In this document: one piece after another, positions 1 to 64,000 of the stretch
Layout of the letters: every line of letters starts with the position of its first letter
Numbering within the stretch: the first letter of the stretch is position 1
Assembly: GCF_038397745.1 (NCBI RefSeq)
Contig: NZ_CP151636.1
Span: 3,658,001 to 3,722,000, forward strand
Source: Microbacterium sp. LWH11-1.2
GTDB lineage: Bacteria > Actinomycetota > Actinomycetes > Actinomycetales > Microbacteriaceae
Length of the DNA: 64,000 bases
Direction of reading: 5' to 3'
Translations under genes and position numbers: made by a program
Notes under the pieces: model-generated
The model's input: the letters and a program-made list of their open reading frames with translations, nothing else
Told to the model about the DNA's origin: nothing
Database searches by the model: none

Positions 1-191
1 GCCGCCTTCGCGGTGAAGGTCACCGCCATGACCCGCGACGGCGAATACGCCCCGGTGTCGACGCCGTGCGCGATGCGATGCGTGATCACGCGGGTCTTGC
101 CGGTTCCCGCGCCGGCGAGCACGGCGACCGGACCCCGCAGGACGGATGCCGCAGCCCGCTGCCGCTCGTCGAGGGCATCGAGTGCGCTCAC
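1..191 (-). CDS. uvrD2: UvrD/PcrA-family ATP-dependent DNA helicase (UvrD2-like), 5' end only
   Basis: Only the first 63 or so residues are in the window. They contain the superfamily 1 Q-motif-like start (LDERQRAA) followed by Walker A GAGTGKT and the motif Ia-type stretch [11 protein letters not shown], which is diagnostic of the UvrD/Rep/PcrA 3'-5' DNA helicases. The GTG start at 191 overlaps the nudC stop codon (GTGA), so the two are translationally coupled. The order nudC-uvrD2 downstream of adnAB matches mycobacteria, which is why the UvrD2 type is preferred; the HRDC or zinc regions that would prove it lie outside the window. Confidence 0.85.
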
Positions 192-1069
192 GCGTGGTCC
201 TCGTACCAGTCGATGATCAGCGCGCGCGCGATGGATGCCGGACCCGGCAGCCCCACAGGCCCGTCGCCGGCGAGGGCGGAGGCGATCTCGCTCCGGGTGA
301 ACCACCGGACGTCGACGATCTCCTCGCCGTCGGCGAGAGCCGCGGACTCGTCGTCGACGACCGCGCGGAAGCCGATCATCAGCGAGCGCGGGAAGGGCCA
401 GGCCTGCGACGAGATGTAGCGCAGCGAGGAGAGGCGCACGCCGGACTCCTCCTCGATCTCCCGATGCACGGTCGCCTCGAGCGACTCCCCGGCCTCGGTG
501 AAGCCCGCGAAGCAGGAGTACATGCGCCCGCCCCAGTTCGCATTCGCTCCGAGCAGCAGGCGCTCGCCGTCGCGGCTCTCGACGGCGACGATCACCGCGG
601 GGTCGTTGCGTGGGAAGTGGTCCCGCCCGCAGACGAGGCAGCGCCGCGACCAGCCGGCCTGCCGCACCTCGGTGCCGCCGCCGCAGGTCGGGCAGAAGGG
701 TGCGTCGCGCAGCCATCCGGCGAGCGCGATCGCCTCGACGAGCAGTTCGGACTCGACGCGGTCGATGCGTCCGCCGAGGTCGCGCAGCCCGAGCCAGATC
801 TCGTCCGGAGCCGCGTCGAGGGCATCGTTCTCGGGCGGTGCGACGGCGAGCAGCAGCACGGTCCCGTCCTGATCGCGACCCAGCAGCGCCCATGTCGCGT
901 CGCCGACGGCGTCCGCCGGCACGCGCAGCAGGGTCGAGTCGACGACCCGCACGCGCCCCTCGCGCACCACGATGACCCGGGTTCCGGGGTCGTCTCGCAG
1001 ACGCTCGAGCACGTCCGGCTCCTCGCGAAGCTCGGCGGCGCGGTCGAGGGACGGGGGCTGAAAGGTCAT
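188..1069 (-). CDS. nudC: NAD(+) diphosphatase (NudC), Nudix hydrolase
   Basis: 293 residues, the normal length for NudC, which hydrolyses NADH/NAD+ to NMN(H) and AMP and removes NAD caps from RNA. A zinc ribbon is formed by C126-x2-C129 and C144-x2-C147. The Nudix box runs from G189 to V211 (GX5EX7REUXEEXGU satisfied, with REIEEESG). The NudC-specific signature after the box, normally SQPWPFPxS, reads SQAWPFPRS here, a Pro-to-Ala change. The gene is divergent from the phosphotransferase-like gene and overlaps uvrD2 by 4 nt. Function is confident; whether NAD or capped RNA is the main substrate cannot be told from sequence. Confidence 0.93.
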
Positions 1070-1121
1070 CGACTCCCTCTCTCACGGGCGTGGCGGAGGC
1101 GGGACCGCCCCGGCGTCGACC

Positions 1122-1127
1122 TACCCT
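1122..1127 (+). promoter_or_regulatory. -10 box TACCCT, 6 nt before the ATG
   Basis: TANNNT hexamer separated by only 6 nt from the ATG at 1134. At that distance transcription would begin at or next to the A of the start codon, so a leaderless mRNA is expected. Confidence 0.6.
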
Positions 1128-1133
1128 GGGGGC

Positions 1134-2555
1134 ATGGGACGCTCTCCATTCACTCTAGCCGCGGCGGTGACGGCCGCACTGCCCGGCGCGGAGGTCACGG
1201 GTGCTCGCCCTCTGAGCGCCGACGGCGACGGCCGGTTCGACTCGGCGGTCGCCTCTCTGGCCGACGGCCGTGAACTCGCGATCCGCGTCGCCGACGACGA
1301 GGAGGCCGCTCGAGAACTGGCCGCGGAGGCCCTGGCGCTGCGTGCCCTGACCGACGGCGCCCGCGCGATGCTGCCGTTCCAGGCGCCCGAGTACATCGGC
1401 GAGACATCGGTCGGCGCGGGCCGCGCGCTGGTGACCGAGCTCCTCCCCGGATTCCAGATCGACGCCTCGCTCGTCCCGGCCGGGCGTGGCGCGGCCGAAT
1501 CGATGGGTGCCGCGATCGCCGCCGTCCACGGGATGCCGACCTCGGTCGTCCGCGGAGCCGGTCTCGTGACCCGCTCGGCAGACGAGACCCGTGACGAGCT
1601 GAGCCGCCTCATCGACTCCGCAGCGGCGACGGGCCGGGTGCCCGCGCGCCTCACGGTGCGCTGGCGCGACGCCGTCGCCGACGACGACCTGTGGCGGTTC
1701 GAGTCGACCGTGGTCCTCGGTGGCGTCCAGGCGACCTCGTTCGTCTTCACGGATCACCCCGAGCGCGGCCCCGAGGTCACCGGCCTCGTCGGATGGCACG
1801 GGCTCTCCGTCGGCGATCCCGCCGTCGATCTCTCCTGGCTGTCGGCTGCACCGGATGCCGCGCCCGACGTGCACGCGACCTACGCGCGTGCGGTCGATCG
1901 CGCACCGGATCCCGGTCTCGAGGTCCGCGCACGACTGCTGGCAGAGCTCGAATTCGCGCGGTGGCTGGTGCACGGCGACGCGATGCGCCGGCCCGACATC
2001 GTCGATGACGCGGCCGCGCTGCTCGAATCCCTCGCCGAGGGCCTGCGCACCGACGACCTCAGCATCATCGCGGCCCGGAGCGAGGGGGTAGATTCCGCAC
2101 TCGACGCTCTGGACCGTGTGCCGGCCACCGCCGCGACCCACGTGGACACGTCCATGCAGACGGACGCCTACAACCCGAACGAGCTCTGGGCCGCCGCCGC
2201 AGACACCGACGACGCGCGCGATGATGACGCCGATGCCGATGCCGATGCCGATGCCGAGCCCACCCCGCCGTGGGCCGCACGCGAGGAGGCATCCGACCCG
2301 GAGAGCGCCGATGCCGCCCACCGCGCCGAGATGCTGAATCTCGAGACCGAGGATCTCTCCGGCGTCGCGAGCATGTTCGCCGGCACGAACGGGGTCGCCG
2401 GCGTGCGCGAGGACTCGCATCCGCTGGCTCCGCAGCGCCGCGAATCCGACGCCTCGGGCGACGCCTCCGCGGAGGAATCCGCCGAGGACTCGGAAGAGGC
2501 TCAGCGCGCGGCGCGCGCCGCGCTCCAGCGCTGGAAGAGCTCGTCCTCGGAGTAG
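1134..2555 (+). CDS. Aminoglycoside-phosphotransferase-like protein with degenerate active site and acidic C-terminal tail (putative pseudokinase)
   Basis: 473 residues. Residues 1-300 follow the APH/choline-kinase fold: an N-lobe segment (RELAIRV... E...L..L near 46-72) and a C-lobe ending in [17 protein letters not shown] (217-233), which corresponds to the usual GVIDWGDAxxGDPAxDL. The catalytic loop, normally HGDLHPGNxL, reads [11 protein letters not shown] (195-205), so His, Asp and Asn are absent, and the metal-binding IDW Asp is Gly. Residues 310-473 are a disordered, Asp/Glu/Ala-rich tail including [11 protein letters not shown] infer a non-catalytic, possibly protein-binding role. The gene lies between adnAB and nudC-uvrD2 on the opposite strand and overlaps the 3' end of adnB by 55 bp. 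The fold call is good; the cellular role is unknown. Confidence 0.75.
2232..2255 (+). repeat. Four tandem GATGCC hexamers
   Basis: Perfect 6-bp repeat coding for Asp-Ala dipeptides in the acidic tail of the phosphotransferase-like protein; a GACGCC variant precedes it. Gain or loss of a unit keeps the reading frame. Confidence 0.85.
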
Positions 2556-5500
2556 ACCCGGTCGCCGCGGATGACGAGATCGTCCGCGACGTAGTACAGC
2601 GCGACGTCGATCTCGTCCAACGGCACCTCGAAGCGTCGGTGGTAGGCGAGACGGTAGAGCGCGAGCTGCAGCATCCGCTCGTCCCGCTCCTGCGCCGTCC
2701 GCGGCGCCTTGCCCGTCTTCCAGTCGACGATCTCGATGCGCCCGCCGCGGTCGTCACGACGATAGACGGCGTCGAGCTTGCAGATGACGATGTGCGCCTG
2801 CTCGGTCCCCTCCACACCCGCGCCGAGCGCGAAGTCGATCTCGATCTCGACGGCGATCGGCTTCAGGCCGCCCCACTCGCTGCGCTCGAACGTCTCCTGC
2901 AGCGCCGCGAGATCTGCGGCATCCGCCGACGACGTCGGACCGTCGGCGCTGCCGCCGGCGGCGAACCCGGCTTCGGTGGGCGGCTCGTCCTCGTCGAGCT
3001 CCCACAGCGCCTCATCGACGCGGCTTCCGACGCCGACGAGCTCTGAGCGCTGCTCGACCCAGGCGTGGAACAGCGTGCCCAGCCGCGTCTGCCGGTAGGG
3101 CCGTTCGGGCATCGGCCGCACGATCGAGGACAGCGTTCCGGTGAAGTCCGTGACGTAGTCCTTGAAGCGCGAGGCCGGGACGCGGGTCGGGGCCGCGGCA
3201 TCCGTCCCCCGCTGGCGTGCGGCGCGCTCGGCGAGCAGGCGGGTCAGCTCCGGGGAAGGCTGCGCGACGCCGGTCCTGGTCGCCTGATCGACAGCGGCCG
3301 CCGCCGCGGTCACGGCGGCGCGCCGTGCACCCAGCGGATCGAGCGGCCAGGTGAGCGTCGACCCCGGCCCTTCGTAGGGATTCTCGTCCGGGTCGACCGG
3401 CTCGATCGGCTCCAGCCCCTGCACGTCGATGGCCTCGATGAGGTAGGGGCTCGGCGTGCGCGGCGCCTTCTGCCCCGCCCAGTGCGCACCGCTGAGCAGC
3501 AGATCGGTCCGCGCACGCGTCACCGCGACATACGCGAGCCGACGTTCCTCCTGCTGCTGATACGCGCGGTACGCGTCTTTGAAGCGTTTGAGGGCCCCGC
3601 CCTGAGGGTTGGCCTTCGTCGCTCCGCCGGAGAGCGAGGCCTGCGCGAGCTTCTGCCGCTTCTCGGGGTCGGTCTCCTCCCCCATCGCCTCGACGGGATC
3701 CCACTCGAAGCGCGGCAGCGCATCGCGATCGCCGCGCAGTGCGAAGGGCACCACGCCGAAGCCGAACCAGCCCGAGGTGTCCGAGACGCGACTGGGCAGC
3801 TCGTCGGCCACGAGCCGGACCACGGCGACCGCGTCCCACTCCAACCCCTTCGAACCGTGGATCGTGAGCAGCTGGACGACCCCCGGTTCCGGCGGTTCCG
3901 GTCGGGGCATGAGCTCATCGGTGCTCTCGGCCTTGTCGAGCCAGGCCAGGAGGCTTCCGATGGTGCCGCGGTCGTCCGCGGCGAGGAACGCCCGCACCTC
4001 GTCGGCGAAGGCCCGCAGCTGGGTCGCCGCGATCCGGGCAGGGCCCCTGGTCTCGTTCGACGCGAGCTCGATGTCCAGCCGCAGCTCCATCTCGATCAAC
4101 CGGATCAGCTCCGGGATCGGCTGCGAGGATGCCCGCCGCAGGCGCTCGAGCATCTCGCCGGCCGCGCGGATCCGTGCACGCCCCTCCGGCGTGATCTCCT
4201 CGAGCATGCGGTAGTCGTCCCTGACCGCGCGCACGACGTCGACGGCGTCGATGATCGACACCGCCTCGTCGGCACCGCGCGACGAACGCAGCCTCGCCCG
4301 CACCTCCTCCGGCAAGGGCGCCATGTCGGTGTCTCGTTCCGCGAGCGTGCGACCGAGGTCGTACAGCGCACCCATGTCGGCGACCCCCACGCCGAAGCGC
4401 GGTCCGGTGAGCAGGCGGATCAGCGCCGACCCCGCCGTCGGGTCGTGGACGACCCGCAGCGTGGAGACGACATCGACCACCTCGGGCGTCGTGAGCAGTC
4501 CCCCGAGGCCGAGGATCCGATGCGGGATGCCGCGGGCGGCGAGCGCTCCGGCGAAGGTCTGCATGTGCCTCTTCGACCGGAAGAGGATCGCGCCGGTGTG
4601 GGGACCGTGGTCTCCCTTCCCTCCGGCTGCACCCTGCGCCTCGTGCGCGGCGCGACGCTCGGCGAACCATTCCGCGACAGCCGCGGCCTCGTCGTCGACC
4701 GTGAACGGGAAGCGCACGCTCACGACTCCGTCGCCCGCGCCCGGACGCGGTTCGAGCGGCGGCACATCGAGTCCCGGCCGCTGCAGGGGTTCGAGCACCC
4801 GGTTCGCGATGTCGAGGATGCCGCGGTCGTTGCGCCAGCTCGTCATCAGGCTGTACGTCTGTGCGGCTCCCGTGCTCGCGAATGTCTTCGAGAAGGCGTA
4901 CAGGTTGTCGGCGCTCGCGCCCCGCCACCCGTAGATCGACTGGTGCGGGTCGCCGACCGCCATGACCGCGGCATCCCGGAAGAGGTCGGCGAGGAACCGG
5001 GTCTGGATGACGGAGGTGTCCTGATACTCGTCGAGGAGCACGACACGGTGCTGCTCGCGGAGCTCGGCGCGCACGTCGGGGGCGGACTCGACGATGTCGT
5101 AGGCGCCGCCCACCTGGTCGGCGAAGTCGAGCACGCCGCGCCGCTCCTTCTCGGCCATGTAGTCGCGAACGAGGTCGGCGAGGGTGGGCAGGCTCAGCAG
5201 GTTCGACGCCGCCTTCTCGACGTCGGCGTTCGACCGGTAGGGGGCGAAGGCGAGTGCCTGCTCCCGCGCGATCCGCTCCGCGAGGTCGAGATCGACGCGG
5301 TGATCCAGCGCATCCCCGGCCAGCCGCTGCACGGCGTCGATCACGGTCCCGAGAGCGAAGTCGATGTTCTCGAGCTCGGGAAGGTCGCTGCGCAGCACCA
5401 CTTCGCGCGCCAGCATCCAGGACGCGGCTTGGCTGAGCATCGCCACGTCGGGGTCGCGACCGATCCGCGCGGCGTGCTCGCGGACGATCCCGTCGGCGAA

Positions 5501-6007
5501 GGCGTTGTACGTCGACACCCGCGGACGGATCATCAGGTCCTCGGCGGCGCGGGGCGTCGCCGGATCCCACCCCGTCCCGAATCCCGACGCCAGCTCGTCG
5601 AGGACGTGGGTGCGCACGAGCTCGCGCTGACGTCCCGACGCCGCATCCGCGATGCGGCGGAGCGCATCGCCGCGAACGATCTCGGCGAGATGCGGCAGCA
5701 GTCCCCGTCGTCCGTACTCGTCGATCACGGAGAGGCGGGTCCCGATCCGCTCGGCGAGCTCCCCGGCCGCCTTGCGCGTGAAGGTGAGCCCGAGGATCTC
5801 GTCGCGGCGCACGTGCCCGTTGGCGACGAGCCATACAACGCGTCCCGACATGGTCTCGGTCTTGCCGCTGCCCGCACCGGCGACGACGAGCGCCGGCTCA
5901 GGCGGCGCCTCGATCACGCGCTGCTGCGCCGCGGTGGGCGGCGGCTGCCCCAGGGCGGCGGCGATGTCGGTCGCGGACAGGCTGCCGGATACCGCCCATG
6001 CCGTCAC
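2501..6007 (-). CDS. adnB: AdnB-like UvrD-family helicase fused to RecB-type nuclease
   Basis: 1168 residues from a GTG at 6007 that overlaps the adnA stop (GTGA); an upstream ATG at 6040 in the same frame is a less likely start. Residues 44-50 are Walker A GAGSGKT, motif II LDEYQD is near 324, and the C-terminus carries the RecB-family nuclease core with D-x-DWKTGK near residue 1093 followed by QLALYRLAY. This two-part architecture in both adjacent genes identifies the actinobacterial AdnAB end-resection motor that processes double-strand breaks. Motif II here is canonical, so this subunit should be the main translocase, as described for mycobacterial AdnB. The last 55 bp overlap the convergent phosphotransferase-like gene. 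Confidence 0.87.
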   Translation of the reverse strand: MTAWAVSGSLSATDIAAALGQPPPTAAQQRVIEAPPEPALVVAGAGSGKTETMSGRVVWLVANGHVRRDEILGLTFTRKAAGELAERIGTRLSVIDEYGRRGLLPHLAEIVRGDALRRIADAASGRQRELVRTHVLDELASGFGTGWDPATPRAAEDLMIRPRVSTYNAFADGIVREHAARIGRDPDVAMLSQAASWMLAREVVLRSDLPELENIDFALGTVIDAVQRLAGDALDHRVDLDLAERIAREQALAFAPYRSNADVEKAASNLLSLPTLADLVRDYMAEKERRGVLDFADQVGGAYDIVESAPDVRAELREQHRVVLLDEYQDTSVIQTRFLADLFRDAAVMAVGDPHQSIYGWRGASADNLYAFSKTFASTGAAQTYSLMTSWRNDRGILDIANRVLEPLQRPGLDVPPLEPRPGAGDGVVSVRFPFTVDDEAAAVAEWFAERRAAHEAQGAAGGKGDHGPHTGAILFRSKRHMQTFAGALAARGIPHRILGLGGLLTTPEVVDVVSTLRVVHDPTAGSALIRLLTGPRFGVGVADMGALYDLGRTLAERDTDMAPLPEEVRARLRSSRGADEAVSIIDAVDVVRAVRDDYRMLEEITPEGRARIRAAGEMLERLRRASSQPIPELIRLIEMELRLDIELASNETRGPARIAATQLRAFADEVRAFLAADDRGTIGSLLAWLDKAESTDELMPRPEPPEPGVVQLLTIHGSKGLEWDAVAVVRLVADELPSRVSDTSGWFGFGVVPFALRGDRDALPRFEWDPVEAMGEETDPEKRQKLAQASLSGGATKANPQGGALKRFKDAYRAYQQQEERRLAYVAVTRARTDLLLSGAHWAGQKAPRTPSPYLIEAIDVQGLEPIEPVDPDENPYEGPGSTLTWPLDPLGARRAAVTAAAAAVDQATRTGVAQPSPELTRLLAERAARQRGTDAAAPTRVPASRFKDYVTDFTGTLSSIVRPMPERPYRQTRLGTLFHAWVEQRSELVGVGSRVDEALWELDEDEPPTEAGFAAGGSADGPTSSADAADLAALQETFERSEWGGLKPIAVEIEIDFALGAGVEGTEQAHIVICKLDAVYRRDDRGGRIEIVDWKTGKAPRTAQERDERMLQLALYRLAYHRRFEVPLDEIDVALYYVADDLVIRGDRVYSEDELFQRWSAARAAR

Positions 6008-9000
6008 GAGCTCACCGCCGGCACGGTGTGGATGCGGCACGGGTGCACGCGGCGCTGCGTGTCGGCGCAGTGCGACTCGACCTGGGCCGTGAAGCTCGAC
6101 GCCGACATGCCGCGTGCCGCGCCCGCCACTCGGCGCAGGAAGGCCGAGCGCGACTCGTCGTCGAGCGTGTGCTGGTGGGCGATCCGGTAGTCGCTCTTCG
6201 CGAGGGTCTTCGACACGATCACGAGGCGCGCACCGGCGAGCGATTCGGGCGGAGCCCCCTCGATCAGCCCCTGCTGCACGGCGACCTGGTACGCCGCGAG
6301 CTGGGCATGCTCGAGCACGCCGGAGTCGGACTCCGGATCGGTCTTGCCGGTCTTCAGGTCGACCACCACGGTGGGCCCGGCCGGACCGCCCGACATCGAC
6401 TCCCAGCCGCGGCCGCGCGCATGCGCATGCTCGCCGAGCCCCGGCGGATAGGCCTCGACCCGGTCGATGTACCCGTGGATGATGGCTTGATTCGCGCGGT
6501 CCTCGCCGACGGCGTGCACGACGGGTGCGGCCTCCTCGTCCGCCAGGTCGACGGCGAACCGGAACTCGACCTCGCTGCCGATGACCTGGCCGTCGTCACG
6601 GCTCACGTCGCCGAGGTACGCATGCAGCCGATCGACGAACAGGTCGGCGCGCCGACGCTCCTTGCGCCCGATCCACTCGGTCTCGAAGTCGAGTTCGGGC
6701 CAGTGCTCGGCGACGATCGCGCGCATCTGCTCGAGGTCGCCGTCGGGAACCCGCTCCATCGCCTCGTGCACGATCGTCCCGATCCCCGCCGTGGGGGGCA
6801 TGACGGTGTCGCCGCCGAGAGCCGTGACGGCCCAGTTCAGGCCGCACTCCTCGTAGGATTCCATCTTCGAGGGCGACACGCGCGCCCCGGCGACCGCCAG
6901 ATCGCGCAGCGGAGCATCCGTCGATCGCGGGGTCACGCCGTACCATTCGGCCGGATCGGCGCCCGGTACGCCTTCGCGGGCGAGGACGGCGAGTTGCGCG
7001 GCCGCCTCGCGCCGCAGCGTCTCGGAGGGCACGGAGGTGAGCGTGCGACGGTGACGGGCGACCATGCCGCGCAGGGTGAGCGGATGCTCGGCCGACACGT
7101 GACGCTCCGGCGACTCGGGGGCGGGCAGGAAGCCGAAGAAAGCGCTGGGCGTCATGTCGTCGTCGTCGACCGCGGTGATGAGGAGCCGGTCGCGCGCGCG
7201 CGAGATGGCCCGCACGAACAGGCGCAGCTCGTCGTGCAGAGCCGCGCGGCGACGGTCGACGACGCCGGGGGCCTCGATTCTCGTCCCCGTCCGAGCGGCC
7301 TCGATCTCGTCGGCGAGCCGCCAGGTCTGCAGCAGTCCTCCGCGCAGGCGGACGTTGGGCCAGACGCCGTCCTGCACACCGGCGACGACCACGACGTCGA
7401 ATTCGGTGCCGAGCGCGGTCGCCGGCGTCAGCAGCGTCACCGTGCCCGGTCGATCCGGCGTCGAGAGCGAGTCCTCGGGGACCTCGCTGTCGAGGATGTC
7501 GCGGACGAACGTCTCGGGCTTCTCGTTCGGCGAGCGCTCGACGAAACGCTTCGCCGCGTCGAACAGCGACACCAGCGCATCGAGGGAACGTGCGGTCTCG
7601 GCACCGGTCGGCAGAAGCGAGATCTCCCGCCAGGCCACATGCAGTCTGCGTCCGTCGACCGCGCGGGCCTGGTCCCACACCCGCCACAGGAGGTCGTGGA
7701 TGGTCTCTCCCGCGGACGCGGCATCGGCGAGCGCAGCGATCGTCTCAGCGAACCGCGCCGCGCTGCGGGACTCGGCAGCGTCGATCAGCGTCAGGTGGGC
7801 GGGAGCGGCCATCGCCTGCCGCAGCAGCTCGCGGGCAGGGGTCGACCCGCCCTGTTCGAGCTCGATGTGCCGCAGCCGCGCACGCAGACGCCGCAGCCCG
7901 ATGGCGTCCATCCCGCCGAACGGGGTGCGCAGCGCCTCCTCCAGCGCCTGCGGGGTCCGCTCGTCGACCGGCGTCAGAGCGAGACGCACGACGCCGACGA
8001 TGTCGCGCACGATGCCCTCGCTGCCGAGCGGACGCTGGACGCCTGCCGCTCGTGTCGGGATCTCGCGGGCCGCCAGCTCGGTCTCGAGCGTCGTCACCTG
8101 ACGGGTGTCGTGCGCGATGACGGCCATGCGATCCCAGCGGACGCCGTCGGTCAGATGCCAGTCGCGCATGACGCCCGCGATACGGTCCAGCTCCTCGTAC
8201 GGCGAAGGGGCGATGAAGGTGCTCACGGCCGCCGCAGCCTCGTCGGCCACCGGCACCGGCGCCCGGCGGTGCTCGACGCGACCGGAGACGCCGATCGCCT
8301 GGGTCACGGTGCGCGTCAGAGCGGTGAGCGCCGGACGCTGGCGGTGCGCCCCGTCGAGGACGCGCACGTCGCCCAGCACGCCGGCGAGCTGTGCGAAGAG
8401 CTCGGGGCTGGCGCCGCGGAAGGCTCCGGAGGAGATGTCGGGATCACCGAACGCGAGCACCGCGATCCCCCGGCTCCGCAGAGCCCCGACCACGGCGATC
8501 CCGCCTCGGGTCAGCTCCTGCGCGTCGTCGATGAGCACGACCCGCAGCGACGCGAGCGGACCGAGCGCAGCGGGCTCGGCGATCTGCAGGATCGCGCTCG
8601 CCTCGCTGAGCAGGTCGGCGGCGTCGCGGTGCGCCGAGCGCAGGGCGTCGAGCACCGCACGGTACTCGACGAGGAACTCGGCCGCGGCGGCCCACACCTT
8701 GTTGCCCGACGCGCGGAGCTCGTCGGGGTGGGCGCCGATCTCGGTGCACTCCGCGAGGAAGGCTCGCAGCTCGGAGCGGAATCCCTTGGACGCGCGCACG
8801 GATGCGCTGAGCGCCTCGGGCCACGGGATGCGCTCGTCTTCGGCGTCGCCCGCCAGCAGCTCCGCGATGATGCGGTCCTGGTCGGCGCCCGTGAGCAGAG
8901 CCGGCGGCTCGGCGCCGGCACGCACCATCGCGCCGCGCACGAGCTGGAAGGCGAACGAGCCCAGCGAGCGAGCGAGGGGCCCCGGTGTCGCCTGCCCGAT

Positions 9001-9213
9001 GCGCACGCCGATCCGGTCGCGCAGCGCGGTCGCGGCCTGGCGGCTCGGCGTGAGCACGAGCACCTCCTCCGGGCGCATCCCCTCGGTGTCGAGCAGGTGC
9101 ACGACGCGATCGACGAGGGTGCGGGTCTTCCCTGTGCCCGGCGCGCCGATGATGACCCCCGAGGCGGTCGACGCGGCGGCGACGACGGCTCGCTGCGCGG
9201 CATCCGGTGTCAT
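6004..9213 (-). CDS. adnA: AdnA-like helicase-nuclease subunit
   Basis: 1069 residues. Walker A is GAPGTGKT at 23-30. Motif II reads LIDDAQEL near residue 227, with Asp in place of the usual DExx glutamate, which agrees with AdnA being the weaker motor. A C-terminal RecB-like nuclease follows: PSKMESYEECGLNW, then VVDLKTGK near 952, then AQLAAYQVA. The ATG at 9213 was chosen because a TACCGT -10 box ends 7 nt before it; an ATG at 9243 in frame is the alternative. adnA and adnB form an operon with a 4-nt overlap; their products should form the AdnAB heterodimer acting on chromosomal DNA ends. Confidence 0.85.
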   Translation of the reverse strand: MTPDAAQRAVVAAASTASGVIIGAPGTGKTRTLVDRVVHLLDTEGMRPEEVLVLTPSRQAATALRDRIGVRIGQATPGPLARSLGSFAFQLVRGAMVRAGAEPPALLTGADQDRIIAELLAGDAEDERIPWPEALSASVRASKGFRSELRAFLAECTEIGAHPDELRASGNKVWAAAAEFLVEYRAVLDALRSAHRDAADLLSEASAILQIAEPAALGPLASLRVVLIDDAQELTRGGIAVVGALRSRGIAVLAFGDPDISSGAFRGASPELFAQLAGVLGDVRVLDGAHRQRPALTALTRTVTQAIGVSGRVEHRRAPVPVADEAAAAVSTFIAPSPYEELDRIAGVMRDWHLTDGVRWDRMAVIAHDTRQVTTLETELAAREIPTRAAGVQRPLGSEGIVRDIVGVVRLALTPVDERTPQALEEALRTPFGGMDAIGLRRLRARLRHIELEQGGSTPARELLRQAMAAPAHLTLIDAAESRSAARFAETIAALADAASAGETIHDLLWRVWDQARAVDGRRLHVAWREISLLPTGAETARSLDALVSLFDAAKRFVERSPNEKPETFVRDILDSEVPEDSLSTPDRPGTVTLLTPATALGTEFDVVVVAGVQDGVWPNVRLRGGLLQTWRLADEIEAARTGTRIEAPGVVDRRRAALHDELRLFVRAISRARDRLLITAVDDDDMTPSAFFGFLPAPESPERHVSAEHPLTLRGMVARHRRTLTSVPSETLRREAAAQLAVLAREGVPGADPAEWYGVTPRSTDAPLRDLAVAGARVSPSKMESYEECGLNWAVTALGGDTVMPPTAGIGTIVHEAMERVPDGDLEQMRAIVAEHWPELDFETEWIGRKERRRADLFVDRLHAYLGDVSRDDGQVIGSEVEFRFAVDLADEEAAPVVHAVGEDRANQAIIHGYIDRVEAYPPGLGEHAHARGRGWESMSGGPAGPTVVVDLKTGKTDPESDSGVLEHAQLAAYQVAVQQGLIEGAPPESLAGARLVIVSKTLAKSDYRIAHQHTLDDESRSAFLRRVAGAARGMSASSFTAQVESHCADTQRRVHPCRIHTVPAVSS

Positions 9214-9220
9214 GTCCTCC

Positions 9221-9226
9221 ACGGTA
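9221..9226 (-). promoter_or_regulatory. -10 box TACCGT, 7 nt before adnA ATG
   Basis: Minus-strand TANNNT hexamer 7 nt from the ATG at 9213; supports that start and a leaderless adnAB transcript. The GGAGG lying between the box and the ATG is only 2 nt from the ATG, too close to serve as a normal ribosome site. Confidence 0.55.
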
Positions 9227-9325
9227 TCGGGGCGCGCGGACATCGTCGCCGCGCCCTGCCCGCACGCCGTGTGCGCTCACGGCGAAACCGGCTCCGGCGG
9301 CCGATCCCGCCCGGTGCGCGCGGGG

Positions 9326-9357
9326 TAGAGTTGGGACGTCCGACGAACTTCAAGGAG
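9326..9357 (+). promoter_or_regulatory. -10 box TAGAGT and RBS AAGGAG for the DUF3107 gene
   Basis: TAGAGT at 9326-9331 and AAGGAG at 9352-9357, 5 nt before the GTG at 9363. In contrast to the leaderless genes nearby this is a conventional leader of about 25 nt with a Shine-Dalgarno site, and it fixes the GTG start. Confidence 0.65.
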
Positions 9358-9362
9358 CACGC

Positions 9363-9587
9363 GTGGAAATCCGCATCGGCATCATCAACACCGGCCGCGA
9401 GCTGAGCTTCGACACCGGCGCGAGCGCGGACGAGGTCCGCACCCAGGTCTCGGCCGCACTCGAGCAGAGCTCGACGCACCTGAACTTCTCCGACGTGAAG
9501 GGCAACTCCTACCTCGTCCCGACCGCGAACCTCGCCTACATCGAGCTGGGCTCCGAGGAATCCCGCCGCGTCGGCTTCGTCGCCTGA
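9363..9587 (+). CDS. DUF3107 family small protein
   Basis: 74 residues starting EIRIGIINTGRELSFDTG from a GTG preceded by AAGGAG. The pattern of an N-terminal beta strand followed by a short amphipathic helix (SADEVRTQVSAALEQ) and the closing LAYIELG/RRVGFVA is that of the actinobacterial DUF3107 family. No catalytic motif is visible. In mycobacteria the family member sits near the same DEAD helicase and ferritin-like gene, as it does here. Function unknown. Confidence 0.85.
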   Translation: MEIRIGIINTGRELSFDTGASADEVRTQVSAALEQSSTHLNFSDVKGNSYLVPTANLAYIELGSEESRRVGFVA

Positions 9588-9594
9588 CCGGACG

Positions 9595-9882
9595 ATGTAC
9601 ATCCTCCTCGCGCTCATCGGCGCGTGCGCTCTCGGCATCGGCGCGCACTATCTGATCGGCGGCCGCGACCTGCGCGGCGTCGCCGTGACTCCGGCCATCG
9701 CGACGGCCGTGTCGGCGATCGCGTACACCGGCCTGCAGTGGGCGGGGCTCGGCGAGGACAGCATCTGGCTCTGGCTCGCGAGCGTCCTCGGAGCCGTGGC
9801 CGTCGCGGTCCTGGCGACGGTGGCGATCGTCGCGGTGCGCCGCCGATCGGATGCCCAGGCCAAGGCCGCGCTCGGGATCTGA
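9595..9882 (+). CDS. Small membrane protein, three predicted helices
   Basis: 95 residues beginning MYILLALIGACALGIGAHYL, with hydrophobic segments near 2-21, 31-50 and 57-83 and a basic cytoplasmic end RRRSDAQAKAA. It begins 7 nt after the DUF3107 stop and is probably co-transcribed. No recognised domain; it looks like a conserved membrane protein of Microbacteriaceae. Function unknown. Confidence 0.7.
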   Translation: MYILLALIGACALGIGAHYLIGGRDLRGVAVTPAIATAVSAIAYTGLQWAGLGEDSIWLWLASVLGAVAVAVLATVAIVAVRRRSDAQAKAALGI

Positions 9883-9900
9883 CCCGGCGACCGAGCTGAC

Positions 9901-10398
9901 GTGGACGAGCGGCGCACGCTGCGCTGGATCAGGATCTGCATCGGGATCATGATCCTCGGACTGTTCGTGAGCGGCGTCACGGCGTTTCCGCTGCGGATCG
10001 AACTCGCGATCGGCTCCGACATCCTGCACGCATCTCCCGCCGCCGGCTGGTTCCCCGACGCCGTGGCGTGGGTCGACCGGGTGGCCGATGCGCTGGCCGA
10101 CGTGGACGGACGCTACCCGTTCATCTCCTACGGCACGGACTGGCTCGCCTACGCGCATCTCGTGATCGCGGTCGTCTTCATCGGCCCGCTGGTCGATCCG
10201 GTGCGCAACATCTGGGTCATCCAGTTCGGCGTCATCGCCTGCGCCGGGATCATCCCGCTCGCCCTGATCGCCGGCGGCATCCGCGGCATCCCGCTCGGAT
10301 GGCAGCTGATCGACATGTCGTTCGGGGTGCTCGGCGTGATCCCGCTCGTCATCGCCTGGCGCCTGACCAGGAAGCTGGAGCGGACGCGGTCGGCCTAG
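9901..10398 (+). CDS. Four-helix membrane protein of unknown function
   Basis: 165 residues from a GTG start. Hydrophobic segments lie near 9-28, 79-98, 105-127 and 134-155, with a long outward loop (30-78) containing PDAVAWVDRVADALADVDGR. The basic C-terminus RLTRKLERTRSA suggests a cytoplasmic end. It follows the preceding membrane gene by 18 nt, so the three small genes from 9363 probably form one operon. Its TAG stop shares a CTAG with the stop codon of the convergent ferritin-like gene. Function unknown. Confidence 0.7.
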   Translation: MDERRTLRWIRICIGIMILGLFVSGVTAFPLRIELAIGSDILHASPAAGWFPDAVAWVDRVADALADVDGRYPFISYGTDWLAYAHLVIAVVFIGPLVDPVRNIWVIQFGVIACAGIIPLALIAGGIRGIPLGWQLIDMSFGVLGVIPLVIAWRLTRKLERTRSA

Positions 10399-11108
10399 GA
10401 GGCGAGCCCCATCGCGTCCATGCGCCGCGCGTGCGCGCCCATCAGCTCGGTGTACACGGGCTCGATGCGCTCGTCGTCGGCCGCGAGCCGCTCCGGGCGC
10501 AGCGCTGAGCGGCAGACGAGGATCGTGTCGCCGACGAGCCGACGCGCCCACATCGACAGCAGCGAACGCCACTCCTCGTCGCTCTCGATCGTCTCCTGGA
10601 TGATCGCGACGATCTCGTGGCGCGCATCGTCCTCCCGGAGGATCTCGACCACCCGGCGTCCGGTGTCGGCGTAGCTCGAGGCCAGCGCCAGATAGAAGTC
10701 GTCGAGCATCCCCGCGGTGATGTAGACCGCCAGCAGGGTCTCGCGGGGGCGCGCGCCGATGGTCTTGCGGCGGAAGGCGTCGAGGTTCTCGCGGAACGGC
10801 AGCATGAGCTGCGTCGGGTCGTCGCCTCGTTCCGCGATGAGGTCGACGATCGCGCGATGCTTCGTCAGCGCCGCTCCGGCCGCGCGGGAGAGGGATTCCT
10901 TCTCGGAGAGCTCGGGCGTCGCGCGGATCAGACGCGTGAGCGTCTCGAAGTAGCCGAGCTGGAGGTACGCGGCCTGCCCGAGGAAGCGATTCAGCTCCGG
11001 CGCGAGCTCGGCGAAGTCGACGCGGGTCGCGTCGCCCTGATCGCCCCGGCTGCGGAGGGCCAGCGTGCGGCGCGGCGCGGCGTCGCGCTGCCAGAACCAC
11101 TTAACCAC
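10395..11108 (-). CDS. Ferritin-like di-iron protein of the MiaE_2 type
   Basis: 237 residues, mostly helical. Glu/His positions typical of a four-helix-bundle di-iron carboxylate protein occur in order: YFETLTRLI, ALTKHRAIV, DDFYLALASSY and REDDARHEIV. This matches the actinobacterial ferritin-like proteins classed with MiaE-type tRNA hydroxylases; hydroxylase activity is not shown by the sequence. The start is a GTG at 11108 with GGGAGG just upstream. It is divergent from the DEAD helicase at 11301, an arrangement also known from mycobacteria and streptomycetes. Confidence 0.75.
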   Translation of the reverse strand: MVKWFWQRDAAPRRTLALRSRGDQGDATRVDFAELAPELNRFLGQAAYLQLGYFETLTRLIRATPELSEKESLSRAAGAALTKHRAIVDLIAERGDDPTQLMLPFRENLDAFRRKTIGARPRETLLAVYITAGMLDDFYLALASSYADTGRRVVEILREDDARHEIVAIIQETIESDEEWRSLLSMWARRLVGDTILVCRSALRPERLAADDERIEPVYTELMGAHARRMDAMGLAS

Positions 11109-11140
11109 GGGGCCTCCCTGTCGAGTTCACCACGTCGTTC

Positions 11141-11146
11141 ACAATA
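11141..11146 (-). promoter_or_regulatory. Probable -10 box TATTGT for the ferritin-like gene
   Basis: Minus-strand TATTGT about 32 nt upstream of the GTG at 11108. No convincing -35 was seen at 16-19 nt spacing. Confidence 0.4.
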
Positions 11147-11188
11147 CTCGGGCGCAGCACCTCTTCCTGGCCCGCACCGCCCCTCGGG

Positions 11189-11194
11189 TAGGCT
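11189..11194 (+). promoter_or_regulatory. Probable -10 box TAGGCT for the DEAD helicase
   Basis: TAGGCT lies about 107 nt upstream of the chosen GTG start, implying a leader of roughly 100 nt. A weak -35 (TTCCTG, 11164) stands 19 nt away. Confidence 0.35.
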
Positions 11195-11300
11195 GGGCGT
11201 GTCCCGCCGTCGGAGCGGGCCCCCGCGCCTGTGGCACAAGAGACGGCGTGGATCCGTTTACGTGGCGCCCCAGAGGGTCGCCGGACAGGCATCTGAACAA

Positions 11301-12824
11301 GTGACAACTTTCGCTGATCTCAATATCGATCAGGACATCATCGACGCGCTCGCCTCGAAGGGCATCGTCGACGCTTTCCCCATCCAGGAGCAGACCATCC
11401 CCCTCGGCCTTCCCGGCCAGGACATCATCGGCCAGGCGAAGACGGGTACCGGCAAGACCTTCGGCTTCGGCATCCCCGTCGTCCAGCGGCTCGGCAAGGA
11501 CCCGGAGCACGGGGTGAAGGCGCTCATCGTCGTCCCGACCCGTGAGCTCGCGGTGCAGGTGTACGAGGACATCGATCTGCTCACCAGCAACCGCTCCACG
11601 AGCGTCGTCGCGATCTACGGCGGAAAGGCCTACGAGGGTCAGATCGACCAGCTCAAGGCCGGCGCGCAGATCGTCGTCGGCACGCCCGGTCGTCTGATCG
11701 ACCTCGCGGGGCAGCGCCTGCTCGACCTCTCCAACGCGACCGAGGTCGTGCTCGACGAGGCCGACAAGATGCTCGATCTGGGCTTCCTGGCCGACATCGA
11801 GAAGATCTTCCAGAAGGTCCCGGCCGTCCGGCACACGCAGCTGTTCTCGGCGACCATGCCCGGCCCGATCGTGGCACTCGCCCGCCGCTTCATGACGAAC
11901 CCGATCCACATCCGCGCCAGCGACCCGGACGAGGGCCTCACGCAGGCGAACATCAAGCACCTCGTCTACCGCGCGCATTCGATGGACAAGGACGAGATCA
12001 TCGCCCGCATCCTGCAGGCCGAGGGCCGCGGAAAGACCGTGATCTTCACGCGCACCAAGCGTGCAGCGCAGCGCCTCGTCGACGAGCTGGGCGACCGCGG
12101 CTTCAACGTCGGCGGCGTGCACGGCGATATGGGTCAGGATCAGCGCGAGCGGTCGATGGCCGCGTTCAAGGCCGGCAAGCGCGATGTGCTCGTCGCGACC
12201 GATGTCGCCGCCCGCGGCATCGACGTCGACGACGTGACGCACGTGATCAACCACACCATCCCGGACGAGGACAAGACGTACCTGCACCGCGCCGGCCGTA
12301 CCGGTCGCGCGGGCAAGACCGGCATCGCGGTGACCTTCGTCGACTGGGAGGACCTGCACAAGTGGGCCCTGATCAACCGGGCCCTCGAGTTCGGCCAGCC
12401 CGAGCCCGTCGAGACCTACTCGTCGAGCCCGCACCTGTTCTCCGACCTCGACATCCCCGAGGGCACCAAGGGTCGTCTGACGACCGCCCCGAAGACGCAG
12501 TCGGTGAAGACCGAGCGCACGCGTCGCCCGGAGCGCGCAGCGGATGCCGCCGCCGAGGGCAGCGATGAGAGCGGCACGCGTCGCCGCCGTCGCCGTCGCA
12601 ACAGCGAGAACCCGGTCGGCTCCACCTTCGCCGAGGGCGGCTCCGAGTCGACCGCCTCCGACGGCCAGACCGCTCCGTCCGCCGATCGCGGCGCCGACGG
12701 CAGCGGCACCCACGACGGTGCGGGCAAGGAGCACCACGACGGGAAGCCGGCCCCGGCACGCCGTCGTCGTCGCCGTCGCGGCGGCTCCGGCGCCCCCGGC
12801 GCCGCCCCCGTCACCGGGGCCTGA
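11301..12824 (+). CDS. DEAD-box ATP-dependent RNA helicase (RhlE-like)
   Basis: 507 residues from GTG 11301 (TTFADLNIDQDIIDAL); an in-frame GTG at 11262 is possible. Motifs in order: AKTGTGKT at 46-53, PTREL, DEAD near 151, SAT near 182, ARGIDV and HRAGRTGR near 328. The tail from about residue 410 is low complexity with two seven-arginine runs (GTRRRRRRRN and [10 protein letters not shown]), suited to nonspecific RNA binding. Role: ATP-dependent remodelling of RNA or ribosomal particles in the cytoplasm. It ends 9 nt before a strong terminator hairpin. No Shine-Dalgarno site is obvious at the chosen start, so the N-terminus is less certain than the family. Confidence 0.9.
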   Translation: MTTFADLNIDQDIIDALASKGIVDAFPIQEQTIPLGLPGQDIIGQAKTGTGKTFGFGIPVVQRLGKDPEHGVKALIVVPTRELAVQVYEDIDLLTSNRSTSVVAIYGGKAYEGQIDQLKAGAQIVVGTPGRLIDLAGQRLLDLSNATEVVLDEADKMLDLGFLADIEKIFQKVPAVRHTQLFSATMPGPIVALARRFMTNPIHIRASDPDEGLTQANIKHLVYRAHSMDKDEIIARILQAEGRGKTVIFTRTKRAAQRLVDELGDRGFNVGGVHGDMGQDQRERSMAAFKAGKRDVLVATDVAARGIDVDDVTHVINHTIPDEDKTYLHRAGRTGRAGKTGIAVTFVDWEDLHKWALINRALEFGQPEPVETYSSSPHLFSDLDIPEGTKGRLTTAPKTQSVKTERTRRPERAADAAAEGSDESGTRRRRRRRNSENPVGSTFAEGGSESTASDGQTAPSADRGADGSGTHDGAGKEHHDGKPAPARRRRRRRGGSGAPGAAPVTGA

Positions 12825-13746
12825 TCGACGTCGGAGGGGCGGATGCTGCGCGAGCGGCATCCGCCCCTCCGCTGTCTCCGGCACCGGCGCGCAGCATCGA
12901 CCCGGGAATCTGCGGCGGATAGACCCACGCGACCAGGACCACCGAGATGATCATCAGCAGGAACCACGAGCTCAGCTTGCTCAGCGAGACGGGCTGCCAG
13001 GTCTCCGCCTGATCGGGGTACGCCCACGCCCCGGCCCAGGTGCCGATGTTCTCAGCGAGGTAGATGAACGCCGCCACGCCGCCGAAGACGAGCAGGAGCG
13101 GCAGCCGGACGGTGCGACGCCACACACGCGCGTGCATCACGGTGGGCACCCAGAGCGCCACGACCCCGGCGAGCAGCACCCAGCGGGCGTCCCACCACCA
13201 GTGGTGCGTGAAGAAGTTCAGGTAGATCGCCGCGGCCAGGATCGCCGTGATCCATCGACGCGGGTAGCGGGTGAACCCCAGATCGAACAGCCGGTAGACG
13301 CGCACCATGTACGAGCCGACGGCCGCGTACATGAAGCCGCTGAACAGCGGGACCCCGCCGATGCGGAGAACGCCGTCGGCGGCATAGGCCCACGAGCCGG
13401 CATCCGTCTTGAACAGCTCCATCGCCGTGCCGGTGAGATGGAACAGGACGATGACCCAGAGCTCGCGTCCGCTCTCGAGGCGGAACACCAGCATCGCGAT
13501 CTGGATGAGAACCGCGGCGATCGTGAGCGCGTCGTTGCGGGCGAGGGCCGCGTCGTCGGGATACCAGAGCTGCGCGGCGACGATCACGATCAGCAGCGCG
13601 GCGCCGAAGATGCACGCCCAGGCCTGCTTGAGGACGAACACCGCGAACTCGACGAGTCCCGCGCGGATGCCGTCCGCCGGAGCGCCGAGGAGCACGCGCC
13701 TCGCGGCGGCATCGACGCGGCGCTCCAGGGAAGTCGCTCGCTGCAT
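12811..13746 (-). CDS. DUF817 family integral membrane protein
   Basis: 311 residues with about eight hydrophobic segments. The family-typical region FHLTGTAMELFKTDAGSWAY is near 105-125, followed by YRLFDLGFTRYP and FFTHHWWWDARW, which suggest a heme- or lipid-associated membrane enzyme but no activity is established. The ATG at 13746 has TACGGT 7 nt upstream. The last ~20 codons (SGGADAARAASAPPTS...) coincide with the terminator of the convergent helicase, and the 3' end overlaps that gene by 14 bp, so the C-terminal tail is probably not conserved. Confidence 0.85.
   Translation of the reverse strand: MQRATSLERRVDAAARRVLLGAPADGIRAGLVEFAVFVLKQAWACIFGAALLIVIVAAQLWYPDDAALARNDALTIAAVLIQIAMLVFRLESGRELWVIVLFHLTGTAMELFKTDAGSWAYAADGVLRIGGVPLFSGFMYAAVGSYMVRVYRLFDLGFTRYPRRWITAILAAAIYLNFFTHHWWWDARWVLLAGVVALWVPTVMHARVWRRTVRLPLLLVFGGVAAFIYLAENIGTWAGAWAYPDQAETWQPVSLSKLSSWFLLMIISVVLVAWVYPPQIPGSMLRAGAGDSGGADAARAASAPPTSIRPR
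12833..12870. terminator. 14-bp perfect stem-loop after the DEAD helicase
   Basis: GGAGGGGCGGATGC (12833-12846) pairs perfectly with GCATCCGCCCCTCC (12857-12870) around a 10-nt loop, beginning 9 nt after the helicase stop. It lacks a U-tract, as is usual in high-GC actinobacteria. It lies within the coding region of the convergent DUF817 gene, and could only act on that gene before its stop codon. Confidence 0.75.
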
Positions 13747-13753
13747 GCCTGGA

Positions 13754-13759
13754 ACCGTA
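13754..13759 (-). promoter_or_regulatory. -10 box TACGGT, 7 nt before the DUF817 ATG
   Basis: Minus-strand TANNNT 7 nt from ATG 13746; leaderless configuration. Confidence 0.55.
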
Positions 13760-13809
13760 TCCGTGGCGCTCGACAGCCGGCCGGGAGTGTCCCGACAGAA
13801 TGCCGAGGA

Positions 13810-14679
13810 TCAGGGAAAGCGCGGGGCGGTTCCGGTCGCGCGGTCTATGATCCGGGCGACCATCTCCTCGGACGTCGTGTTCTCCCCCGGACGATTGGGC
13901 TTGCCGCTGCCGTGGTAGTCGCTCGACCCGGTGACGATGAGGTCGTGCGCGGCGGCGATCTCCCGCAGCTTCCTCTTGCCCGCCTCGGTGTTCTCCCGGT
14001 GGTCGATCTCGAACCCGCCGAGGCCTGCGGCGATGAGGCGCTCGAGGTAGGGCACCGGCATCATCAGATCACGGCCGGTGACCGGGTGAGCGATGACCGC
14101 CACTCCCCCGGCGTCCGTGATGAGTCGGACCGCCGTGAGCGGGTCCGGGGCGTAGTGGGGTTCGTAGTACCCCTCGCGCGGATGGAGGATGCCGTCGAAG
14201 GCCTCGGTGCGGTCGCGCACGATCCCGCGGGCGACCAGGGCGTCGGCGATGTGCGGGCGACCGACGGTGGCGTCGAGCGTGGTCTGGGCGACGACGTCGT
14301 CCCAGTGCAGGTCGTAGTCGCGGCCGATGTTGCGGACGATCCGCTCCGCGCGTCCGATCCGGTCGCCGCGGATGCGCTCTGTCTCGGCCAGGAGAGCCGG
14401 GTCCTCCGGATCGAAGAGGTACCCGAGCACATGCACGCTGCGCCACTCGTGCTTGGCCGACAGCTCCATCCCGGGGATGAACGTCACCCCGAGCGCGGCG
14501 GCCGCCTCCCCCGCCTCCTGCCAGCCGGTCGAGCGGTCGTGGTCGGTCAGGGCGAGCGTCCGCACGCCGTGCGCGTGCGCCTGGCGCACCACCTCCGCAG
14601 GGCTCTCCGTGCCATCGGAATGGTTGGAGTGCAGGTGCAGGTCGGCGGGACCGGCGAATCCAGAGGACGGAGTGGCCAT
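13810..14679 (-). CDS. PHP-domain metal-dependent phosphoesterase (RNase AM / TrpH family)
   Basis: 289 residues with the PHP metal-binding signature: DLHLHSNHSDG at 14-24, LTDHDR near 44-49, E in PGMELS near 70, AHP near 200 and SSDYHG near 255. The family (E. coli YciV/RnaAM and 3',5'-nucleoside bisphosphate phosphatases) hydrolyses short 5' RNA ends and pAp-type nucleotides. Cytoplasmic. Single gene, divergent from the EEP-family gene at 14742. The ATG at 14679 follows TACGCT by 6 nt. Substrate choice within the family is inferred only. Confidence 0.88.
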   Translation of the reverse strand: MATPSSGFAGPADLHLHSNHSDGTESPAEVVRQAHAHGVRTLALTDHDRSTGWQEAGEAAAALGVTFIPGMELSAKHEWRSVHVLGYLFDPEDPALLAETERIRGDRIGRAERIVRNIGRDYDLHWDDVVAQTTLDATVGRPHIADALVARGIVRDRTEAFDGILHPREGYYEPHYAPDPLTAVRLITDAGGVAVIAHPVTGRDLMMPVPYLERLIAAGLGGFEIDHRENTEAGKRKLREIAAAHDLIVTGSSDYHGSGKPNRPGENTTSEEMVARIIDRATGTAPRFP

Positions 14680-14685
14680 CCTCCG

Positions 14686-14691
14686 AGCGTA
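14686..14691 (-). promoter_or_regulatory. -10 box TACGCT, 6 nt before the PHP gene ATG
   Basis: Minus-strand TANNNT 6 nt from ATG 14679; leaderless configuration. Confidence 0.6.
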
Positions 14692-14728
14692 CCGAGCATG
14701 GCGGCAGGGACTTCACAGGCGGCGCTTC

Positions 14729-14734
14729 TAGGCT
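14729..14734 (+). promoter_or_regulatory. -10 box TAGGCT, 7 nt before the EEP gene ATG
   Basis: Plus-strand TANNNT 7 nt from ATG 14742; leaderless configuration, back to back with the PHP gene promoter 38 bp away. Confidence 0.6.
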
Positions 14735-14741
14735 TGTCGGG

Positions 14742-15764
14742 ATGCTTCGACTACTGGGGGTCCTGTTCACCGTGCTGCTCGCGATCGCGACGGCGATCGT
14801 GGTGTGGCCGCAGTTCTTCCACCTCGAGCAGACCTACCCGTTCGCGCAGCTCGTGTCGGCTCGCGGGCCGGTTCTGGCGGGATTCCTGATCGTGGCGGTG
14901 CTCGCTCTCCTGCTCCTGTTCGCCCGTCCGCTGCGCGGATTCGCAGCATCCGTGCTCATCGTGGCCCTGCTCGGAGCGGGAGCGATCGGCGCCATCGGAG
15001 CCGTGCGCGGCTTCGGCACGTCCGCCCTCCCGGAGAAGGGTGAGGGAAGCGTCCGCGTCCTGACCTGGAACACGGCGGGCGAGGCGGTCTCGGCCGAGCA
15101 CATCGCGCAGCAGATCCTCGAGCAGGGCGCCGACATCGTGGCGCTCCCGGAGACCACACAGGCGGTCGGAGAGCAGATCGCGCTGATGCTGCGCGAGCAG
15201 GGGCACCCGATGTGGGTGCATCACGTGCAGTTCCGCCCCGACGTGCAGGACGGGCCGCAGTCCTGGCAGACGACGGTGCTGGTCGCCCCCGACCTCGGCG
15301 AGTACTCCGTGATCGAGTCGTCGAAGGACGGCACGAGCAACACGGGCTCGGTGCCGAGCGCGGTGCTCATGCCCATCGACGGCGCCGGCCCCACGATCGT
15401 CGCCGTGCATGCGGTGGCGCCGCGCATGGAGGAGATGGAGCAGTGGCGGCATGACCTGCAGTGGATCGCCGACCAGTGCCCCCAGGGCGACTTCATCCTC
15501 GCCGGCGACTTCAACGCGACCATCGATCACATGGCGCCGCTCGGCATGGACGGCGGCGACATCGGATACTGCCGCGATGTGGCATCGCGCACCGGCAACG
15601 GCATGACCGGCACGTGGCCGAGTTCGCTCCCTCCGCTCGCGGGGGCACCGATCGACCACGTCATGGTCTCGCAGAACTGGACGCCCTCGGGCTCGGTCGT
15701 GCTCGACGACGCGGGCGGAAGCGACCACCGCGCCCTCGTCGTGCAGCTGGAGCCGGCCGGCTGA
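14742..15764 (+). CDS. Membrane-anchored endonuclease/exonuclease/phosphatase (EEP) family protein
   Basis: 340 residues. Three hydrophobic helices (about 3-22, 41-62, 68-88) are followed by an extracytoplasmic EEP domain. EEP landmarks: VLTWNTAGE near 106, E in IVALPET near 133, AGDFNATIDH near 252, PIDHVMVS near 305 and GGSDHRALVVQL near 327; these supply the DNase I-like metal and catalytic residues. Substrate may be nucleic acid, phospholipid or inositol phosphate; the sequence does not decide. The adjacent gene on the same strand starts 38 nt later with its own -10-like element. Confidence 0.85.
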   Translation: MLRLLGVLFTVLLAIATAIVVWPQFFHLEQTYPFAQLVSARGPVLAGFLIVAVLALLLLFARPLRGFAASVLIVALLGAGAIGAIGAVRGFGTSALPEKGEGSVRVLTWNTAGEAVSAEHIAQQILEQGADIVALPETTQAVGEQIALMLREQGHPMWVHHVQFRPDVQDGPQSWQTTVLVAPDLGEYSVIESSKDGTSNTGSVPSAVLMPIDGAGPTIVAVHAVAPRMEEMEQWRHDLQWIADQCPQGDFILAGDFNATIDHMAPLGMDGGDIGYCRDVASRTGNGMTGTWPSSLPPLAGAPIDHVMVSQNWTPSGSVVLDDAGGSDHRALVVQLEPAG

Positions 15765-15789
15765 GCTTCTGCGCATGCCCGCCAGATGA

Positions 15790-15795
15790 CAGACT
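15790..15795 (+). promoter_or_regulatory. -10-like CAGACT, 6 nt before the aminopeptidase ATG
   Basis: A one-mismatch variant of TANNNT at the same 6-nt distance as the leaderless genes; the intervening GGAGGG is too close to the ATG at 15802 for ordinary ribosome binding. Confidence 0.4.
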
Positions 15796-15801
15796 GGAGG
15801 G

Positions 15802-17244
15802 ATGAGCACCGCAGAGCGCGACACGATCGCAGACGCCGCCGCAGAGATCCCCGCCGAAGTCACGACGGAGACCGTCGAGAACAGCAGCACCAACCGCAAG
15901 CAGCCGTTCCCCCAGGGCTTCCTCGACACGATCTCGACCGGCTGGGCCGAGCGACCGGAGACGCTTCCGGCTCCGCGGGCACAGGCCGCGTTCGCGGCGA
16001 CGCGCCGCGCAGCGGTCTCCGCGGCCTTCCCGGGCAAGCGACTGGTGATCCCCGCCGGCTCTCTCAAGCAGCGCAGCAACGACACCGACTACGTGTTCCG
16101 CGCGCACTCGGCGTTCGCTCATCTCACCGGATGGGCGTCGGATGCCGAGCCCGACTCGATCCTCGTCTTCGAGCCGACCGATGCCGGACACGACATCACC
16201 CTCTACTTCCGCGAGCGCGCGGACCGCACCACGACCGAGTTCTACGCCGACGCCACGGTGGGCGAGTTCTGGATCGGCCCGCGCCCGTCGCTCGCCGGCG
16301 TCTCGGCCGACCTCGCCATCGAGACCGCGCACCTCGAGAAGTTCGCGCCCGCGGACGGCGAACTCGTTCTCGACGAGGATGAGGCGCTCACCCGCGTCGT
16401 CTCCGAGCTGCGCCTGATCAAGGACGAGTTCGAGATCGCCGAGATGCGCCGCGCCGTCGACATCACCGCGCAGGGCTTCAACGACATCATCCGCGAGCTG
16501 CCGCAGGCGATCGACCATGCTCGGGGAGAGCGCGTGGTCGAGGGCGTCTTCCACCGCCGCGCGCGCGAGGACGGGAACGGCGAGGGGTACGACACCATCG
16601 CGGCATCCGGCCCGCATGCGTGCTACCTGCACTGGACCCGCAACGACGGCAGCGTCGTCCCCGGCGATCTGATCCTCGTCGACGCGGGTGTGGAGGCGGA
16701 CAGCCTGTACACGGCCGACATCACCCGCACACTGCCGGTGTCCGGCACGTTCACCGAGGTGCAGCGTCGCGTCTACGAGACCGTGCGCGAGGCCGCGGAT
16801 GCCGCCTTCGCCGCCGCACGAGTGGGCGTGCGGTTCCGCGATGTGCACGCCGCGGCGATGACCGTGATCGCCGCGCGCACCGCCGAGTGGGGTCTGCTGC
16901 CGGTCACGGCCGAGGAGGCCCTCGACGCGGATGCCGGCGGACAGCACCGCCGGTACATGGTGCACGGCACGTCGCACCACCTCGGCATCGACGTGCACGA
17001 CTGCGCGCAGGCGCGGCGGGAGATGTACTACGACGGCATCCTCGCTCCCGGCATGGTGTTCACGATCGAGCCGGGCCTCTACTTCCAGATCGACGACCTC
17101 ACGGTCCCCGCGGAGCTCCGCGGCATCGGCGTGCGCATCGAGGACGACATCCTGATGACCGCCGACGGCCCCGTGAATCTCTCGGCCGGAATCCCCCGCA
17201 CCGCCGACGAGGTCGAGGCCTGGATCGCCCGCGTCCAGAGCTGA
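15802..17244 (+). CDS. pepP: Xaa-Pro aminopeptidase (PepP-type, M24B)
   Basis: 480 residues; cleaves N-terminal residues preceding proline, cytoplasmic. An acidic N-terminal extension (1-35) precedes the aminopeptidase-P N domain (about 60-190) and the pita-bread metallopeptidase domain. The five dimetal ligands are visible: Asp in LVDAGVE and Asp in ADITRT, His in HGTSHHLGIDVHD, Glu in IEPGLYF and Glu in RIEDDI. Length and motif order match actinobacterial PepP. The phosphotransferase gene begins 10 nt after the stop. Confidence 0.92.
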   Translation: MSTAERDTIADAAAEIPAEVTTETVENSSTNRKQPFPQGFLDTISTGWAERPETLPAPRAQAAFAATRRAAVSAAFPGKRLVIPAGSLKQRSNDTDYVFRAHSAFAHLTGWASDAEPDSILVFEPTDAGHDITLYFRERADRTTTEFYADATVGEFWIGPRPSLAGVSADLAIETAHLEKFAPADGELVLDEDEALTRVVSELRLIKDEFEIAEMRRAVDITAQGFNDIIRELPQAIDHARGERVVEGVFHRRAREDGNGEGYDTIAASGPHACYLHWTRNDGSVVPGDLILVDAGVEADSLYTADITRTLPVSGTFTEVQRRVYETVREAADAAFAAARVGVRFRDVHAAAMTVIAARTAEWGLLPVTAEEALDADAGGQHRRYMVHGTSHHLGIDVHDCAQARREMYYDGILAPGMVFTIEPGLYFQIDDLTVPAELRGIGVRIEDDILMTADGPVNLSAGIPRTADEVEAWIARVQS

Positions 17245-17253
17245 GCGATCCCG

Positions 17254-18162
17254 GTGCACGAGAGCGAGCTGCCGCTCGACGACGATCTCGCCGAGCGGCT
17301 GATCGCCGCACGCTTCCCGGAGCTGCGCGGTCGGCCGCTGCGGCGCGTGCCCACGACCGGCACGGTGAACACCATCATGCGACTGGGCGATGAACTGGTC
17401 GCGCGGTTCCCCCTCCTCGGCGCGTCCGAGGCGGAGCTGCGCACCGAGGCCGACGCCATGGCCGAGCTGGCCGACGCCAGCCCGTTCCCCGCAGCACGTC
17501 CCTACGGGGTCGCGAACGCCTCCGACGGGTTCGCTTCGGCGTGGTCCGTGCAGACGTGGCTCGACGGCGAGGTGGCCGGGCACGATCGGCACGCGGCATC
17601 CGCTTCTCTCGCCCGCGACATCGTGACGCTCATCACGACGATGCGGAGCGTCCCGGTCGGCGGGCGCGTGTTCGACGGCGCCGGTCGCGGCGGGCATCTC
17701 CCCGATCATGACGAGTGGATCACGACGTGTCTCGCGCAGAGTGGACACCTGCTCGACACGCGTCGGGCCGCAGAGCTCTGGGCGTCGCTGCGCGTGCTGC
17801 CGGCAGCCGGGCCCGACGTCATGAGTCATCGCGACCTCACCCCGTTCAACCTCCTCGTCACCGAGCGGGACGGCGACGATCGGCTCGCCGGTGTCCTGGA
17901 CGGCGGGAGCTTCGGACCGGCCGACCCGGCGCTCGACCTCGTCGCCGCGTGGCATCTGTTCGATGCCCCGCGACGCCGGATGCTGCGCGACGGTGTCGGC
18001 GCAAGCGATGGGGAGTGGCTGCGCGGAGCGGCATGGGCGTTCCAGCAGGCGATGGGCCTCGTCTGGTACTACGAGGAGTCGAATCCGCCGATGAGCGCAC
18101 TGGGCATCTCGACGATGCGGCGGCTGCTGGCGGATGAAGAGCTGTCGGGGCTGGGCCGGTGA
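17254..18162 (+). CDS. APH-family phosphotransferase
   Basis: 302 residues from a GTG. Unlike the degenerate copy at 1134 this one keeps its active site: SHRDLTPFNLLV near 191-202 (catalytic Asp and metal-binding Asn) and VLDGGSFGPADPALDL near 213-228 (DxG metal Asp). The family phosphorylates hydroxyls of aminoglycosides, macrolides, homoserine, choline or sugars; the substrate is not evident here. It is probably co-transcribed with pepP, and converges with the VOC gene only 7 bp away with no hairpin between. Confidence 0.82.
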   Translation: MHESELPLDDDLAERLIAARFPELRGRPLRRVPTTGTVNTIMRLGDELVARFPLLGASEAELRTEADAMAELADASPFPAARPYGVANASDGFASAWSVQTWLDGEVAGHDRHAASASLARDIVTLITTMRSVPVGGRVFDGAGRGGHLPDHDEWITTCLAQSGHLLDTRRAAELWASLRVLPAAGPDVMSHRDLTPFNLLVTERDGDDRLAGVLDGGSFGPADPALDLVAAWHLFDAPRRRMLRDGVGASDGEWLRGAAWAFQQAMGLVWYYEESNPPMSALGISTMRRLLADEELSGLGR

Positions 18163-18169
18163 GACGGCG

Positions 18170-18556
18170 TCACTCCGCGACGATCTCGACCTTGAATCCT
18201 TCGGCGTTCTCCAGCCAGCCGGCGTAGTGGTCTGGTCCTCCGGCGTGCGGGTACCGATCCTGGTAGAGCGGGCGCCATCCGTTGAACGGAGCGGCAGAGA
18301 TCATGGCGTCGACGTCCGCCGGGGAGCCGCCCCACAGGGCGAGGTGATTCATGCCGGGTCTGCGCCGATCGTGATCGGCCGCCGAGATGTTCGGCGACGT
18401 CGTCAGGGTCACGTATGCTCCACCGGCGTCCCAGGTCCGACCGCCCGGCCACTCCCCTGTGCACTCCAGACCGAGCGAGGTGAACAGCCAGCTCCAGCCG
18501 TCGACGACCGCATCGAGGTCCGCCACCCAGATCTCGACGTGATGGATGCCCTTCAT
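18170..18556 (-). CDS. VOC (glyoxalase/dioxygenase) superfamily protein
   Basis: 128 residues, one VOC module: opening KGIHHVEIWVADLDAV, a second half opening MNHLALWG, and closing ENAEGFKVEIVAE. His and Glu positions fit the metal site of glyoxalase-fold proteins. The ATG at 18556 was taken because homology to the fold begins there. It lies 16 nt after the hydrolase gene, so is probably the last gene of the minus-strand run starting at 20511. Substrate unknown. Confidence 0.82.
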   Translation of the reverse strand: MKGIHHVEIWVADLDAVVDGWSWLFTSLGLECTGEWPGGRTWDAGGAYVTLTTSPNISAADHDRRRPGMNHLALWGGSPADVDAMISAAPFNGWRPLYQDRYPHAGGPDHYAGWLENAEGFKVEIVAE

Positions 18557-18572
18557 GACTGCTCCTGCGCAC

Positions 18573-19223
18573 TCAGCGGCGCACGAACTCCGCGACGATC
18601 GGCGCCAGAGACGCACCGATCTCGGATGCCGGGCGCTTCTGCCCCTTCACCTCGAAGGTGTGCCCTCCACCCTCGATCCAGACGACCTCCGCGTTCTGAC
18701 ACGTCGCGACCGCATCCTCGAACTGGGAGATCGGCTGGATGAACGGGTCGTTCGTCCCCTCCACGAACAGCTGCGGCACGGCGATGGCCGGGAGGTGCTC
18801 GATCCGCGGCTTCTCCGGCTTTCCGGGGGCATGCAGCGGATAGCCGAGGTACGCGAGCCCGTCGACGGCGAGGCCGTCGGCGACGGCCATGGACGCCATC
18901 CGTCCGCCGTAGGACTTGCCGGCCGCCCAGACGGTCGCGTCGGGGGCGGCGGCTCGGGCGAAGGCCACCACCGCATTCCAGGTCACGATCGCGTGCCTCG
19001 CCGGGCCCGGCATCCGCCTCCCCTGCTCGACGTAGGGGAAGTTGAACCGCAGGGTCGAGAAGCCCGCGTCGCCGAGCGCATCGACGAACCCGGTGAGGAA
19101 CGGATGATCCTTCCCCGTGCCCGCCCCATGCGCGACGATGACCGTCACGCCGTTCTCACCCGAGGACCAGTCCGCGGAGACCGTCGTCGGTCCGGTCGGC
19201 AGCTCGACGGCGATCCGGACCAT
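18573..19223 (-). CDS. Alpha/beta hydrolase of the KANL3/Tex30 type
   Basis: 216 residues. Nucleophile elbow GKSYGGR near 103-109 (Ser), acid in EGTNDPF near 158, and His in EGGGHTF near 186 form a credible triad; the oxyanion loop is VIVAHGAGTGKDHP. This pattern fits the small TEX30/KANL3-type hydrolase family, cytoplasmic, with no known physiological substrate. Start ATG overlaps the preceding stop (TGATG). Confidence 0.82.
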   Translation of the reverse strand: MVRIAVELPTGPTTVSADWSSGENGVTVIVAHGAGTGKDHPFLTGFVDALGDAGFSTLRFNFPYVEQGRRMPGPARHAIVTWNAVVAFARAAAPDATVWAAGKSYGGRMASMAVADGLAVDGLAYLGYPLHAPGKPEKPRIEHLPAIAVPQLFVEGTNDPFIQPISQFEDAVATCQNAEVVWIEGGGHTFEVKGQKRPASEIGASLAPIVAEFVRR

Positions 19224-19813
19224 CAGGAGCGCAGGAAGGGGATCGCGAACGGCACGCGCATGACCTTGCCCGAGGACGCCCGCACCGTGCCGATGATCAC
19301 GATCACGAGGTGGGCGAGCGACAGCGCGAAGTACACGGTGATCGGGATGCCGAGCGGGTAGAAGCCCGTCGTCGGCGACTGCGACGTGAGGACGAACAGC
19401 AGCACGAAGTGCAGGATGAGCAGGAGCGAGGACACCATCAGGTAGGTGAGTCCCCAGTTCCGTGCCGCCCGCGCGTTCTCGCGCGCCGTGCCGCCCGCGC
19501 GGAGAGACGATCCGCCGCTCACCGCCATCGCGATTCCGGAGGCGAGACCACCGGCGAACGGGAACGGGATGACGATCAGGAACCCGAGCACCCAGGGCAG
19601 CAGGCCACGCGGCGGCACGGCCGCCGGGTACACGGGATATCCGGGCGCCGGGTACCCGGGCGCGACGTGGCCGGGGGCGGCGTAGCCGCCCGGAGCCCCC
19701 GGTGCGGGCGGGGGCTGATACGCGGGCGGTGGCTGATACGCGGGGGCCGCCGGCGGTGCCGGAGGAGGAGGAGGCGTGAACTCACCCGGCGTCTGAGGGT
19801 CGTGCGAGGTCAT
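19223..19813 (-). CDS. Proline-rich DUF4870-type membrane protein
   Basis: 196 residues. Residues 1-70 are disordered and rich in PPPAYQPPP/APGYPAPGYP repeats; the rest has three hydrophobic segments (about 72-95, 121-142, 152-175) with the conserved ARENARAARNWGLTY between, typical of DUF4870 proteins. Start overlaps the upstream stop by 4 nt (ATGA). The Pro/Tyr-rich N-terminus may serve as a protein-interaction arm, by analogy with other actinobacterial membrane proteins; function unknown. Confidence 0.78.
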   Translation of the reverse strand: MTSHDPQTPGEFTPPPPPAPPAAPAYQPPPAYQPPPAPGAPGGYAAPGHVAPGYPAPGYPVYPAAVPPRGLLPWVLGFLIVIPFPFAGGLASGIAMAVSGGSSLRAGGTARENARAARNWGLTYLMVSSLLLILHFVLLFVLTSQSPTTGFYPLGIPITVYFALSLAHLVIVIIGTVRASSGKVMRVPFAIPFLRS

Positions 19814-20511
19814 CGAGTGTCGTCCCGCGGGCCTTCGACGCGGGTCGCGACACCGGGCTCATCGACGGGACCCGGTGCGGGCGTCTCGGGCGTCGTCCCC
19901 TCCGGCTGCGGTACCGGGTCGGCCGGGCGCGGCGGCACCACCGGCTCCGCAGCGGGCTCGGGCGCCGGCGCCGGAGCGCCGGCCGGGATCCGCTCCCCGT
20001 ACCGGGGCGGCTCGTCGAGGTTCACCGGGGGTCGCACCGGGGCGACGTGCGCCGAGCCGAGCACCTGACGAGCCTTGGAGAGCGAGGTGGGCATCACCGT
20101 GACCTCGTAGTGGTCCGCGGCGAACTGGGTGACGCTCGCGAAGTCGCGGCGACGACGCACGATCGCGTAGGTCACGAGGCTCAGCAGCATTCCCACGGCC
20201 ACGCCGATGAACACGAAGCCGACGAACAGCTGGATCGGGACCTCGGGGTTGCCCAGCACGAGGATCGCGGAGAGGAAGAGCCCGAGCAGCACGCCGTTGA
20301 TGGCACCGGAGCGGGCGGCAGCGGCATAGCCGAGCTTGCCGGTCACCCTCTCGACGGTGCGAACACTCTGGCCGACGATCGCGATGTCCCGCGCGGGCAC
20401 CTCCCCGGCGATCAGCTTCGAGACCGTCTTCTGCGCGCTCTCGTAGTCGCGCGTCGACGCGACGATCTCGCCGGTCTCGGTACCGTTCACAGGACGGTTC
20501 AACATGCTCAT
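19810..20511 (-). CDS. General-stress-protein-17M-like (YflT) domain membrane protein
   Basis: 233 residues. The N-terminus GEIVASTRDYESAQKTVSKLIAG followed by VPARDIAIVGQSVRTVERVTGK is the YflT/GSP17M ferredoxin-like module (about 12-60). Two hydrophobic segments follow (about 68-84 and 90-112), then a second soluble part with HYEVTVM and a Pro/Ala/Glu-rich tail (about 155-233). ATG 20511 or ATG 20505 may be the start. Divergent from the MgtE-like gene; first gene of a tightly overlapping run to 18170. No direct evidence for a stress role here. Confidence 0.8.
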   Translation of the reverse strand: MSMLNRPVNGTETGEIVASTRDYESAQKTVSKLIAGEVPARDIAIVGQSVRTVERVTGKLGYAAAARSGAINGVLLGLFLSAILVLGNPEVPIQLFVGFVFIGVAVGMLLSLVTYAIVRRRRDFASVTQFAADHYEVTVMPTSLSKARQVLGSAHVAPVRPPVNLDEPPRYGERIPAGAPAPAPEPAAEPVVPPRPADPVPQPEGTTPETPAPGPVDEPGVATRVEGPRDDTR

Positions 20512-20586
20512 CCGGCTATTCTTCCACGCCCTGCCATCCCGGGCCCGGGGAGCGCAACCCTCACGGCGGCTCTCGGGCCCGCGCAC

Positions 20587-20592
20587 TACGCT
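20587..20592 (+). promoter_or_regulatory. -10 box TACGCT, 6 nt before the MgtE-like gene GTG
   Basis: Plus-strand TANNNT 6 nt from GTG 20599; leaderless configuration with a GTG start. Confidence 0.6.
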
Positions 20593-20598
20593 GGGCAG

Positions 20599-21867
20599 GT
20601 GAGCACACAAAGGGTTTTCGCCGCGCGCCTGGCCGGGTGCGCCGTCTTCGACCCCCTGGGCGACCGCCTCGGCAAAGTCCGCGACGTCGTCATCGTGTAC
20701 CGAAGTACCGCTGCTCCTCGCGTCATCGGCCTCGTGGTCGAGATCCCGGGCCGCCGCCACGTCTTCCTCTCCATCGGGCGTGTCACATCGATCCGCGCCG
20801 GGCAGGTCATCACGACCGGTCTGATCAACGTGCGCCGGTTCTCTCCGCGCGCCGGTGAGGTCCGTGTGCTCGCCGAGCTCCTCGGCCGTCGCGTGAACCT
20901 CGTCGACGGCACGGGCACGGCCGTGATCGAGGACGTCGCGATCGAGCCGAACCGTCTCGGGGAATGGGCTGTCAGCCAACTGTTCCTCCGCCGCCCGAAG
21001 ACGAGCGCCTCGCCGTTCGCGAAGGGGCCGACGACGTTCGCGGCGTGGAACGAGGTCGCCGAGCAGCACTCCCCCGGTGAGGCCCAGTCGGCCGAGCAGC
21101 TCGTCGCCTCCTATTCGGAGCTGCATGCCGCCGACCTCGCGAACACGCTGCTCGATCTTCCTCAGCAGCGCATGATCGAGGTCGCCGAGGAGCTGTCGGA
21201 CGATCGGCTCGCCGACGCCCTCGAGGAGATGCCCGAAGACGAGCAGGTCCACATCCTCGATCGCCTCGGCGACGAGCGCGCCGCCGACATCCTCGACCAG
21301 ATGGAGCCGGACGACGCCGCCGACCTCCTCGCCCAGCTGCCGCCCAACCGGCTCGAGCAGCTCCTCGAGCTGATGGAGCCCGAGGAGGCAGAGGACGTCA
21401 GGATGCTCCTCCGCTACGGCCCGGACACCGCCGGCGGTCTGATGACCCCGGAGCCGATCATCCTCTCGGCGGATGCGACGGTCGCCGAGGCCCTGGCGCT
21501 GATCCGTCGGCACGAGCTCCACCCGGCGCTGGCGGCAGCCGTGTTCGTGACCCTCCCGCCGTTCGAGACCCCGACCGGCCGCCTCCTCGGCATGGTGCAC
21601 TTCCAGCGGATGCTGCGCTATCCGCCGCACGAACGTCTCGGCGGGATCATGGACGACAGTCTCGAGCCCGTGCCCGCGAACGCGTCCGCCGCCGAGGTCG
21701 CGCGTCTCCTGGCGAGCTACGACCTCGTCTCGCTTCCCGTCGTCGATGCCGCGCGTCGCCTCGTCGGCGCGGTCAGCATCGACGACGTGCTCGACTACCT
21801 CCTCCCGGACGACTGGCGCTCGCATGACGACGACGAGCCGACGCCGACGGCGAAGGAGGTGCGCTGA
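20599..21867 (+). CDS. Soluble MgtE-like protein: PRC-barrel + MgtE_N + paired CBS, no membrane domain
   Basis: 422 residues. The N-terminal ~110 residues (CAVFDPLGDRLGKVRDVVI...) look like a PRC-barrel. Residues ~170-285 are an MgtE N-terminal superhelical domain (LHAADLANTLLDLP, ILDRLGDERAADILDQMEPDDAADLLAQLP). A CBS pair follows (MTPEPIILSADATVAEAL; ASYDLVSLPVVDAARRLVGAVSIDDVLDYLL). The five transmembrane helices of the MgtE magnesium channel are missing. I infer a cytoplasmic ligand sensor rather than a transporter. The stop overlaps the ATG of the DUF1003 membrane gene, which may provide the membrane partner. Confidence 0.83.
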   Translation: MSTQRVFAARLAGCAVFDPLGDRLGKVRDVVIVYRSTAAPRVIGLVVEIPGRRHVFLSIGRVTSIRAGQVITTGLINVRRFSPRAGEVRVLAELLGRRVNLVDGTGTAVIEDVAIEPNRLGEWAVSQLFLRRPKTSASPFAKGPTTFAAWNEVAEQHSPGEAQSAEQLVASYSELHAADLANTLLDLPQQRMIEVAEELSDDRLADALEEMPEDEQVHILDRLGDERAADILDQMEPDDAADLLAQLPPNRLEQLLELMEPEEAEDVRMLLRYGPDTAGGLMTPEPIILSADATVAEALALIRRHELHPALAAAVFVTLPPFETPTGRLLGMVHFQRMLRYPPHERLGGIMDDSLEPVPANASAAEVARLLASYDLVSLPVVDAARRLVGAVSIDDVLDYLLPDDWRSHDDDEPTPTAKEVR

Positions 21868-22418
21868 TGGCACGTTCGCCCCGCCTCGACGCGCCCCTCG
21901 GTCGGGGCACCACACGCGCCCGCCCCACCTCACGCGACCGCTTCGGCCGGTTCACCGAATGGGTCGCCCGGGCGATGGGGACCCCCGCGTTCCTGCTGAT
22001 GCTCACGCTGTTCTGCGTGGCCTGGATCCTCTGGAACACCCTGACGCCCGATCATCTGCGATTCGACGATGCGGCACTGGGCTTCACCGCGCTCACCCTC
22101 ATGCTCTCTCTGCAGGCCTCGTACGCCGCGCCACTGATCCTGCTCGCGCAGAACCGCCAGGACGACCGCGACCGGGTGCAGATCGAGCAGGACCGTCAGC
22201 GCGCGGAGCGGAACCTCGCCGACACCGAGTACCTCGCGCGCGAGATCGTCGCGCTGCGCATGGCGCTCGAAGAGCGCAACACGCAGCTCGTCACCCGCGA
22301 TGTCCTGCGCAACGAGCTGAAGGCGCTGCTCGCGGAGCTCGGCTCCGACGAGAAACACGATGAGAAGCACGACGACAGGCACGACGCCGAGAAGCGCTCC
22401 GGCGGCGGCGGCTCATGA
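21867..22418 (+). CDS. DUF1003 family membrane protein
   Basis: 183 residues. Two hydrophobic segments (about 43-60 and 72-95) flank the family signature CVAWILWNTL; the mid-region ALMLSLQASYAAPLILLAQNRQDDRDR is typical of DUF1003. A charged, probably coiled-coil C-terminal half follows (RVQIEQDRQRAERNLADTEY) and the tail is Asp/His/Lys-rich. TGATG overlap with the MgtE-like gene and ATGA overlap with mrp indicate one operon. Function unknown. Confidence 0.85.
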   Translation: MARSPRLDAPLGRGTTRARPTSRDRFGRFTEWVARAMGTPAFLLMLTLFCVAWILWNTLTPDHLRFDDAALGFTALTLMLSLQASYAAPLILLAQNRQDDRDRVQIEQDRQRAERNLADTEYLAREIVALRMALEERNTQLVTRDVLRNELKALLAELGSDEKHDEKHDDRHDAEKRSGGGGS

Positions 22419-23536
22419 CGGCGGCCGACAGAGTCCGCGCGGCCGTGGCCGCGGTCACGGATCCGGAGCTGCGCCGCCCGATCGGCGACCTCGACATGGT
22501 CCGCGAGATCGAGGTCGACGGCGACCGGGCGCTGGTCGGGATCGTGCTCACGATCGTCGGCTGTCCCGCCGCCGCACGCATCGAATCGGATGTGCGGGAG
22601 GCCGCGGCATCCGTTCCCGGCATCGCCGCCGTCGACGTCTCGGTGGGCGTGATGACTCCGGCCGAGCGCAAGGCGCTGACCGAGAAGCTCCGCGACGGAC
22701 GCCCGGCGAGGCAGATGCCCTTCGGCCCCGAATCGCTCACCCGGGTCATCCTCGTCTCCAGCGGCAAGGGCGGTGTGGGCAAGTCGACGGTCACCGCGAA
22801 CCTCGCCGTCGCCCTCGCCGATCAGGGCCTGTCCGTCGGGCTCGTGGACGCCGACGTGCACGGCTTCTCGATCCCCGGTCTCCTCGGCATCGCGGCGGGA
22901 ACCCAGCCGACGCGCATCGACGATCTCATGCTCCCTCCGGTCGCGCACGGCGTGAAGACGATCTCTATCGGCATGTTCCTCCGCGACGGCGAGGCCGTGG
23001 TCGCCTGGCGAGGGCCCATGCTGCACCGCACGGTCTCGCAGTTCCTCACGGACGTGTTCTTCGGCGATCTCGACATCCTCCTGATCGACATGCCCCCGGG
23101 TACCGGCGACATCGCCATCTCGATCGGACAGCTGCTGCCTCACGCGGAGGTCCTCGTGGTGACGACGCCGCAGGCCGCGGCATCCGACGTCGCCATCCGC
23201 AGCGGCCTCGTGGCGCGGCAGACCGGGCAGCGCGTGATCGGGGTCGTCGAGAACATGGCCGCGTACACCCTCCCCGACGGCACCGTCGTCGACCTGTTCG
23301 GGTCGGGCGGCGGCGCGGCCGTGGCCGCAGCACTGTCCGAGGGCGGCGACGACGTGGCGCTGCTGGCGTCGATCCCGTTGAGTCCGGCGCTGCGCGAAGG
23401 CGGCGACGTCGGCATCCCGATCGTCACGACGGAGTCGACGGATGCCGCCGCCACCACGATCCGCGCGCTCGCGCGCTCCCTCGCCGGTCAGGGTCGCGGT
23501 CTCGCCGGACGATCGCTGCCGATGTCGATCGGCTGA
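22415..23536 (+). CDS. mrp: Mrp/ApbC (NBP35-like) P-loop ATPase, Fe-S carrier family
   Basis: 373 residues. Residues 1-90 are a MIP18/DUF59 domain with its conserved Cys (IVGCPAAAR). The deviant Walker A SSGKGGVGKST is at about 114-124, Switch I DADVHGFSIPG near 144, Walker B LLIDMPPGTGD near 225. The C-terminal CxxC that bridges the Fe-S cluster in E. coli ApbC (after ENM) is replaced by AAYTLPDGT, and the protein has only one Cys, so cluster binding as described for ApbC is doubtful. Third gene of the MgtE-like/DUF1003 operon. Confidence 0.9.
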   Translation: MTAADRVRAAVAAVTDPELRRPIGDLDMVREIEVDGDRALVGIVLTIVGCPAAARIESDVREAAASVPGIAAVDVSVGVMTPAERKALTEKLRDGRPARQMPFGPESLTRVILVSSGKGGVGKSTVTANLAVALADQGLSVGLVDADVHGFSIPGLLGIAAGTQPTRIDDLMLPPVAHGVKTISIGMFLRDGEAVVAWRGPMLHRTVSQFLTDVFFGDLDILLIDMPPGTGDIAISIGQLLPHAEVLVVTTPQAAASDVAIRSGLVARQTGQRVIGVVENMAAYTLPDGTVVDLFGSGGGAAVAAALSEGGDDVALLASIPLSPALREGGDVGIPIVTTESTDAAATTIRALARSLAGQGRGLAGRSLPMSIG

Positions 23537-23563
23537 GCCGCCGACGGCCCGAGGGCCCCGTGG

Positions 23564-23569
23564 GAGAAT
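23564..23569 (+). promoter_or_regulatory. -10-like GAGAAT, 6 nt before ATG
   Basis: One mismatch to TANNNT at the 6-nt distance typical of the leaderless genes here; precedes ATG 23576. Confidence 0.4.
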
Positions 23570-23575
23570 GGGACG

Positions 23576-24070
23576 ATGCCCCCTCGTTCCCTCACGATCG
23601 ATGAGAGCCTGCTCCGACGGATGGCGCGCGATGCCGCCGTCTACTCGCTCACACGCCCGGTCGCGATCATCATGTGGGTGGCACTCGCCGCGGCCCTCGG
23701 CATCAGCATCCTCAACCTGTCGGGGCTGGTCGCCGCCGGCGAGGACGACGGCGGTCTCGCCGCGTGGATGCCGCCGCTGGTGATCGCCCTCGCCGTCATC
23801 GCGATCGTCATGTCCGTCTCGAGCGCCCGTCACGCCGTGCGCGCCGCGATGCCGCCGGCGACGCTCGTCTGGGTCTCGCTGGAGGACGAGGTGCTGCAGG
23901 TGGGCAGCGGCGACCGCCGCTCGACCATCGCCTACAGCACGTTCCAGGGCGTCAGGGTGGGCGCGGACGCCGTGCTGCTGAAGCTGCGCGACGCCTCTGT
24001 CGCGACGGCGATCCCGCGCGCGCTGCTGAGCGACGAGGACGTCGCCACGCTCCGCGCGAAGATCGCCTAG
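23576..24070 (+). CDS. Two-helix membrane protein with YcxB-like C-terminus
   Basis: 164 residues. Hydrophobic segments at about 28-48 and 62-83, then a soluble beta-rich part: LVWVSLEDEVLQVGSGDRRSTI (residues 99-120 region) and AYSTFQGVRV, the pattern seen in YcxB-like proteins in which a membrane hairpin carries a small PH-like domain. Its TAG stop shares a CTAG tetranucleotide with the stop of the convergent gene. Function unknown. Confidence 0.68.
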   Translation: MPPRSLTIDESLLRRMARDAAVYSLTRPVAIIMWVALAAALGISILNLSGLVAAGEDDGGLAAWMPPLVIALAVIAIVMSVSSARHAVRAAMPPATLVWVSLEDEVLQVGSGDRRSTIAYSTFQGVRVGADAVLLKLRDASVATAIPRALLSDEDVATLRAKIA

Positions 24071-24693
24071 GCAGCCATGCCCTCCGCACGACGCCTGGTC
24101 CGGCGTGACGCCCCGACGCGGATCAGCACGATGATCGTCACCGCGACCGCGAACGGCGGCAGGAAGACCGCCCCGAACGACAGCATCGTCCCGATCGGGT
24201 AGTCGGCGCCGCCTCCGCGGCCGAGTCCGATGCTCCCGCCGCCGAACGAGTCGCCTGCGATCAGGAACGCGCCGTCGTAGATGTCGAGCGAATCCGCGCA
24301 CCGGACCTCGTGTGGCCCCGCGGCCGGTGCGGTGAACTGCGCGGTCTGCTCGAATCCCGGCTTCGGCGTCATCCACCAGAGGGTGCTGCTCCAGTCGAGC
24401 GCCGGCGCCCCGCGCTGCGCGACGGGCTCGCCACCGGGGGCGACGACGACGCACTCCAGGGTTCCGAGGTTCGCGGAGATCCCCTGCGCCCAGATGCCCG
24501 CGCGCTCATCCGCATCGAGATCGACGACGATCGCGTCGCCGAGCGGCTGAGGCTCTGCGCGGTCGACGGAGGCGACGATCGGCAGGACCCAGAGGATCCA
24601 GATCAGCGCGCCGCCGACGGCGCCGAGCACCGCGGCGACCACCGCGAGGCGAAGTCGGGCTGCGGGGCGAAGGTGCGACCCCGCAGGGCTCAC
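24067..24693 (-). CDS. Membrane protein with extracytoplasmic domain, downstream of tatB
   Basis: 208 residues. A hydrophobic helix at about 14-40, an extracytoplasmic domain (about 42-160) that has only two Cys (LECVVV and VRCADS), possibly a disulfide, then a second helix at about 166-192 and a basic end RRTRRRAEG. GTG start overlaps the tatB stop by 4 nt. No family recognised; co-transcription with tatB does not by itself imply a Tat role. Confidence 0.7.
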   Translation of the reverse strand: MSPAGSHLRPAARLRLAVVAAVLGAVGGALIWILWVLPIVASVDRAEPQPLGDAIVVDLDADERAGIWAQGISANLGTLECVVVAPGGEPVAQRGAPALDWSSTLWWMTPKPGFEQTAQFTAPAAGPHEVRCADSLDIYDGAFLIAGDSFGGGSIGLGRGGGADYPIGTMLSFGAVFLPPFAVAVTIIVLIRVGASRRTRRRAEGMAA

Positions 24694-25061
24694 GTGGCTT
24701 CGGGGTCGTACGGCGGCCGGTTCTCGGCGCTGAACGTCTGCGGCGCACGCGGTGCGACGGGCTCGGCGATGGTGGCTCGCGCCTTCGTCGCGGTCGCGGG
24801 CTGCGGCTCCTCCATCAGCGCATCGCGGATGATCCGGCGCGGGTCGTACTGTCGCGGGTCGAGCTTGCGCCAGTCGACGTCGTCGAGCTCGGGACCCATC
24901 TCCTGACGCATCTTCGACTTCGTGTCGCGGACGTACTCGCCGACCTTGCGGACCATGCGGGCGAATCCCTCTGCGGCCCGCGGAAGACGCTCAGGGCCGA
25001 TGATGAGCACCGCGATGAGGCCGATCAGCAGCAGCTTCTCGAAAGTGAGCCCGAACGTCAT
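24690..25061 (-). CDS. tatB: Sec-independent protein translocase subunit TatB
   Basis: 123 residues. Short N-terminus with one hydrophobic helix (about 4-20) ending in the diagnostic IGPERLPRAAEGFARMVRKV, then an amphipathic helix and a longer acidic, Pro-rich tail, which favours TatB over TatA. TatB binds twin-arginine signal peptides in the TatBC receptor at the cytoplasmic membrane. tatA and tatC are not in the window. ATG 25061 has TAGCCT 6 nt upstream. Divergent from the O-methyltransferase, the same pairing as in mycobacteria, although sigE, rseA and htrA, which lie between them there, are absent. Confidence 0.9.
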   Translation of the reverse strand: MTFGLTFEKLLLIGLIAVLIIGPERLPRAAEGFARMVRKVGEYVRDTKSKMRQEMGPELDDVDWRKLDPRQYDPRRIIRDALMEEPQPATATKARATIAEPVAPRAPQTFSAENRPPYDPEAT

Positions 25062-25067
25062 CTGTAC

Positions 25068-25073
25068 AGGCTA
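25068..25073 (-). promoter_or_regulatory. -10 box TAGCCT, 6 nt before tatB ATG
   Basis: Minus-strand TANNNT 6 nt from ATG 25061; leaderless configuration. Confidence 0.6.
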
Positions 25074-25109
25074 CCGCCGCGCCTGCACTCCCCGCGCACA
25101 CCGAGCGAA

Positions 25110-25115
25110 TACGCT
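25110..25115 (+). promoter_or_regulatory. Probable -10 box TACGCT for the O-methyltransferase
   Basis: TACGCT 36 nt before ATG 25152, giving a normal short leader; AAGGCAGG just before the ATG could serve as ribosome site. No clear -35. Confidence 0.4.
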
Positions 25116-25151
25116 GAGATCGATCACAGTGCAAGCACGGAAAGGCAGGCC

Positions 25152-25790
25152 ATGAGCGAGCACGAAGCGAACGCGCGTTTCCTTCGCGAGTCCATCATCG
25201 AGCCGGATGCCATCGCGCGCGCCCGGGCCCATGCGGTCGAACTGGGAGCGGCGCCCGTCAGCGCCGTCGTCGGATCGCAGATCGCCGTGATCGCCGCCGC
25301 GACCGCCGCCCGCTCGATCGTCGAGATCGGCACGGGAGCCGGCGTCTCGGGACTGTGGCTGCTGCGCGGAGCGCCGCAGGCCGTGCTGACCTCGATCGAC
25401 AACGAGCCGGAGCATCTCGCCGCCGCCCGCCAGGCATTCTCCGATGCGAGAGTGCCCTCGACGAAGGCCCGCTTCATCACCGGACGGGCCGCCGATGTGC
25501 TTCCCCGCATGAACGAGGCCTCCTACGACATCGTGCTCGTCGACGCCGACCCCGAGAACGTCATCGAGTATGTCGAGCACGGCCTGCGCCTCGCCCGCGC
25601 CGGCGGCATCGTGCTCGTTCCGCGCGTGCTCGGCGGCGGCCGCGTCGCCGATCCCGTGCAGCGCGACGAGATCACTGCGGCGTACCGCTCGCTCGTGCAG
25701 GAGACGCAGGAATCGTCGGCCGTGCTGGCGACCGTCTCCCCCGCCGGCGAAGGGCTCCTTCAGCTGGTCAGCATCGCCGATCGCGCCTGA
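25152..25790 (+). CDS. SAM-dependent O-methyltransferase (class I, MT-3 / Rv1220c type)
   Basis: 212 residues. SAM-binding motif I VEIGTGAGVSGLWLL near 56-70, acidic residue SIDNEPEHL near 78, and the metal/SAM region DIVLVDADPENVIEYVEH near 126-143, typical of the Mg-dependent caffeoyl-CoA/catechol O-methyltransferase family. Cytoplasmic. The substrate is not known; the position beside tatB is conserved with mycobacteria. A bidirectional hairpin terminator follows 36 nt after the stop. Confidence 0.85.
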   Translation: MSEHEANARFLRESIIEPDAIARARAHAVELGAAPVSAVVGSQIAVIAAATAARSIVEIGTGAGVSGLWLLRGAPQAVLTSIDNEPEHLAAARQAFSDARVPSTKARFITGRAADVLPRMNEASYDIVLVDADPENVIEYVEHGLRLARAGGIVLVPRVLGGGRVADPVQRDEITAAYRSLVQETQESSAVLATVSPAGEGLLQLVSIADRA

Positions 25791-25826
25791 CTCTCGTTCC
25801 GGACGACAGCCACCCGGAACAGGAAA

Positions 25827-25858
25827 GAGGGCGACGGATCCGGAGATCCATCGCCCTC
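25827..25858. terminator. Bidirectional hairpin between O-methyltransferase and DUF3117
   Basis: GAGGGCGA (25827-25834) pairs with TCGCCCTC (25851-25858); after one mismatch GGATC pairs with GATCC inside. It lies between two convergent genes and is flanked by A-rich sequence on the left. Confidence 0.75.
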
Positions 25859-25887
25859 GCAGACCCGCATCGCGGATCCGGGGTCAA

Positions 25888-26061
25888 TCAGGCCGGTGCC
25901 ACGACGGCGGCCAGCACGTCGTGAAGTTCCTTGGCCTCGGCGTCGTTCACGGAGACGACCAGACGGCCGCCACCTTCGAGCGGAACGCGCACGATGATGA
26001 GTCGCCCTTCTTTCACGGCCTCCATGGGTCCGTCTCCGGTCCTCGGCTTCATCGCTGCCAT
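25888..26061 (-). CDS. DUF3117 family small protein
   Basis: 57 residues, AAMKPRTGDGPMEAVKEGR followed by LIIVRVPLEGGGRLVVSVN, the near-invariant actinobacterial DUF3117 sequence. A strong AAAGGAG ribosome site lies 6 nt before the ATG, fixing the start. Single-domain cytoplasmic protein of two halves (basic then beta-rich) with no known activity. Monocistronic between two terminators or gaps. Confidence 0.9.
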   Translation of the reverse strand: MAAMKPRTGDGPMEAVKEGRLIIVRVPLEGGGRLVVSVNDAEAKELHDVLAAVVAPA

Positions 26062-26155
26062 CGTGGCTCCTTTTCCTCGGTGGTATGGAATGAGTTTATC
26101 GGGTGTCACCGGGGCCTGGACGTCACCTGTGAAGAAAAGCGACGAGCGTTCACTC

Positions 26156-27373
26156 TCAGGGCACCTGCCAGAACGTGTTCCCGAGGGCGTACATCGGGAG
26201 TATCCAGGCCCACTGACCGACCAGACAGAGCACCAGGACACCGACTCGCCACCACCGTGATCGCGGCACAGCCAACGCTCCCCACATCGGGCTCAGCGGG
26301 AGCAGCAGCCGGAAGGTGCTCGACTGCGGGAAGAACACCGCGAGCAGATACAGCAGATAGCTCGCGCTCCACAGTCGCAGGTCCGTCCCCAGGGCGCGCA
26401 CCTGCGGGAGGTACAGCAGCGCGGCTCCGGCGGCCACGACCAGGAGCGCCAGTGCCACCGGCCCCGCCCACGCCGGCAGACCCCACAGCCCGAACCAGAA
26501 CTGGGACGCCTGCACCCACCCCTCGAACGGCACGAATCCCTCGACGCCGCCGGCGATCCAGTGCCGCCGCCACGCGAGCTCCGTGGCGAGATAGGCGCCC
26601 GGATCGCCCGTGACCATGCCGGCGAGAAGCTGCCAGGCGAAGCCGGTCGCGGTCGCGAGAGCGCCCAGGGCGACGATGTGCGCGATCTCGACACCGGTGA
26701 GGGGATCGTCGCGGCGTCGTACCCACCGGACGATGCCGTGCAGTCCGATGTAGAGCGCGAAGGCGAGGATTCCCGGCCGGGTGAAGGCCATCACCGGGAT
26801 GAGCACATAGAGCCACGCGTATCGCCGACGGGTCATCGCGTCGAGCGCCAGGAAGAGCAGCAGGAGGAACAGCGTCTCTGCGTAACCCACCTGGAACATC
26901 GCGGCGAGGGGACCTGCGGCGAAGAACACCACGGCCCAGGTCGCGGCGGAGGCCCCGATGCGATCGCGCAGCAGGCGGTGCAGCGCCAGACAGGCGAGGT
27001 ACCCGGCGACGAAGGAAAGCAGGAACGCTCCGGCGCCCCACGAGCCGAACACGAAGCCGAGTGCCTTCGCCGCATATGCGAACACCGGCATGAACGCCCA
27101 GGCGTTCTCCGCGACGTCGCCGGAATCGGTCAGCGGCAGTTCGGCCGGGTACCCGCTCTCGGCGACCAGCCAGTACCACTGCGCGTCCCAGCCGAGCACG
27201 AAGTCGATGAGTCCGGCATCCGCTCCGAAGCGCGACAGCGACGTCGAGATCGAAGCCGCCGCGAGGAAGAATCCCGTGGTGACGACACGTGCGACGAGAT
27301 AGATCACCGCGATGCGCAGGGCGAGGGGCGCCTGCGCCCAGCGACGGGCCGCGCTCAGTGCGAGGTGAGCCAT
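26156..27373 (-). CDS. PIG-V-like polytopic mannosyltransferase (GT-C fold)
   Basis: 405 residues, about ten transmembrane helices. The first large outer loop carries DFVLGWDAQWYWLVAESGYP, the GT-C acidic motif with W-D-x-x-W-Y typical of PIG-V/GPI mannosyltransferase 2-like enzymes that use polyprenyl-phosphate mannose. Later FFPQSSTFRLLLPLSP resembles the C-terminal loop of the same family. Probably glycosylates a cell-envelope lipid or protein from the outer face of the membrane; acceptor unknown. Start ATG 27373 overlaps the dapE 3' end by 19 bp. Confidence 0.78.
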   Translation of the reverse strand: MAHLALSAARRWAQAPLALRIAVIYLVARVVTTGFFLAAASISTSLSRFGADAGLIDFVLGWDAQWYWLVAESGYPAELPLTDSGDVAENAWAFMPVFAYAAKALGFVFGSWGAGAFLLSFVAGYLACLALHRLLRDRIGASAATWAVVFFAAGPLAAMFQVGYAETLFLLLLFLALDAMTRRRYAWLYVLIPVMAFTRPGILAFALYIGLHGIVRWVRRRDDPLTGVEIAHIVALGALATATGFAWQLLAGMVTGDPGAYLATELAWRRHWIAGGVEGFVPFEGWVQASQFWFGLWGLPAWAGPVALALLVVAAGAALLYLPQVRALGTDLRLWSASYLLYLLAVFFPQSSTFRLLLPLSPMWGALAVPRSRWWRVGVLVLCLVGQWAWILPMYALGNTFWQVP

Positions 27374-28428
27374 GCGCGCAGGCCCCGCTCCACGGCGTCG
27401 ATCTGCGCCAGAGGCACGCGCTCCTCGTCGTGGTGGGCCAGGTGGGGATCGCCGGGGCCGTAGTTCACCGCCGGGATGCCGAGCGCCGAGAAGCGCGCGA
27501 CATCGGTCCAGCCGTACTTCGGTCGTGGCTCCGCGCCCACGGCCGCGACGAACTGCTGCGCGATCGGGGCGTCCAGCCCGGGGCGGGCTCCCTCTGCAGC
27601 ATCCGTGATCTCGACGTCGAACCCGGCGAGCACGCCGCGCACGTGCGCCTCGGCGTCGGCCGCCGACTTGCTCGGAGCGAAACGGTAGTTCACCTCGACC
27701 TCGCACGCGTCGGGGATCACGTTCCCGGCGACACCGCCGGCGATGCGCACGGCGCTCAGGCTCTCGCGGTACAGGAGCCCGTCGACGGGCACCTCCTTGG
27801 CCCGGTACTCGGCCAGACGGGTGAGGATGGGCGCGGCGCGGTGGATCGCGTTCTCGCCGATCCACGCGCGTGCCGCGTGCGCCCGCACGCCGGTGGTGCG
27901 GACGATCGCGCGGAGCGTGCCGTTGCATCCGCCCTCGACCTCGCCGTTGGACGGCTCGCCCAGGATGGCGAAGTCCGCCTGGAACAGGTCGGGGCGCACG
28001 GCCGCGAGGAGCCCGAGACCGTTCTTCGAGGCCTCGACCTCCTCGTTGTCGTACCACATCCAGGTGACGTCGATCGCGGGCTCGGCGAGCTCGGCGGCGA
28101 GCTTGAGCTGCACCGCCGTCCCGGCCTTCATGTCGACCGTGCCGCGCCCCCAGAGGAAGGGGACCCCGTCGATCTCGATGTCCTTCGTGGGCACATTCTC
28201 GTTGATCGGCACGGTGTCGATGTGCCCGGCGATCGCGACGCGCTGAGCGCGGCCGAGGTTCGTGCGCGCGACGATCGTGTTGCCGTGGCGGATCACCTCC
28301 AGATGCGCGAGGGGAGCGACGGCCGCCTCGATCGCGTCCGCGAGGGCCTTCTCATCGCCCGAGACACTCGGGATGTCGCAGAGTGCGCGGGTGAGTTCCA
28401 CGGAGGACGCGGTCAGATCGAGCAGCAT
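27355..28428 (-). CDS. dapE: Succinyl-diaminopimelate desuccinylase
   Basis: 357 residues; M20 metallopeptidase fold. Dizinc ligands: His in IAGHIDTVP near 67, Asp in RGTVDMKAG near 98, Glu pair in YDNEEVEA near 131, Glu in GEPSNGEVEGG near 158, and the C-terminal His in HLAHHDEE near 330. Converts N-succinyl-LL-diaminopimelate to LL-diaminopimelate and succinate in lysine and peptidoglycan precursor synthesis. ATG 28428 lies 7 nt after a TAGGCT box. Divergent from dapD, and dapC lies 5 kb away. Confidence 0.93.
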   Translation of the reverse strand: MLLDLTASSVELTRALCDIPSVSGDEKALADAIEAAVAPLAHLEVIRHGNTIVARTNLGRAQRVAIAGHIDTVPINENVPTKDIEIDGVPFLWGRGTVDMKAGTAVQLKLAAELAEPAIDVTWMWYDNEEVEASKNGLGLLAAVRPDLFQADFAILGEPSNGEVEGGCNGTLRAIVRTTGVRAHAARAWIGENAIHRAAPILTRLAEYRAKEVPVDGLLYRESLSAVRIAGGVAGNVIPDACEVEVNYRFAPSKSAADAEAHVRGVLAGFDVEITDAAEGARPGLDAPIAQQFVAAVGAEPRPKYGWTDVARFSALGIPAVNYGPGDPHLAHHDEERVPLAQIDAVERGLRAWLTSH

Positions 28429-28435
28429 GTCCACC

Positions 28436-28441
28436 AGCCTA
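28436..28441 (-). promoter_or_regulatory. -10 box TAGGCT, 7 nt before dapE ATG
   Basis: Minus-strand TANNNT 7 nt from ATG 28428; leaderless configuration. Confidence 0.6.
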
Positions 28442-28482
28442 CTTACACCGTCATGTGCGACGTGGTCGATCGGCGGGCGCGA

Positions 28483-28488
28483 TAGCGT
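28483..28488 (+). promoter_or_regulatory. -10 box TAGCGT, 6 nt before dapD ATG
   Basis: Plus-strand TANNNT 6 nt from ATG 28495; leaderless configuration. The divergent dapE and dapD promoters share a 53-bp region between the two boxes and starts. Confidence 0.6.
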
Positions 28489-28494
28489 GGAAGC

Positions 28495-29448
28495 ATGAGT
28501 GAATCGCGCAGCGTGTGGGGCATCGGACTGACCACGATCGCCGGAGACGGCACGGTGCTCGACGCGTGGTACCCCGAGGTCGGCGTCGGATCGCCGACGG
28601 CCGGCGATGCCGCCGCCGCAGCGGCCACCTGGGAGGCGCTCACCGGCCCGGATGACCGCCGCAACGTCACGGTCGAGGTCGTCCAGCTCCAGATCGACCT
28701 CGACGCCCCGCCTGCCTCCACGTCTGACGCCTATCTGCGCCTGCACGCGCTCTCGCACCTGGTCGTGCGACCGAACGAGCTCAACCTCGACGGCATCTTC
28801 GGCCACCTGCCGAACGTGGCGTGGACGAACGCCGGCCCCGTGCACCCCGCGGACGCCGCCCGCCTGCGTCCGTTGCTGCAGCGCGCCGGCATCCAGGTGC
28901 AGGGACTCGACAAGTTCCCGCGCCTGACCGACTACGTGCAGCCCGCCGGTGTGCGGATCGCCGACGCGTCGCGAGTGCGCCTCGGAGCGTACCTCTCCCC
29001 CGGCACGACCGTCATGCACGAGGGCTTCGTGAACTTCAACGCCGGCACGCTGGGCGCGTCGATGGTCGAGGGACGCATCTCCCAGGGCGTCGTCGTCGGC
29101 GACGGCAGCGACATCGGAGGCGGCTCGTCGATCATGGGCACGCTGTCCGGTGGCGGCACGCACCGCGTCTCGATCGGGTCGAGGACCCTTCTCGGCGCGA
29201 ACGCGGGGATCGGCATCTCGCTCGGAGACGACTGCGTCGTCGAGGCGGGGCTCTACGTCACGGCCGGAACGAAGATCGTGCTCGTCGACGGCCCGCAGAC
29301 CGCTGACGGCGGTCGCGTCATGGTCAAGGGCGTCGAGCTCTCCGGCCAGGACGGGCTCCTGTTCCGCCGCAACTCGCTCAGCGGCGCGGTCGAGGCCGTG
29401 CGCCGCGCCGGCATCGGCGTGACCCTGAACGAGGCGCTGCACGCCTGA
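28495..29448 (+). CDS. dapD: Tetrahydrodipicolinate N-succinyltransferase
   Basis: 317 residues, the length of the actinobacterial DapD type. The C-terminal half is a left-handed beta helix with hexapeptide repeats ([41 protein letters not shown] stretch 165-235) and [22 protein letters not shown]. Transfers succinyl from succinyl-CoA to tetrahydrodipicolinate, the step before dapC. Cytoplasmic trimer in the family. Head-to-head with dapE, so two steps of the pathway share one promoter region. Confidence 0.93.
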
Positions 29449-29686
29449 TCCCTGACCCGTCCGACGGCGTCCGCCGGGCGTGGCGGGCCGGCACACAGGT
29501 TGTGCGTGATAGTGTCGGCATGACGCTCCTCGCAGTGCGAGACGTCTGCGTCGTCGACACGCTCCCGCGCCACTTGCCTGGTTCTGGCCATTTCGAACGG
29601 CGAAACGATGCGCGATCCCGCGCCGTCGCCCACCTTCCGCACCCGGCCCAGATGGTTCGCGCGTGCACTCTCGGAGATATACCCCT
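29449..29686 (+). other. Long leader of the second DEAD helicase
   Basis: 238 bp with no established gene. It holds TAGTGT at 29510-29515 (probable -10), the small open frame described separately, a 5-bp TTTCG/CGAAA hairpin near 29589 and GGAG about 12 nt before the helicase ATG. A transcript from TAGTGT would carry a leader of about 165 nt, as is common for cold-inducible DEAD helicases. Confidence 0.45.
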
Positions 29687-29690
29687 ATGA
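29520..29690 (+). CDS. Possible 56-codon leader ORF overlapping the helicase start
   Basis: Begins MTLLAVRDVCVVDT at ATG 29520, 4 nt after a TAGTGT box, and ends in a TGA that overlaps the helicase ATG (ATGA). No homology recognised and composition is Arg/His-rich in its second half. If translated it could couple translation to the helicase gene; it may equally be a chance frame in a high-GC leader. Confidence 0.25.
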   Translation: MTLLAVRDVCVVDTLPRHLPGSGHFERRNDARSRAVAHLPHPAQMVRACTLGDIPL

Positions 29691-31066
29691 CTTCCTTCCT
29701 CGATCTCGGCGTGCCCGCCGACCTCGCCGCCGTCCTCTCGAAGGACGGCAAGACCGAGGCGTTCGCGATTCAGCGCGACACGCTTCCCGACTCCCTCGCC
29801 GGCCGCGACCTGCTCGGCCGCGGCCGCACCGGCAGCGGCAAGACGATCGCCTTCGCACTCCCCCTCGTCTCCCGCCTCGCCGCCTCGTCGCGCACGAGCC
29901 GCCCCGGCCACCCGCGTGGTCTCGTGCTCGCTCCGACCCGCGAGCTCGCCACCCAGATCGCCGCGACCATCGCGCCGCTCGCGGCAGCCAAGGGCCTGCG
30001 CGTCACCACCGTGTTCGGCGGCGTCAGCCAGCGCCCGCAGGAGCAGGCCATGCGCAGCGGCGTCGACATCGTCGTCGCGTGCCCCGGCCGTCTCGAAGAC
30101 CTCATGAAGCAGCGCGTCGTGCAGCTCGACGCGGTCGAGGTCACCGTTCTCGACGAGGCCGACCACATGGCCGACCTCGGCTTCCTGCCGGGTGTCACCC
30201 GCATCCTCACCGCGACCCCGGCCGGCGGTCAGCGCCTGCTGTTCAGCGCGACCCTCGACCGCGGCATCGACACTCTCGCCCGTCGCTTCCTCTCGAACGC
30301 CGTGAGCCATGAGGTCGACGAGGAGAGCGTGCCCGTGGGCGAGATGACCCACCGTGTGCTGGTCGTCGACTCGACGGACAACAAGACCGCTCTCGTGCGC
30401 GACCTCGCCTCCGGCACGGGTCGCCGCATCCTCTTCACGCGGACGAAGCACCAGGCGAAGAAGCTCGCCAAGCAGCTCACCGCCGCCGGCATCCCCGCGG
30501 TCGACCTGCACGGCAACCTGTCGCAGAACGCGCGCGAGCGCAACCTCAGCGCCTTCTCGACCGCTCCCGACGAGGGTGGCGTGCGCGTGCTCGTCGCGAC
30601 CGACGTCGCCGCCCGCGGCGTGCACGTCGACAACGTCGACCTGGTCGTCCACGTCGACCCGCCCGTCGAGCACAAGGCGTACCTGCACCGCTCCGGTCGC
30701 ACCGCTCGCGCCGGCGCCGCCGGAACCGTCGTCACGGTCGTGCTCCCCGAGCAGCGTCGCGACGTCAAGGACCTGCTGCGCAAGGCCGCGATCGACGCAC
30801 CGCTCGAGAACGCGACGCAGGATGCCATCACCGGTCTCGTGCCCGAGCGCGCGGCTCACGTGCGTCCGGCTCCCGTCCAGGCGCAGCAGCCGCAGCGTCA
30901 GGCCAAGCAGCGTCCGGCCGGCGGAGAGCGTGCCGGCGCCTCCACGCCCCCGGCACGTCGCCGTCGTCCCCGCTCCGGCCAGGGCGGACAGGGCCAGGGC
31001 GGCCAGGCCCGTCAGGGCGGCGCCTCGCGCCAGGGCCAGGGCGGTCGCGGCTACCAGGGACGCTGA
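29687..31066 (+). CDS. DEAD-box ATP-dependent RNA helicase (second copy)
   Basis: 459 residues. Walker A RTGSGKT at 47-53, PTREL, DEAD near 156 (VLDEADHM), SAT near 187, ARGVHVDN and HRSGRTARAG near 325-340. The tail is glycine/glutamine/arginine-rich (GQGGQGQGGQARQGG type), unlike the poly-Arg tail of the helicase at 11301, so the two should differ in RNA partners. ATG 29687 has CGGAGA upstream. Two tandem hairpins end the transcript. Confidence 0.9.
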   Translation: MTSFLDLGVPADLAAVLSKDGKTEAFAIQRDTLPDSLAGRDLLGRGRTGSGKTIAFALPLVSRLAASSRTSRPGHPRGLVLAPTRELATQIAATIAPLAAAKGLRVTTVFGGVSQRPQEQAMRSGVDIVVACPGRLEDLMKQRVVQLDAVEVTVLDEADHMADLGFLPGVTRILTATPAGGQRLLFSATLDRGIDTLARRFLSNAVSHEVDEESVPVGEMTHRVLVVDSTDNKTALVRDLASGTGRRILFTRTKHQAKKLAKQLTAAGIPAVDLHGNLSQNARERNLSAFSTAPDEGGVRVLVATDVAARGVHVDNVDLVVHVDPPVEHKAYLHRSGRTARAGAAGTVVTVVLPEQRRDVKDLLRKAAIDAPLENATQDAITGLVPERAAHVRPAPVQAQQPQRQAKQRPAGGERAGASTPPARRRRPRSGQGGQGQGGQARQGGASRQGQGGRGYQGR

Positions 31067-31075
31067 GTCTCCCCC

Positions 31076-31136
31076 ACCTGATCCGCTCGCAGATCAGGTG
31101 ACGCGAAAGGTCGCCGCGCATTCGCGCGGCGACCTT
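31076..31136. terminator. Two tandem hairpins after the second DEAD helicase
   Basis: First: ACCTGATC (31076-31083) with GATCAGGT (31092-31099). Second: AAGGTCGCCGCGC (31107-31119) with GCGCGGCGACCTT (31124-31136), 13 perfect pairs around an ATTC loop, followed by CTGC. They separate convergent genes and can act in both directions. Confidence 0.8.
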
Positions 31137-31157
31137 CTGCGTCCCCGTGGCCGGGCG

Positions 31158-31628
31158 TCAGCGCCGCACCGCATCCAGGACCACCGGGTCGGAGCACCCG
31201 CGGACGAAGCCCGCGAGACGTCGCCGGATCTCGAAGCCGAGCACCCGCGCGCCGAGCCACTCGGCGATCGGTGCGAGCCAGACCGGTCGGCAGGAGAAGT
31301 TGTACTTCCACACGGCCAGCGTGCCGCCTGCCACGGCCGTGAACCGCCACCCGCCGCCGAGCTTCTCGAAGAACCACGGCCCCGTCTCCATCACCATCCC
31401 GACGTTGGTCGGCGGCGCATAGGAGACGTAGCTGCTCACCATGGCGAAGCCGAGGCGCTGCCGGGTGAAGGTGCGCACACCCTTGGCCGGAGCATCCGCC
31501 TCGTCCAGGAAATGCTGTTCGCTGATGAACGGATCCCAGCGTCGACGGATCGCTCCCGTCGTCTGCGAGACGGCGAAGGCCGTCGCCGGGTCCACCGGCA
31601 CGACGGCTTCGGCGCTGACGACGGGCAT
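31158..31628 (-). CDS. SRPBCC (START/Bet v1-like) ligand-binding protein
   Basis: 156 residues. Opening AEAVVPVDPATAFAVSQ and later WFEKLGGGWRFTAVAGGTLAVWKYNF follow the polyketide-cyclase/SRPBCC fold with its long C-terminal helix (LGARVLGFEIRRRLAGF). Such proteins bind hydrophobic ligands. It starts 12 nt after the gltA stop and is probably in the same transcript. Function unknown. Confidence 0.75.
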   Translation of the reverse strand: MPVVSAEAVVPVDPATAFAVSQTTGAIRRRWDPFISEQHFLDEADAPAKGVRTFTRQRLGFAMVSSYVSYAPPTNVGMVMETGPWFFEKLGGGWRFTAVAGGTLAVWKYNFSCRPVWLAPIAEWLGARVLGFEIRRRLAGFVRGCSDPVVLDAVRR

Positions 31629-31640
31629 CGGACGCCGGTG

Positions 31641-32930
31641 TCAGCGGGTCTGGAACGTGCGCTCCGGAGACCCCGTATACAGCTGCTGCGGGCGACCGAT
31701 CTTCGTCTGCGGGTCGAGCTGCAGCTCGCGCCACTGCGCGAGCCAGCCCGGCAGCCGGCCGATCGCGAAGAGCACCGTGAACATCCGGGTCGGGAAGCCC
31801 ATCGCCTTGTAGATGACGCCGGTGTAGAAGTCGACGTTCGGGTACAGACGGCGCTCGCGGAAGTAGTCGTCGGCGAGCGCGAGCTCCTCGAGCTCCTTCG
31901 CGAGGTCCAGCAGCGGGTCGGTGACGCCCAGCGAGGACAGCACCTCGTCCGCGGCCTCCTTGACGAGCTTGGCGCGCGGGTCGTAGTTCTTGTAGACCCG
32001 GTGCCCGAAGCCCATCAGCTTCACGCCCTCTTCCTTGTTCTTCACCCGCTCGACGAAGCGCGAGACGCTCTGACCGGAGTCGCGGATCTGGCCGAGCATC
32101 GTGAGGACGGCCTCGTTCGCCCCGCCGTGGAGCGGACCGGAGAGGGCCTGGATGCCCGCCGAGATCGACGCGAACTGGTTCGCGCCCGTGGAACCCACCA
32201 GGCGCACGGTCGAGGTCGACGCGTTCTGCTCGTGGTCCTCGTGGAGGATGAGGAGCAGCTCGAGAGCCTTGGACATGACCGGGTTGATCTCGTAGGGCTC
32301 CGAGAGCACGCCGAAGTTCAGCTTGAGGAAGTTCTCCACGAACCCGAGCGAGTTGTCCGGGTAGAGGAAGGCCTGGCCGACGCTCTTCTTGTGCGCGTAC
32401 GCCGCGATCACCGGAAGCTTCGCGAGCATGCGGATCATGTTCAGCTCGACGTGCTCGGGATTGTGCGGGTCGGTCTGGCCCTCGTAGTAGGTCGAGAGCG
32501 CGGCGACGGCCGAGGACAGCACCGACATCGGGTGCGCGGTGTGCGGCAGGGCCGAGAAGAACCGCTTGAGGTCTTCGTGCAGCAGCGTGTGACGACGGAT
32601 CTTCTCGTCGAACTCGGCGAGCTCGGAGGCCGACGGCAGCTCACCGTAGATGAGGAGCCAGGCGACCTCGAGGTAGCTCGTGGAGTTGGCCAGCTGCTCG
32701 ATCGGGTACCCGCGGTAGCGCAGGATGCCCTTGTCTCCGTCGATGAAGGTGATGTCCGACTTGGTCGACGCGGTGTTGACGAATCCGTAGTCCAGACCGG
32801 TGTAGCCGGTCTGCCGGGTCAGGGTCGAGAAGTCGATGCTGTCGTGGCCTGCCGTGCCGCGCACCAGCGGGAATTCGGCGGTCGTGTCGCCGATCGTCAG
32901 CTTCGCCGTCTGGTCTGCCGCTGCGCTCAC
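31641..32930 (-). CDS. gltA: Citrate synthase
   Basis: 429 residues, type II (hexameric) length. Catalytic region: LHEDHEQNASTSTVRLVGS, GPLHGGANEAV (His), and MGFGHRVYKNYDPRAK (His and the downstream Asp region). Condenses oxaloacetate with acetyl-CoA at the entry of the TCA cycle. GTG start with AGGAGG 7 nt upstream. The promoter proposed at 33058 gives a leader of about 120 nt, with an inverted repeat between its -35 and -10 boxes. Confidence 0.95.
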   Translation of the reverse strand: MSAAADQTAKLTIGDTTAEFPLVRGTAGHDSIDFSTLTRQTGYTGLDYGFVNTASTKSDITFIDGDKGILRYRGYPIEQLANSTSYLEVAWLLIYGELPSASELAEFDEKIRRHTLLHEDLKRFFSALPHTAHPMSVLSSAVAALSTYYEGQTDPHNPEHVELNMIRMLAKLPVIAAYAHKKSVGQAFLYPDNSLGFVENFLKLNFGVLSEPYEINPVMSKALELLLILHEDHEQNASTSTVRLVGSTGANQFASISAGIQALSGPLHGGANEAVLTMLGQIRDSGQSVSRFVERVKNKEEGVKLMGFGHRVYKNYDPRAKLVKEAADEVLSSLGVTDPLLDLAKELEELALADDYFRERRLYPNVDFYTGVIYKAMGFPTRMFTVLFAIGRLPGWLAQWRELQLDPQTKIGRPQQLYTGSPERTFQTR

Positions 32931-33057
32931 GCGGACCTCCTCCTGGTGTCCGACCCCCGCTCGTCGCGTCGGTGTCGGACAAGATCTTGATCAAGCCGGA
33001 ACTGGCGATCTCACGGCGCTGAGGCACCAGGTCGGTACCCGACCGAATCGCCTTTAC

Positions 33058-33090
33058 AGCCTAGTAGGCACGCAGGCCTACTGTGACATC
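33058..33090 (-). promoter_or_regulatory. gltA promoter with operator-like inverted repeat
   Basis: Minus strand: -10 TAGGCT is the complement of 33058-33063 and a GTCACA -35-like box lies 18 nt upstream. Between and overlapping them sits AGTAGGC (33063-33069) / GCCTACT (33076-33082), a 7-bp inverted repeat with 6-nt spacer, the usual place for a repressor operator. The remaining leader (32931-33057) shows only the AGGAGG ribosome site. Confidence 0.5.
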
Positions 33091-33122
33091 CGCCAAACGG
33101 ACGGCGGATTTGACGAGGGAAT

Positions 33123-34235
33123 CTACAGCTTTCCTTCATTCAGGCGTCGCGCGGCCTCCAGGACGCGGTCGGTCGCCGCGGTCAGCGCCAGCCGCACGTG
33201 CTGCCCGGACGCCGTCCCGTAGAACGGACCAGGACCCGCGAGGATGCCGAGATCGGCGAGCCGCCCCATCGATTCCCAGGCATCCCGCCCCTCGGTCGCC
33301 CAGAGGTACAGCCCCGCCTCGGAGCCGTCGATGCGGAAGCCCGCGGCCTCCAGCGCCGGACGCAGCGCATCGCGGCGTTCACGGTAGAGCTCCTTCTGGA
33401 CCGCGACATGCTCGTCGTCGCCGAGTGCCGTCGCCATGGCGTGCTGCACGGGCGCAGGCGGCATCAGCCCCAGATGCTTCCGGGCCGTGAGGAGATCGCC
33501 GACGATGTGGGCGCAGCCCGCGACGAAGGCGGCGCGATACCCGGCGAGGTTCGACTGCTTGCTGAGCGAGTACACGCTGAGCAGGTTCGACCGCCGTCCG
33601 CCCGTCACGCGCGGGTCGAGGATCGACGGGATGGGCTCGGTCGCCCACGGCCCGTCCCAGCCCAGCTCCGCGTAGCACTCGTCGCTCGCGAGCACCGCGC
33701 CGAGCTCACGCGCACGCCGAACCGCCGCGGCCAACTCGTCGACGGTCCAGGTGCGTCCGTCGGGGTTGCCCGGCGTGTTGATCCAGATGAGCTTCGCACC
33801 CTCGGGCCACTCGGCGGGGTCGTCCGCGGCGACCGGCTCGGCACCGACCACGCGGGCACCGACCTCGTAGGTCGGGTAGGCGACGCGCGGATGCACGACG
33901 ATGTCGCCCGCGCCGAGCCCGAGCAGCGTGGGCAGCAGGGCGACCAGCTCCTTGGAGCCGATCGTCGGGAGCACGTTGTCGACCGTGAGGTCGGGCACGC
34001 CGCGCCGACGCGCGTACCAGGTGACGATGGCCTCGCGCAGCGAGGGCGTGCCGAGAGTCTGCGGGTACGCGTGCGCGTCGGTCGCCTCGGCCAGAGCCCG
34101 GCGGATGATCTCCGGCGTCGGATCGACGGGAGAGCCGACGGACAGGTCGACCAGACCACCCGGATGCTGCGCGGCGCGGTCGCGGAACGGCACCACGGCG
34201 TCCCACGGGTAGTCGGCGAGGTCGCGGACGCTCAC
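33123..34235 (-). CDS. dapC: Succinyldiaminopimelate transaminase
   Basis: 370 residues from GTG 34235 (SVRDLADYPWDAV), chosen because the aminotransferase homology starts there. Class I/II PLP enzyme: substrate-binding VGSPVDPTP, NTPGNPDGRTW, Asp/Tyr in SDECYAELGW, and Schiff-base Lys in VYSLSKQSNLAGYR near 240. Converts N-succinyl-2-amino-6-ketopimelate to N-succinyl-LL-DAP using glutamate, the step between DapD and DapE. It begins 8 nt after fdxA and forms an operon with it, an order conserved in actinobacteria. Confidence 0.92.
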   Translation of the reverse strand: MSVRDLADYPWDAVVPFRDRAAQHPGGLVDLSVGSPVDPTPEIIRRALAEATDAHAYPQTLGTPSLREAIVTWYARRRGVPDLTVDNVLPTIGSKELVALLPTLLGLGAGDIVVHPRVAYPTYEVGARVVGAEPVAADDPAEWPEGAKLIWINTPGNPDGRTWTVDELAAAVRRARELGAVLASDECYAELGWDGPWATEPIPSILDPRVTGGRRSNLLSVYSLSKQSNLAGYRAAFVAGCAHIVGDLLTARKHLGLMPPAPVQHAMATALGDDEHVAVQKELYRERRDALRPALEAAGFRIDGSEAGLYLWATEGRDAWESMGRLADLGILAGPGPFYGTASGQHVRLALTAATDRVLEAARRLNEGKL

Positions 34236-34243
34236 AGGGGCGC

Positions 34244-34564
34244 CTACTCGCCCTGAGGCGGCAGAGCGGCGATGATCGGGTGGTCGAACGTGTACACGCC
34301 GACCTTCGCGGCGCCGCCGGGCGATCCGATCTCGTCGAAGAACTCGACGTTGGCCTTGTAGTAGTCCTGCCATTCGTCGGGCAGGTCGTCCTCGTAGTAG
34401 ATCGCCTCGACCGGGCACACCGGCTCGCAGGCACCGCAGTCGACGCACTCGTCCGGATGGATGTACAGGGAGCGTTCACCCTCGTAGATGCAGTCAACGG
34501 GGCACTCGTCGATGCAGGCGCGATCCTTGACATCGACGCACGGGAGGGCGATCACATACGTCAC
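34244..34564 (-). CDS. fdxA: 7Fe-8S ferredoxin
   Basis: 106 residues. Cluster ligands are visible: [17 protein letters not shown] (the first Cys set with the long C-x6-C-x3-C... spacing of a 3Fe-4S site) and [12 protein letters not shown] (4Fe-4S). The acidic C-terminal region [17 protein letters not shown] is typical of actinobacterial FdxA/FdxC electron carriers. GTG start 6 nt after a TAGACT box whose first three bases are also the TAG stop codon of the preceding gene. Confidence 0.93.
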
Positions 34565-34570
34565 TCCCCC

Positions 34571-34576
34571 AGTCTA
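34571..34576 (-). promoter_or_regulatory. -10 box TAGACT, 6 nt before fdxA GTG
   Basis: Minus-strand TANNNT 6 nt from GTG 34564; its TAG doubles as the stop codon of the DUF6113-like gene. Leaderless configuration. Confidence 0.55.
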
Positions 34577-34984
34577 CGACTCGCGGGCGACCGCTTCCTC
34601 CGCAGCGGGGGTCTCCGTGCGCACGGGAAGCCGCGAGAGCGACGGCCAGGCGACCACGAGCAGCACGAGGCCGGCGACCAGATAGGTCCAGATCCGTCCC
34701 GCGAGCGAGTCGGCCACGACGACCGAACCGCCGGGTCCGACGCCGGAGATCAGCACGAGCATCCCGATCATGCCGAGGCCGGCGGCGACGGCGGCGCCCC
34801 GATCGTGGGTGAGCGCGCGGACCGCGATGAGGATCGCCGCACACGCGATCGCCCCGACGATCAGCCCGACCGGGATCGGTCCCCACATGAGGCTGTGCCC
34901 GATCGTCCCGGCGACACCGTAGACGCCGCCCACGAGGGCGGCAGCGACCCACGACAGGACTCTCGACACCCAGCTCACACGCAC
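34574..34984 (-). CDS. DUF6113-like small membrane protein
   Basis: 136 residues with four hydrophobic segments (about 6-26, 34-55, 65-83, 96-113) and a charged C-terminus (RTETPAAEEAVARES). Its place directly before fdxA-dapC is that of DUF6113 proteins in other actinobacteria. GTG 34984 lies 6 nt after TAGGAT. No functional motif seen. Confidence 0.7.
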   Translation of the reverse strand: MRVSWVSRVLSWVAAALVGGVYGVAGTIGHSLMWGPIPVGLIVGAIACAAILIAVRALTHDRGAAVAAGLGMIGMLVLISGVGPGGSVVVADSLAGRIWTYLVAGLVLLVVAWPSLSRLPVRTETPAAEEAVARES

Positions 34985-34990
34985 CCCTCG

Positions 34991-34996
34991 ATCCTA
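34991..34996 (-). promoter_or_regulatory. -10 box TAGGAT, 6 nt before GTG 34984
   Basis: Minus-strand TANNNT 6 nt from the GTG; leaderless configuration, directly after the azlCD terminator. Confidence 0.55.
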
Positions 34997-35000
34997 CCGG

Positions 35001-35030
35001 CGAGGCCTGTGGATCCGGAGTGGGGCCTCG
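35001..35030 (-). terminator. Hairpin after azlD
   Basis: CGAGGCC (35001-35007) pairs with GGCCTCG (35024-35030); 7-bp stem with a 16-nt loop, 3 nt after the azlD stop in the minus direction. Confidence 0.45.
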
Positions 35031-35033
35031 GCT

Positions 35034-35348
35034 TCACGCCGCGAGACCGAAGAGCCGCAGGAGCGCCGCGACGAGCGCGGCCGTGACCACGACGACGAGG
35101 AACGACTGTCGCAGCCAGAGGAGACCGCCGGCGACCAGCAGCGCGGGCACGCGCGCATCCACCGTGATCGCCTGGCCGTCGCCGAGAGTCTGCACCGCCA
35201 CGAGAGCGGCGAGCAGTGCGACCGTCAGCAGATCCGAGATGCGCGCGGGCCGCGGCGCTTCGAGCAGCTTCGGCGGGACGAGGTACCCGACCGCCTTCAG
35301 CGCGAGACAGATCAGCGCGGCGAGCAGGATCGCGCTCCACAGGCTCAT
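35034..35348 (-). CDS. azlD: AzlD, small subunit of branched-chain amino acid exporter
   Basis: 104 residues with three to four hydrophobic segments; PPKLLEAPRPARISDLLTVALLAALVAVQ carries the conserved family region between helices (start near residue 25). Works with AzlC as a LIV-E type exporter of branched-chain amino acids or analogues. Start overlaps the azlC stop by 4 nt. Confidence 0.85.
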   Translation of the reverse strand: MSLWSAILLAALICLALKAVGYLVPPKLLEAPRPARISDLLTVALLAALVAVQTLGDGQAITVDARVPALLVAGGLLWLRQSFLVVVVTAALVAALLRLFGLAA

Positions 35349-36064
35349 ACGCCCTCCTCCGCTCCGGAGTCCGCCACGGGTGTCTGCTGCGGCGGGCGTC
35401 CGAGCCAGTTGAACCAGCCGACGACGATGGCCACCAGGGCGGCGATGAGCACAGGCAGCCCCGGCATGAGGAACGGGGTGAGCGCTGCCGCCACGACGGC
35501 GGCCGCCACGCCGACGGCGATCGCCTGGCGCTGCTTCAGTCGCGGCCAGAGCAGCGCGAGGAAGGCGGCGGCCGCCGCCGCATCCAGCCCCCAGGTGCGG
35601 GGGTCGCCGAGCACGTCGCCGACGAGCGCGCCGACCAGCGTCGTGATGTTCCAGCCCACGAAGATGCCGATGCCGGTCACCCAGAAGCCGACCTGCCGCA
35701 GGCGCGGGACGGTCTGCGAGATCGCCACTGCCGTCGACTCGTCGATCGTGAAATGCGCAGCGGCGGCTCGCCGCACGGGTCCGCCTCCGACGAGGGGCGA
35801 CATGCGCATCCCGTAGGCGACGTTGCGCACCCCGAGCAGCGCGGCGGAGGCGACGGCCGAGGGCAGCGCGGCCAACCCGCCGGCGGTGAAGACCCCGACG
35901 AACGCGAACTGCGATCCGCCCGTGAACATGAGCAGACTCAGCACGCAGGTCTGCCAGACATCGAGACCGGATGCCACGGCGAGCGCCCCGAACGAGATGC
36001 CGTAGGCGCTCGTCGCCAGCACGACGCCGAGAGCTTCCCGCCAGACCTCACGCTCGGCGGTCAT
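35345..36064 (-). CDS. azlC: AzlC, large subunit of branched-chain amino acid exporter
   Basis: 239 residues, about eight hydrophobic segments, with the family signature GISFGALAVASGL, MFTGGSQFAFVG and AAAAHFTIDESTAVAIS. Start is ATG 36064 by similarity; an in-frame GTG at 36100 lies only 9 nt downstream of the proposed -10 and would give a leaderless product 12 residues longer. Divergent from an XRE-cupin regulator through a palindromic operator, an arrangement that strongly suggests repression of azlCD by that regulator. Confidence 0.88.
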   Translation of the reverse strand: MTAEREVWREALGVVLATSAYGISFGALAVASGLDVWQTCVLSLLMFTGGSQFAFVGVFTAGGLAALPSAVASAALLGVRNVAYGMRMSPLVGGGPVRRAAAAHFTIDESTAVAISQTVPRLRQVGFWVTGIGIFVGWNITTLVGALVGDVLGDPRTWGLDAAAAAAFLALLWPRLKQRQAIAVGVAAAVVAAALTPFLMPGLPVLIAALVAIVVGWFNWLGRPPQQTPVADSGAEEGV

Positions 36065-36109
36065 CGCGCCGATCCCAGGCTCGTTCGATCTGGTGAACAC
36101 ATGCCTATC

Positions 36110-36155
36110 ATTCTGAACACCGAAGAACGGATAGTCAAGCGAACGATCGTTTGAC
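36110..36155 (-). promoter_or_regulatory. azlC promoter overlapping a 22-bp palindrome
   Basis: Minus strand: -35 TTGACT (complement of 36133-36138), 17-nt spacer, -10 CAGAAT (complement of 36110-36115). The -35 lies inside GTCAAGCGAAC/GATCGTTTGAC (36134-36155), a 22-bp palindrome with 9 of 11 matching pairs and core AACGATCGTT. On the other strand, CATGAT (36155-36160) ends 6 nt before the regulator ATG. Confidence 0.6.
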
Positions 36156-36166
36156 ATGATGAACAC

Positions 36167-36715
36167 ATGGAGGATCTCCGCACCCGCATCTCCCGCACTC
36201 TCCGCCGCGAGCGCGAGACCGTCGGCCTCTCGGTCTCCGAGCTCGCGCGGCGCGCCGGCGTGTCCAAGGCGACCGTGTCCCAGCTCGAGAGCGGTGCGGG
36301 CAACCCCAGCGTCGAGACGCTGTGGGCTCTCGGCGTCGCACTCGGCGTCCCCTTCGCGGTGCTCGTCGACCAGCAGTCCAACGCGCCGACGCTGATCCGT
36401 GCCGACGATCTCGCCGGCGTACCTTCGTCCGCCGCGGCCTACAGCGCGACGCTGCTGTCCGCCAGCCCTCCGGGGGCCCGCCGCGACGTCTACCTGATCC
36501 AGGCCGAGCCCGGCGACCCGCGGCTCTCCGACCCGCATCACGCCGGGACCATCGAGCACGTCATCCTGATCGCCGGACAGGCACAGGTCGGGCCGGTGAC
36601 GGAGCCGATTCTGCTGAACCCCGGCGACTACCTGACGTACGCCGGCGACGCGCCGCACATCTTCGAGGCGACGGCATCCGGCACGAGCGCCGTGCTCATC
36701 TCCGAGCTGCGCTGA
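36167..36715 (+). CDS. XRE-family regulator with cupin domain
   Basis: 182 residues. HTH of the Cro/CI type at about 8-62 (LSVSELARRAGVSKATVSQLE is its core), then a C-terminal cupin (about 95-180: DPHHAGTIEHVILIAGQAQV and LNPGDYLTYAGDAPHIFEA) that would bind a small effector, perhaps an amino acid. Divergent from azlCD with a palindrome between; I infer autoregulation and control of the exporter. ATG 36167 has CATGAT 6 nt upstream. Confidence 0.88.
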   Translation: MEDLRTRISRTLRRERETVGLSVSELARRAGVSKATVSQLESGAGNPSVETLWALGVALGVPFAVLVDQQSNAPTLIRADDLAGVPSSAAAYSATLLSASPPGARRDVYLIQAEPGDPRLSDPHHAGTIEHVILIAGQAQVGPVTEPILLNPGDYLTYAGDAPHIFEATASGTSAVLISELR

Positions 36716-36733
36716 TCGTCGCCTGCTCCCCAC

Positions 36734-38359
36734 TCACTCGGCGCCGCCCGCGGGCGAGGGATCGGGGATCTCGTGCGGCCGGTACTGCGGCAGCCGCGAC
36801 GCCGGGAGGATCGCGAGAGCGCTGATCCCGGCCAGCAGGAGCAGGCCGAGCTTGAGCGTCCCCAGGCGCGCCTCCTCGTTGACGACCACGGCCGCATCGA
36901 CCTGCTCCGGCGTCGCATCCGTCGCTTCGAGCGCGGTCCGGAGATCGTCGTTGCTGACGAAGTTGAGGTTGTCCATGTCGACCTGGGCCACCAGCGCCGG
37001 CGGAAGCTCCGGATGCTCGACGACCGCGCGTCCGATGCTGAGACCGAGCAGCGACACCAGCAGGGCCCCGGCCAGCGCGGTTCCGACCGCCGAGGCGAGG
37101 TTCTGCGTGGTGCCGCGCAACGAGCCCACATCGCCCGCCAGCTCAGCGGGAGCCGCCGTCACCAGCACGTTGAACACCAGGGTCACGAGCGCTCCCTGGC
37201 CGATGCCGAACACGATGAGGCCGAGGATGGTCGGCAGCGTCTCCCAGTTGTTGCTCACGACGAACGAGAGCCAGACCAGAGCCGCCGTGGTGAGGATGAA
37301 GCCGAAGACGCCGATCGTGCGCGGCGGGAACCGCCTGTAGAACCGCACCACGAGCGTCGCCGTGATGAAGACGGTGAGGTTGAACGGCATCATGGCGATC
37401 GAGGTGTCGAACGGCGTGCGCCCCTGCACGATCTGGATGTAGAGCGGGATCGTGAAGTTCACGCACGCTTCCAGGGCCACGACGATGAACATCGCGTACA
37501 CCGCGGCACGCTCCCGCGAAGAGCCGAGCACGCTCAGGTCGATCAGCGGGACCTTGCCCTCCGCCATCCGCTTCCTCGTCCACAGGAAGAAGCCCTGTCC
37601 GAGCACGAGACCGACGACGACGAAGACCGGAGCCGGCGAGAGCCCGACGATGCTGAAGGGTGCCGCGTCCGTCGCCGCGACCGCACCCCACGCGTTCAGG
37701 TTGTTGAACCCCAGCGTGAGCAGCACGATCGCCGCGCCGATCAGCAGCGAGGCGATCAGGTCGATGCGGATCGAGGCGTCGCCGCGGTCGCCACGCAGCG
37801 TGAAGCTGAGCGCGAAGACCAGCACGGCGATCCCGAGCACGATGAAGAACATGGGCCGCCACCCGACGAGGGTTCCCAGCGTGCCGCCGATCAGGAAGGC
37901 GCTGACGCCGGAGATCGCCCGCGCCGAGCCGATGGCGCCGATCGCGGTCGCCTGCTGCGCCCCGCGGTAGTTCTCGGCGATGAGGGCGACGATCGACGGC
38001 ACGATGATCGCCGCAGCGGCCCCCGCGACCGCCTGACCCGCGATCGCCCATCCCACGGTCGGCGCGACCAGCATCATGATCGAGGATGCCGCGAACAGCG
38101 CGATCACGATCCGGAAGATGAGGACCCAGCCGATGCGCTGGCCGAGCTTCGCGCCCGTCATCACCAGTGCGGCCACCGCCAGGCCGTACATCACGATGGT
38201 CGTGCTCGCGACGGTCGGAGGCACCCCGAAGTCGCTCACCATCCCGCCGAGCGAGATCGGCAGTGCGGCCACGTTGAACGACATCAGCACCTGCGCGAGG
38301 AACAGGCTGACCATCGGCAGCCAGGAGGTCTTGGTCTCGGGCTGCTCTGTCTGCGTCAT
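36734..38359 (-). CDS. MFS transporter, DHA2 (14-helix) type
   Basis: 541 residues with about fourteen hydrophobic segments. The drug:H+ antiporter-2 features include GAKLGQRIGWVLIFR in the loop between helices 2 and 3 and the antiporter-type AISGVSAFLIGGTLGTLVGWR (motif C region, about 146-166). A large soluble insertion near 460-510 is the DHA2 helix 13-14 loop. Start ATG 38359 overlaps the glutaminase stop (ATGA). Substrate unknown; pairing with glutaminase suggests amino acid or toxic-compound efflux only weakly. Confidence 0.85.
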   Translation of the reverse strand: MTQTEQPETKTSWLPMVSLFLAQVLMSFNVAALPISLGGMVSDFGVPPTVASTTIVMYGLAVAALVMTGAKLGQRIGWVLIFRIVIALFAASSIMMLVAPTVGWAIAGQAVAGAAAAIIVPSIVALIAENYRGAQQATAIGAIGSARAISGVSAFLIGGTLGTLVGWRPMFFIVLGIAVLVFALSFTLRGDRGDASIRIDLIASLLIGAAIVLLTLGFNNLNAWGAVAATDAAPFSIVGLSPAPVFVVVGLVLGQGFFLWTRKRMAEGKVPLIDLSVLGSSRERAAVYAMFIVVALEACVNFTIPLYIQIVQGRTPFDTSIAMMPFNLTVFITATLVVRFYRRFPPRTIGVFGFILTTAALVWLSFVVSNNWETLPTILGLIVFGIGQGALVTLVFNVLVTAAPAELAGDVGSLRGTTQNLASAVGTALAGALLVSLLGLSIGRAVVEHPELPPALVAQVDMDNLNFVSNDDLRTALEATDATPEQVDAAVVVNEEARLGTLKLGLLLLAGISALAILPASRLPQYRPHEIPDPSPAGGAE

Positions 38360-39399
38360 GGCTTCTCCTGCTCGGGGGATCGAGGAACAGCGGCGGAATG
38401 CTCCGGCGCGGGAGCCGAGGCGAAGAGGTTCAGACCGAGCGCTCGCGACAGGTAGCCGATCGCCATCTGCGCTCTCACGGAGTTGCCGGCATCGTCGAGT
38501 CGCGGCGAGAATCCGGCCACCGCGCCCTTGCCGGGTGCGACGGCCACGATCCCGCCGGCGACGCCGGACTTCGCCGGAAGCCCGATCTCGAAGAGCCAGT
38601 CCCCCGAGCGCTCGTAGAGCCCGCTCGACGCGACCACGGCGAGCGTGTCCCGGCACACCTCCGCCGAGACCACGCGCTCCCCCGTCACCGGGTTCACGCC
38701 GCCGTCGGCCAGCGTCGCCCCCATCACGGCGAGGTCGTGGGCGGTGACGCCGAGCGCGCACTGACGCGTGTAGACGTCGACGACCTCGTCGGGATCGCCG
38801 CTGAGCCGGCCGTAGCTGCGCAGCAGCCACCCGAGGGCGCGGTTGCGCTCGTTCGTCGCGGCCTCGGAGGCGTACACGACGCCGTCCAGGCTCAGCGAGC
38901 GCCCCGCGAAGGCCGAGAGCCCCTCGCGGACGCGCTCCCACTGCTCGGCCGTCGTCGATCCGGGCATCAGCGCGGTCGTCGCGATCGCCCCGGCGTTGAC
39001 CATGGGATTCATCGGATGCCCGTCGTTGAGCTCGAGCGCGACGACGGAGTTGAAGGCGAGCCCCGTGTTGTTCACCCCGACGATGTCGCGCACACGCTCA
39101 TGCCCGTGCTCCTGGATCGCCAGGGCATAGACGAACATCTTCGAGATCGACTGGATCGAGAACGGATGCAGCGCGTCGCCGGCGTCGTGGAGACCGCCGC
39201 CCACCTCGATGACCGCGAGGCCGAAGAGATCGGGGTCGGCCTCCGCGAGCACCGGGATGTAGTCGGCGACGCGTCCGCCGTGCTCACCGGAGAACCGGGA
39301 GTGCGCCTCTCGGACGATGTCCTCGACGCGGTCCCAGCCGGGCAGCGTGCCGGTGGACACCTGTTGCGGGACGTCGAGCCAGGCGGCGGGGTCGAGCAC
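38356..39399 (-). CDS. glsA: Glutaminase A
   Basis: 347 residues. Beta-lactamase-like glutaminase fold: catalytic Ser84-x-x-Lys87 in SIQSISKMF, NxGLAFNSVVALE, MVNAGAIATT, and PAKSGVAGG near 278. Hydrolyses glutamine to glutamate and ammonia. GTG start with GAGGAGG 4 nt upstream. About 35 residues longer than E. coli YbaS, mainly in the C-terminal tail (FASAPAPEHSAAVPRSP). In an operon with the MFS gene. Confidence 0.9.
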   Translation of the reverse strand: MLDPAAWLDVPQQVSTGTLPGWDRVEDIVREAHSRFSGEHGGRVADYIPVLAEADPDLFGLAVIEVGGGLHDAGDALHPFSIQSISKMFVYALAIQEHGHERVRDIVGVNNTGLAFNSVVALELNDGHPMNPMVNAGAIATTALMPGSTTAEQWERVREGLSAFAGRSLSLDGVVYASEAATNERNRALGWLLRSYGRLSGDPDEVVDVYTRQCALGVTAHDLAVMGATLADGGVNPVTGERVVSAEVCRDTLAVVASSGLYERSGDWLFEIGLPAKSGVAGGIVAVAPGKGAVAGFSPRLDDAGNSVRAQMAIGYLSRALGLNLFASAPAPEHSAAVPRSPEQEKP

Positions 39400-39474
39400 G
39401 TGTCCTCCTCGGATCGGAGACGTCCCCAGCCGTCAGTCACACCGTAGCGTTCGTGGGGCCCTCCGACCAGAGGA

Positions 39475-40353
39475 TCAGTACCAGTTCGTGGCCTGCGAGT
39501 GCCCCCAGGCGCTGCACGGAGTGCCGTAGACGGACGAGATGTAGCCGAGACCCCAGGCGATCTGGGTCGTCGCGTTCGTCTCCCAGTCGCTGCCCTCCGA
39601 CGCCATCTTGCTGCCGGGAAGGGCCTGCGGGATGCCCGTCGCGCCGCTGGGGTTGTACGCCTGGTAGTTCCAGCCGGACTCCTTGTTCCAGAGCGACTCC
39701 AGGCAGGAGAACTGGTCGCCTCCCCAGCCGTAGCGGCTCGACATCATCTGCTGCGCCGTGGCCTTCGCACCCTCGACCGTGTTCGCGGAGGCGAGAGCCG
39801 CGGCGGCGGCCTCTGCTTCGGCGGCGGCCGCGGCGGCGGCGTCATCCGCGGCCTTCTTCTCCTGCGCAGCGGTGAAGGCGCCCTGCAGCGCCACGGTCGC
39901 CGTGGCGAGCGCCTTCGTCTCGGCTTCCACCTCGCCCGCGAGGACCGTGACGACCAGGGGCGACATCGCGTCGCGGTCCTCGAGCGCGTCGATGTCGTCC
40001 TGCAGCTCCGACACGTCGACGGGCGGGGCGGCGCTCACGTCGAGACCCGAGGCGGTCACGTCGTACGTCAGGGCCTGCGCGCTGAGCACGGCATCCTTCG
40101 CATCGACCAGCGGCACCGCCGCGTCGTCCGCGACCTTCGCGTGGGGCTCGGTGCCGGCGACCAGCTGCGCGACGGCGGCAGTCGCGTCCGGCATCTCGGC
40201 GCCGGCGGCCGGGGCAGACACGATGCCGGCGGTGAGGGTGATGCCGAGGAGAGCGGCGGCGGCGGTCCCGAGGATCATCATCGGACGGCGGGCCGTGGCG
40301 CGGGCGGATGCCGCGGCGGAGGCGCGCCGAAGCGCACGGGTTTCATGGAGCAT
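39475..40353 (-). CDS. Secreted lytic-transglycosylase-like (SLT) protein
   Basis: 292 residues. Basic N-terminus and hydrophobic segment (about 25-48) ending near APAAGA, a probable signal peptide. Residues 120-190 are an Ala/Glu-rich probable coiled coil. The C-terminal domain has CLESLWNKESGWNYQA (catalytic Glu in NKESGW), SGATGIPQALPGSK and GLGYISSVYGTPCSAW with a likely Cys pair, typical of actinobacterial transglycosylases. Acts on peptidoglycan outside the cell. The 75 bp downstream and the 190 bp upstream contain no other gene. Confidence 0.87.
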   Translation of the reverse strand: MLHETRALRRASAAASARATARRPMMILGTAAAALLGITLTAGIVSAPAAGAEMPDATAAVAQLVAGTEPHAKVADDAAVPLVDAKDAVLSAQALTYDVTASGLDVSAAPPVDVSELQDDIDALEDRDAMSPLVVTVLAGEVEAETKALATATVALQGAFTAAQEKKAADDAAAAAAAEAEAAAAALASANTVEGAKATAQQMMSSRYGWGGDQFSCLESLWNKESGWNYQAYNPSGATGIPQALPGSKMASEGSDWETNATTQIAWGLGYISSVYGTPCSAWGHSQATNWY

Positions 40354-40481
40354 GGTTCGACTTTCGGGTCGTCGTACGCCCAATACAGGAGACTCATCGG
40401 GAGCTCGTCCCAGGCGCAAGTGTTCGAGCCTGCCATGCCTTCCTGAACGAAAATTGTGCCTCATCTGGGATTTACATGAGA

Positions 40482-40522
40482 AGAGGGCCCCGCACGCGCC
40501 TTTCGGCGGTGCGAGGCCCTCT
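40482..40522 (-). terminator. Terminator of typA
   Basis: AGAGGGCC + CGCAC (40482-40495, one unpaired base) pair with GTGCG + GGCCCTCT (40509-40522); 13 pairs, 13-nt loop, 23 nt after the typA stop. The rest of the 40354-40544 gap is the leader of the transglycosylase gene, in which I see no riboswitch. Confidence 0.75.
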
Positions 40523-40544
40523 GCAGAGCACTCTCGAACGAGGG

Positions 40545-42458
40545 TCAGGCGTTCGCGTCCTGACGCTTGATGCGGGCGGTCTCGCGAGCACGGGTGTTCT
40601 GATCCAGGTTCACCTTGCGGATGCGAACGACCTCCGGCGTCACCTCGACGCACTCGTCGTCACGGGCGAACTCGAGGCTCTCCTCGAGCGTCAGCTGACG
40701 CGGCGGAGTCATCGACTCGAACGTGTCGGAGCTCGCTGCACGCATGTTGGTGAGCTTCTTCTCCTTGGTGATGTTCACGTCCATGTCGTCGGCGCGCGAG
40801 TTCTCGCCGATGACCATGCCCTCGTAGACCTCCTGCGTGGGCTGCACGAAGAACGACATGCGCTCCTGCAGGGCGATCATCGCGAACGGGGTCACGACGC
40901 CCTGGCGGTCGGCGACGATCGAGCCGTTCTGGCGCGTGGTGATGTGTCCGGCCCACGGCTCGTAGCCGTGCGAGATCGCGTTGGCGATGCCGGTGCCACG
41001 GGTCGTGGTGAGGAACTCGCTGCGGAAGCCGATGAGGCCGCGCGACGGGACGATGAACTCCATGCGCACCCAGCCGGTGCCGTGGTTCGTCATGTTCTCC
41101 ATGCGACCCTTGCGGCCGGCGAGCAGCTGCGTGATCGCGCCGAGGTGCTCCTCGGGCGTGTCGATCGTGAGGTGCTCGAACGGCTCGTGCGTCTTGCCGT
41201 CGATCTGCTTCGTGACGACCTGGGGCTTGCCCACCGTGAGCTCGAAGCCCTCGCGGCGCATGTTCTCGACGAGGATCGCGAGCGCGAGTTCGCCGCGTCC
41301 CTGCACCTCCCACGCGTCGGGGCGGCCGATGTCGACGACCTTGAGCGAGACGTTGCCGATGAGCTCGCGGTCGAGACGGTCCTTGACCATGCGGGCGGTC
41401 AGCTTGTGGCCCTTGACCTTGCCCATGAGGGGCGAGGTGTTCGTGCCGATCGTCATCGAGATGGCGGGGTCGTCGACCGTGATCGCCGGAAGCGGGCGGA
41501 CGTCCTCGGGGTCGGCGATCGTCTCGCCGATCGTGATGTCCTCGAAGCCTGCGATGGCGACGATGTCACCGGGGGCCGCCGACTCCGCGGGGTAGCGCTC
41601 GAGGGCGCGGGTCTTCAGGAGCTCGGTGATGCGGGCGTTGCTGGTCGAGCCGTCGGCACGGACCCAGGCGACCGTCTGCCCCTTCTTGAGCGTGCCGTTG
41701 AAGACGCGGAGGAGAGCGAGGCGACCGAGGAACGGGCTCGAGTCGAGGTTCGTGACCCAGGCCTGCAGCGGGGCCTCGTCGTCGTAGGACGGCGCCGGGA
41801 TGTGCTCGAGGATGGCGCCGAAGAGCGGCTCCAGGTTCTCGTTGTCCGGCAGCGTGCCGTTCTCGGGGCGGTTCAGCGATGCGGCACCGGCGCGGCCGGA
41901 GGCGTACACGATCGGCACGTCGAGCAGCGCGTCGACGTCGAGATCCGGCACGTCGTCGACGAGGTCGGACGCGAGACCCAGGAGCAGGTCGTGGGCCTCC
42001 TCCTCGACCTCGGCGATGCGCGCGTCGGGACGGTCGGTCTTGTTGACCAGCAGGATGACGGGCAGCTTCGCCTCGAGCGCCTTGCGGAGCACGAAGCGGG
42101 TCTGCGGGAGCGGGCCCTCGCTGGCGTCGACGAGCAGCACGACGCCGTCGACCATGGAGAGGCCGCGCTCGACCTCTCCGCCGAAGTCGGCGTGACCGGG
42201 GGTGTCGATGACGTTGATCGTCACCTCGCCGTCGGTGGCGTGCACGCCCTTGTAGGTGATCGCCGTGTTCTTGGCGAGGATCGTGATGCCCTTCTCACGC
42301 TCGAGGTCGTTCGAGTCCATGGCGCGTTCGTCCACGTGGGCGTGTTCGCCGAAGGAGCCCGTCTGACGCAGCATGGCGTCGACGAGAGTGGTCTTGCCGT
42401 GGTCGACGTGCGCGACGATTGCGACGTTGCGGAGGTCAGAGCGGAGGGCGTGCGCCAT
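40545..42458 (-). CDS. typA: TypA/BipA ribosome-binding GTPase
   Basis: 637 residues. G1 AHVDHGKTT at 16-24, G2 KGITI, G3 DTPGHADFGGEVER, G4 NKTDRPDA; then EF-G-like domains and the BipA-specific C-terminal region (RGTGIANAISHGYEPWAGH, RADDMDVNITKEKKLTNMR). Translational GTPase binding 70S ribosomes under stress or low temperature. Short leader with AGGA before the ATG; ends at a strong terminator. Confidence 0.95.
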   Translation of the reverse strand: MAHALRSDLRNVAIVAHVDHGKTTLVDAMLRQTGSFGEHAHVDERAMDSNDLEREKGITILAKNTAITYKGVHATDGEVTINVIDTPGHADFGGEVERGLSMVDGVVLLVDASEGPLPQTRFVLRKALEAKLPVILLVNKTDRPDARIAEVEEEAHDLLLGLASDLVDDVPDLDVDALLDVPIVYASGRAGAASLNRPENGTLPDNENLEPLFGAILEHIPAPSYDDEAPLQAWVTNLDSSPFLGRLALLRVFNGTLKKGQTVAWVRADGSTSNARITELLKTRALERYPAESAAPGDIVAIAGFEDITIGETIADPEDVRPLPAITVDDPAISMTIGTNTSPLMGKVKGHKLTARMVKDRLDRELIGNVSLKVVDIGRPDAWEVQGRGELALAILVENMRREGFELTVGKPQVVTKQIDGKTHEPFEHLTIDTPEEHLGAITQLLAGRKGRMENMTNHGTGWVRMEFIVPSRGLIGFRSEFLTTTRGTGIANAISHGYEPWAGHITTRQNGSIVADRQGVVTPFAMIALQERMSFFVQPTQEVYEGMVIGENSRADDMDVNITKEKKLTNMRAASSDTFESMTPPRQLTLEESLEFARDDECVEVTPEVVRIRKVNLDQNTRARETARIKRQDANA

Positions 42459-42547
42459 GCAGAAGTCCTAAAGAGGTGTGGGATTGCGCCGGGAAGCCGA
42501 CGTTCCAGGATAACGCAAGCTGAGGGTCTGTTCCTGAGCGGACGTCG

Positions 42548-42553
42548 TAGCAT
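42548..42553 (+). promoter_or_regulatory. -10 box TAGCAT, 7 nt before the CPBP gene GTG
   Basis: Plus-strand TANNNT 7 nt from GTG 42561; leaderless configuration. Confidence 0.55.
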
Positions 42554-42560
42554 CGGGATC

Positions 42561-43367
42561 GTGACTTCCCGACCTGTCCCGGACCCCCTCCCCTGGGACC
42601 CTCCTGCACCCTCCCGCGGCCGGATCGGGTGGGAGATCGCGATCGTGCTCGCGCTGGGCCTCGGTCAGTCCGCCGTGTACGCGATCGTGCAGCTCGCCTA
42701 CCGGCTCACGGATGAGACGCCGCTGGCGGATCAGACCGCGACGCTCAACCCGTCGCGCAGCGACCGCGAGCTCTTCGATCTCATCTATCAGGTGCTGTCG
42801 ATCGGATTCTCGCTCGTGCCGGTGCTGCTGGTGTGCTTCCTCCTCTGGCAGTCGCGCCGTCCGCACCTGGGCAGGCTGGGGCTGGACGGCACGAGGGTCG
42901 CAGCGGATGCCGGGCGCGGCATGCTGCTCGTCCTCGCCATCGGCATCCCCGGTCTGGCGCTCTACATCGCCGGACGCGCCTCGGGGCTCTTCGTTGCGGT
43001 GAATCCGGCGGGACTCGACGCGTACTGGTGGACTGTCCCCGTCCTGCTGCTCGCCGCCGCGCGGGCGTCGCTGCAGGAGGAGTTCGTCGTGCTCGGGTAT
43101 CTCTTCGCGCGCCTCCGGCAGCTCGGATGGAGTCCGTGGACCATCATCGTCTCCACCTCGGTGCTGCGTGCGAGCTACCACCTGTACCAGGGGCCCGGCG
43201 CGTTCATCGGGAATCTGGCGATGGGGCTGCTGTTCGGCTGGCTCTTCCAGCGCAGCGGTCGTCTGCTGCCGTTCCTCGTCGCGCACTTCCTGATCGACGC
43301 GACCGTGTTCGTCGGCTATCCCTGGGCGGCGGCGACCTGGCCGGAGCTCTTCGGACTGCCGAGCTGA
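42561..43367 (+). CDS. CPBP-family intramembrane metalloprotease (Abi/CAAX-like)
   Basis: 268 residues, about seven hydrophobic segments. Family motifs: EE in ASLQEEFVVLGYLF (~176), the R-x-x-x-H region SVLRASYHLYQGPGAF (~203), and HFLIDATVF (~245), which supply the proposed Glu/His active site in the membrane. Substrate unknown; members process prenylated or short membrane peptides or give bacteriocin self-immunity. GTG start 7 nt after TAGCAT. Confidence 0.87.
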   Translation: MTSRPVPDPLPWDPPAPSRGRIGWEIAIVLALGLGQSAVYAIVQLAYRLTDETPLADQTATLNPSRSDRELFDLIYQVLSIGFSLVPVLLVCFLLWQSRRPHLGRLGLDGTRVAADAGRGMLLVLAIGIPGLALYIAGRASGLFVAVNPAGLDAYWWTVPVLLLAAARASLQEEFVVLGYLFARLRQLGWSPWTIIVSTSVLRASYHLYQGPGAFIGNLAMGLLFGWLFQRSGRLLPFLVAHFLIDATVFVGYPWAAATWPELFGLPS

Positions 43368-43374
43368 GACGGGG

Positions 43375-43941
43375 TCAGCCGGCGTTCGCGATGAACACGG
43401 CCACCGCGGCCCAGACCAGGATGACGGCCAGGGCGAGGAGAGCGGGACGATCCCAGCTCCGCCGGATGGGAGCATCGGCGGCGGGATCGGACGCCTCCCA
43501 GCGATCGCGGATGTCGGTCAGATCGCGCAGGCTGGTCGGGGCTTTGCGCTCCTCGTCCTGCCGACCCGCGGCGCGCCGCTGCCGCGCCCTGGCCGGCCCG
43601 CCGTAGCACGTGACGTCGCTGCCGTCATCGAGCGAGAAGACGAGCTGCCAGCGCAGATCGATGTCACGCACACGACGCCACCCGAAGGTCGTGCGTCGCA
43701 GCATGTTCTGCACGGTCGCCTCCGCGTCGTCAATGCGGACGAACGAGACGAAGGCGACCTCGTACACGACCCACAGCCCGAGGAGGATCCACGGTGCGAG
43801 CAGCAGCGCCTGCCCCCACCCCGCGCGCACGACGGCATCGCCGAGCAGGAACAGCGCGAGCAGCGAGCAGAGGACGAGGAAGACCGGACCGGAGGCCGCA
43901 CGGAAAGTCCGTGCGGCCCCCGATCCTGGATCGGTCGGCAC
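43375..43941 (-). CDS. Membrane protein with bacterial PH-like domain (bPH_6 type)
   Basis: 188 residues. Two hydrophobic segments (about 18-35, 42-62), a PH-like stretch (FVRIDDAEATVQNMLRRTTF then WRRVRDIDLRWQLVFSLDDG), a charged linker, and a last helix at about 168-186. It starts 2 nt after the transporter ATPase stop and is probably the last gene of that operon by read-through. Function unknown. Confidence 0.7.
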   Translation of the reverse strand: MPTDPGSGAARTFRAASGPVFLVLCSLLALFLLGDAVVRAGWGQALLLAPWILLGLWVVYEVAFVSFVRIDDAEATVQNMLRRTTFGWRRVRDIDLRWQLVFSLDDGSDVTCYGGPARARQRRAAGRQDEERKAPTSLRDLTDIRDRWEASDPAADAPIRRSWDRPALLALAVILVWAAVAVFIANAG

Positions 43942-43943
43942 GT

Positions 43944-45617
43944 TCAGCGCCCGCCGAGCGGGATCGACGCCCCGGGGATCGCCTTGAGGAGCCGGTCGGT
44001 GTACTCCTGCTGGGGGTTGGCGAAGATCTCGTCGACAGTCCCCTGCTCGACGACCTTCCCCTTCTCCATGACGCAGACGAGGTCGCTCGACACGCGCACG
44101 ACAGCGAGGTCGTGCGTGATGAACAGGTACGTCAGGTTCAGCTCCGACTGCAGCTCGGCGAGCAGCTTCAGGATCTGATCCTGCACCAGCACGTCGAGCG
44201 CCGAGACGGCCTCGTCGAGCACGACGATGTCCGGCTTGAGCGCGAGCGCCCGGGCGATCGCGACGCGCTGCCGCTGTCCGCCGGAGAGCTCGTTCGCGTA
44301 TCGGGTCGCGAGCGTCCTCGGCAGCGCCACCTGGTCGAGAAGCTCCTCGACGCGTTCGCGCTGCGAAGCCCGATCCCCCACACCGTGGATCTGGAGCGGC
44401 TCGGAGATCGTGTTCCCGATGTTGCGCAGCGGGTCCAGCGATCCATACGGATCCTGGAACACGGGCTGCATGCGGCGGCGCAGCCCGAACGCCTGCGCGT
44501 TCGAGAGCTTCGACACATCCTGACCGTCGATCTCGATGGTGCCGCTCGTGGGCTCCTCGAGCTTGAGCACCATCTTGGCGACCGTCGACTTGCCGGAACC
44601 CGACTCGCCGACGAGGGCGAGCGTCTTCCCGCGCGGGATGTCGAAGGAGACGTCGTCGACCGCACGGAACGCCTCGCTGCGGAAGTTCCCCTGACGGATC
44701 TTGTAGTCCTTCGTGAGTCCCGCCACCCGTACGGTCGGCGGGATGTCCGCGAGGTCCTCGAGCGTCTCGATGCCGCGGTCCTCGACGACGGCCTGGATGC
44801 GCTGCGAGGCGACGCTCGGGGCTGCACCCACGAGTCGCTGCGTGTACGGATGCTGCGGATTCTCGAGGATCTGCCTGCTCGGGCCGGCCTCGACGATGTT
44901 GCCGTTGCTCATCACGATGATCTTCTCGGCGCGCTCGGCCGCGAGGCCGAGGTCGTGAGTGATGAGGAGCACCGAGGTGCCCTTGTCACGCGTGAGCGTC
45001 GCCATGTGATCGAGGATGACCCGCTGCACCGTCACGTCGAGCGCCGAGGTCGGCTCGTCGGCGATCAGGAGCTTCGGGTCGGCGGCCAGTCCGATGCCGA
45101 TCAGCGCACGCTGGCGCATGCCGCCGGAGAACTGGTGCGGGAACTGGTGCAGGCGTCGCTCGGCGTCGCCGAGTCCTGCCTGCTGCAGCACCTCGATCGC
45201 CCGCGCCTTCACATCCGCCTTGCCACGGGCGATCCCGTTCGCGCGGATCGCCTCCTTGACCTGGAAGCCGATGCTCCACACCGGGTTGAGGTTCGACATC
45301 GGATCCTGCGGGACGAAGCCGATCTCGCGGCCGCGGACGGTCTCGATCTCGTGGCGCCCGAGCGTGGTGAGCTCGCGGCCGTCGAGGGTGATCGATCCGC
45401 CCGTGATCGTTCCGGTGCCGGGAAGCAGGTTCACGATGGCACTGGCGGTCGTGGACTTGCCCGAGCCGGACTCGCCCACGATGGCGACGGTCTCGCCGGG
45501 GAAGATGTCGAAGCTCGCGCCGTGCAGGACCTCGCGGAGACCCTCCTGTGTGCGGAACGCGACCTTGAGGTCGCGCACGCTCAGCAGCGGCACCTGTTCG
45601 GGAGTGCGCTCGCTCAT
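43944..45617 (-). CDS. Fused DppD-DppF ATPase of a family-5 (peptide/oligosaccharide) ABC importer
   Basis: 557 residues with two ABC domains. First: Walker [10 protein letters not shown] (~48), signature FSGGMRQR (~165), Walker [13 protein letters not shown]. Second: Walker [10 protein letters not shown] (~331), signature LSGGQRQR (~450), Walker [13 protein letters not shown], where the usual Pro after Glu is Ala. Each ends with the oligopeptide-transporter C-terminal region ([20 protein letters not shown]). Fusion of the two ATPases distinguishes this system from the second one in the window, which has them separate. ATGA overlap with the permease. Confidence 0.9.
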
Positions 45618-46558
45618 CGGCGTGCCCTCGCTCTCGGATCGATGGCGTCTCGGATGAGCTCGCCCAGGGTCACGAACGCGAGCACGGCGAGCGTGAGCGC
45701 GATCGACGGATAGATGAGCGCCATCGGCGCCACCCGGAGCGACGACTGTGCCGCGCTGATGTCATTTCCCCACGACATGGTGTCGCTTCCCAGGCCGACG
45801 CCGAGGAACGACAGGGTCGCCTCGGCGACGATCGATGCCGCGAGCGACAGCGTCGAGACGACGAGCAGCGGCGCCAGGGCGTTCGGGATGACGTGTCCGA
45901 CGAGCGTGCCGAACTTGGAGCGTCCGAGCGCACGAGAGGCGACCACGAAGTCCGCCTGACGGACCCGGAGGACCTCCGCACGCACGACACGCGCGGTGGA
46001 CGCCCAGGCGAAACCACCGATCGCGAACGCGAGGACCGGAACGGAGCGGTACTGCGAGAAGACCGTCATGACGACCACGGCGGCGAGGATGTAGGGAATC
46101 GCGAAGAAGATGTCGCCGATGCGCGACAGCAGCGAGTCCAGCCATCCGCCGTAGAAGCCGGCGAGCGCACCCATGATGAGGCCGACGATCGAGCCGATCG
46201 CCGTGGCCAGCAGACCGACGGCGAGCGAGGTCTGCGCGCCCCAGACGATGCGGGCGTAGATGTCGCAGCCCTGGAACGTGAATCCGAGCGGATGCCCGTC
46301 CGTCGGTCCGGCATTGCTGTTGCCCAGTTCGCACCCGCTGTTCGGCGGGGTCGATGTGAACAGCGTCGGCCAGAGCGCCATCACCAGGAAGAAGAGTGCG
46401 AGCACGACCGAGAACCAGAACAGCGGACGCCGCCGGAGGTCGGTCCACGCATCGCGCCACAGGTTGCGCGGCTTCTCCGCGATGCGCACGGCGTCGACGG
46501 AGATGCTCTCCGTCTCGACGGGCGCGACGAAGTGATTCTGCGAGTTGGGGTCATGCAT
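45614..46558 (-). CDS. ABC importer permease, DppC type
   Basis: 314 residues, six hydrophobic segments. N-terminal OppC-type region WRDAWTDLRRRPLFWFSVVL, the extracytoplasmic region GHPLGFTFQGCDIYARIVWG, and the cytoplasmic EAA-like loop VASRALGRSKFGTLVGHVIPNALAP (about 207-231). The stop overlaps the ATPase start. Membrane partner of the DppB-type permease encoded just upstream. Confidence 0.9.
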   Translation of the reverse strand: MHDPNSQNHFVAPVETESISVDAVRIAEKPRNLWRDAWTDLRRRPLFWFSVVLALFFLVMALWPTLFTSTPPNSGCELGNSNAGPTDGHPLGFTFQGCDIYARIVWGAQTSLAVGLLATAIGSIVGLIMGALAGFYGGWLDSLLSRIGDIFFAIPYILAAVVVMTVFSQYRSVPVLAFAIGGFAWASTARVVRAEVLRVRQADFVVASRALGRSKFGTLVGHVIPNALAPLLVVSTLSLAASIVAEATLSFLGVGLGSDTMSWGNDISAAQSSLRVAPMALIYPSIALTLAVLAFVTLGELIRDAIDPRARARR

Positions 46559-47477
46559 AGCGGATCCTTGGGTCGAGCAGACCGTAGAGCAGGTCGATGA
46601 CGAGGTTGACCAGGACGTACAGGATCACGAACACCGTGACGAAGGAGACCACGGTGGGGCCCTCGTTGCGGATCGCGGCCTGGTACAGCGTGTTGCCGAC
46701 GCCGGGGACGTTGAAGATCCCCTCGGTCACGGTCGCTCCGACCAGCAGCACACCGAAGTTGGTGGCCGAGTTGGTGATCACGGGGATCAGCGAGTTGCGC
46801 AGCACGTGCACCGGGATCACCCGACTGCGCGAGAGCCCCTTGCTGTAGGCGGTGCGCACCCAGTCCTGGTTGAGCGTGTCGATCACGGAGCTCCGCATCA
46901 GACGCATGCTGACCGCGAACAGACTGAAGCCGAGCACGATCGCCGGCAGCCACAGGCCGCCCCAGTCGTTGTCGGAGCCCACTGTGGGTTTGAACCAGCC
47001 GAGCTGGATCGCCAGGAAGTACTGCGCGAGGAACGCGACCACGAAGATCGGGATGGCGATGGCGACGAGGGCGATGCCGAGCATCGCGTGATCGAAGACC
47101 TTGCCCTTGCGCAGCGCCGAGATCGTGCCGATGACGATCGCGAGCGTGAACTCGATGGCGATCGCCATGACCGCCAGGCGCCCTGTGACCGGGAGGGTCT
47201 CTGCGAGGACCTCCGAGACCGGACGGCCGGAGAACGTGTTTCCGAGGTCGCCCTGGAACACACCGGTGATGTAGTACCAGTACTGCACGATGAACGGATC
47301 GTTCAGGTGGTACTGCTCACGCAGCTGCTCCACGACCGCAGGGTTCGGGGTGCGGTCGCCGAACAGGGCGAGGATCGGATCGCCGGGCATGGCGAACACG
47401 AGGAAGTAGATGAGCAGGGTGGCTCCGAAGAAAACCGGAATCACCTGCAGAAGACGTCTGAGGATGTAGCCGAACAT
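46551..47477 (-). CDS. ABC importer permease, DppB type
   Basis: 308 residues from ATG 47477, chosen because the family begins MFGYILRRLLQVIPV; an in-frame GTG at 47519 has no ribosome site. Six hydrophobic segments; conserved AMPGDPILALFG near 29-40 and the cytoplasmic loop VRTAYSKGLSRSRVIPVHVLRN near 217-238. Overlaps the DppC-type permease by 8 nt. A 13-bp hairpin lies between this gene and the binding protein. Confidence 0.9.
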   Translation of the reverse strand: MFGYILRRLLQVIPVFFGATLLIYFLVFAMPGDPILALFGDRTPNPAVVEQLREQYHLNDPFIVQYWYYITGVFQGDLGNTFSGRPVSEVLAETLPVTGRLAVMAIAIEFTLAIVIGTISALRKGKVFDHAMLGIALVAIAIPIFVVAFLAQYFLAIQLGWFKPTVGSDNDWGGLWLPAIVLGFSLFAVSMRLMRSSVIDTLNQDWVRTAYSKGLSRSRVIPVHVLRNSLIPVITNSATNFGVLLVGATVTEGIFNVPGVGNTLYQAAIRNEGPTVVSFVTVFVILYVLVNLVIDLLYGLLDPRIRYA

Positions 47478-47526
47478 CTGTGGTCCCGTTGCGAGGAGGC
47501 GGAAAAGCTTGTCGAACACAGCCCGC

Positions 47527-47556
47527 GAGGCGGTGACGACGAATCGTCACCGCCTC
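47527..47556 (-). terminator. Intercistronic hairpin between binding protein and permease genes
   Basis: GAGGCGGTGACGA (47527-47539) pairs perfectly with TCGTCACCGCCTC (47544-47556); on the transcribed minus strand the loop is UUCG. Position, 21 nt past the binding-protein stop and well before the permease start, suits partial termination or protection of upstream mRNA, giving more binding protein than membrane parts. Confidence 0.7.
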
Positions 47557-47576
47557 ACAGGTGAGTGCCGTCCGGC

Positions 47577-49208
47577 TTACTCGCCGTCCTTCGTGACCTG
47601 GTAGAGGATCGGCCAGGTGTCCCAGCCGAACTCGACGTTGTCGACCGACTCGCCCCAGGCGCCCATGGCGTTGGTGTACCAGAGCGGGATGGCGGGCAGG
47701 TCCTTGAACAGGATCTCCTGCGCCTCCTGGAACTTCGTGATGCCCTCTTCGACGTCGGCAGCGGATGCGCCCTCATCGAGGAGTGCGTCGAACTCGGGGT
47801 TCGAGTAGTCGCCGTCGTTCGAACCGGCACCGGTGCCGAAGAGCGGGCCGAGGCCATTGAACATCGACGGGTAGTCGAACTGCCATCCGGTGCGGAAGGC
47901 GGTGGTCGACTGACGCTCGGTGATCAGCGTGCGGTGCTCGGCGAAGGTCGGGATCGGGTTGCCGGAGGCCTCGATGCCGAGGTTGTTCTTCAGCTGGTTG
48001 GCGATGGCGTCGACCCAGCCCTGGTTGGGGCCGTCCGCGTTGTACTGGATCTGGAACGATCCGGTCCACGGTGCGATGGCGTCGGCCTCGGCCCACAGCT
48101 CCTTCGCCTTCTCGGGGTCGAACTCGAGCACCTCGGAACCGGGGATGTCCTCGGAGTAGCCGTCGATCACCGGAGAGGTGAAGTCCTTCATCGGGGTGCG
48201 GGTGCCGCTGAAGACCACATCGGTGATCTCCTCACGGTTGATCGCGTGCGAGATCGCCGCACGTCGCAGCTGACCCTCTTCACCGCTGAAGTGCTCGAGG
48301 CGCTCCGGGATCGTGATGGTCGCGTTGGCCGCTGCCGGCTGGTTCACCGTGCGACCCTCGAAGTCGCTCTCGAACGTCTGCAGGGCGCTGTCCGGGATCT
48401 CCTGGAGGATGTCGAGGTTGCCGCCCTGGAGGTCGGCGTAGGCGGCATCGGTGCTGGCGTAGAGGATCATGTCCACGCCGCCGTTCACCGCCTCACGGGG
48501 ACCGGTGTAGTCCTCGTTCTTGATGAGGTCGATGCTCTCGTTGTGCTTCCACGCGCCCTCTTCGGCGAAGACGTACGGGCCGTTGCCGATCGGGTTCTCG
48601 CCGAAGGCCTCGAGGTCGTCCCATGCCGCTGCGGGGAGCGGGAAGAACGCCGTGTAGCCGAGGCGCAGCGGGAAGTCGGACTCGGGCTGCTTCAGCTTCA
48701 CCGTGAAGGTGAGGTCGTCGACGACCTTGAGGCCGGAGAGCTCCGGGACGTTCTCGTCGTAGGAGAAGCCCTCGATGGACTCGAAGAAGTAGCTCGAGAG
48801 CTGCTTGTTGTCGAGCGCCGAACCGTAGTTCCAGGCCTTGACGAACGACTCGGCGTCGACCGGGTCGCCGTTCGCGAAGGTCTGGTCGGCCTTGATCTTG
48901 ATCGTGTAGGTCTGCGCGTCGTCGGTCTCGATGGACTCGGCGAGGTCGTTGTGCACGGCGCCCTCGGCGTCGTAGTACACGAGACCGGCGAAGATGCTCT
49001 GCAGCACGAGGCCGCCGCCGACCTCGTTGGTGTTCGTGGGGATCAGCGGGTTCTGCGGCTCGGTGTTGTTGACCGAGATGATCGCCGTGGCGTCACCGGA
49101 CGACTCCTCGGCGGGCTCGTTGCCCCCGCCGCTCGCGCAGCCCGCGAGAGTCAGGGCCCCGATCAGGAAAAATGCGCTGCCCGCGAGGGCGATCTTGTTG
49201 CGCTTCAC
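47577..49208 (-). CDS. Family-5 extracellular solute-binding lipoprotein (transporter 1)
   Basis: 543 residues. Lipoprotein signal peptide with lipobox LAGC (Cys24). SBP_bac_5 features: ENPIGNGPYVFAEEG near 197, ISHAINREEITDVVFSG near 319, and GTGAGSNDGDYSNPEFDALL near 462. Binds peptides or oligosaccharides outside the membrane and delivers them to the permeases encoded downstream. GTG start with AGGAGG 7 nt upstream. Ligand cannot be predicted with confidence. Confidence 0.92.
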   Translation of the reverse strand: MKRNKIALAGSAFFLIGALTLAGCASGGGNEPAEESSGDATAIISVNNTEPQNPLIPTNTNEVGGGLVLQSIFAGLVYYDAEGAVHNDLAESIETDDAQTYTIKIKADQTFANGDPVDAESFVKAWNYGSALDNKQLSSYFFESIEGFSYDENVPELSGLKVVDDLTFTVKLKQPESDFPLRLGYTAFFPLPAAAWDDLEAFGENPIGNGPYVFAEEGAWKHNESIDLIKNEDYTGPREAVNGGVDMILYASTDAAYADLQGGNLDILQEIPDSALQTFESDFEGRTVNQPAAANATITIPERLEHFSGEEGQLRRAAISHAINREEITDVVFSGTRTPMKDFTSPVIDGYSEDIPGSEVLEFDPEKAKELWAEADAIAPWTGSFQIQYNADGPNQGWVDAIANQLKNNLGIEASGNPIPTFAEHRTLITERQSTTAFRTGWQFDYPSMFNGLGPLFGTGAGSNDGDYSNPEFDALLDEGASAADVEEGITKFQEAQEILFKDLPAIPLWYTNAMGAWGESVDNVEFGWDTWPILYQVTKDGE

Positions 49209-49300
49209 TTTGTGTCCTCCTGGACTGTTACTCAGACTGCGCGCTCACCGTTGAACACGTAGGGATAGTCGAGCGTAACCCGGGGTCGGGCTCGCGAACG

Positions 49301-49328
49301 CACTCAGCTAACGAACTGTTACTGAGTG
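49301..49328. promoter_or_regulatory. Inverted repeat upstream of binding-protein gene 1
   Basis: CACTCAG (49301-49307) pairs with CTGAGTG (49322-49328) and TAAC (49309-49312) with GTTA (49318-49321) around GAACT, with one bulged C. It lies ~95 bp before the GTG at 49208, in the 218-bp gap to gcvP; operator or 5' hairpin. Otherwise the gap shows a possible TACGCT and the gcvP terminator. Confidence 0.45.
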
Positions 49329-49370
49329 GTGACCATCCGTAACATCCGCGAAACACCCGGAAAGACGCGA

Positions 49371-49405
49371 CGGAGCCGCGCTCCCCGGCGAGGAGCGCGA
49401 CTCCG
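49371..49405 (-). terminator. Terminator of the gcvTHP operon
   Basis: CGGAGCCGCGCTCC (49371-49384) pairs with GGAGCGCGACTCCG (49392-49405) with one mismatch, 22 nt after the gcvP stop. Confidence 0.7.
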
Positions 49406-49426
49406 TTCAGATGGGTCGATCCGGTG

Positions 49427-52366
49427 TCAGGCGAAGGCCTCCACGGGCGGGCAGGCGCAGACGAGGTTGCGGTCGCCGTAGGCCTGATCGATGCGGCGCA
49501 CCGGCGGCCAGTACTTGCCGGCGACGAGCGCGTGCACGGGGTACGCGGCATCCTCCCGGGTGTAGGCGTGCGTCCACTCCCCCGCGATCAGCGAGACAGC
49601 GGTGTGCGGCGCGTGCACCAGGGGGTTGTCGTCGGCGGGCCAGCGCCCTGCCGCCACGGCATCCGCTTCCGCCTTGATCATGATCATCGCCTCGATGAAG
49701 CGGTCGATCTCGCCGAGGTCCTCCGACTCCGTCGGTTCGACCATGAGTGTCCCCGCCACGGGGAACGACATGGTCGGGGCGTGGAAGCCGTAGTCGATCA
49801 GGCGCTTGGCGACGTCGTCGACCGTGATGCCCGTGGCCTCCTTGAGCGGGCGGAGGTCGAGGATGCACTCGTGCGCCACTCGGCCGTTCTCGCCCGTGTA
49901 GAGCACGGGATAGTGCTCGCCCAGGCGGGCGGCGATGTAGTTCGCCGACAGCACGGCGGCCGCGGTCGCGCGCCGCAGGCCGTCTGCCCCCATCATGCGC
50001 ACGTACGCCCAGGAGATCGGCAGGATGCCCGCCGACCCGTACGGCGCGGCCGAGACGGCTCCGCCCTCGAACGTGAAACCGCCGAAGTGCTCGCTGCGCT
50101 GCGCGAGCGGATGCGACGGGAGGAACGGCGCGAGGTGCGCCTTCGCCGCCACGGGTCCGACACCGGGTCCGCCGCCGCCGTGCGGGATCGCGAACGTCTT
50201 GTGCAGGTTGAGGTGCGAGACGTCGCCGCCGAGATCGCCGAAGCGCGCGTACCCGAGCAGAGCGTTGAGGTTGGCGCCGTCGACGTACACCTGGCCGCCC
50301 GCGTCGTGCACCGCGGTCGTGATCTCCACGACGTCGTGCTCGTACACGCCGTGCGTGGACGGGTAGGTGATCATGAGCGCCGACAGGGTGTCGGCGTGCG
50401 CGGCGATCTTGGCGCGGAGGTCGTCGAGATCGACGTTCCCGAGCTCGTCGCAGGCCACCACGACGACCTTCATGCCCGCGAGCACGGCGGATGCCGCGTT
50501 CGTGCCGTGCGCCGACGACGGGATCAGGCAGACGGTGCGCTGCGCGTCGCCGTTGGCGAGGTGGTAGCCGCGGATCGCCAGGAGCCCCGCCAGCTCGCCC
50601 TGCGAGCCGGCGTTCGGCTGCAGTGAGACGGCGTCGTACCCGGTGACCTCGGCGAGCCAGCCCTCGAGCTGCTCGATGAGATCGAGATAGCCCTGCACGT
50701 CGGATGGCGGCGCGAACGGGTGGATGCCGGCGAACTCGGGCCATGTGATGGCGGCCATCTCGGTCGCGGCGTTGAGCTTCATCGTGCAGGACCCGAGCGG
50801 GATCATGCCGCGGTCGAGCGCGTAGTCGCGGTCGGCGAGGCTCTTCAGGTAGCGCATCATGGCGGTCTCGCTGCGGTGCGCATGGAAGACCGGGTGGGTC
50901 AGGTACTCGTCCTGCCGGATGAGCGCGCCGGGAAGAGCGTGGTCGCCGTCGCCGAATCCGAAGACCCGCTCCTTCGTGCCGCCGAAGACGTGCGCGACCT
51001 GGTGCAGCTCCGCGGTCGTCGTGGTCTCGTCGACCGCGATGCTGAGCGTGTCGGCATCGACGACGTGGAGGAGGAGACCCGCACCGTCGTGCGCCTGGTT
51101 CGCGAGTTCGTCCGCACGGCCGGGGACACGCACGGAGACTGTGTCGAAGAAGGCGTCGTGCACGACCTCGGCTCCGGCCTCGACGAGCCAGTCGCGCAGC
51201 AGCGCGGCCTTCGTCGCGACCTCCGACGCGATGGCTTCGAGGCCGTCGGGCCCGTGGTACACCGCGTACATGGAGGCCATGACGGCGAGCAGCACCTGTG
51301 CGGTGCAGATGTTCGATGTCGCCTTCTCGCGACGGATGTGCTGCTCGCGGGTCTGCAGCGAGAGGCGGTAGGCGGGCTTGCCGTCAGCGTCCACCGAGAC
51401 GCCGACGAGGCGCCCTGGCAGCTGACGCTCGAGGCCTGCGCGCACGGCCATGTACCCGGCGTGCGGACCGCCGAAGCCCATCGGCACACCGAAGCGCTGC
51501 GTCGTGCCGACAGCCACATCCGCGCCCAGCGAACCGGGCGACGCGATCAGGGTGAGGGCGAGGAGATCGGCGGCAGCGACCGCGAGACCGCCGGCGAGGT
51601 GTGCGGCGTCGATGACGGCCGAGGGGTCCCAGACCCGACCGGATGCTCCCGGATACTGCACGAAGACGCCGAACAGCTCCGCCGGGAGCTCCTCGCCCGC
51701 GGCGAAGTCCACGGAGACGAGCTCGATGCCGACGGCATCCGCACGGGTGGCGAGCAGCGCCTTCGTCTGCGGGAAGGCATCGGCGTCGACCGCGAAGACG
51801 TTCGACGCCGACTTCGAGGCACGCCGGGCGAGCAGCATGCCCTCCACGACCGCGGTCGACTCGTCGAGCATCGACGCGTTGGCGGTCGAGAGCCCGGTGA
51901 GCTCGGCGACCATCGTCTGGAAGTTGATGAGCGCTTCCAGACGGCCCTGCGAGATCTCGGGCTGGTACGGCGTGTAGGCCGTGTACCAGGACGGGTTCTC
52001 CAGTACACCCCGCTGGATGACCTGCGGAGTGATCGTGCCGTAGTAGCCGAGGCCGATCATCGGCCGGTTCACCGCGTTGCGCGACGCGAGGGCGCGCAAC
52101 TCGGCGAGCGCTTCGGTCTCGCTCGCCGCTGCCGGGATGGTCGAGTCGAGCGAGCCCGTCGGTCCGGTGAAGATCGAGGACGGGACCGCCTGGCGCATCA
52201 GCGCCTCGACGGCATCTCCCTCCTGGGTCCCTGAGCTTGCCCCCTGGGTCCCTGAGCTTGCCCCCTGGGTCCCTGAGCTTGTCGAAGGGTGGATGCCGAG
52301 CGCGTCCAGCATGGTCCGCTGGGCGGCGTCGGTGGGTCCGATGTGACGATCGGCGAAGGAGACCAC
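49427..52366 (-). CDS. gcvP: Glycine dehydrogenase (decarboxylating), P protein, with in-frame repeat insertion
   Basis: 979 residues, full-length single-chain GcvP. PLP Lys in [16 protein letters not shown] near 725; glycine-rich regions intact. It decarboxylates glycine and loads the aminomethyl group on lipoyl-GcvH. Residues 27-49 are three repeats built from PSTSSGTQ and GASSGTQ, placed between LGI and EGDAVEALM in the N-terminal domain, where homologues are short; the encoding DNA is a 21-nt tandem repeat. The reading frame stays open, so the protein is probably functional. GTG start 52366, last gene of the gcvT-gcvH-gcvP operon. Confidence 0.95.
52223..52288 (-). repeat. 21-nt tandem repeat inside gcvP
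   Basis: Three copies of CTGGGTCCCTGAGCTTGCCCC starting at 52223, 52244 and 52265; the last ends in TTGTCGAAGG, giving the complete element CCTTCGACAAGCTCAGGGAC on the coding strand. It reads as PSTSSGTQ followed by two GASSGTQ. Confidence 0.9.
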
Positions 52367-52373
52367 GGGTGGA

Positions 52374-52769
52374 TCAGCCCTCCGTCAGTGCGACGTACGC
52401 GTCGCGGTCGAGCAGGCCGTCAGTGGCGCCGTCGGCCACGGCGACCTTGATCAGCCAGCCGCCCTCGAAGGGCTCGGCGTTGACGAGCGACGGGTCGTCG
52501 ACGACGGCGTCGTTGATCTCGACGACCGTGCCGGCGACCGGGGCGTAGAGCTCTCCGACCGACTTCGTCGACTCGATCTCGCCGACGACCGCACCTGCGG
52601 TGAGCTCGGTGCCGACGGCGGGGAGCTCGACGAAGACGACGTCACCGAGCTTCTCGGCGGCGTAGTCGGTGATGCCGATGCTCACGGTCTGGGTTCCCGA
52701 GCCCGTCGAAGGACCGGTCGCGATCCACTCGTGCTCTTCGGTGTACTTCAGTGCGCTGAGGTCGGTCAT
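52374..52769 (-). CDS. gcvH: Glycine cleavage H protein (lipoyl carrier)
   Basis: 131 residues. Lipoyl domain with the modified Lys in [16 protein letters not shown] near 69. Shuttles the methylamine from P to T protein. Residues 19-27 (GPSTGSGTQ) replace what is normally a short turn after HEWxA; the same peptide motif occurs in gcvP. ATGA overlap with gcvT. Confidence 0.95.
52690..52712 (-). repeat. Element related to the gcvP repeat, inside gcvH
   Basis: Coding strand CCTTCGACGGGCTCGGGAAC, then CCA; differs from the gcvP copy only at A/G positions and is read in the same frame, giving PSTGSGTQ. Confidence 0.85.
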
Positions 52770-53950
52770 TTGGTCCTCCGGTAGAAAGGCAGGGCGGTCA
52801 CGGTCGCGGGGATCTTCGTCCCCCGCACATCAAGGAATACTGCTGTTCCCTCTTCCGCGGAAGAAGGATCGACGTAGGCCATCGCGATCGGGTGGCCGAG
52901 GGTCGGGCTGAGGGCGCCGCTGGTGATCTCGCCGAGCACCGTGCCATCGGCATCCACCACGGCGTAGCCGGCGCGCCCGGCGCGCTTGCCCTCGGCGGCG
53001 AGTCCGACGAGGACGGGAGCTTCCGGGGCCGCGTCGACGGCGTCCTTCCCGATGAAGCTCTCCTTGTCCGCCACCACCACTCGACCGAGGCCGGCCTGCG
53101 CCGGTCGGGTCTCGAGGGAGAGCTCGTGCCCGTAGAGCGGCATCCCGGCCTCGAGGCGGAGCGTGTCGCGAGCGGCGAGGCCTGCGGGAACGAGGCCGTG
53201 CGGCTCTCCGGCGGCGAGCAGGGCGTCCCACAGCGCGGGTGCGAGTGTGCTGGGGACGAGCAGCTCGAAGCCGTCCTCGCCGGTGTATCCGGTCCGGGCG
53301 AGGAGCAGGGGCTCACCGTGGAAGCGGGCGTCGGCCCAGGCGTAGTACCTCTGCTCGGCCCAGGGCGTACCGACCTCGGTGATGCCCTCGGTCGCCGCGA
53401 CGATGGCCTCGGCCGCGGGGCCCTGGACGGCGAGGAGGGCGAAGGAGTCCGAGACGTCCTCGACGTCGACCCCTCGGTCGCCGAGGAACCCGGCGAAGCT
53501 GCGCTCCTCCCCTTCCGCCCGGGGAGGCCCCTCGCGTTCGATGAGGGACGGGAACGACCGCACGCGCGAGGCGAAGGCCGCGTCGACGTAGCCGCGGTTG
53601 CCGGCGTTCGCGATCACCAGATAGCGATCGTCGGCGAGCCGGTAGACGATCACGTCGTCGACGATCCCTCCGGACTCCGACAGGATCAGCGAGTACTTCG
53701 CCTTGCCCACGGCCATCGAGGACAGGCGACCCGCGAGCGCGTAGTCGAGGAACTCCGCGGCGCTCTCACCCGTGACGAGGAACTCCGCCATGTGCGAGAT
53801 GTCGAAGAGACCGGCCGACCGGCGGACGGCGTGGTGCTCCGCGAGGTCGGAGGTGTAGCGCACCGGCATCTGCCAGCCGCCGAAGTCGGTGAACGACGCC
53901 CCGAGCGCCTCATGGCGCTCGCGGAGCGGGGTGTAGCGGGGGTCGGACAT
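52766..53950 (-). CDS. gcvT: Aminomethyltransferase, glycine cleavage T protein
   Basis: 394 residues. Opening [22 protein letters not shown], folate-binding region FDISHMAEF and [20 protein letters not shown] (about 100-120), [13 protein letters not shown] near 222 and [20 protein letters not shown] near 260 are diagnostic. Releases ammonia and forms methylene-tetrahydrofolate. First gene after the glycine riboswitch; ATG preceded by GGGAG. Confidence 0.95.
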
Positions 53951-54007
53951 GGAGTTCTCCCGTGCGGATTCGGGCGGAACGACGACGTCGACGTTCCTCG
54001 GAACTCC
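53951..54007 (-). promoter_or_regulatory. Probable expression platform of the glycine riboswitch
   Basis: GGAGTTC just after the aptamer (complement of 54001-54007) can pair with GAACTCC immediately before the gcvT ATG (complement of 53951-53957). A second hairpin GGAACG/CGTTCC (53976-53981 with 53992-53997) lies between. This pairing would cover the region beside the GGGAG ribosome site, suggesting translational control. Confidence 0.45.
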
Positions 54008-54192
54008 CCCTCTGTCATGGGCCTGAGAGCTTCGCCCGCGCGGGGGCTTTCACCGTCGGCGGATCTCGAGCTTCGCTCGAGATCGCTTTTCAGAGTGGCC
54101 GGAACCGCGCGGTACGCGTTACCTGAGAGATTGGCGGGGAGGCTTGCTCCTTCGGTGCCCGGCTGCATTCGCCGGGGCTCTCCCGCGGGGGT
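54008..54192 (-). ncRNA. Tandem glycine riboswitch
   Basis: On the minus strand both aptamers are recognisable. Aptamer 1: GGGAGAG (complement of 54178-54184), CACCGAAGGAGCAA (54144-54157) and CTCTCAGGTAAC (54118-54129). Aptamer 2: a CTCTGAA start, GGTGAAAGCC (54045-54054) and CTCTCAGGCCCATGACAGAG (54012-54031). These are the conserved cores of the gcvT RNA motif. Glycine binding turns on the glycine cleavage operon in known examples. Confidence 0.93.
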
Positions 54193-54221
54193 CATTCGGC
54201 CTGTCTTCAGTTGTGGGGTTC

Positions 54222-54227
54222 AGTCTA
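54222..54227 (-). promoter_or_regulatory. -10 box TAGACT of the gcv operon
   Basis: Minus-strand TANNNT about 38 nt before the first aptamer core; its -35 region would lie in the 3' end of the upstream ATPase gene. No terminator is visible between that gene and this promoter. Confidence 0.5.
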
Positions 54228-54238
54228 GCCGGAGCCCT

Positions 54239-55102
54239 TCAGGATCGGATGCCGAGTTCGGCGCGGACCTCGTCACGGAGGCGTCCGAGGTTCTCGGGCT
54301 CGGGGGCCGCGCCGAGGAGCGTCTTGGTGTAGTCGTGCTGGGGGTGGAGGATGACCTCGTCGGCGGGTCCGCGTTCGACGACGTCACCCTTGTAGAGGAC
54401 CATGATCTCGTCGGAGAAGTGCCGGGCGGTCGCGAGATCGTGCGTGATGTACAGCACCCCGAGGTTCTCCTCACGCTGCAGCTCGGCGAGGAGGTTCAGC
54501 ACGCCGAGGCGGATCGACACGTCGAGCATCGACACCGGCTCGTCGGCGACGATGAACCGCGCCCCGGGCGCGAGCGCCCGGGCGATCGCGACACGCTGCC
54601 GCTGCCCACCCGAAAGCTCGTGCGGACGACGCTCCGCGAAGCTCTCCCCCGGTGTCAGCCGCACCCGCTCCAGCAGCTCGACGGCCCGCTCCCGCACCTG
54701 AGCACTGCTCAACTCGGGGTGATGCAGCCGGATCGGTCGCTCCAGGTGATGCACGATCGTGTGGAACGGGTTCAACGACGCGAACGGGTCCTGGAACACC
54801 ATCTGCACATCCGACCGGTATCGCTCCAACGTGCGCCCGTGCGTCCCCGATGGCACCCCGTCGAGGAGGATGTCCCCGCTCGTGGGGGTCTCCAGCTTCA
54901 TCAGCATCCGCGCGATCGTCGACTTGCCCGACCCGGACTCCCCCACCAGCGCGACCGTCCGCCCCGGCTCGAGCGTGAACGACACATCCTTCACCGCATG
55001 CAGGGTCGTCGTCTTGAACCCGGAACGCAGGTGGAAGTCCTTGGTCAGGTTCCGCGCCTCCAGCGTGCCCGTGCCGCGCGCGGCATCCGTCTTCGTGCTC
55101 AT
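54239..55102 (-). CDS. ABC importer ATPase, DppF/OppF type (transporter 2)
   Basis: 287 residues. Walker [10 protein letters not shown] near 56, signature LSGGQRQR near 164, Walker B FIVADEPVSMLD near 184, and the C-terminal LHPQHDYTKTLLGAAP. One of two separate ATPases for this transporter. Start overlaps the DppD-type stop (ATGA); last gene of the operon, next to the gcv promoter. Confidence 0.9.
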   Translation of the reverse strand: MSTKTDAARGTGTLEARNLTKDFHLRSGFKTTTLHAVKDVSFTLEPGRTVALVGESGSGKSTIARMLMKLETPTSGDILLDGVPSGTHGRTLERYRSDVQMVFQDPFASLNPFHTIVHHLERPIRLHHPELSSAQVRERAVELLERVRLTPGESFAERRPHELSGGQRQRVAIARALAPGARFIVADEPVSMLDVSIRLGVLNLLAELQREENLGVLYITHDLATARHFSDEIMVLYKGDVVERGPADEVILHPQHDYTKTLLGAAPEPENLGRLRDEVRAELGIRS

Positions 55103-55950
55103 CGGGTCCCCTCCTGGCTCACGCCCGTGCGGACGAAGTCGCCCCGCTCGCCCTTCAGCGACGGGAAACTCGACAACAGCTTCTTCGTGTACTCGTGCTG
55201 CGGGGTCCGGTAGATCTCCTCCGCCGTCCCCTGCTCCACGATCTGTCCCTGCAGCATCACCGCGATCCGGTCGCTGATCTCGATCAGCATCGGCAGGTCG
55301 TGCGTGATGAAGATGACCGCGAACCCGAGTCGTTCACGCAGCCGCATGATCTCGCGGATGATGCCCCGCTGCACGACCACGTCGAGTGCGGTGGTCGGCT
55401 CGTCCATGATCATCACCTGCGGGTCCAGCGCGAGGGCCATCGCGATCATCATGCGCTGGCGCATGCCGCCGGAGAGCTCGTGCGGGAAGCTCGTCAGACG
55501 CGACGGGTCCACCCCGACCAGGGTCAGCAGCTCCTCGGCGCGCGCGGTCTTGTCCTTCTTCGACATCCCGGGGCGGTGCGTGTCGAAGATGTCGAAGATC
55601 TGCGCCTTCACATCGATCACCGGGTTGAGCGAGTTCATCGCCCCCTGGAACACCATCGAGATCTTGTCCCACCGGAACGCCCGCAGACCGTCGCCGTCGA
55701 GGCCCACGATGTCGATGTCGTGCCCATCGCGGTCGTGGAACACGATCTCGCCGCTCGTCATCAGCGCCGGCGGCTTGAGCAGACGATTCATCCCGTAGGC
55801 GAGCGTCGTCTTCCCGCAGCCGGACTCCCCCGCGAGTCCCAGGATCTCGCCGCGGTTCAAGGTGAGCGAGACATTGCGCACGGCCTTGACGGGCGGATCG
55901 ACCTCGTACTCGATCGACACGTTCTTCGCTGTCAGCACGGCGTCGCTCAT
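55099..55950 (-). CDS. ABC importer ATPase, DppD/OppD type (transporter 2)
   Basis: 283 residues. Walker A GESGCGKTT near 37, signature LSGGMRQR near 162, Walker B VMIMDEPTTALD near 182, C-terminal RTPQHEYTKKLLSSFPSL. The motif VFQGAMNSLNPVIDV (Q-loop) fits oligopeptide/oligosaccharide importers. ATGA overlaps on both sides. Works with the DppF-type subunit as a heterodimer. Confidence 0.9.
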   Translation of the reverse strand: MSDAVLTAKNVSIEYEVDPPVKAVRNVSLTLNRGEILGLAGESGCGKTTLAYGMNRLLKPPALMTSGEIVFHDRDGHDIDIVGLDGDGLRAFRWDKISMVFQGAMNSLNPVIDVKAQIFDIFDTHRPGMSKKDKTARAEELLTLVGVDPSRLTSFPHELSGGMRQRMMIAMALALDPQVMIMDEPTTALDVVVQRGIIREIMRLRERLGFAVIFITHDLPMLIEISDRIAVMLQGQIVEQGTAEEIYRTPQHEYTKKLLSSFPSLKGERGDFVRTGVSQEGTR

Positions 55951-56933
55951 GCGGTGACCCCCTTGGTCTTGGCGGCCTTGCGCACGCGGCGGGCGGCATC
56001 CGGCGCGTTGCGGAGCTTCGGGTTGATGACCTCGTCGATCGCGAAGTTGATGAGGACGAGGCCTGCGCCGATGACGGCGATCATCAGTCCCGGCGGCACG
56101 AACCACCACCACGCCCCTCGTCCGAGAGCCTGACCGGACTGCGCATCATTGAGGATCGTCCCCCAGGTGATCGAGTCCGTGGGTCCGAGTCCCAGATACG
56201 AGAGTCCCGCCTCCCCGAGGATCGCGAAGATGAGGGCGAACAGGAACTGCGCGGTGAGAAGCGGGAGGAGGTTCGGCATGATCTCGACGAGGATCACACG
56301 CAGCGACCTCTCTCCGGCGACCTTCGAGGCGTAGACGTAGTCGCGGGTGCGCAGCGAGCGTGTCTGCAGACGCAGCACGTAGGCCGCGCCCGCCCAGGAG
56401 GTGATGCCGAGGAAGATCGCCACCAGCTGCCAGGTGCGCTGGGGGACGAAGGACGCGATCACCATGACCAGCGGCAATGCGGGGATCACGAGCATCACGT
56501 TGGTGATGAGCGCGAGTCCATCCTCGCGCCATCCGCCCAGGTAGCCGGCGAGAACGCCGAAGAGGAGCGACAGCACGATGGCGATGACGCTGGCGATCAG
56601 TCCGACGAGCAGCGAGCCCTGAGCGCCGATCGCGAGCTGGGCGAACATGTCGTTGCCGAGCTTCGTGGTGCCGAGCCAGTGCTCCGCCGACGGCGCCTGA
56701 AGAGCGGGATTCGCGGTGCTGCGCGGGTTCTGAGTGAAGATCGGCGCGATGATCGCGAACAGGACGGTCGCGAGCACCAGGATCGAGCCGACGATGAACT
56801 TCGGCGACGTGCTGGGAAGGATGCGACGGCGCTTGCGGTCCTGCTGCGTCGCCATCGCGATCGTGCTGGCGGGTGCCGTCGTGGGCGTCTCCTCGACGGA
56901 GAGGAGGCCGGCGGTGTTCTGCGGATCAGACAT
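55947..56933 (-). CDS. ABC importer permease, DppC type (transporter 2)
   Basis: 328 residues from ATG 56933 (SDPQNTAGLL), with a longer hydrophilic N-terminus than transporter 1. Six hydrophobic segments; HWLGTTKLGNDMFAQLAIGAQ and the loop VYASKVAGERSLRVILVEIMPN are family-typical. 8-nt overlap with the DppB-type gene. Confidence 0.9.
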   Translation of the reverse strand: MSDPQNTAGLLSVEETPTTAPASTIAMATQQDRKRRRILPSTSPKFIVGSILVLATVLFAIIAPIFTQNPRSTANPALQAPSAEHWLGTTKLGNDMFAQLAIGAQGSLLVGLIASVIAIVLSLLFGVLAGYLGGWREDGLALITNVMLVIPALPLVMVIASFVPQRTWQLVAIFLGITSWAGAAYVLRLQTRSLRTRDYVYASKVAGERSLRVILVEIMPNLLPLLTAQFLFALIFAILGEAGLSYLGLGPTDSITWGTILNDAQSGQALGRGAWWWFVPPGLMIAVIGAGLVLINFAIDEVINPKLRNAPDAARRVRKAAKTKGVTA

Positions 56934-57921
56934 TCTGGCGAGCCCTCGGGTCGATGAAGCCATAGACGAGGTCCATGAAGAAGTTGGCCGCGAGCACCGT
57001 GATGGTGATCACGAGGAACAGCCCCTGCATCAGCGCGTAGTCGTTGTTGGTGACCGCCTGGAACATCAGCTTGCCGATGCCGGGGTAGGTGAACACCTGC
57101 TCCATCACGATGGAGCCCGAGACGACGAAGCCGAGGGTGATCGAGAAGCCGGCGATCGACGGGATCGCCGCATTCCGCGCGGCGTACGTGGTGAGGATGC
57201 GCCGCGGGCGAAGGCCCTTGGCCTCGGCGGTGAGGACGTAGTCCTCGGCGAGGGTCGCGACCATCATGTTGCGCATGCCGAACATCCAGCCGCCCACCGA
57301 GGAGATGACGATGGTGATCGCCGGAAGGAGAGCATGCGAGAAGGCATCGGAGAAGAACGCCCAGGTCGGCTCCGGCCCGTCGGGGAAGTCGAAGACGTCG
57401 TACCCGCCGAAGAGCGGGAACCAGCCGAGCCCCACGGAGAACACCGCGACCAGGATCAGCGCCAACCAGAAGTACGGGATCGACTGCAGCACGGTCGTGG
57501 CCGGGATCAGATGATCGACCCAGGTCCCGCGCTTCCACCCCGCCCAGGCGCCGAGCGCGATGCCGAGGATGAAGGAGATGACGGTCGCGGTACCCACCAG
57601 GACGAGGGTCCACGGGATCGCGCCCGCGATGAGCTCGGTCACCGGGGTCGGGTACTTCGTGACCGAGATGCCGAGGTCGCCGCGGAACATGCGCGCCCAG
57701 TAGGAGAGGTACTGCTCCCATAGCGCGGAGTCGTCGCCGCCCAGCAGTAGCTTGATGTTCCTGATGGTGGTCTCGGAGATCTCGCCGCCGGCCCGCTGCA
57801 TCTTGGCGATCATGATGTCGGCGGGGTTCCCCGGCATGAGCCGGGGAAGCAGGAAGTTGAGAGAGATCGCGGCCCAGAGCGTGAACGCGTAGAACCCGAT
57901 TCTTCGTGCATAGAACTTCAT
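56926..57921 (-). CDS. ABC importer permease, DppB type (transporter 2)
   Basis: 331 residues. N-terminal KFYARRIGFYAFTLWAAISLNFLLPRLMPGNPADIM, six hydrophobic segments, cytoplasmic loop VLTAEAKGLRPRRILTTYAARN near 223-245. The region KMQRAGGEISETTIRNIKLL after the first helix is longer than in classical DppB and is seen in family-5 systems thought to carry oligosaccharides, so a sugar ligand is possible. Begins 32 nt after the binding-protein gene with no hairpin. Confidence 0.9.
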   Translation of the reverse strand: MKFYARRIGFYAFTLWAAISLNFLLPRLMPGNPADIMIAKMQRAGGEISETTIRNIKLLLGGDDSALWEQYLSYWARMFRGDLGISVTKYPTPVTELIAGAIPWTLVLVGTATVISFILGIALGAWAGWKRGTWVDHLIPATTVLQSIPYFWLALILVAVFSVGLGWFPLFGGYDVFDFPDGPEPTWAFFSDAFSHALLPAITIVISSVGGWMFGMRNMMVATLAEDYVLTAEAKGLRPRRILTTYAARNAAIPSIAGFSITLGFVVSGSIVMEQVFTYPGIGKLMFQAVTNNDYALMQGLFLVITITVLAANFFMDLVYGFIDPRARQNV

Positions 57922-57953
57922 GTCACTGCTTCCTGCTTCCCCGTCCCTTCGTC

Positions 57954-59645
57954 CTACTTAGCCGGCTGGAGCTGCGTCAGGACGTAGCCTGCCGCGATCG
58001 CACCCCAGGACGGCGGGAAGGCGTACATCTCCTCCTCCGTCGGCCAACCCGTGAAGTCCTTCGTGTTGTAGAAGGTCTGGGTGGCGTTGATGACGAGCGG
58101 GATGTAGGGCAGGTCGCGGACGATCTCCGTCTGGATCGTGCCGTACAGCGCCTTCTTCTCGGCCTCGTCGTTCGTGCTGATCGCCGACTGGATCGCGGCG
58201 TCGACGACGGGGTTGTCGTAGCGGCTGAAGTTCCAGCGTCCCGCGGGGACCTCGGTGCCGACGGGGCTGGTCGACTGGACCGCGGTGCCACCGACCCAGT
58301 CGCGGTAGATCTGGAACGGGTCGGCCACCGAGGTGCCGATCATGCCGCCGACGATGAGCTGGTACTCGCCGCCCTGACGGGAGTCCGAGAACTCCTGCCA
58401 CTGCACGGTCGACGCCGTGATCTTGATGCCCGCGGCCGCGGCCTGCTCGGCGATCAGCTTGGCTGCGTCGTTGTAGTCGGTCCAGCCGTCGACCGAGGTC
58501 AGAGTGAGCTCGAGCGGCACGCCGTCCTTCGCGTAGAAGTCGCCGTCCTTGACGTAGCCGGCGGCCTCGAGGATCTTGGCTGCCTCGGCGGCGTCCGCCT
58601 CCTGCGGGCTGACCTCGTTGGCGGCATCCGCGACCCACTTCTCGTCGCGCGGGAGCAGCGCGTAGGTCGGAGAGATGTCGCCGGTGAGACCGACGAACGC
58701 CTTGTCCTTGATCGCCGCGCGATCGATCGCGACGTTGAGCGCCTGGCGCACGGCGACATCCGTCTGCGGACCGGTGCAGCCGAGGTCGGCGTTCGAGCAG
58801 GTGTAGAGCACGGTCGGGTCCTGCGGGGTGTTGACCCAGCTGATCTTGCCGTTGGCCGTGACATCGTCCGGGTTCGGGATGAACATGCCCGTCCAGTCGA
58901 GCTCGCCGGCCGCGAGCAGATCCTGTGCGGTCTGGTTGTTGTCGACCGCGATGTACTGGACCTTCTTCACACCCAGCTTGTCGGCGTCGCGGAAGTTCTC
59001 GTTCGCGACGAGCGTGTACGACTCGCTGGTGGTCTTGTCGACGACGTAGGCGCCGGATCCGACCGGCTCCTCGTTCGCGAAGTTCGCGAAGTCGGCGACG
59101 TCGGCCCAGATGTGCTCGGGCAGGATGTACGTCGAGCCGAGGCGCTGGAACTCGGTGGTGTACTGCGCGGCCGCGTAGGTGAGCACCACGGTGGTGTCGT
59201 CGGTGGCCTCAGCGGACACGAGTCCGTTGCCCTCGGGATTGTTCGCCTCGTAGTTGAAGGAGAACGCGACGTCCGCAGCCGTGAGGGGCTCGCCGTCGCT
59301 CCACTTGAGGTCGGGCTTGATGGTGATGGTGATCACCGTGCCGTCCTCGTTGTACTCGTACGAGTCGCCGATCAGGCCCACGGGCTCGGAGTCGGACGTC
59401 TTGTTGAAGAAGAACAGCGGCTCGTAGATGGGGCCGAGCGCGCCATGGAGCACGGTCGGTGCGAACGGGTTGTAGTTCGCGGTGATCGGGGTCTGGCTAC
59501 CGGCCCACACCCGAAGGGCCCGGTCGCCATCGGCGTTGCCGCCATCGCCGCTGCCGCCGGTGCCACAGGCGGTGAGGCCCAGGGCCAGGACGGATGCCCC
59601 TGCGACGGCGGTGAGCGCGATCTTGCGCTTTCCGTTACGGATCAT
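57954..59645 (-). CDS. Family-5 extracellular solute-binding lipoprotein (transporter 2)
   Basis: 563 residues from ATG 59645. Signal peptide with lipobox LTAC (Cys27), then a Gly/Asp-rich linker. SBP_bac_5 landmarks: SDGEPLTAADVAFSFNYEAN near 105, EEPVGSGAYVVDKTT near 190, VAVRQALNVAIDRAAIKDKA near 295. The long form with a YDNPVVDAAIQSA segment near 470. Ligand (peptide, cello- or other oligosaccharide) not determined. First gene of an operon of five. Confidence 0.92.
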   Translation of the reverse strand: MIRNGKRKIALTAVAGASVLALGLTACGTGGSGDGGNADGDRALRVWAGSQTPITANYNPFAPTVLHGALGPIYEPLFFFNKTSDSEPVGLIGDSYEYNEDGTVITITIKPDLKWSDGEPLTAADVAFSFNYEANNPEGNGLVSAEATDDTTVVLTYAAAQYTTEFQRLGSTYILPEHIWADVADFANFANEEPVGSGAYVVDKTTSESYTLVANENFRDADKLGVKKVQYIAVDNNQTAQDLLAAGELDWTGMFIPNPDDVTANGKISWVNTPQDPTVLYTCSNADLGCTGPQTDVAVRQALNVAIDRAAIKDKAFVGLTGDISPTYALLPRDEKWVADAANEVSPQEADAAEAAKILEAAGYVKDGDFYAKDGVPLELTLTSVDGWTDYNDAAKLIAEQAAAAGIKITASTVQWQEFSDSRQGGEYQLIVGGMIGTSVADPFQIYRDWVGGTAVQSTSPVGTEVPAGRWNFSRYDNPVVDAAIQSAISTNDEAEKKALYGTIQTEIVRDLPYIPLVINATQTFYNTKDFTGWPTEEEMYAFPPSWGAIAAGYVLTQLQPAK

Positions 59646-59752
59646 TCTTCTGTTTCCTCTCGGTGCTGCACTGCAGGAGGGATTTCTCCGGATGGAGCAG
59701 AACCCCGTCTGGGGTTCGTGGAAACCCGGGAGGAGCTGTTGGGCCGACCTCA

Positions 59753-59787
59753 CAGGGTTTGTTAGGACAGTAACCTAACAAACCCTG
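59753..59787. promoter_or_regulatory. Perfect 14-bp inverted repeat upstream of binding-protein gene 2
   Basis: CAGGGTTTGTTAGG (59753-59766) and CCTAACAAACCCTG (59774-59787) around a 7-nt loop that reads TTACTGT on the minus strand, so a possible TACTGT -10 box sits in the centre. It lies ~108 bp before ATG 59645 between divergent genes, so it is more likely an operator than a terminator. The rest of the 265-bp gap holds an AACCCC/GGGGTT hairpin at 59701-59716 and the nrtR operator. Confidence 0.6.
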
Positions 59788-59862
59788 CCGCGGCGGACAA
59801 GCCTCCACCCGGTCGGGAGATAACGTTTCGGACTCGACGGGAACTCTCGTCATCTGCACTCA

Positions 59863-59885
59863 CTAAGTGTCAGAAGGACACTAAG
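59863..59885. promoter_or_regulatory. nrtR box: Probable NrtR operator
   Basis: CTAAGTGTC (59863-59871) and GACACTAAG (59877-59885) form a 23-bp palindrome with a 5-nt centre, 25 nt before the nrtR ATG and over the expected promoter. Autoregulation of NAD-synthesis operons by NrtR is established; the exact box consensus for this lineage was not checked. Confidence 0.65.
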
Positions 59886-59910
59886 ATCGATCTCGGAGGT
59901 TAAGGTACCC

Positions 59911-60627
59911 ATGACTCAAACCCGCGGCATCCGGGTCGCCGGCTCGACGGTGATCCTCACGCTGCGCCGTGCGGAGAACGGCGCAGCGGTCCTGTCGCTG
60001 CCGCTGGTGCTGCGCACGCGCGAACCTTTCGCGCACCAGTGGGCACTGCCGGGCGGCTGGCTCACCGCCGACGAATCGCCCGTCGACGCCGCGGCCCGTA
60101 CGCTCGCCGAGACCACAGGCCTCGCGCCCAGCTATCTCGAGCAGCTCTACGCCTTCGGCGCCGTCGACCGCTCCCCCACCCGCGTCGTGTCGATCGTGTA
60201 CTGGGCGCTGCTCCGCCAGGACGATGTGGTGGCGCAGAGCGCGGCTCACATCGCCTCCGGACGCGCCCCGGAGAACGTGCAGTGGTTCGACGTCGACGCC
60301 CTGCCTCCGCTCGCGTTCGACCACGCGAAGATCATCGAGTACGCGCTCTGGCGCCTGCGCAACAAGGTCGGCTACAGCCGCGTCGCGCACGGGTTCCTCC
60401 CTGCCGAGTTCACGCTCGCCGATCTGCGAGAGGCCTACGAGGCGATCCTCGGCAGGCAGCTCGACCCCGCCAACTTCCGTCGCCAGGTGGAGGCGACGGG
60501 CAACCTGCTCCCCACCGAGCGCTTCCGCACCGGGAGCCACCGACCTGCACGTCTGTACCGCTACAACACCGATGTCGAGCTGGCCGACCGCGGCCCGCTC
60601 GGTTCCGAAGAAACGAGCACCCGATGA
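59911..60627 (+). CDS. nrtR: NrtR-type transcriptional regulator (Nudix sensor + winged helix)
   Basis: 238 residues. Nudix-like domain 1-145: the box GGWLTADESPVDAAARTL continues as AETTGL, lacking the REUXEE glutamates, as expected for a sensor that binds ADP-ribose or NAD derivatives without hydrolysing them. C-terminal winged helix about 155-225 (FTLADLREAYEAILGRQLD, NFRRQVEATGNL). Upstream GGAGG and a palindromic operator; stop overlaps nadA ATG. Predicted repressor of its own nad operon. Confidence 0.9.
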   Translation: MTQTRGIRVAGSTVILTLRRAENGAAVLSLPLVLRTREPFAHQWALPGGWLTADESPVDAAARTLAETTGLAPSYLEQLYAFGAVDRSPTRVVSIVYWALLRQDDVVAQSAAHIASGRAPENVQWFDVDALPPLAFDHAKIIEYALWRLRNKVGYSRVAHGFLPAEFTLADLREAYEAILGRQLDPANFRRQVEATGNLLPTERFRTGSHRPARLYRYNTDVELADRGPLGSEETSTR

Positions 60628-61961
60628 GCATCACCTTCGTCCCCACGCCCGCGGTTCCGGCACTCGATCCCTCGGTCGATCACGCGATCCAGGCGATCGT
60701 CGAGGGAGCGTCGACCGACGCCACCTGCGCGACCGACCTCGCCGCCGGCCCGTGGGACTTCGACGCCCGGCCCGGCTACGGCCCCGGCTCCTCGATGGGC
60801 GACGTCATCCCGACCGGCGCCCCGCGTCAGGGCGAGCTCCCCGCGGCCTACCGCGAGGCCGACGAGGACGCGCTCCACGCGCGCATCGAAGCCGCGAAGG
60901 CGACCCTCGGCGATCGCGTCGTCATCCTCGGCCACTTCTACCAGCGCGAGGAGGTGGTTCGGCACGCGGATTACGTGGGCGACTCGTTCCAGCTCGCGAC
61001 GGCAGCCAAGGGCAGGACGGATGCCGAGGCGATCGTGTTCTGCGGCGTCCACTTCATGGCCGAGACCGCCGATCTGCTCTCGCAGCCCGAACAGGCCGTG
61101 ATCCTGCCGAACCTGGCGGCGGGATGCTCGATGGCCGACATGGCCGACATCGATCAGGTCGAGGAGTGCTGGGAGCAGCTGGCCGACGTCCTCGGCGACC
61201 TGGACACCGCCGACGCCGACGGCCGGGTGCCCGTGATCCCCGTCACGTACATGAACTCCTCCGCAGCGATCAAGGGATTCGTGGGGCGCCACGGCGGCAT
61301 CGTCTGCACGTCGTCGAACGCCGAGACGGTGCTCGAGTGGGCGTTCGAGCGCGGTCAGCGCGTCCTGTTCTTCCCCGACCAGCACCTCGGCCGCAACACG
61401 GCGAAGGCGATGGGCGTGCCTCTCGAGCAGATGCCGATGTGGAATCCGCGTCGGCCGCTGGGCGGCTCCTCTGCAGCCGAGCTCATCGGCTCCCGCGTCA
61501 TCCTGTGGCACGGCTTCTGCTCCGTGCACCGTCGCTTCACCGTGGCGCAGATCGATCAGGCACGCGCGGAGCACCCCGGCGTGCGGGTGATCGTGCACCC
61601 GGAGTGCCCGATGGAGGTCGTCGACGCCGCCGACGAGGCCGGATCCACCGATTACATCCGCCGCGCGATCGATGGCGCCACGGAACCGACCACCTTCGCG
61701 ATCGGGACCGAGATCAACCTCGTCCGCCGCCTCGCGGCCCAGTACCCTCAGCACGAGATCTTCTGCCTCGACCCGGTGGTGTGCCCGTGCTCCACGATGT
61801 ACCGCATCCACCCCGGATACCTGGCCTGGGTGCTCGAGGAGCTCGTGGCCGGACGCACGCCCAACCGCATCACCGTGTCGGCCGACGTCGCGGATCCCGC
61901 GCGGGTGGCCCTGGAGCGGATGCTGGCGGCGAAGCCGCCCGTGACGGTCGGCGCGCGATGA
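60624..61961 (+). CDS. nadA: Quinolinate synthase A
   Basis: 445 residues. Builds quinolinate from iminoaspartate and dihydroxyacetone phosphate with a 4Fe-4S cluster. Candidate ligands: Cys in VFCGVHFMAETADLL, Cys in HPECPMEVV, and Cys in DPVVCPCSTMYR. Substrate-site elements GHFYQREEVVRHADYVGDS, NLAAGCSMADMA and PDQHLGRNTA are conserved. The N-terminal ~75 residues are extra relative to E. coli NadA, as in actinobacteria. 4-nt overlaps with nrtR and nadB. Confidence 0.95.
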   Translation: MSITFVPTPAVPALDPSVDHAIQAIVEGASTDATCATDLAAGPWDFDARPGYGPGSSMGDVIPTGAPRQGELPAAYREADEDALHARIEAAKATLGDRVVILGHFYQREEVVRHADYVGDSFQLATAAKGRTDAEAIVFCGVHFMAETADLLSQPEQAVILPNLAAGCSMADMADIDQVEECWEQLADVLGDLDTADADGRVPVIPVTYMNSSAAIKGFVGRHGGIVCTSSNAETVLEWAFERGQRVLFFPDQHLGRNTAKAMGVPLEQMPMWNPRRPLGGSSAAELIGSRVILWHGFCSVHRRFTVAQIDQARAEHPGVRVIVHPECPMEVVDAADEAGSTDYIRRAIDGATEPTTFAIGTEINLVRRLAAQYPQHEIFCLDPVVCPCSTMYRIHPGYLAWVLEELVAGRTPNRITVSADVADPARVALERMLAAKPPVTVGAR

Positions 61962-63493
61962 ACGTCCTGGTGGTCGGCTCCGGCATCGCCGGGCTCACCG
62001 CGGCTCTCCACGCACGGGAAGCCGGGCATGCGGTCACGATCGTCACGAAGGGCGCGCTCGGCGACGGCAGCACCGGCTATGCGCAGGGCGGCGTGGCCGG
62101 GGTCTACGGCACCGGCGACTCGGCGGAGCAGCACGCGGCCGACACGCTGGCCGCCGGCGCGGGCCTCTCGGAGGAGGCGGCAGTCGAAGCCCTCGTCGCA
62201 GACGGCGCCGACCGGATCGCCGAACTGATCACCCGCGGCGTCGGGTTCGACCGCGATGCGGACGGCGTGCTGCTGCTCGGCCGCGAAGCCGCGCACAGCC
62301 ACGCCCGCATCGTGCACGCGGGCGGAGACGCCACGGGGGCGGCGATCTCCCGCGCACTCGTCGCCGCGGTGCGTCGCGCGACGATCGACGTGATCGAGCA
62401 CGCGTTCGTGTCCGACCTCGTCGTGAGCGACCGTGCCGTCTGCGGCATCCGACTGCTCGTCGCCGATCCCTCGGGGAAGGTGACCGATTCCACGCTCACG
62501 GCCGACGCCGTGATCCTCGCCACCGGCGGAGCGGGGCATCTCTACGCGCACACGACGAACCCGGTCGGGACCACGGGTGACGGCATCGCCGCCGCCCTGC
62601 GTGCCGGTGCCGCGGTCGACGACCTCGAGTTCGTCCAGTTCCACCCGACGATCCTCGCCACCGGCCCCGCCTTCCTGATCTCCGAGGCCGTGCGCGGAGA
62701 AGGAGCGACGCTGATCGACGACGGCGGTCGCCGGTTCGTGTTCGACACCCACCCCGACGGCGAGCTGGCACCGCGCGACGTGGTCTCCCGGGCGATCGCC
62801 CGTCGGGCCGCGGCGCAGGGCGGCCCGGTGCGCCTGGATGCCACGATGCTCGGCGCCACGACCCTCGCGACGCGCTTCCCGACCATCGACAGGGTGACGC
62901 GAGAGCGCGGCTTCGACTGGTCGACCGAGCCCATCCCCGTGACGCCGGCCGCCCACTACCTGATGGGCGGCGTGGTCACCGATCTCGAGGGTCGGAGCAC
63001 GCTCCCCGGGCTCTTCGCCGTCGGCGAGGTCGCGCGCACCGGTGTGCACGGGGCCAACCGCCTGGCGTCCAACTCCCTGCTCGAAGGTGCCGTCTTCGGC
63101 GCGCGGGCGGCGGCGGCGCTCGGTGATCCCTGGCCCGTATCCACCTCCCTCGGGTCGCAGGAATCGACCGATCCGGCGCCCTCATCCGTGGAGTATCGCG
63201 ACGGAAGCGAGGTCCGGGACTTCTCCCGCGCAGCTCTGCAGCAGCTGATGTGGGACGAGGTCGGACTCCTGCGCACCGGCGAGGGCCTTCGGAACGCCCT
63301 CGACGCCGTGCGCGCGTGGCGCCTCGGTGCGCCCGCGCCCCGCACGGTCGGGGAGCACGAGGACGCGAACCTGCTGCTGCTGGCCGAGGCGACGGCATCC
63401 GCCGCTCTCGCCCGCGCCGGCTCGGTGGGCGCCCACTACCGGCTCACGGATGCCGAGACCCGCAGCGCCGCACCGATCCTGGAGACCGTCTGA
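61958..63493 (+). CDS. nadB: L-aspartate oxidase
   Basis: 511 residues; FAD enzyme oxidising aspartate to iminoaspartate for NadA. Dinucleotide fold VVGSGIAGLTAALHA at 4-18, FAD contact TGYAQGGVAGV near 45, substrate region HSHARIVHAGGDATG near 110, LEFVQFHPT near 222, and PAAHYLMGGVVTDLEGRS near 330 followed by RTGVHGANRLASNSLLEG (about 350-367). ATG 61958 overlaps nadA; stop overlaps nadC. Confidence 0.95.
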   Translation: MNVLVVGSGIAGLTAALHAREAGHAVTIVTKGALGDGSTGYAQGGVAGVYGTGDSAEQHAADTLAAGAGLSEEAAVEALVADGADRIAELITRGVGFDRDADGVLLLGREAAHSHARIVHAGGDATGAAISRALVAAVRRATIDVIEHAFVSDLVVSDRAVCGIRLLVADPSGKVTDSTLTADAVILATGGAGHLYAHTTNPVGTTGDGIAAALRAGAAVDDLEFVQFHPTILATGPAFLISEAVRGEGATLIDDGGRRFVFDTHPDGELAPRDVVSRAIARRAAAQGGPVRLDATMLGATTLATRFPTIDRVTRERGFDWSTEPIPVTPAAHYLMGGVVTDLEGRSTLPGLFAVGEVARTGVHGANRLASNSLLEGAVFGARAAAALGDPWPVSTSLGSQESTDPAPSSVEYRDGSEVRDFSRAALQQLMWDEVGLLRTGEGLRNALDAVRAWRLGAPAPRTVGEHEDANLLLLAEATASAALARAGSVGAHYRLTDAETRSAAPILETV

Positions 63494-64000
63494 TGCTCAC
63501 ACCCGCCACCCTCACGCGCGTCGTCGGCGCGGCCCTCGAAGAGGACGCCCCCTGGGGCGATCTGACGAGCACGACCCTGCTCCCCGCGGAGGCGACGGCC
63601 ACGGCCGACCTCGTCGCACGCGAAGCCGGCGTGTTCAGCGGCGGCGAGGTCTTCGCGACGGCCTTCGCCCTCACCGACCCCGCGCTGACGGTCGACCTGC
63701 ACGTGGGCGACGGCGACGAGTTCGCCGCCGGCGACGTGCTCGCCTCGGTGTCCGGTTCGGCGCGCAGCATCCTCACCGCCGAGCGGGTGGCACTGAACTT
63801 CACGCAGCGGATGAGCGGCATCGCGACGCTCACCGCCGCCTACGTGCGCGCGATCGAGGGCACCGGCGCGCGCATCGCCGACACCCGCAAGACCACGCCG
63901 GGGCTCCGCGCCTTCGAGCGGCATGCGGTCGCATCGGGTGGAGCGCGCAATCACCGCTACTCGCTGTCGGATGCCGTGATGGCCAAGGACAACCACCTCG
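63493..64000 (+). CDS. nadC: Nicotinate-nucleotide pyrophosphorylase (quinolinate phosphoribosyltransferase), 5' part
   Basis: 169 residues seen before the window ends. N-terminal ALEEDAPWGDLTSTTLLP and the catalytic-core start ALNFTQRMSGIATLT and ADTRKTTPGLRAFERHAV identify NadC, which converts quinolinate and PRPP to nicotinate mononucleotide. ATG overlaps the nadB stop (TGATG). Last visible gene of the NrtR-controlled operon. Confidence 0.95.
   Translation, partial: MLTPATLTRVVGAALEEDAPWGDLTSTTLLPAEATATADLVAREAGVFSGGEVFATAFALTDPALTVDLHVGDGDEFAAGDVLASVSGSARSILTAERVALNFTQRMSGIATLTAAYVRAIEGTGARIADTRKTTPGLRAFERHAVASGGARNHRYSLSDAVMAKDNHL

Follow-up and report, generated by a model that had tools for sequence, protein, structure and literature searches.

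In Rickettsia, small dispersed repeats are already known to have entered unrelated protein genes in frame, and intragenic REPs are known from several species (PMC3733652, PMC10969869, in the portions considered here). The Rickettsia palindromic elements (RPEs) are palindromic and about 150 bp long (PMC10969869), and RPE-4 and RPE-6 have been equated with short CGTC REPs (PMC3733652). GTAG and CGTC REPs are 20-40 bp long, patchy in distribution, arranged as inverted dimers and sometimes intragenic, including copies that two Xanthomonas species carry inside recB at roughly the same position; the CGTC REPs are without a dedicated transposase (PMC3733652). Enterobacterial RU-1 to RU-3 are small mobile repeat units, found intragenically, of 103-168 bp that resemble MITEs (PMC2759123).

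We describe a repeat family in Microbacterium that is patchily distributed across the genus, has in-frame copies in conserved protein families, recurs at the same loops, is read with a strong frame bias and varies in unit number. Like RPEs, it is inserted in frame within conserved protein families; unlike RPEs as the excerpts present them, its unit is ~24 nt, is not palindromic on its own, occurs in an actinobacterial genus and has one dominant frame. It shares with GTAG/CGTC REPs its shortness, patchiness, inverted dimers and partly intragenic placement, and with CGTC REPs the lack of a dedicated transposase, but it carries no tag and its single unit is unfolded, the comparison being with the REP text rather than the consensus figures. 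Like RU-1 to RU-3 it is a small repeat that reaches coding sequence, the RU units being longer and MITE-like. The main text of PMC3733652 uses neither 'actinobacteria' nor 'Microbacterium', and searches of open PMC text (without figures and supplements) with the repeat's nucleotide and peptide strings found no paper that contains them. Measured against the accessible parts of this literature, it is set apart by the absence of a tag, a single-unit hairpin and a transposase, by two subtypes that pair with each other, by one dominant frame in a genus and by recurrent inserts in the same loops.

Inserts in the gcvP and gcvH loops

The window, the whole 64-kb stretch of DNA analysed here, comes from a Microbacterium genome of 4.22 Mb (G000). 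It contains three minus-strand ORFs assigned to glycine cleavage, two of which host the repeat (window positions; the G-type consensus is described below):

49427..52366, minus strand: gcvP, glycine dehydrogenase, host of the tandem insert (TIGR00461, 1302.9 bits, cut-off 859.2)
52374..52769, minus strand: gcvH, host of the single insert (TIGR00527, 135.8 bits, cut-off 115.85)
52766..53950, minus strand: gcvT-like ORF, named by sequence and position, in the same operon by position
52266..52286, minus strand: gcvP insert unit 1, TTCGACAAGCTCAGGGACCCA; with the ACCC just before it, a full element with 24/25 bases of the G-type consensus
52245..52265, minus strand: gcvP insert unit 2, a 21-nt partial copy, GGGGGCAAGCTCAGGGACCCA; GGGGG replaces TTCGA, and 17/21 bases are as in unit 1
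52224..52244, minus strand: gcvP insert unit 3, GGGGGCAAGCTCAGGGACCCA, the same sequence as unit 2
52689..52712, minus strand: gcvH insert, CCTTCGACGGGCTCGGGAACCCAG, with 21/25 bases of the G-type consensus

The gcvT-like ORF overlaps the start of gcvH by 4 nt, and gcvH and gcvP are 7 nt apart. Their products, GcvH (131 aa) and GcvP (979 aa), both score above the family cut-offs. An earlier note on this DNA had read three tandem 21-nt copies in gcvP; the 21-nt period stands, but the CCTTCGAC half is confined to the first copy, and copies 2 and 3 match that copy at 17/21. The repeat region (52224-52288) consists of one full and two 21-nt partial copies. The note's single related copy in gcvH, and its PST(S/G)SGTQ peptides in both genes, were recovered as described, with PSTGSGTQ read at 52712-52689 in gcvH and PSTSSGTQ at 52286-52266, with flanks, in unit 1 of gcvP. 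A degenerate 17-mer allowing up to 2 mismatches matched 4 times in the window, compared with 0.36 expected, and its only exact matches were in gcvP and gcvH.

In a predicted GcvH model (mean pLDDT 94.5) the insert lies at a hairpin turn between strands 14-21 and 26-33, at a site where relatives with a solved structure (3hgb) have five residues fewer. The GcvP insert sits between two segments alignable to 4lgl. On alignment, both repeats are insertions relative to homologues, and both sites are variable loops in relatives.

We searched for GcvH in 80 genomes (56 with and 24 without the repeat's exact 19-mer). There was one strong match per genome in 80/80, and the locus was read in 40 (31 with, 9 without); the remaining 40 had no gcvH match longer than 375 nt. 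Insert-free GcvH proteins among the loci read are 124-128 aa long and have a turn such as DGDT. Repeat-like loops occur at 8/40 loci (G000, G005, G117, G088, G238, G064, G076 and G029), and all eight genomes have the 19-mer elsewhere. Judged by length, the loop is found in 8/56 genomes with the 19-mer and 0/24 without (one-sided p 0.049).

The loop in G117 is an unmutated GGCCCTTCGACAGGCTCAGGGACCCAG. Matches to the 25-base consensus number 21 in G000, 23 in G005, 20 in G088, 21 in G238 (peptide ASAGSGTQ) and 22 in G076 (PSAGSGTQ), while G064 carries an inverted double, VPEPVEGSTGSGT, that matches at 22/25 in reverse. G029 resembles the others by its peptide only (GASGSGTV), its 14/25 bases being at the level of insert-free loops, and this one loop may be alike by chance. 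On a locus tree built without the insert columns, some nodes of which are weak (0.11, 0.12), the GcvH loop requires 5 Fitch changes (4 without G029), against an average of 7.5 for random labels. That there are fewer changes than with random labels suggests some inheritance too.

GcvP shows comparable recurrence. Its first loop carries inserts in G000, G116 (one unit), G184 (G-type) and G129 (C-type), is without one in G005 and accounts for three Fitch changes; a second loop holds copies in G076 and G064. The GcvP sequences of G181 (18/23, tandem) and G173 (19/23, reverse) probably contain decayed copies. Across several species, the gcvH and gcvP inserts retain 20 to 25 of 25 consensus bases. 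Slippage had been proposed as ongoing; unit number does differ, from 1 in the GcvP loop of G116 to 3 in that of G000, but the difference is seen only between species.

The repeat family and its frame within proteins

An exact 15-mer, TTCGACARGCTCAGG, occurs 83 times in G000, as TTCGACAAGCTCAGG (24 copies) and TTCGACAGGCTCAGG (59 copies), and its reversed control 0 times. As a looser pattern (3 mismatches) was noisy, with 438 matches compared with 125 in the control, we relied on the strict forms. The unit is ~24-27 nt long with the consensus GGCCCTTCGACARGCTCAGGGACCCAGG, conserved in aligned copies from three bases 5' of the TTCGAC start to about 21 after it. Two subtypes can be distinguished: a G-type (CAGG; consensus CCC TTCGACARGCTCAGGGACCCAG, from 83 copies) and a C-type (CAGC; CGC TTCGACARGCTCAGCGACCCA, from 24 copies). 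The earlier note's main idea, a dispersed repeat turned coding in two genes of one operon, is borne out by the 83 exact copies and by the shorter loops of homologues. It had added that fixed-length GcvP and GcvH, or a repeat absent elsewhere, would speak for ordinary sequence; the lengths vary and the repeat is abundant. The coding copies extend beyond gcvP and gcvH, with further internal events in G000 and among six more genomes that were sampled.

Of the six frames of the unit, five are open, so copies that keep the frame can survive in loops. One frame nevertheless prevails: among 21 internal events in G000, 17 are read as PST, 2 as LRQAQGP, 2 in reverse as SLSLSKG and 0 as FDKLRDP (3e-9 against 1/5). 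This count comprises 20 strict internal copies and one non-strict copy, that of gcvH; a further 10 non-strict copies inside genes lie outside the tally. From the 37 strict copies inside genes we dropped 13 terminal ones (no more than 20 aa from a predicted end), 868397 (negative flank scores on both sides), 698392 (an inverted mate in one gene), and 1189430 and 1189478 (in tandem with 1189454). The 13 terminal copies comprise 7 in PST phase, 5 LRQAQGP and 1 WVPEPVEG; terminal and internal copies show no significant difference in frame (p 0.13).

Five other genomes were sampled as 54 copies at 40 picked places, of which 22 lay inside genes; 9 were dropped (terminal, weak flank, composite or mate) and 13 kept, none from G036. 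These read 7 PST, 3 LRQAQGP, 2 VPEPVEG and 1 SLSLSKG, a weaker bias than in G000; the PST share becomes 7/16 (p 0.03) if three dropped weak-flank or terminal events are counted as VPEPVEG. A sixth genome, G063, has 6/78 strict copies inside predicted genes, and after removal of 1 terminal copy and 3 in one array both kept internal events (2/2) are PST, bringing the six genomes together to 9/15. Pooled with G000, PST accounts for 26/36 events (2e-11 against 1/5), or 26/39 (3e-10) with the three dropped events, p values that are indicative, as the genomes are related and partly non-independent. The events were chosen after the tables had been seen.

FDKLRDP was found in 0/36 internal events. Its GC3 is 0.89 compared with 0.67 for PST; codon usage would thus favour FDKLRDP, yet that frame is unused. 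The dominance of PST fits tolerance of a flexible Ser/Thr/Gly linker, and we infer selection at the level of the peptide, rather than insertion chemistry, behind the bias. A preferred insertion phase may also be its source.

The host proteins are diverse. A single family match runs through the PST insert in an aldose epimerase, an M18 peptidase, a PRK09751-type helicase (two inserts), HrpA, an MFS transporter, riboflavin synthase, a FAH/RraA fusion, MenB, an ABC1 kinase and GcvH. In G000 the purM insert sits between the two Pfam domains of its host, a PutA-like protein is a further host with a match below cut-off, and in a GH-like protein and a methyltransferase the matched domain does not include the insert. 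For two proteins encoded at one G000 locus there was no NCBIfam match at 1e-8. Hosts in the five other genomes, 10/13 of which were scanned, are ALAD, two acyl-CoA dehydrogenases, an Mfd-like protein, galactokinase, an ABC ATPase, a prepilin peptidase, a PntA-like protein, an M13 peptidase and a SNF2 helicase. Four genes (L217, at G000 266165, and L220, L237 and L255) close with a tail that comes from the repeat, LRQAQGP or LRQAQDP, and one of these genes matches triose-phosphate isomerase models. A Melibiase-like ORF (G000 1189430-1189492) holds three tandem 24-nt units whose reverse reading gives PGSLSLSN/K repeats.

Copies also differ between closely related genomes. Over 380 kb, G000 and G005 share 34 syntenic blocks (342 kb summed) at 83-96% identity, mostly 91-93. 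The ribE insert is PSTSSGTQ in G000, where G005 reads [20 protein letters not shown]; the units of an ABC-transporter insert differ between the two; and an intergenic copy present once in G000 is doubled in G005. Some copies are one-sided, usually with local replacement of the orthologous bases, in a comparison where some copy sites are unalignable and clean empty sites are few.

We consider the most probable explanation, at roughly three chances in four, to be a dispersed repeat in part of Microbacterium whose in-frame copies are kept in loops, with filtering for the PST frame and tandem growth after landing. A short repeat would spread through part of the genus, most copies falling between genes. 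Copies landing in genes would survive when the frame is kept, in loops and linkers, and the survivors would be filtered so that PST(G/S)SGTQ, a small, polar and flexible peptide, dominates within proteins. After landing, the 3' part would grow in tandem, in steps of 18 or 21 nt, equal to 6 or 7 codons. We infer slippage for the tandem expansion, and some trans-acting process that copies the unit.

Such a repeat would amount to a linker-insertion experiment run by nature, in which a scattered DNA repeat is read as a small flexible loop in ordinary genes. With insert-free relatives at hand, dozens of separate insertions of one peptide in conserved enzymes of one genus allow two old questions to be tested: which places in proteins tolerate or make use of an insertion, and by what route short repeats that lack a known transposase spread. 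The PST(G/S)SGTQ loops can henceforth be recognized by annotators and structure modellers.

Placement, pairing and alternative explanations

Most copies lie outside genes. We picked 632 kb of G000 around copies, including all 83 exact ones, and counted copies inside and between genes, as had been suggested: of 107 strict copies, 37 are inside predicted genes, 1 is at an edge and 69 are intergenic, compared with a coding fraction predicted at 0.92, a value from a home-made codon-usage gene finder that is probably too high. The 44 intergenic clusters lie between convergent (18) or tandem (26) genes and never in divergent gaps (0), where all 350 gaps number 61, 193 and 96, respectively. In G063, 14 clusters divide into 8 convergent, 5 tandem and 1 divergent.

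Opposite-direction neighbours no more than 130 nt apart form 19 pairs at 18 loci in G000, and 19/19 join a G-type to a C-type unit, where random expectation is 0.35 for each; 18/24 C-type copies are in such mixed pairs. Two of the inverted pairs have folding energies of -42.4 and -48.3 kcal/mol (z about -8), and in forming a long hairpin these two show a BIME-like trait. E. coli BIMEs also have two subtypes. The repeat had been called palindromic, which does not describe the unit itself: three single-unit forms gave no hairpin (z +0.26 to +0.96 against shuffles), the gcvP tandem folded no better than shuffles, and only inverted pairs fold. As to the traits of a MITE, no terminal inverted repeat was seen within a single unit, and clean empty sites were too few to show a target duplication.

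The intergenic excess, the absence of divergent clusters and the strongly folding, always mixed inverted neighbours would all be in keeping with a unit that worked as DNA or RNA, as a terminator or a nucleoid or repair site, with coding copies as tolerated by-products from the intergenic pool. We regard this as possible but rather unlikely. The exact 19-mer is missing from 134/247 Microbacterium genomes, which speaks against a general need, and such a role alone leaves the frame bias unexplained. It is, however, compatible with a dispersed repeat kept in frame in loops, and the two are not mutually exclusive.

DNA uptake sequences form inverted pairs that act as terminators and have preferred reading frames. 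A sequence of this type, enriched by biased recombination, could account, with no transposition involved, for terminators made of inverted pairs and for a favoured coding frame, in line with the inverted pairs, the empty divergent gaps of G000, the preferred frame and the missing RAYT (REP-associated tyrosine transposase) partner. However, the uptake sequences of Haemophilus and Neisseria are 9-12 nt long and are gained by substitution, leaving length unchanged, whereas the longer Microbacterium repeat adds length when coding (GcvH 131 versus 125 aa; the ribE product has 203 residues over a 192-position profile). We thus find this origin improbable.

Still less probable is a classical REP/BIME element mobilized by a RAYT. 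The strong folding of inverted pairs and the intergenic clusters between convergent or tandem genes of G000 agree with it, but single units do not fold, and neither GTAG nor CGTC appears in the column consensus of either subtype (83 G-type, 24 C-type copies). The candidate partner, Y1_Tnp (PF01797), was rejected: by this Pfam model it is absent from G000 and present in 1/247 genus genomes, G041, which is without the exact 19-mer. That sole Y1_Tnp gene lies at C15:20980-21342 of G041.

Ordinary fast-evolving loops that happen to look alike would suit the variability of both gcv sites in relatives, but this is scarcely credible: the likeness of the clear cases is not chance, because the 83 exact copies in G000 have no counterpart in the reversed control (0 matches), and several species retain 20 or more of the 25 consensus bases.

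Distribution across Microbacterium, the phylum and mobile DNA

The exact 19-mer occurs in 113/247 Microbacterium genomes, at 0 to 281 copies per genome, with controls at 0 in all. Placement is uneven in G088, because 420 kb (C26 640001-1060000) hold 0 strict or relaxed copies despite 151 exact 19-mers genome-wide. The description of such repeats as common in actinobacterial genomes proved too broad: the 15-mer is found in 21/396 genomes sampled across the phylum (our own included), 14 of which have a single match. The reversed 15-mer also matches once each in 10 genomes of that sample, so the single matches are near chance. One genome of the same class and another order (G533) has 21 matches, with the tail GRGCGA in most of 10 read. 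Six of these 10 lie inside predicted genes (2 PST, 2 LRQAQG, 1 SLSLSKG and 1 PELVEG), and no frame dominates.

Phage carriage of the Microbacterium form was considered and rejected, its 23-mer CCCTTCGACARGCTCAGGGACCC having 0 matches in viral_contigs. The 17-nt core has at least 120 matches there, and 30 that were examined have mostly other tails, L378 reading GACCAA. Plasmid records with a match number 59 (E up to 10), and just 2 of them cover 80% of the query; the matches include Sphingobium (16), Moraxella (9), Novosphingobium (4) and Comamonas (2). Tails were read in two proteobacterial plasmid matches, as GCGAACGG in Sphingobium and as GCGAAAGG plus ACGAACGG in the other.

We tentatively suggest, as an idea for which we would give less than even odds, that short repeats sharing the core CCTTCGACARGCTCAGG form a superfamily that spans phyla, has no known transposase and differs in its tails from lineage to lineage (GACCCA in Microbacterium, GRGCGA in the other actinobacterial order, GCGAACGG in Sphingobium). 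It might act in some hosts as a natural linker-insertion mutagen, writing the same flexible peptide repeatedly into loops of core enzymes. Common descent of the tail forms is a proposal.

Viral contigs and plasmids (L366-L488) also carry the 17-nt core with the tails GCGAAC, ACAGGC and more. Among the core matches listed from these sources, 21/140 have an inverted partner nearby.
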